Origin: Planctomycetota bacterium
GTDB taxonomy: Bacteria > Planctomycetota > Phycisphaerae > FEN-1346
Length of the DNA stretch: 5,069 nt
Reading direction: 5' to 3'
Assembly (NCBI GenBank): GCA_026386995.1
Contig: JAPLMO010000461.1
Coordinates: forward strand, 1 to 5,069
Shown here: positions 1 to 5,069 of the stretch, piece after piece
Position numbering within the stretch: the first letter of the stretch is position 1
Layout: every line of letters starts with the position of its first letter
Program-made: the position numbers and the translations under genes
Notes under the pieces: generated by a model
Told to the model about the DNA's origin: nothing
The model's database searches: none
The model's input: only the letters and a program-made list of their open reading frames with translations

Positions 1-615
1 CGTGAGTTTCTCGATGCGGGCGATGAACGCCGCGTTGCCGGCCGGGCGGCCGGTGCGGGAACTGGCGCGGATCGTCTCGACCATGGCGGCATCCTCGCCG
101 GCGCGAAGCCACTTCGCCCAATTCCCGGCCTTGCCGCGCACCTCCAGGCCGCCGGAAAGCAGGGGGTCCTTGCGCAGGCCCGCGTGGCCGCCGGCGCTCG
201 ACCAGGGGTAGCGGTCGGGGCGGAGGATGAGTCCGGCCCGCAGGGGATTTCGCTCGATGAAGCGGATGGCCTCCCACGCGTGCCGCTTGTCCAGCGGGCA
301 AGATGCGAACCGGCCGGCCCATACGATGCCGCGGTTCTTGCGCGTCCGGCGGAGGTACGCGGAGTAGTGACTCTGAAGGGGCATGAGCGCGGCCGCCAGC
401 GACCCAGCCTCCTTCGGCACGGCCACGAGGTGCACGTGGTCGGGCATCAGGCACCAGGCCCGGATCTGGAGGCGATGGGCGGCGGCGTAGCCGGTCAGAA
501 GGTCCAGGAACCGGCGGCGGTCCTGGTCGTCGAAGAACAGGGCCTTCCCGCGCCTGGCCCGCAGGACGACATGGTGCGGCAGTCCCGGAATGACCAACCT
601 TGCTGAGCGTGGCAT
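1..615 (-). CDS. REP-associated tyrosine transposase (RAYT, Y1/HUH superfamily), C-terminus outside window
   Basis: A single-strand DNA transposase of the IS200-like Y1 family, of the domesticated RAYT type that acts on REP palindromes. The frame is open from ATG 613-615 to the window edge, giving 205 residues without a stop. It starts MPRSARLVIPGLPHHV, the usual RAYT N-terminus. The HUH metal-binding motif is His60-Val-His62 in MPDHVHLV. The probable nucleophile is Tyr84 in LQSHYSAYLRR. Further family signatures are WAGRFASCPL (99-108), FIERNPLRAGL (119-129), YPWSSA (136-141) and the C-terminal TGRPAGNAAFI (188-198). Related proteins end a few tens of residues after that last motif, so little is missing. 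No Shine-Dalgarno precedes the ATG; a promoter lies 6 nt upstream instead. The family assignment is firm. Whether it still mobilises anything, and which repeat it recognises, cannot be read here. Confidence 0.93.
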   Translation of the reverse strand, partial: MPRSARLVIPGLPHHVVLRARRGKALFFDDQDRRRFLDLLTGYAAAHRLQIRAWCLMPDHVHLVAVPKEAGSLAAALMPLQSHYSAYLRRTRKNRGIVWAGRFASCPLDKRHAWEAIRFIERNPLRAGLILRPDRYPWSSAGGHAGLRKDPLLSGGLEVRGKAGNWAKWLRAGEDAAMVETIRASSRTGRPAGNAAFIARIEKLT

Positions 616-621
616 GATAGG

Positions 622-650
622 AGTATACCACCCACAGGGGGTCGAGTCAA
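622..650 (-). promoter_or_regulatory. Sigma70-like promoter of the RAYT gene, predicted leaderless
   Basis: On the minus strand a -35 box TTGACT (645-650) and a -10 box TATACT (622-627) are separated by 17 nt, each one base from consensus. Only 6 nt separate the -10 box from the RAYT ATG (613-615). Transcription should therefore begin at or within a base or two of the A of ATG, so the mRNA would be leaderless. This fits the lack of a ribosome binding site. The -35 box directly abuts the end of the 651-733 inverted repeat. Confidence 0.62.
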
Positions 651-733
651 CCAAAATACGGGACAGCGCCAGGCCGCCCGGACCGCCGGCCAGGCCCGGC
701 GAAACCGACTGGCGCTGTCCCTGATTGTTTTGG
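651..733. repeat. Inverted repeat next to the RAYT promoter (GGGACAGCGCCAG type)
   Basis: A perfect 13-bp inverted pair, GGGACAGCGCCAG (660-672) and CTGGCGCTGTCCC (709-721), encloses a 36-nt GC-rich centre. Outside it a second pair, CCAAAA (651-656) and TTTTGG (728-733), matches after a short unpaired bulge. The outer arm touches the -35 box of the RAYT promoter. RAYT genes are commonly flanked by copies of the palindromes they act on, so this is the best candidate for the cognate repeat of this transposase or for an autoregulatory site. That role is inference; the inverted repeat itself is directly visible. Confidence 0.78.
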
Positions 734-760
734 GGGCGCCGGAAGGGGTGTCGGGGAATC

Positions 761-794
761 ACGACCAGCCCGGTCGTATATACTATAGTATATA
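761..794. repeat. Small hairpin joined to a perfect 18-bp AT-rich palindrome
   Basis: ACGACC (761-766) and GGTCGT (772-777) form a 6-bp stem with a 5-nt loop. Overlapping its last base, 777-794 reads TATATACTATAGTATATA, a perfect 18-bp palindrome in otherwise GC-rich DNA. A TATAAT follows at 791-796 on the plus strand, but no -35-like sequence was found at the right distance. It may be a protein-binding site or part of a repeat family; function unknown. Confidence 0.55.
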
Positions 795-911
795 ATCGCA
801 GGCGGCGAAAACTCCTTCGGCGGCCTCAGGAGGTATCAAGTTCCGATCAAAAGCGCGTAAGAAGTGTCAAAAACCAGTAAAAAAGCGCCTTGCCCATCTT
901 GCCAAACGACG

Positions 912-947
912 AAAAAACGGCATTGGCGCTAGCGCCAAGGGGGTTTT
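912..947. terminator. Possible bidirectional terminator: 16-bp palindrome between A and T tracts
   Basis: TTGGCGCTAGCGCCAA (923-938) is a perfect palindrome that can fold as a 6-bp stem with a CTAG loop. An A6 tract (912-917) lies on its left and GGGGG followed by T4 (939-947) on its right, so transcripts from either strand would carry a hairpin followed by a U run after a gap of about 5 nt. It lies downstream of the minus-strand permease operon and could end that transcript. The gap between stem and U run makes it a weak intrinsic terminator; an operator is an alternative. Confidence 0.35.
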
Positions 948-989
948 CGGCCTCGCGCGGCGCGAAAAGTGCCCGTTTTTGCCCTCCGG

Positions 990-1030
990 TATATACTAAA
1001 GTGAACGCGATACGTTTCGCTACTATAGTA
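990..1030. repeat. Second copy of the TATATACTA / TACTATAGTA AT-rich motif pair
   Basis: TATATACTA (990-998) repeats 777-785, and the palindrome TACTATAGTA (1021-1030) repeats 781-790 exactly 240 bp further on. Here the two halves are separated by a spacer containing GCGATACGTTTCGC (1007-1020), itself a 14-bp palindrome with one mismatched pair. In the first copy the halves overlap. The recurrence suggests a binding site or a dispersed element; function unknown. Confidence 0.42.
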
Positions 1031-1050
1031 AAGGCGGGAGCCGGCCTTTA
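1029..1050 (-). terminator. Weak terminator-like stem overlapping the permease stop codon
   Basis: On the minus strand TAAAGGC and GCCTTTA form a 7-bp stem around an 8-nt loop, and the stem begins with the TAA stop of the permease gene (1048-1050). It is followed by CTATAG rather than a U run, so intrinsic termination would be poor. It may only protect the 3' end or be coincidental. Confidence 0.28.
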
Positions 1051-1929
1051 TGACAGCGGCCTGCGGCGGAAGGCGAGCACCCCTGCCCCGATGGCCGCAA
1101 CCGCGTAAACGACCGCATACAGGGCCGACCACGCCACGTATGCCCAGACGGCGCCCCACTGGCCGCCCCAATCCAGCGGCTGGAGGACCGCGTGGCTGAG
1201 TTTCTGGTTGATGTTGAAGATCTCCAGGAACGGTACGGCATCGGCCACGGCCTCCGCGACCGCCTCCAACACCCCGCCCGCGCTGCGGCCGGCCGTCTCG
1301 AGGAACACCGTCAGGTGCCCCGCCAGGAACGCCGCAAGGCTCAGGCCCACGCTGGCTGCCGCCGACAGCCTGGTCGACAGGGCCGTGGCCACGGCCGCCA
1401 TCACGCCGACCTGAAGGAACACCAGCACCAGGCCCGGGGCGACCGTGGCCGCCTGGGCGAGTTGCCGGGCCTTCAGGGCGGCCACCTCGGCCCCCGCCCC
1501 GGTGGTGGCGATGGTCTGGCCGTGTTCGCCCATGGCGGCATCGAGTTCAACGCGGTAGTACACCGCCGCCGCCAGGACCGTTCCGAGGACGAGCATGGCC
1601 ACGGCGGCCGCGCCCATCGCGCCGAGGTACTTGCCGAGGACGAACTGCCAGCGTCCGACGGCCTTGGCCAGAATGGTGTGGGCGGTCTTGTCCTCGACCT
1701 CGCGGGCCACGCCCGTGGCCGCCGCCAGCAGGCCCGTCAGCAGCGTAAACAGCAGGACGAACGAAAGGCCGAGGTCCTTGTACATGTCCACGTCGTTATG
1801 GAACGTGAAGAGCGGCAGGTACATCGTGGCCACGAGGGCCACCGCCCCGGCCGCCAGCAGCAGGTAGAAAAACGGCCGCCGGACGGCCTCGCGGAACGTG
1901 TTCAGGATGATTCCCGTCAGTGCCCGCAT
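1048..1929 (-). CDS. ABC-2-type transporter permease subunit
   Basis: A 293-residue integral membrane protein with about six helices, near residues 19-41, 53-75, 103-126, 163-185, 190-211 and 260-286. Between helices 2 and 3 lies VEDKTAHTILAKAVGRWQFV followed by LGKYLG (about 78-103), the cytoplasmic segment typical of ABC-2 and NosY-like permeases, where related proteins have E-x-x-T-x-x-x-L-x-x-K-P-x-x-R then GK. A soluble stretch of about 35 residues (127-162) separates helices 3 and 4 and probably faces outward. The N-terminus is cytoplasmic and basic, as usual, and the protein ends RRRPLS. The start ATG is 10 nt after the acylphosphatase stop with GGGGAT upstream, so the two are probably co-transcribed. 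No ATP-binding partner is encoded in the window. The substrate is unknown. Confidence 0.87.
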   Translation of the reverse strand: MRALTGIILNTFREAVRRPFFYLLLAAGAVALVATMYLPLFTFHNDVDMYKDLGLSFVLLFTLLTGLLAAATGVAREVEDKTAHTILAKAVGRWQFVLGKYLGAMGAAAVAMLVLGTVLAAAVYYRVELDAAMGEHGQTIATTGAGAEVAALKARQLAQAATVAPGLVLVFLQVGVMAAVATALSTRLSAAASVGLSLAAFLAGHLTVFLETAGRSAGGVLEAVAEAVADAVPFLEIFNINQKLSHAVLQPLDWGGQWGAVWAYVAWSALYAVVYAVAAIGAGVLAFRRRPLS

Positions 1930-1939
1930 CGGATCCCCG

Positions 1940-2218
1940 TCACCAGTCGACCGCCACGCGGAAGGCGTCGAACTCTTCCGTGGGCGTCTCGTCGATCGTC
2001 TCGGCCCGCCCGATGTACTGGCCCATCGCGGCGGCGACGTCCGCCAGGTACTGCCCGACTATGGCGGCCTCGCCCTCGACCACGAGTTCGACGCGCCCGT
2101 CGCTCAGGTTCTTGACGAACCCCGTCACGTTCGCGTCGCGGGCCAGGCTGCGGGCCGTGTACCGAAAGCCCACGCCCTGCACCGTGCCCGAGTAGTACAT
2201 ATGCTTACGCACGCGCAT
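1940..2218 (-). CDS. acyP: Acylphosphatase
   Basis: A small cytosolic enzyme that hydrolyses carboxyl-phosphate bonds (acyl phosphates). The 92-residue product from ATG 2216-2218 matches the usual length of about 90 residues. The signature GTVQGVGFRYTA (11-22) contains the phosphate-binding loop and the catalytic Arg19. GFVKNLSDGRVELVVEG (33-49) carries the catalytic Asn37. The C-terminal part has the expected alpha/beta pattern and ends FRVAVDW. The frame is open further upstream to 2275, but that adds 19 residues with no family similarity and would overlap the predicted -10 box. The chosen ATG has GGGG about 8 nt upstream. A second Met at residue 7 is possible but would trim the first strand. 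It is followed after 10 nt by the permease gene, probably as one operon. Confidence 0.93.
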   Translation of the reverse strand: MRVRKHMYYSGTVQGVGFRYTARSLARDANVTGFVKNLSDGRVELVVEGEAAIVGQYLADVAAAMGQYIGRAETIDETPTEEFDAFRVAVDW

Positions 2219-2264
2219 CAAAAGTACCCCATCAGCGGCAATGGCCCGCCCCGACCTCGCGCCT

Positions 2265-2292
2265 ATTATAGGCATCGCGCTGCGCGCAGCAA
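2265..2292 (-). promoter_or_regulatory. Promoter of the acylphosphatase-permease operon
   Basis: On the minus strand a perfect -10 box TATAAT (2265-2270) lies 16 nt from TTGCTG (2287-2292), a moderate -35 match. The start point would be near 2258, giving a 5' leader of about 40 nt before the acylphosphatase ATG. The -10 box sits inside a short palindrome (GCCTA/TAGGC, 2261-2273), which could be an operator. Confidence 0.48.
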
Positions 2293-2303
2293 CCAGTTTT
2301 CAG

Positions 2304-2331
2304 TTGCCCGCCCCGCCGAAGCACTTAGAAT
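2304..2331 (+). promoter_or_regulatory. Candidate parAB promoter
   Basis: TTGCCC (2304-2309) and TAGAAT (2326-2331) are separated by 16 nt. The predicted start near 2338 leaves a leader of about 19 nt carrying GGAG (2344-2347), 9 nt before the parA ATG. The upstream in-frame ATG at 2330-2332 overlaps this -10 box, which favours 2357 as the true start. The two -35 boxes of the divergent promoters are only 11 bp apart, so the promoters are back to back. Both boxes are imperfect. Confidence 0.42.
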
Positions 2332-2356
2332 GCCAGCCAGGACGGAGCGAAACCTC

Positions 2357-3100
2357 ATGGCGGTCACTCTCTGCGTTGCGAACCAGAAAGGCGGCGTCGG
2401 CAAGACCACCACCGCCACGTGCCTGGCTCACGCCCTGGCCTTGGCGGGCCGGCAGGTCCTGGTCGTCGACATCGACCCGCAAGCCAACGCCACGAGCGGC
2501 ATGGGCCTGGCCCCCGTGCCGGCCAGCCCCGCGTTTGCGGCCAGCCCCGTCGACGGCCTCATCGCCACGGATTGGTCCGGCGTGTGGGCCTTGCCGGCCG
2601 GGCGGGACCTGGAGCGGCTGGCCGTCCGCGGCGTGGCGTCGCCGCTGGTCCTGAAGAACAACCTCGCGCGGCTGCCGACGCCGCAGTTTGCGGCGATCCT
2701 GATCGACTGTCCGCCCTCGCTCGGGATGATCACGCAGAACGCCCTCGCCGCCGCCCAGGGGGTGATTGTCCCCATCCAGTGCGAGTACTACCCGCTGGAG
2801 GGGCTCGTTCAGTTGCTTTCTGCCGTGCGGCAGGCGGCCCAGACCAACCCGGGCCTGTCGGTGGCGGGAGTTCTCCTCACGATGTTCGACCCGGCGGCCG
2901 ACCTCAGCCGCGAGGTTGAGACCGAGGTCCGCACCAAACTCAAGGAACCGGTCTTCCGCACGGTCATCCCGCGCGACTCTGCGGTGGCCGAGGCGCCGAG
3001 CCACTGCCTTTCGGTCCTCTACTACGCCCCGCGGTCGCCCGGGGCAAAGGCCTACGCGGAACTGGCCCTCGAAATCATCGAAATGGGCATTCTCGGCTGA
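2357..3100 (+). CDS. parA: ParA/Soj-family chromosome-partition ATPase
   Basis: The motor protein of chromosome segregation: it binds ATP, dimerises, coats the nucleoid and is released by ParB. The product has 247 residues, close to the usual 250-260 of Soj-type proteins, with no N-terminal helix-turn-helix. The deviant Walker A is QKGGVGKTTT (10-19) with signature Lys11 and catalytic Lys16. Walker A' is VVDIDPQANATSG (36-48), and Walker B is AAILIDCPPSLG (112-123) with Asp117. The C-terminal core VIPRD..AEAPSH (203-216) is also present. The start ATG has GGAG 9 nt upstream and gives the standard MAVTLCVANQKGG beginning; an upstream ATG (2330) is less likely. parB follows after 19 nt. Oddities: by recalled alignment, Ala180 and Ala209 occupy the places of two DNA-binding arginines of Bacillus Soj, and the segment after Walker A' (about 52-100) is short. 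Confidence 0.95.
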   Translation: MAVTLCVANQKGGVGKTTTATCLAHALALAGRQVLVVDIDPQANATSGMGLAPVPASPAFAASPVDGLIATDWSGVWALPAGRDLERLAVRGVASPLVLKNNLARLPTPQFAAILIDCPPSLGMITQNALAAAQGVIVPIQCEYYPLEGLVQLLSAVRQAAQTNPGLSVAGVLLTMFDPAADLSREVETEVRTKLKEPVFRTVIPRDSAVAEAPSHCLSVLYYAPRSPGAKAYAELALEIIEMGILG

Positions 3101-3119
3101 TTCTGTCAGGAGTTTCACT

Positions 3120-3992
3120 ATGGCTGAACGCAAGTTGGGACGCGGCCTGGAGGGCCTCATGGATAGCGCCACTCACCAGCCCATCCCGGCCCTGGCGCCC
3201 GAGCCGGCCATTGCCCAGGGCCCCCAGTCTACGCTGCCCGTTTCCGTCCTCGACCCCAACCCGTACCAGCCCAGACAGGGGATGGAACCGGCGGGCCTGG
3301 AGCACCTGAAGGCGTCGATCCTCGAGCATGGCGTGCTCCAGCCCATCGTCGTCAGGCGGGCCGGAGACCGATTCCAGGTGATCGCCGGCGAGAGGCGGTT
3401 CCGCGCGGCACAGAGCGCGGGGCTGGCCGAGGTCCCCGTCATCATCCGCGAGGCAAACGATGACGACATGCTTGAACTGGCCCTCGTCGAGAACCTCCAG
3501 CGCGAGGACCTCGACCCCATCGAGAAGGCCACCAGTTTCAAGGCATACCTGGACCGCACCCACCGCACGCAGGAGGCCGCCGCAACCAGGCTCGGCCTGG
3601 AACGCAGCACCCTGTCGAACATGATCCGCCTGCTGGAACTGCCGCAGGAAATCCAGGCGATGCTTAGGACGGGCCTCCTGGCGATGGGCCACGCACGGGC
3701 GATGCTCTCCGTCGAGGTTCCCACGCGGCAGATCGAGATTGCCGAGCGGGTCGTCAGGGAGGGACTGTCGGTCCGCCAGGTCGAGCGCCTCGCCGGCCCC
3801 GCCCCTTCCGCAAGGCGCAAGTCCAAGCGGGCCGCCAAGCCCGCGGATGTCCGCGACCTGGAGGCCAAACTGCGTGAGGCCCTGGGGACTAAGGTGCTGG
3901 TCGAGGAAGGCCAGAAACCCGGCACAGGCAAGATCGTCATCGAGTTCTACAGCCACGACGACCTTGATCGGATCATGAGCCGCTTGACGTAA
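3120..3992 (+). CDS. parB: ParB/Spo0J-family CTP-dependent partition protein
   Basis: The centromere-binding protein of the partition system; it loads at parS, switches to a CTP-bound sliding clamp and stimulates ParA. It has 290 residues, normal for chromosomal ParB. The N-terminus MAERKLGRGLEGLM (1-14) is the ParA-contacting peptide. The CTP-binding motifs are NPYQPR (47-52), EHGVLQPI (69-76), GERRFRA (90-96) and ENLQR (124-128). The parS-reading helix-turn-helix is TQEAAATRLGLERSTLSNMI (150-169). A basic linker (about 230-240) leads to the C-terminal dimerisation domain, DVRDLEAKLREALG to DLDRIMSRL (243-289). AGGAG (3108-3112) is 7 nt before the ATG. The gene follows parA by 19 nt and precedes a parS-like site by 9 nt. 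All key motifs look intact, so it should be functional. Confidence 0.96.
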   Translation: MAERKLGRGLEGLMDSATHQPIPALAPEPAIAQGPQSTLPVSVLDPNPYQPRQGMEPAGLEHLKASILEHGVLQPIVVRRAGDRFQVIAGERRFRAAQSAGLAEVPVIIREANDDDMLELALVENLQREDLDPIEKATSFKAYLDRTHRTQEAAATRLGLERSTLSNMIRLLELPQEIQAMLRTGLLAMGHARAMLSVEVPTRQIEIAERVVREGLSVRQVERLAGPAPSARRKSKRAAKPADVRDLEAKLREALGTKVLVEEGQKPGTGKIVIEFYSHDDLDRIMSRLT

Positions 3993-4001
3993 CCCCGCTG
4001 T

Positions 4002-4017
4002 TGTTCCACGTGGAGCA
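4002..4017. other. parS: parS-like centromere site
   Basis: TGTTCCACGTGGAGCA is a 16-bp near-palindrome centred on CACGTG. The widely conserved parS is TGTTYCACGTGRAACA; this copy fits at every position except the third from the end (G for A), which also makes the only mismatched pair of the palindrome. It starts 9 nt after the parB stop codon, a common place for parS. Two other CACGTG-type stretches in the window lie inside genes and do not match the flanks. Confidence 0.85.
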
Positions 4018-4115
4018 CCACGGCCTCGCATCCACTTCGACAGTGCAACTTCCGTATTGTGTGCGGCGGTTCTATCGCCAGGCGACTCTTCGACCTGAAC
4101 CGGTACGGCGTCAGT

Positions 4116-4201
4116 GGGGTAGCATGGTCGCGCTGCTGCGTGACCATGTTTTCACCCGTCGGCAGGTGCATGGTCACGCAACAGCGTGACCATGCCACCC
4201 C
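4116..4201. repeat. REP doublet: two inverted hairpins forming a long stem
   Basis: Each half is itself a hairpin. The right one is perfect: CATGGTCACGC (4169-4179), loop AACA, then GCGTGACCATG (4184-4194). The left one (4123-4133 with 4138-4148) has one mismatch. The halves are also inverted copies of each other over about 32 bp (4116-4147 against 4170-4201, three mismatches) around a 22-nt centre. The left half is preceded by GTAG (4119-4122), the tetranucleotide at the foot of many RAYT-associated REP sequences. The arrangement resembles the BIME doublets of enterobacteria. Confidence 0.8.
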
Positions 4202-4247
4202 CGTAACTAACGCTCTACCTAAACCGCCGCGCAAACCCCCATATTTA

Positions 4248-4271
4248 GCCCCCGGTGAATTCACCGGGGGC
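4248..4271. repeat. 24-bp perfect palindrome centred on GAATTC
   Basis: Arm GCCCCCGGTGAA (4248-4259) is followed immediately by its exact reverse complement (4260-4271). Its left arm is the left terminus of the mosaic block and its right arm overlaps the start of the first 71-bp direct repeat copy. Confidence 0.85.
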
Positions 4272-4332
4272 CGAACGTTCACAGGCGCCCTCGGCGCGCC
4301 GCCCCCGTATATTCACGGGTACGTGTTTAGCG
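4262..4332. repeat. 71-bp direct repeat, copy 1
   Basis: Identical to 4456-4526 at 69 of 71 positions, 194 bp apart; the differences are at 4281 (A against G) and 4309 (A against G). It includes CCGGGGGCCGAACGTTC near its start and ends with GTACGTGTTTAGCG (4319-4332). Sequence identity ends abruptly after 4332, where insert 1 begins. Confidence 0.92.
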
Positions 4333-4333
4333 C

Positions 4334-4424
4334 TGTCATTCTGAGGCCCCGTTTACGGGGCCGAAGAATCCTGCCGTTTGGACGGCCGAGATTCTTCGCT
4401 CGTTTTCGCTCGCTCAGAATGACA
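4334..4424. repeat. Insert 1: TGTCATTCTGAG-type inverted repeat
   Basis: TGTCATTCTGAG (4334-4345) pairs perfectly with CTCAGAATGACA (4413-4424). Inside are an 8-bp stem (4345-4352 with 4355-4362), CGAAGAATC (4362-4370) with GATTCTTCG (4390-4398), and GCCGT (4373-4377) with ACGGC (4382-4386). The TGTCATTCTGAG/CGAAGAATC combination resembles a dispersed intergenic repeat found in many unrelated bacterial genomes (recalled, not checked). The unit sits between the two 14-bp arms at 4319-4332 and 4439-4452. Confidence 0.78.
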
Positions 4425-4438
4425 ACTCTTGCCTGGCA

Positions 4439-4526
4439 CGCTAAACACGTACACACACCGGGGGCCGAACGTTCGCAGGCGCCCTCGGCGCGCCGCCCCC
4501 GTGTATTCACGGGTACGTGTTTAGCG
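4439..4526. repeat. 88-bp inverted-repeat unit (contains direct repeat copy 2, 4456-4526)
   Basis: The unit begins CGCTAAACACGTAC (4439-4452) and ends with the exact reverse complement GTACGTGTTTAGCG (4513-4526). A GGGGGC stretch near the left and GCCCCC near the right continue the symmetry with mismatches. It is the only copy in the window with both ends; 4262-4332 keeps only the right part and 4657-4670 only the left end. Confidence 0.85.
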
Positions 4527-4531
4527 GAGCG

Positions 4532-4655
4532 AGCAAAGGGGGGCTGCAGCCAGTTCCCGCTGTATGGTAATGGGGGCTGTCCCCTTTTCCGGCCGGGCAA
4601 AGAGGACAGTCCCCTTTTCGCAAAGGCGCGAAAAGGGTACAGCCCCCTTTGCCCC
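4532..4655. repeat. Insert 2: GGGGCTGTCCCCTTTT-type palindrome cluster
   Basis: GGGGGCTGTCCCCTTTT (4572-4588) pairs with AAAAGGGTACAGCCCCC (4631-4647) at 16 of 17 positions. Nested inside is CCCTTTTCGC (4612-4621) with GCGAAAAGGG (4628-4637), perfect, and a tandem-like GGACAGTCCCCTTTTC (4604-4619). The outer edges, GCAAAGGGGGGCTG at left and CAGCCCCCTTTG at right, are inverted with one extra G. GGCTGCAGCC (4542-4551) is a further 10-bp palindrome. The cluster lies between the 14-bp arms at 4513-4526 and 4657-4670. Confidence 0.78.
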
Positions 4656-4656
4656 A

Positions 4657-4670
4657 CGCTAAACACGTAC
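4657..4670. repeat. Third left-end copy of the 14-bp arm CGCTAAACACGTAC
   Basis: Identical to 4439-4452 and the exact inverse of 4319-4332 and 4513-4526. It is followed directly by the closing arm of the mosaic block (4671-4685), so the remainder of the 88-bp unit is absent here. Confidence 0.85.
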
Positions 4671-4751
4671 ATTCACAGGGGGCTAATGCTACAGCGCCAC
4701 CTGGGTCCGCATCAACCGCTCAAGAATTCAAGCGTGGGCCGTTCTTAGATT

Positions 4752-4809
4752 GTAGCGCGGGGGTTTATCCCCCGCGCGATCCTGCACGGGGCACAAGGCC
4801 CCGCGCTAC
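4752..4809. repeat. REP-like stem with GTAG foot (GTAGCGCGGGG type)
   Basis: GTAGCGCGGGG (4752-4762) pairs perfectly with CCCCGCGCTAC (4799-4809). Competing with it, GCGCGGGGG (4755-4763) pairs with CCCCCGCGC (4769-4777) around the loop TTTAT. A third small stem, GGGGC/GCCCC, lies in the right half. Starting with GTAG fits RAYT-type REPs. The two alternative folds share the same left arm. Confidence 0.8.
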
Positions 4810-4907
4810 GGCGCGTAAGTCTGGTTACTGCAAGAGGTTGCGTTCATTGCCACGCAACAAGTGGCGTTGTAGTATTAGTCGCCTGTGACGATTGACTCTG
4901 CGGGTGC

Positions 4908-4929
4908 CACGGTCGCCGCGGCGACCGTG
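4908..4929. repeat. 22-bp perfect palindrome
   Basis: Arm CACGGTCGCCG (4908-4918) is followed without a spacer by its reverse complement CGGCGACCGTG (4919-4929). It ends 17 nt before the stop codon of the transposase fragment on the minus strand, so it could fold in that transcript's 3' end. No U run follows, so it is not a clear intrinsic terminator. Confidence 0.8.
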
Positions 4930-4946
4930 CTAGTAGTCCGTAACAG

Positions 4947-5069
4947 CTATATTACAGGGTACAGCCTTTTCAGTTTGATTCGGGCGTCGGTGGTGGTGAA
5001 TCGCCAGTCGATGCCCGTCTTCTTATCGTTTCTCGAACATTCCCACGGCGTGATTCGGGCGGCCAGTTG
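4947..5069 (-). CDS. C-terminal end of a probable IS630-like transposase (N-terminus outside window)
   Basis: A minus-strand frame enters from the right edge and stops at TAG (4947-4949), giving the last 40 residues of a protein. The tail contains ECSRNDKKTGIDWRFTTTDA followed by RIKLKRLYPVI at the C-terminus. The pattern R-N-x(n)-I-x-W-x-F-T-x(3)-A-R-x-K-L-x(2)-L-Y-P resembles the ends of IS630-family (DDE, Tc1/mariner-related) transposases, which close with a short tail after the last catalytic Glu. None of the catalytic residues are visible, so the family call rests on this tail alone and is tentative. That the frame is coding is more secure: codon usage is normal and the reading frame is not explained by a neighbour. 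No terminal inverted repeat could be identified between the stop and the palindrome at 4908-4929. Confidence 0.55.
   Translation of the reverse strand, partial: QLAARITPWECSRNDKKTGIDWRFTTTDARIKLKRLYPVI

Follow-up and report, generated by a model that had tools for sequence, protein, structure and literature searches.

The window, by which we mean the whole 5,069-nucleotide stretch of Planctomycetota DNA analysed here, carries a transposase-type gene and a palindrome at its start:

4-612, minus strand: RAYT-like Y1_Tnp transposase gene (PF01797, 4.2e-10)
655-730: palindrome formed by the inverted repeat GGGACAGCGCCAG...CTGGCGCTGTCCC, just upstream of the RAYT-like gene

The gene at 4-612 scored 62.4 bits against the model for REP-associated tyrosine transposases, below the cut-off of 80. 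Pfam assigned an ABC-2 permease and an acylphosphatase to the minus strand as well, followed by parA and parB on the plus strand. Between the RAYT-like and permease genes, the A+T-rich palindromic words GTATATACT and ACTATAGTA recur at 776-797 and 985-1030. The relatives of ParB were from Planctomycetota, with the best loci (65-68% identical) in MAGs of this phylum, which makes an uncultivated planctomycete the very probable source. Across the order permease-acylphosphatase-parA-parB, the window aligned as one stretch with the loci L002 and L003 and as two with L001, and all three alignments end just 3' of parB. A parS-like site, TGTTCCACGTGGAGCA, lies at about 4002-4017, just 3' of parB, and similar sites are found 3' of parB in the same three loci.

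A block of palindromes lies 250 bp 3' of parB. Its position and its folding, which was far better than that of shuffled sequences (z -11.6), would suit an RNA or DNA structure under selection 3' of parB (terminator, attenuator or partition site) that owes nothing to mobility. We consider this extremely improbable. The original prediction had proposed aligning related parB-downstream regions to see which layers were absent; in the three relatives inspected (760 bases read 3' of parB in each), the whole block was absent. Furthermore, the same elements occur at many unrelated sites in relatives, no terminator-like site was detected in 3950-5069, and Rfam returned only four microRNA models, all far below their gathering scores, as chance hairpin matches that do not make the block an RNA family. 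A terminator or promoter array was likewise rejected, as promoter-like sites numbered 1 against 0.4 expected. A coding role for the open reading frames spanning the block was also rejected, these being without a Pfam match.

A hairpin array interrupted by two inserted elements

The 14-bp sequence GTACGTGTTTAGCG is present at 4319-4332 and 4513-4526 on the plus strand, and its reverse complement at 4439-4452 and 4657-4670. With up to two mismatches allowed, these were the only four matches in the window, whereas 200 shuffles of the window gave a mean of 0.01 matches, a maximum of 1 and never four. The central claim of the original prediction, that the same 14-bp inverted pair encloses two different inserts, was thus borne out. 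Two further features had not been described there. One is a 71-bp direct repeat (4262-4332/4456-4526, 97% identical). It consists of a hairpin-plus-spacer unit and the first arm, and makes the left flanks of both inserts one repeat unit present twice. The other is a direct target duplication adjoining the arms, which matches at 7/8 positions for insert 2 (ATTCACGG/ATTCACAG) and poorly, at 5/8, for insert 1 (ATTCACGG/ACACACCG). The block and the palindrome preceding it are composed as follows (TIR, terminal inverted repeat; G and L numbers denote genomes and loci):

4116..4201: free-standing palindrome without arms, homologous to the interior most often bracketed by TIRs in G002
4248..4271: hairpin R1, intact, a perfect 12+12 palindrome (GCCCCCGGTGAATTCACCGGGGGC)
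4272..4300, plus strand: spacer copy 1 of the hairpin array, 28/29 identical to spacer copy 2
4301..4318, plus strand: left half of hairpin R2, ending in the would-be left target copy ATTCACGG (8 bases, 4311-4318)
4319..4452: miniature TIR element 1, 134 bp, with 14-bp TIRs at both ends and a length within the range of the relatives' copies
4319..4332, plus strand: left TIR of element 1
4333..4438: palindromic interior 1, of the TGTCATTCTGAGG...CAGAATGACA type
4439..4452, minus strand: right TIR of element 1
4453..4465, plus strand: right half of hairpin R2, opening with the 8 bases ACACACCG, which agree with the left target copy at 5/8 positions
4466..4494, plus strand: spacer copy 2 of the hairpin array
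4495..4512, plus strand: left half of hairpin R3; its last 8 bases are ATTCACGG (4505-4512)
4513..4670: miniature TIR element 2, 158 bp, with target copies ATTCACGG/ATTCACAG (7/8)
4513..4526, plus strand: left TIR of element 2
4527..4656: palindromic interior 2, of the GGGGACAG/CTGTCCCC type, with no class-level match among the relatives' 60 interiors
4657..4670, minus strand: right TIR of element 2
4671..4683, plus strand: right half of hairpin R3, starting with the target copy ATTCACAG (4671-4678)

Elements 1 and 2 break hairpins R2 and R3 at the identical point. The R1 hairpin type is dispersed in relatives, where the listed matches include 5 distinct places in G001 and 9 in G002; spacer copy 1 was not found in the other loci fetched when up to 6 mismatches were allowed. 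The block had also been described as enclosed by 15-nt outer inverted ends. Their pairing is real (4245-4260/4671-4686, 15/16 complementary, 94%), but they do not delimit one unit: the left end is part of the intact R1 and the right end is the 3' half of R3, and the two are complementary because the array repeats one hairpin. The block is two MITE-like elements with IS66-type ends, nested in a REP-like hairpin array. Two more palindromes without arms lie in the same intergenic region, at 4752-4809 (GTAGCGCGGGGG...) and 4905-4925 (GGTCGCCGCGGCGACC).

The arms as ends of a family of miniature transposons

Arms were searched for in 101 genomes, namely that of the best ParB relative (G001) and 100 of its kin. 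The exact 14-mer was present in 8 of the 101, with most copies in G006 (47+46), G002 (39+40) and G004 (11+8), compared with a total of 3 matches for the reversed control pattern across the same genomes. G001 itself had no exact arm. In an even draw of 392 genomes across the phylum, the exact arm was found in one (G287, two arms) and the control pattern in 13, once each. A search of viral contigs for paired arms 100-130 apart gave no match.

Copies were then retrieved through exact arms among the matches listed (30 loci and 80 regions). Allowing each arm up to 3 mismatches and the two arms a separation of no more than 400 bp yielded 60 distinct pairs, a set that leaves out two of three overlapping rows of locus L152. 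For a further 53 arm rows, 30 of which lie close to where the fetched stretch ends, no second arm was found within 400 bp. Both arms were exact in 9/60 pairs and one arm in 50/60; since an exact arm was the means of retrieval, one of the two arms in each copy is conserved partly by design of the search. When copies were instead retrieved by their interiors, both arms accompanied 28 of the top 30 copies from G002 and 15 of 30 from G006, the other 15 being cut by contig ends. A class-weighted profile showed at least 92% agreement at bases 1-14 and 70% at base 15, and fell to near background thereafter. The 60 copies measured 57-244 bp (median 143). Taken together, these results showed that the 14-bp arms are the TIRs of a miniature transposon family.

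The original prediction had suggested listing what lies between the arms in relatives, and this revealed nine classes of interior when the window's own two were included (described below), as well as near-empty copies of 57 bp in total (L172 and L181). It had also named two findings that would speak against it: the block occurring only as one invariant unit, or the arms occurring only with these same two inserts. Neither was observed, as the interiors of the window were not seen at class level in the 60 copies, which instead fell into seven other classes.

Target duplications and preferred insertion sites

A flanking 8-bp direct repeat was perfect in 35/60 paired copies and matched at 7/8 or better in 42/60, whereas re-dealing the flanks among copies (2000 trials) gave a mean of 0.9 and a maximum of 6. 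The remaining 18 pairs had no duplication of at least 7/8, and 10/60 matched at 4/8 or less. Empty sites were rebuilt for the 42 copies whose duplication matched at 7/8 or better. A hairpin score of at least 8 was reached by 23/42 rebuilt targets versus 2.1% of 2181 control sites (p 1e-10), and a score of at least 10 by 12/42 versus 0.4%, a contrast that may look larger than it is since the control sites were random flank positions, mostly unmatched for intergenic location. Another 19 of the 42 targets, many from G006, were not clear hairpins.

A single REP-like palindrome, GGYGGGTC...GACCCRCC, accounted for 13/42 targets, and it was struck by different interior classes at two symmetrical 8-bp positions, GGGTCTCC and CCTGACCC. 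The hairpin type of the window was also hit in a relative: in L237 (G002), an element with another interior lies between GCCCCCGGTGATTACACCG and ATCCACGGGGGGC, at the equivalent point, with a duplication of only 5/8. Given L237 and the repeated targeting of palindromes in relatives, the simplest history of the block is two separate insertions, into R2 and R3, even though the duplications there are only 5/8 and 7/8, respectively.

A different history would start from one insertion, followed by tandem duplication of the occupied hairpin unit and replacement of one interior through recombination between the arms (cassette exchange). It would account for the 71-bp repeat at 97% that comprises the left flank and left arm of both elements, for the identical insertion point in R2 and R3, and for the poor duplication at insert 1 (5/8), as expected of flanks shuffled by recombination. 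However, elements of differing interior class occupy the same positions of one palindrome at different genomic places in relatives, and L237 is a separate insertion into the window's own hairpin type. Such separate insertions at the same point show that a repeated strike there needs no duplication, and we regard cassette exchange as unlikely.

Separate insertion also bears on the modular assembly envisaged in the original prediction. Many inserts between constant arms and repeated insertion at a preferred palindrome were indeed found, but the order of the layers has to be reversed. REP-like units were thought to insert into the palindrome of the arms; instead, transposon-type ends carry a REP-like palindrome into another REP-like hairpin.

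An IS66-family transposon with near-identical ends

In G052 and G097, an arm lies directly 3' of reading frames that end inside it. These ends were 78% and 75% identical to DNA of G065, where the TIR, with 2 mismatches, forms the end of a frame matching PF03050 (7e-8). The short C-terminal peptides at the G052 and G097 arms had no Pfam match alone, and both contigs stop inside the IS66-ended element. A protein search of 150 genomes for an intact source near G052 matched only the query's own genome, G065. With the G065 frame as query against 397 genomes of the class, 22 had a match. Among these loci, L289 contains a 1484-bp element between GTACGTGTTCAGCG and CGCTGAGCACGTAC, ends that each differ from the arm by 1-2 mismatches. 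Its single transposase passes NF033517 (222 bits, cut-off 180; PF03050 2.4e-34), and its stop codon lies inside the TIR. An IS66-family transposase between nearly the same ends is thus found in L289, with partial copies in L295 and L306, where the exact arm immediately follows an IS66-type C-terminus, and in G065. The 8-bp duplication expected of the family was seen around the miniature copies but was not recognisable around the L289 element.

Four other IS66-family loci (L296, L300, L302 and L305) have the end GTAACTGTTTACCG, 3 mismatches from the arm; this end bridges the arm and the published GTAA ends. One further locus has another 3-mismatch word, probably by chance, and 15/23 non-query IS66 loci showed no arm-like end. 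No arms lay near the remaining IS66 loci retrieved from G001, G052, G058 and G097, and PF03050 was not found in G002, G004, G005 and G006, which include the three arm-richest genomes (G002, G004 and G006). Contigs of multi-copy insertion sequences are often missing from MAGs, and such a loss would explain the absence of PF03050 from arm-rich genomes. We infer that a transposase of the L289 type or a close relative in the window's genome moved the two elements of the window.

Interiors and free-standing palindromes

Interiors were classed by an all-against-all comparison of the relatives' 60 and the window's two, with similarity required over at least half of the shorter sequence. This gave nine classes, of 27, 15, 8, 6 and 2 members and four singles, and each interior of the window is a single. 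G002 and G006 each contain more than one class between the same ends. The inserts of the window had been described as palindromes, in agreement with which both interiors were more self-complementary than dinucleotide shuffles (z -6.4 and -4.7). Among the 58/62 interiors that could be folded, the test leaving out those with N or fewer than 40 bases, the median z was -4.7, with 42 under -3 and six above -2. Palindromic content of the interiors is the rule.

Interior 1 shares 40-44 bp at 84-86% identity with TIR-bracketed interiors of G006 and G005 (in one, 26 bp at 92%), so some classes are partly related. Its type gave 41 matches, many partial, in G003, which has no exact arm. Three of the G003 loci (L084, L090 and L096) have interior-1-type palindromes enclosed by a different candidate inverted pair, GGTAATAGTAATGTCC/GGACATTACTTTTGCC, perhaps a second set of ends for the same content. 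Interior 2 had no match among the relatives' 60 interiors and shares only 11-bp pieces with the palindrome at 655-730.

The free-standing palindrome at 4116-4201 is homologous to the interior of L176 in G002 (90 aligned bases at 74% identity, E 1.4e-10). Searching five genomes with it returned 29 loci, with arms on both sides in 8, on one side in 3 and on neither in 13; one was cut by a contig end and 4 were repeats. The armless copies came from G001 and G003, both lacking an exact arm, from G006, and from G002, where bracketed ones occur as well. One of the 13, L325, resembles a decayed bracket; 5/13 end in a similar tail, about AACTGAGGGATT as judged by eye, and this shared tail points to flanks of their own. 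Of 30 loci found with a G004 interior, 12 had both arms, 11 one and 4 neither, 2 being cut and 1 a repeat. Together with the G002 and G006 copies retrieved by their interiors, this indicates that interiors are amplified jointly with the arms. At least one interior family therefore exists both free and bracketed, and the ends appear to capture repeat palindromes. The interiors would then have arisen by capture of free palindromes and not by their release.

The abundance of free-standing palindromes and the Y1_Tnp gene in the window might also suggest that a REP-associated tyrosine transposase, for example that at 4-612, dispersed the palindromes in the form of single-stranded hairpins, with the arms as conserved parts of the repeats. 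This is very improbable as an account of the block, given the 8-bp target duplications, the interchangeable interiors between constant ends and the association of the arms with IS66-type transposases. Neither such duplications nor such interiors are known as features of REPIN movement. REPIN/RAYT activity may nevertheless be the origin of the free-standing palindromes.

Relation to known systems and proposed mechanism

The elements resemble the IS66 family in their 8-bp duplications (the duplication length is 8 in the IS66 rows of a table in PMC3281130), in arms that start with GTA, and in the family transposase between near-identical ends in L289. They differ in that the window's elements have no gene and in TIRs of 14 bp, whereas the IS66 ends given as examples in PMC12888890 start with GTAA and have TIRs of 20-24. 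Like bacterial MITEs, they are short (57-244 bp), gene-free, TIR-bounded and flanked by target duplications, with dozens of copies. Their TIRs are common to dispersed copies, including both elements of the window; the fixed-length duplication is seen in the relatives' copies, while the window has 7/8 and 5/8 only; and neither element has a transposase gene (134 and 158 bp, no Pfam match). According to PMC3189936, MITEs usually derive from their parent by internal deletion. Here, in contrast, only 14 bp are common with the parent, conservation ends at base 14, and the interiors are unrelated repeat palindromes of several kinds per genome; we therefore use the term MITE-like.

Insertion close to the axis of a dispersed repeat's palindrome has been reported for IS1397, ISPsy8, ISRm22, ISPpu9 and others (PMC1525189), and insertion into REP-like palindromes above expectation was likewise observed here. 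The families in that survey are IS3, IS110, IS4, IS256 and IS5; IS66 is absent from its text, and IS66-type ends join the list of elements that prefer REP-like hairpins. The difference is that here miniature elements target REPs and carry REP-like palindromes themselves. The spaced hairpin array R1-R3 and the dispersed free palindromes recall REPINs and BIMEs with RAYT transposases (see also PMC3116915 and PMC2817692). The TIR elements differ from them in inserting with duplications and in their interchangeable interiors. IS66 ends bearing foreign passengers are also described for tIS66 elements with passenger genes and mobile insertion cassettes (PMC12888890), but there the passengers are genes beside a transposase, whereas here the passenger is a palindrome and there is no transposase. 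A search of open-licence PMC papers gave no report of this element family. All parts have known relatives; their combination (14-bp ends only, interchangeable repeat palindromes, hairpin targets) was not found described in that literature.

We conclude with high confidence that the block is a three-copy REP-like hairpin array in which R2 and R3 are each interrupted, at the same loop point, by a non-autonomous MITE-like element with 14-bp IS66-family TIRs. The two interiors are entirely unlike, each holding a palindrome that belongs to a different dispersed repeat family. In the proposed mechanism, a transposase acting in trans would recognise the TIRs only. The element would then be inserted with an 8-bp target duplication, favouring the loop region of intergenic hairpins. 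As only the ends would be needed, any palindrome landing between two TIRs could be amplified as a new subfamily, and the set would differ per lineage. Direct support exists for the TIR family, the 8-bp duplications, the hairpin targets, the differing interiors, the free and bracketed forms, and an IS66 element with near-identical ends. More tentatively, and with somewhat less than even confidence, the 14-bp IS66 ends may be a general packaging signal, by which each Planctomycetota lineage would capture its local free REP-like palindromes, form TIR-bounded subfamilies and insert them with a preference for the loops of other REP-like hairpins; TIR-type and REP-type repeats would thereby build nested mosaics from each other.

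Mosaic palindromes between genes occur widely in uncultivated bacteria and are rarely explained, and here a single family of short ends accounts for a whole nested block. This shows a route by which repeat palindromes that do not themselves belong to this transposon type can spread as passengers. The two-element reading predicts exact empty sites, with the junction GCCCCCGTGTATTCACGG continuing into GGGGC at R3. The 14-mer combined with 8-bp duplications provides a simple probe for such elements in MAGs, the contigs of which they also break: in G006, G052 and G097, many contigs stop 109-141 bp past an arm, that is, the assembly breaks inside these elements.
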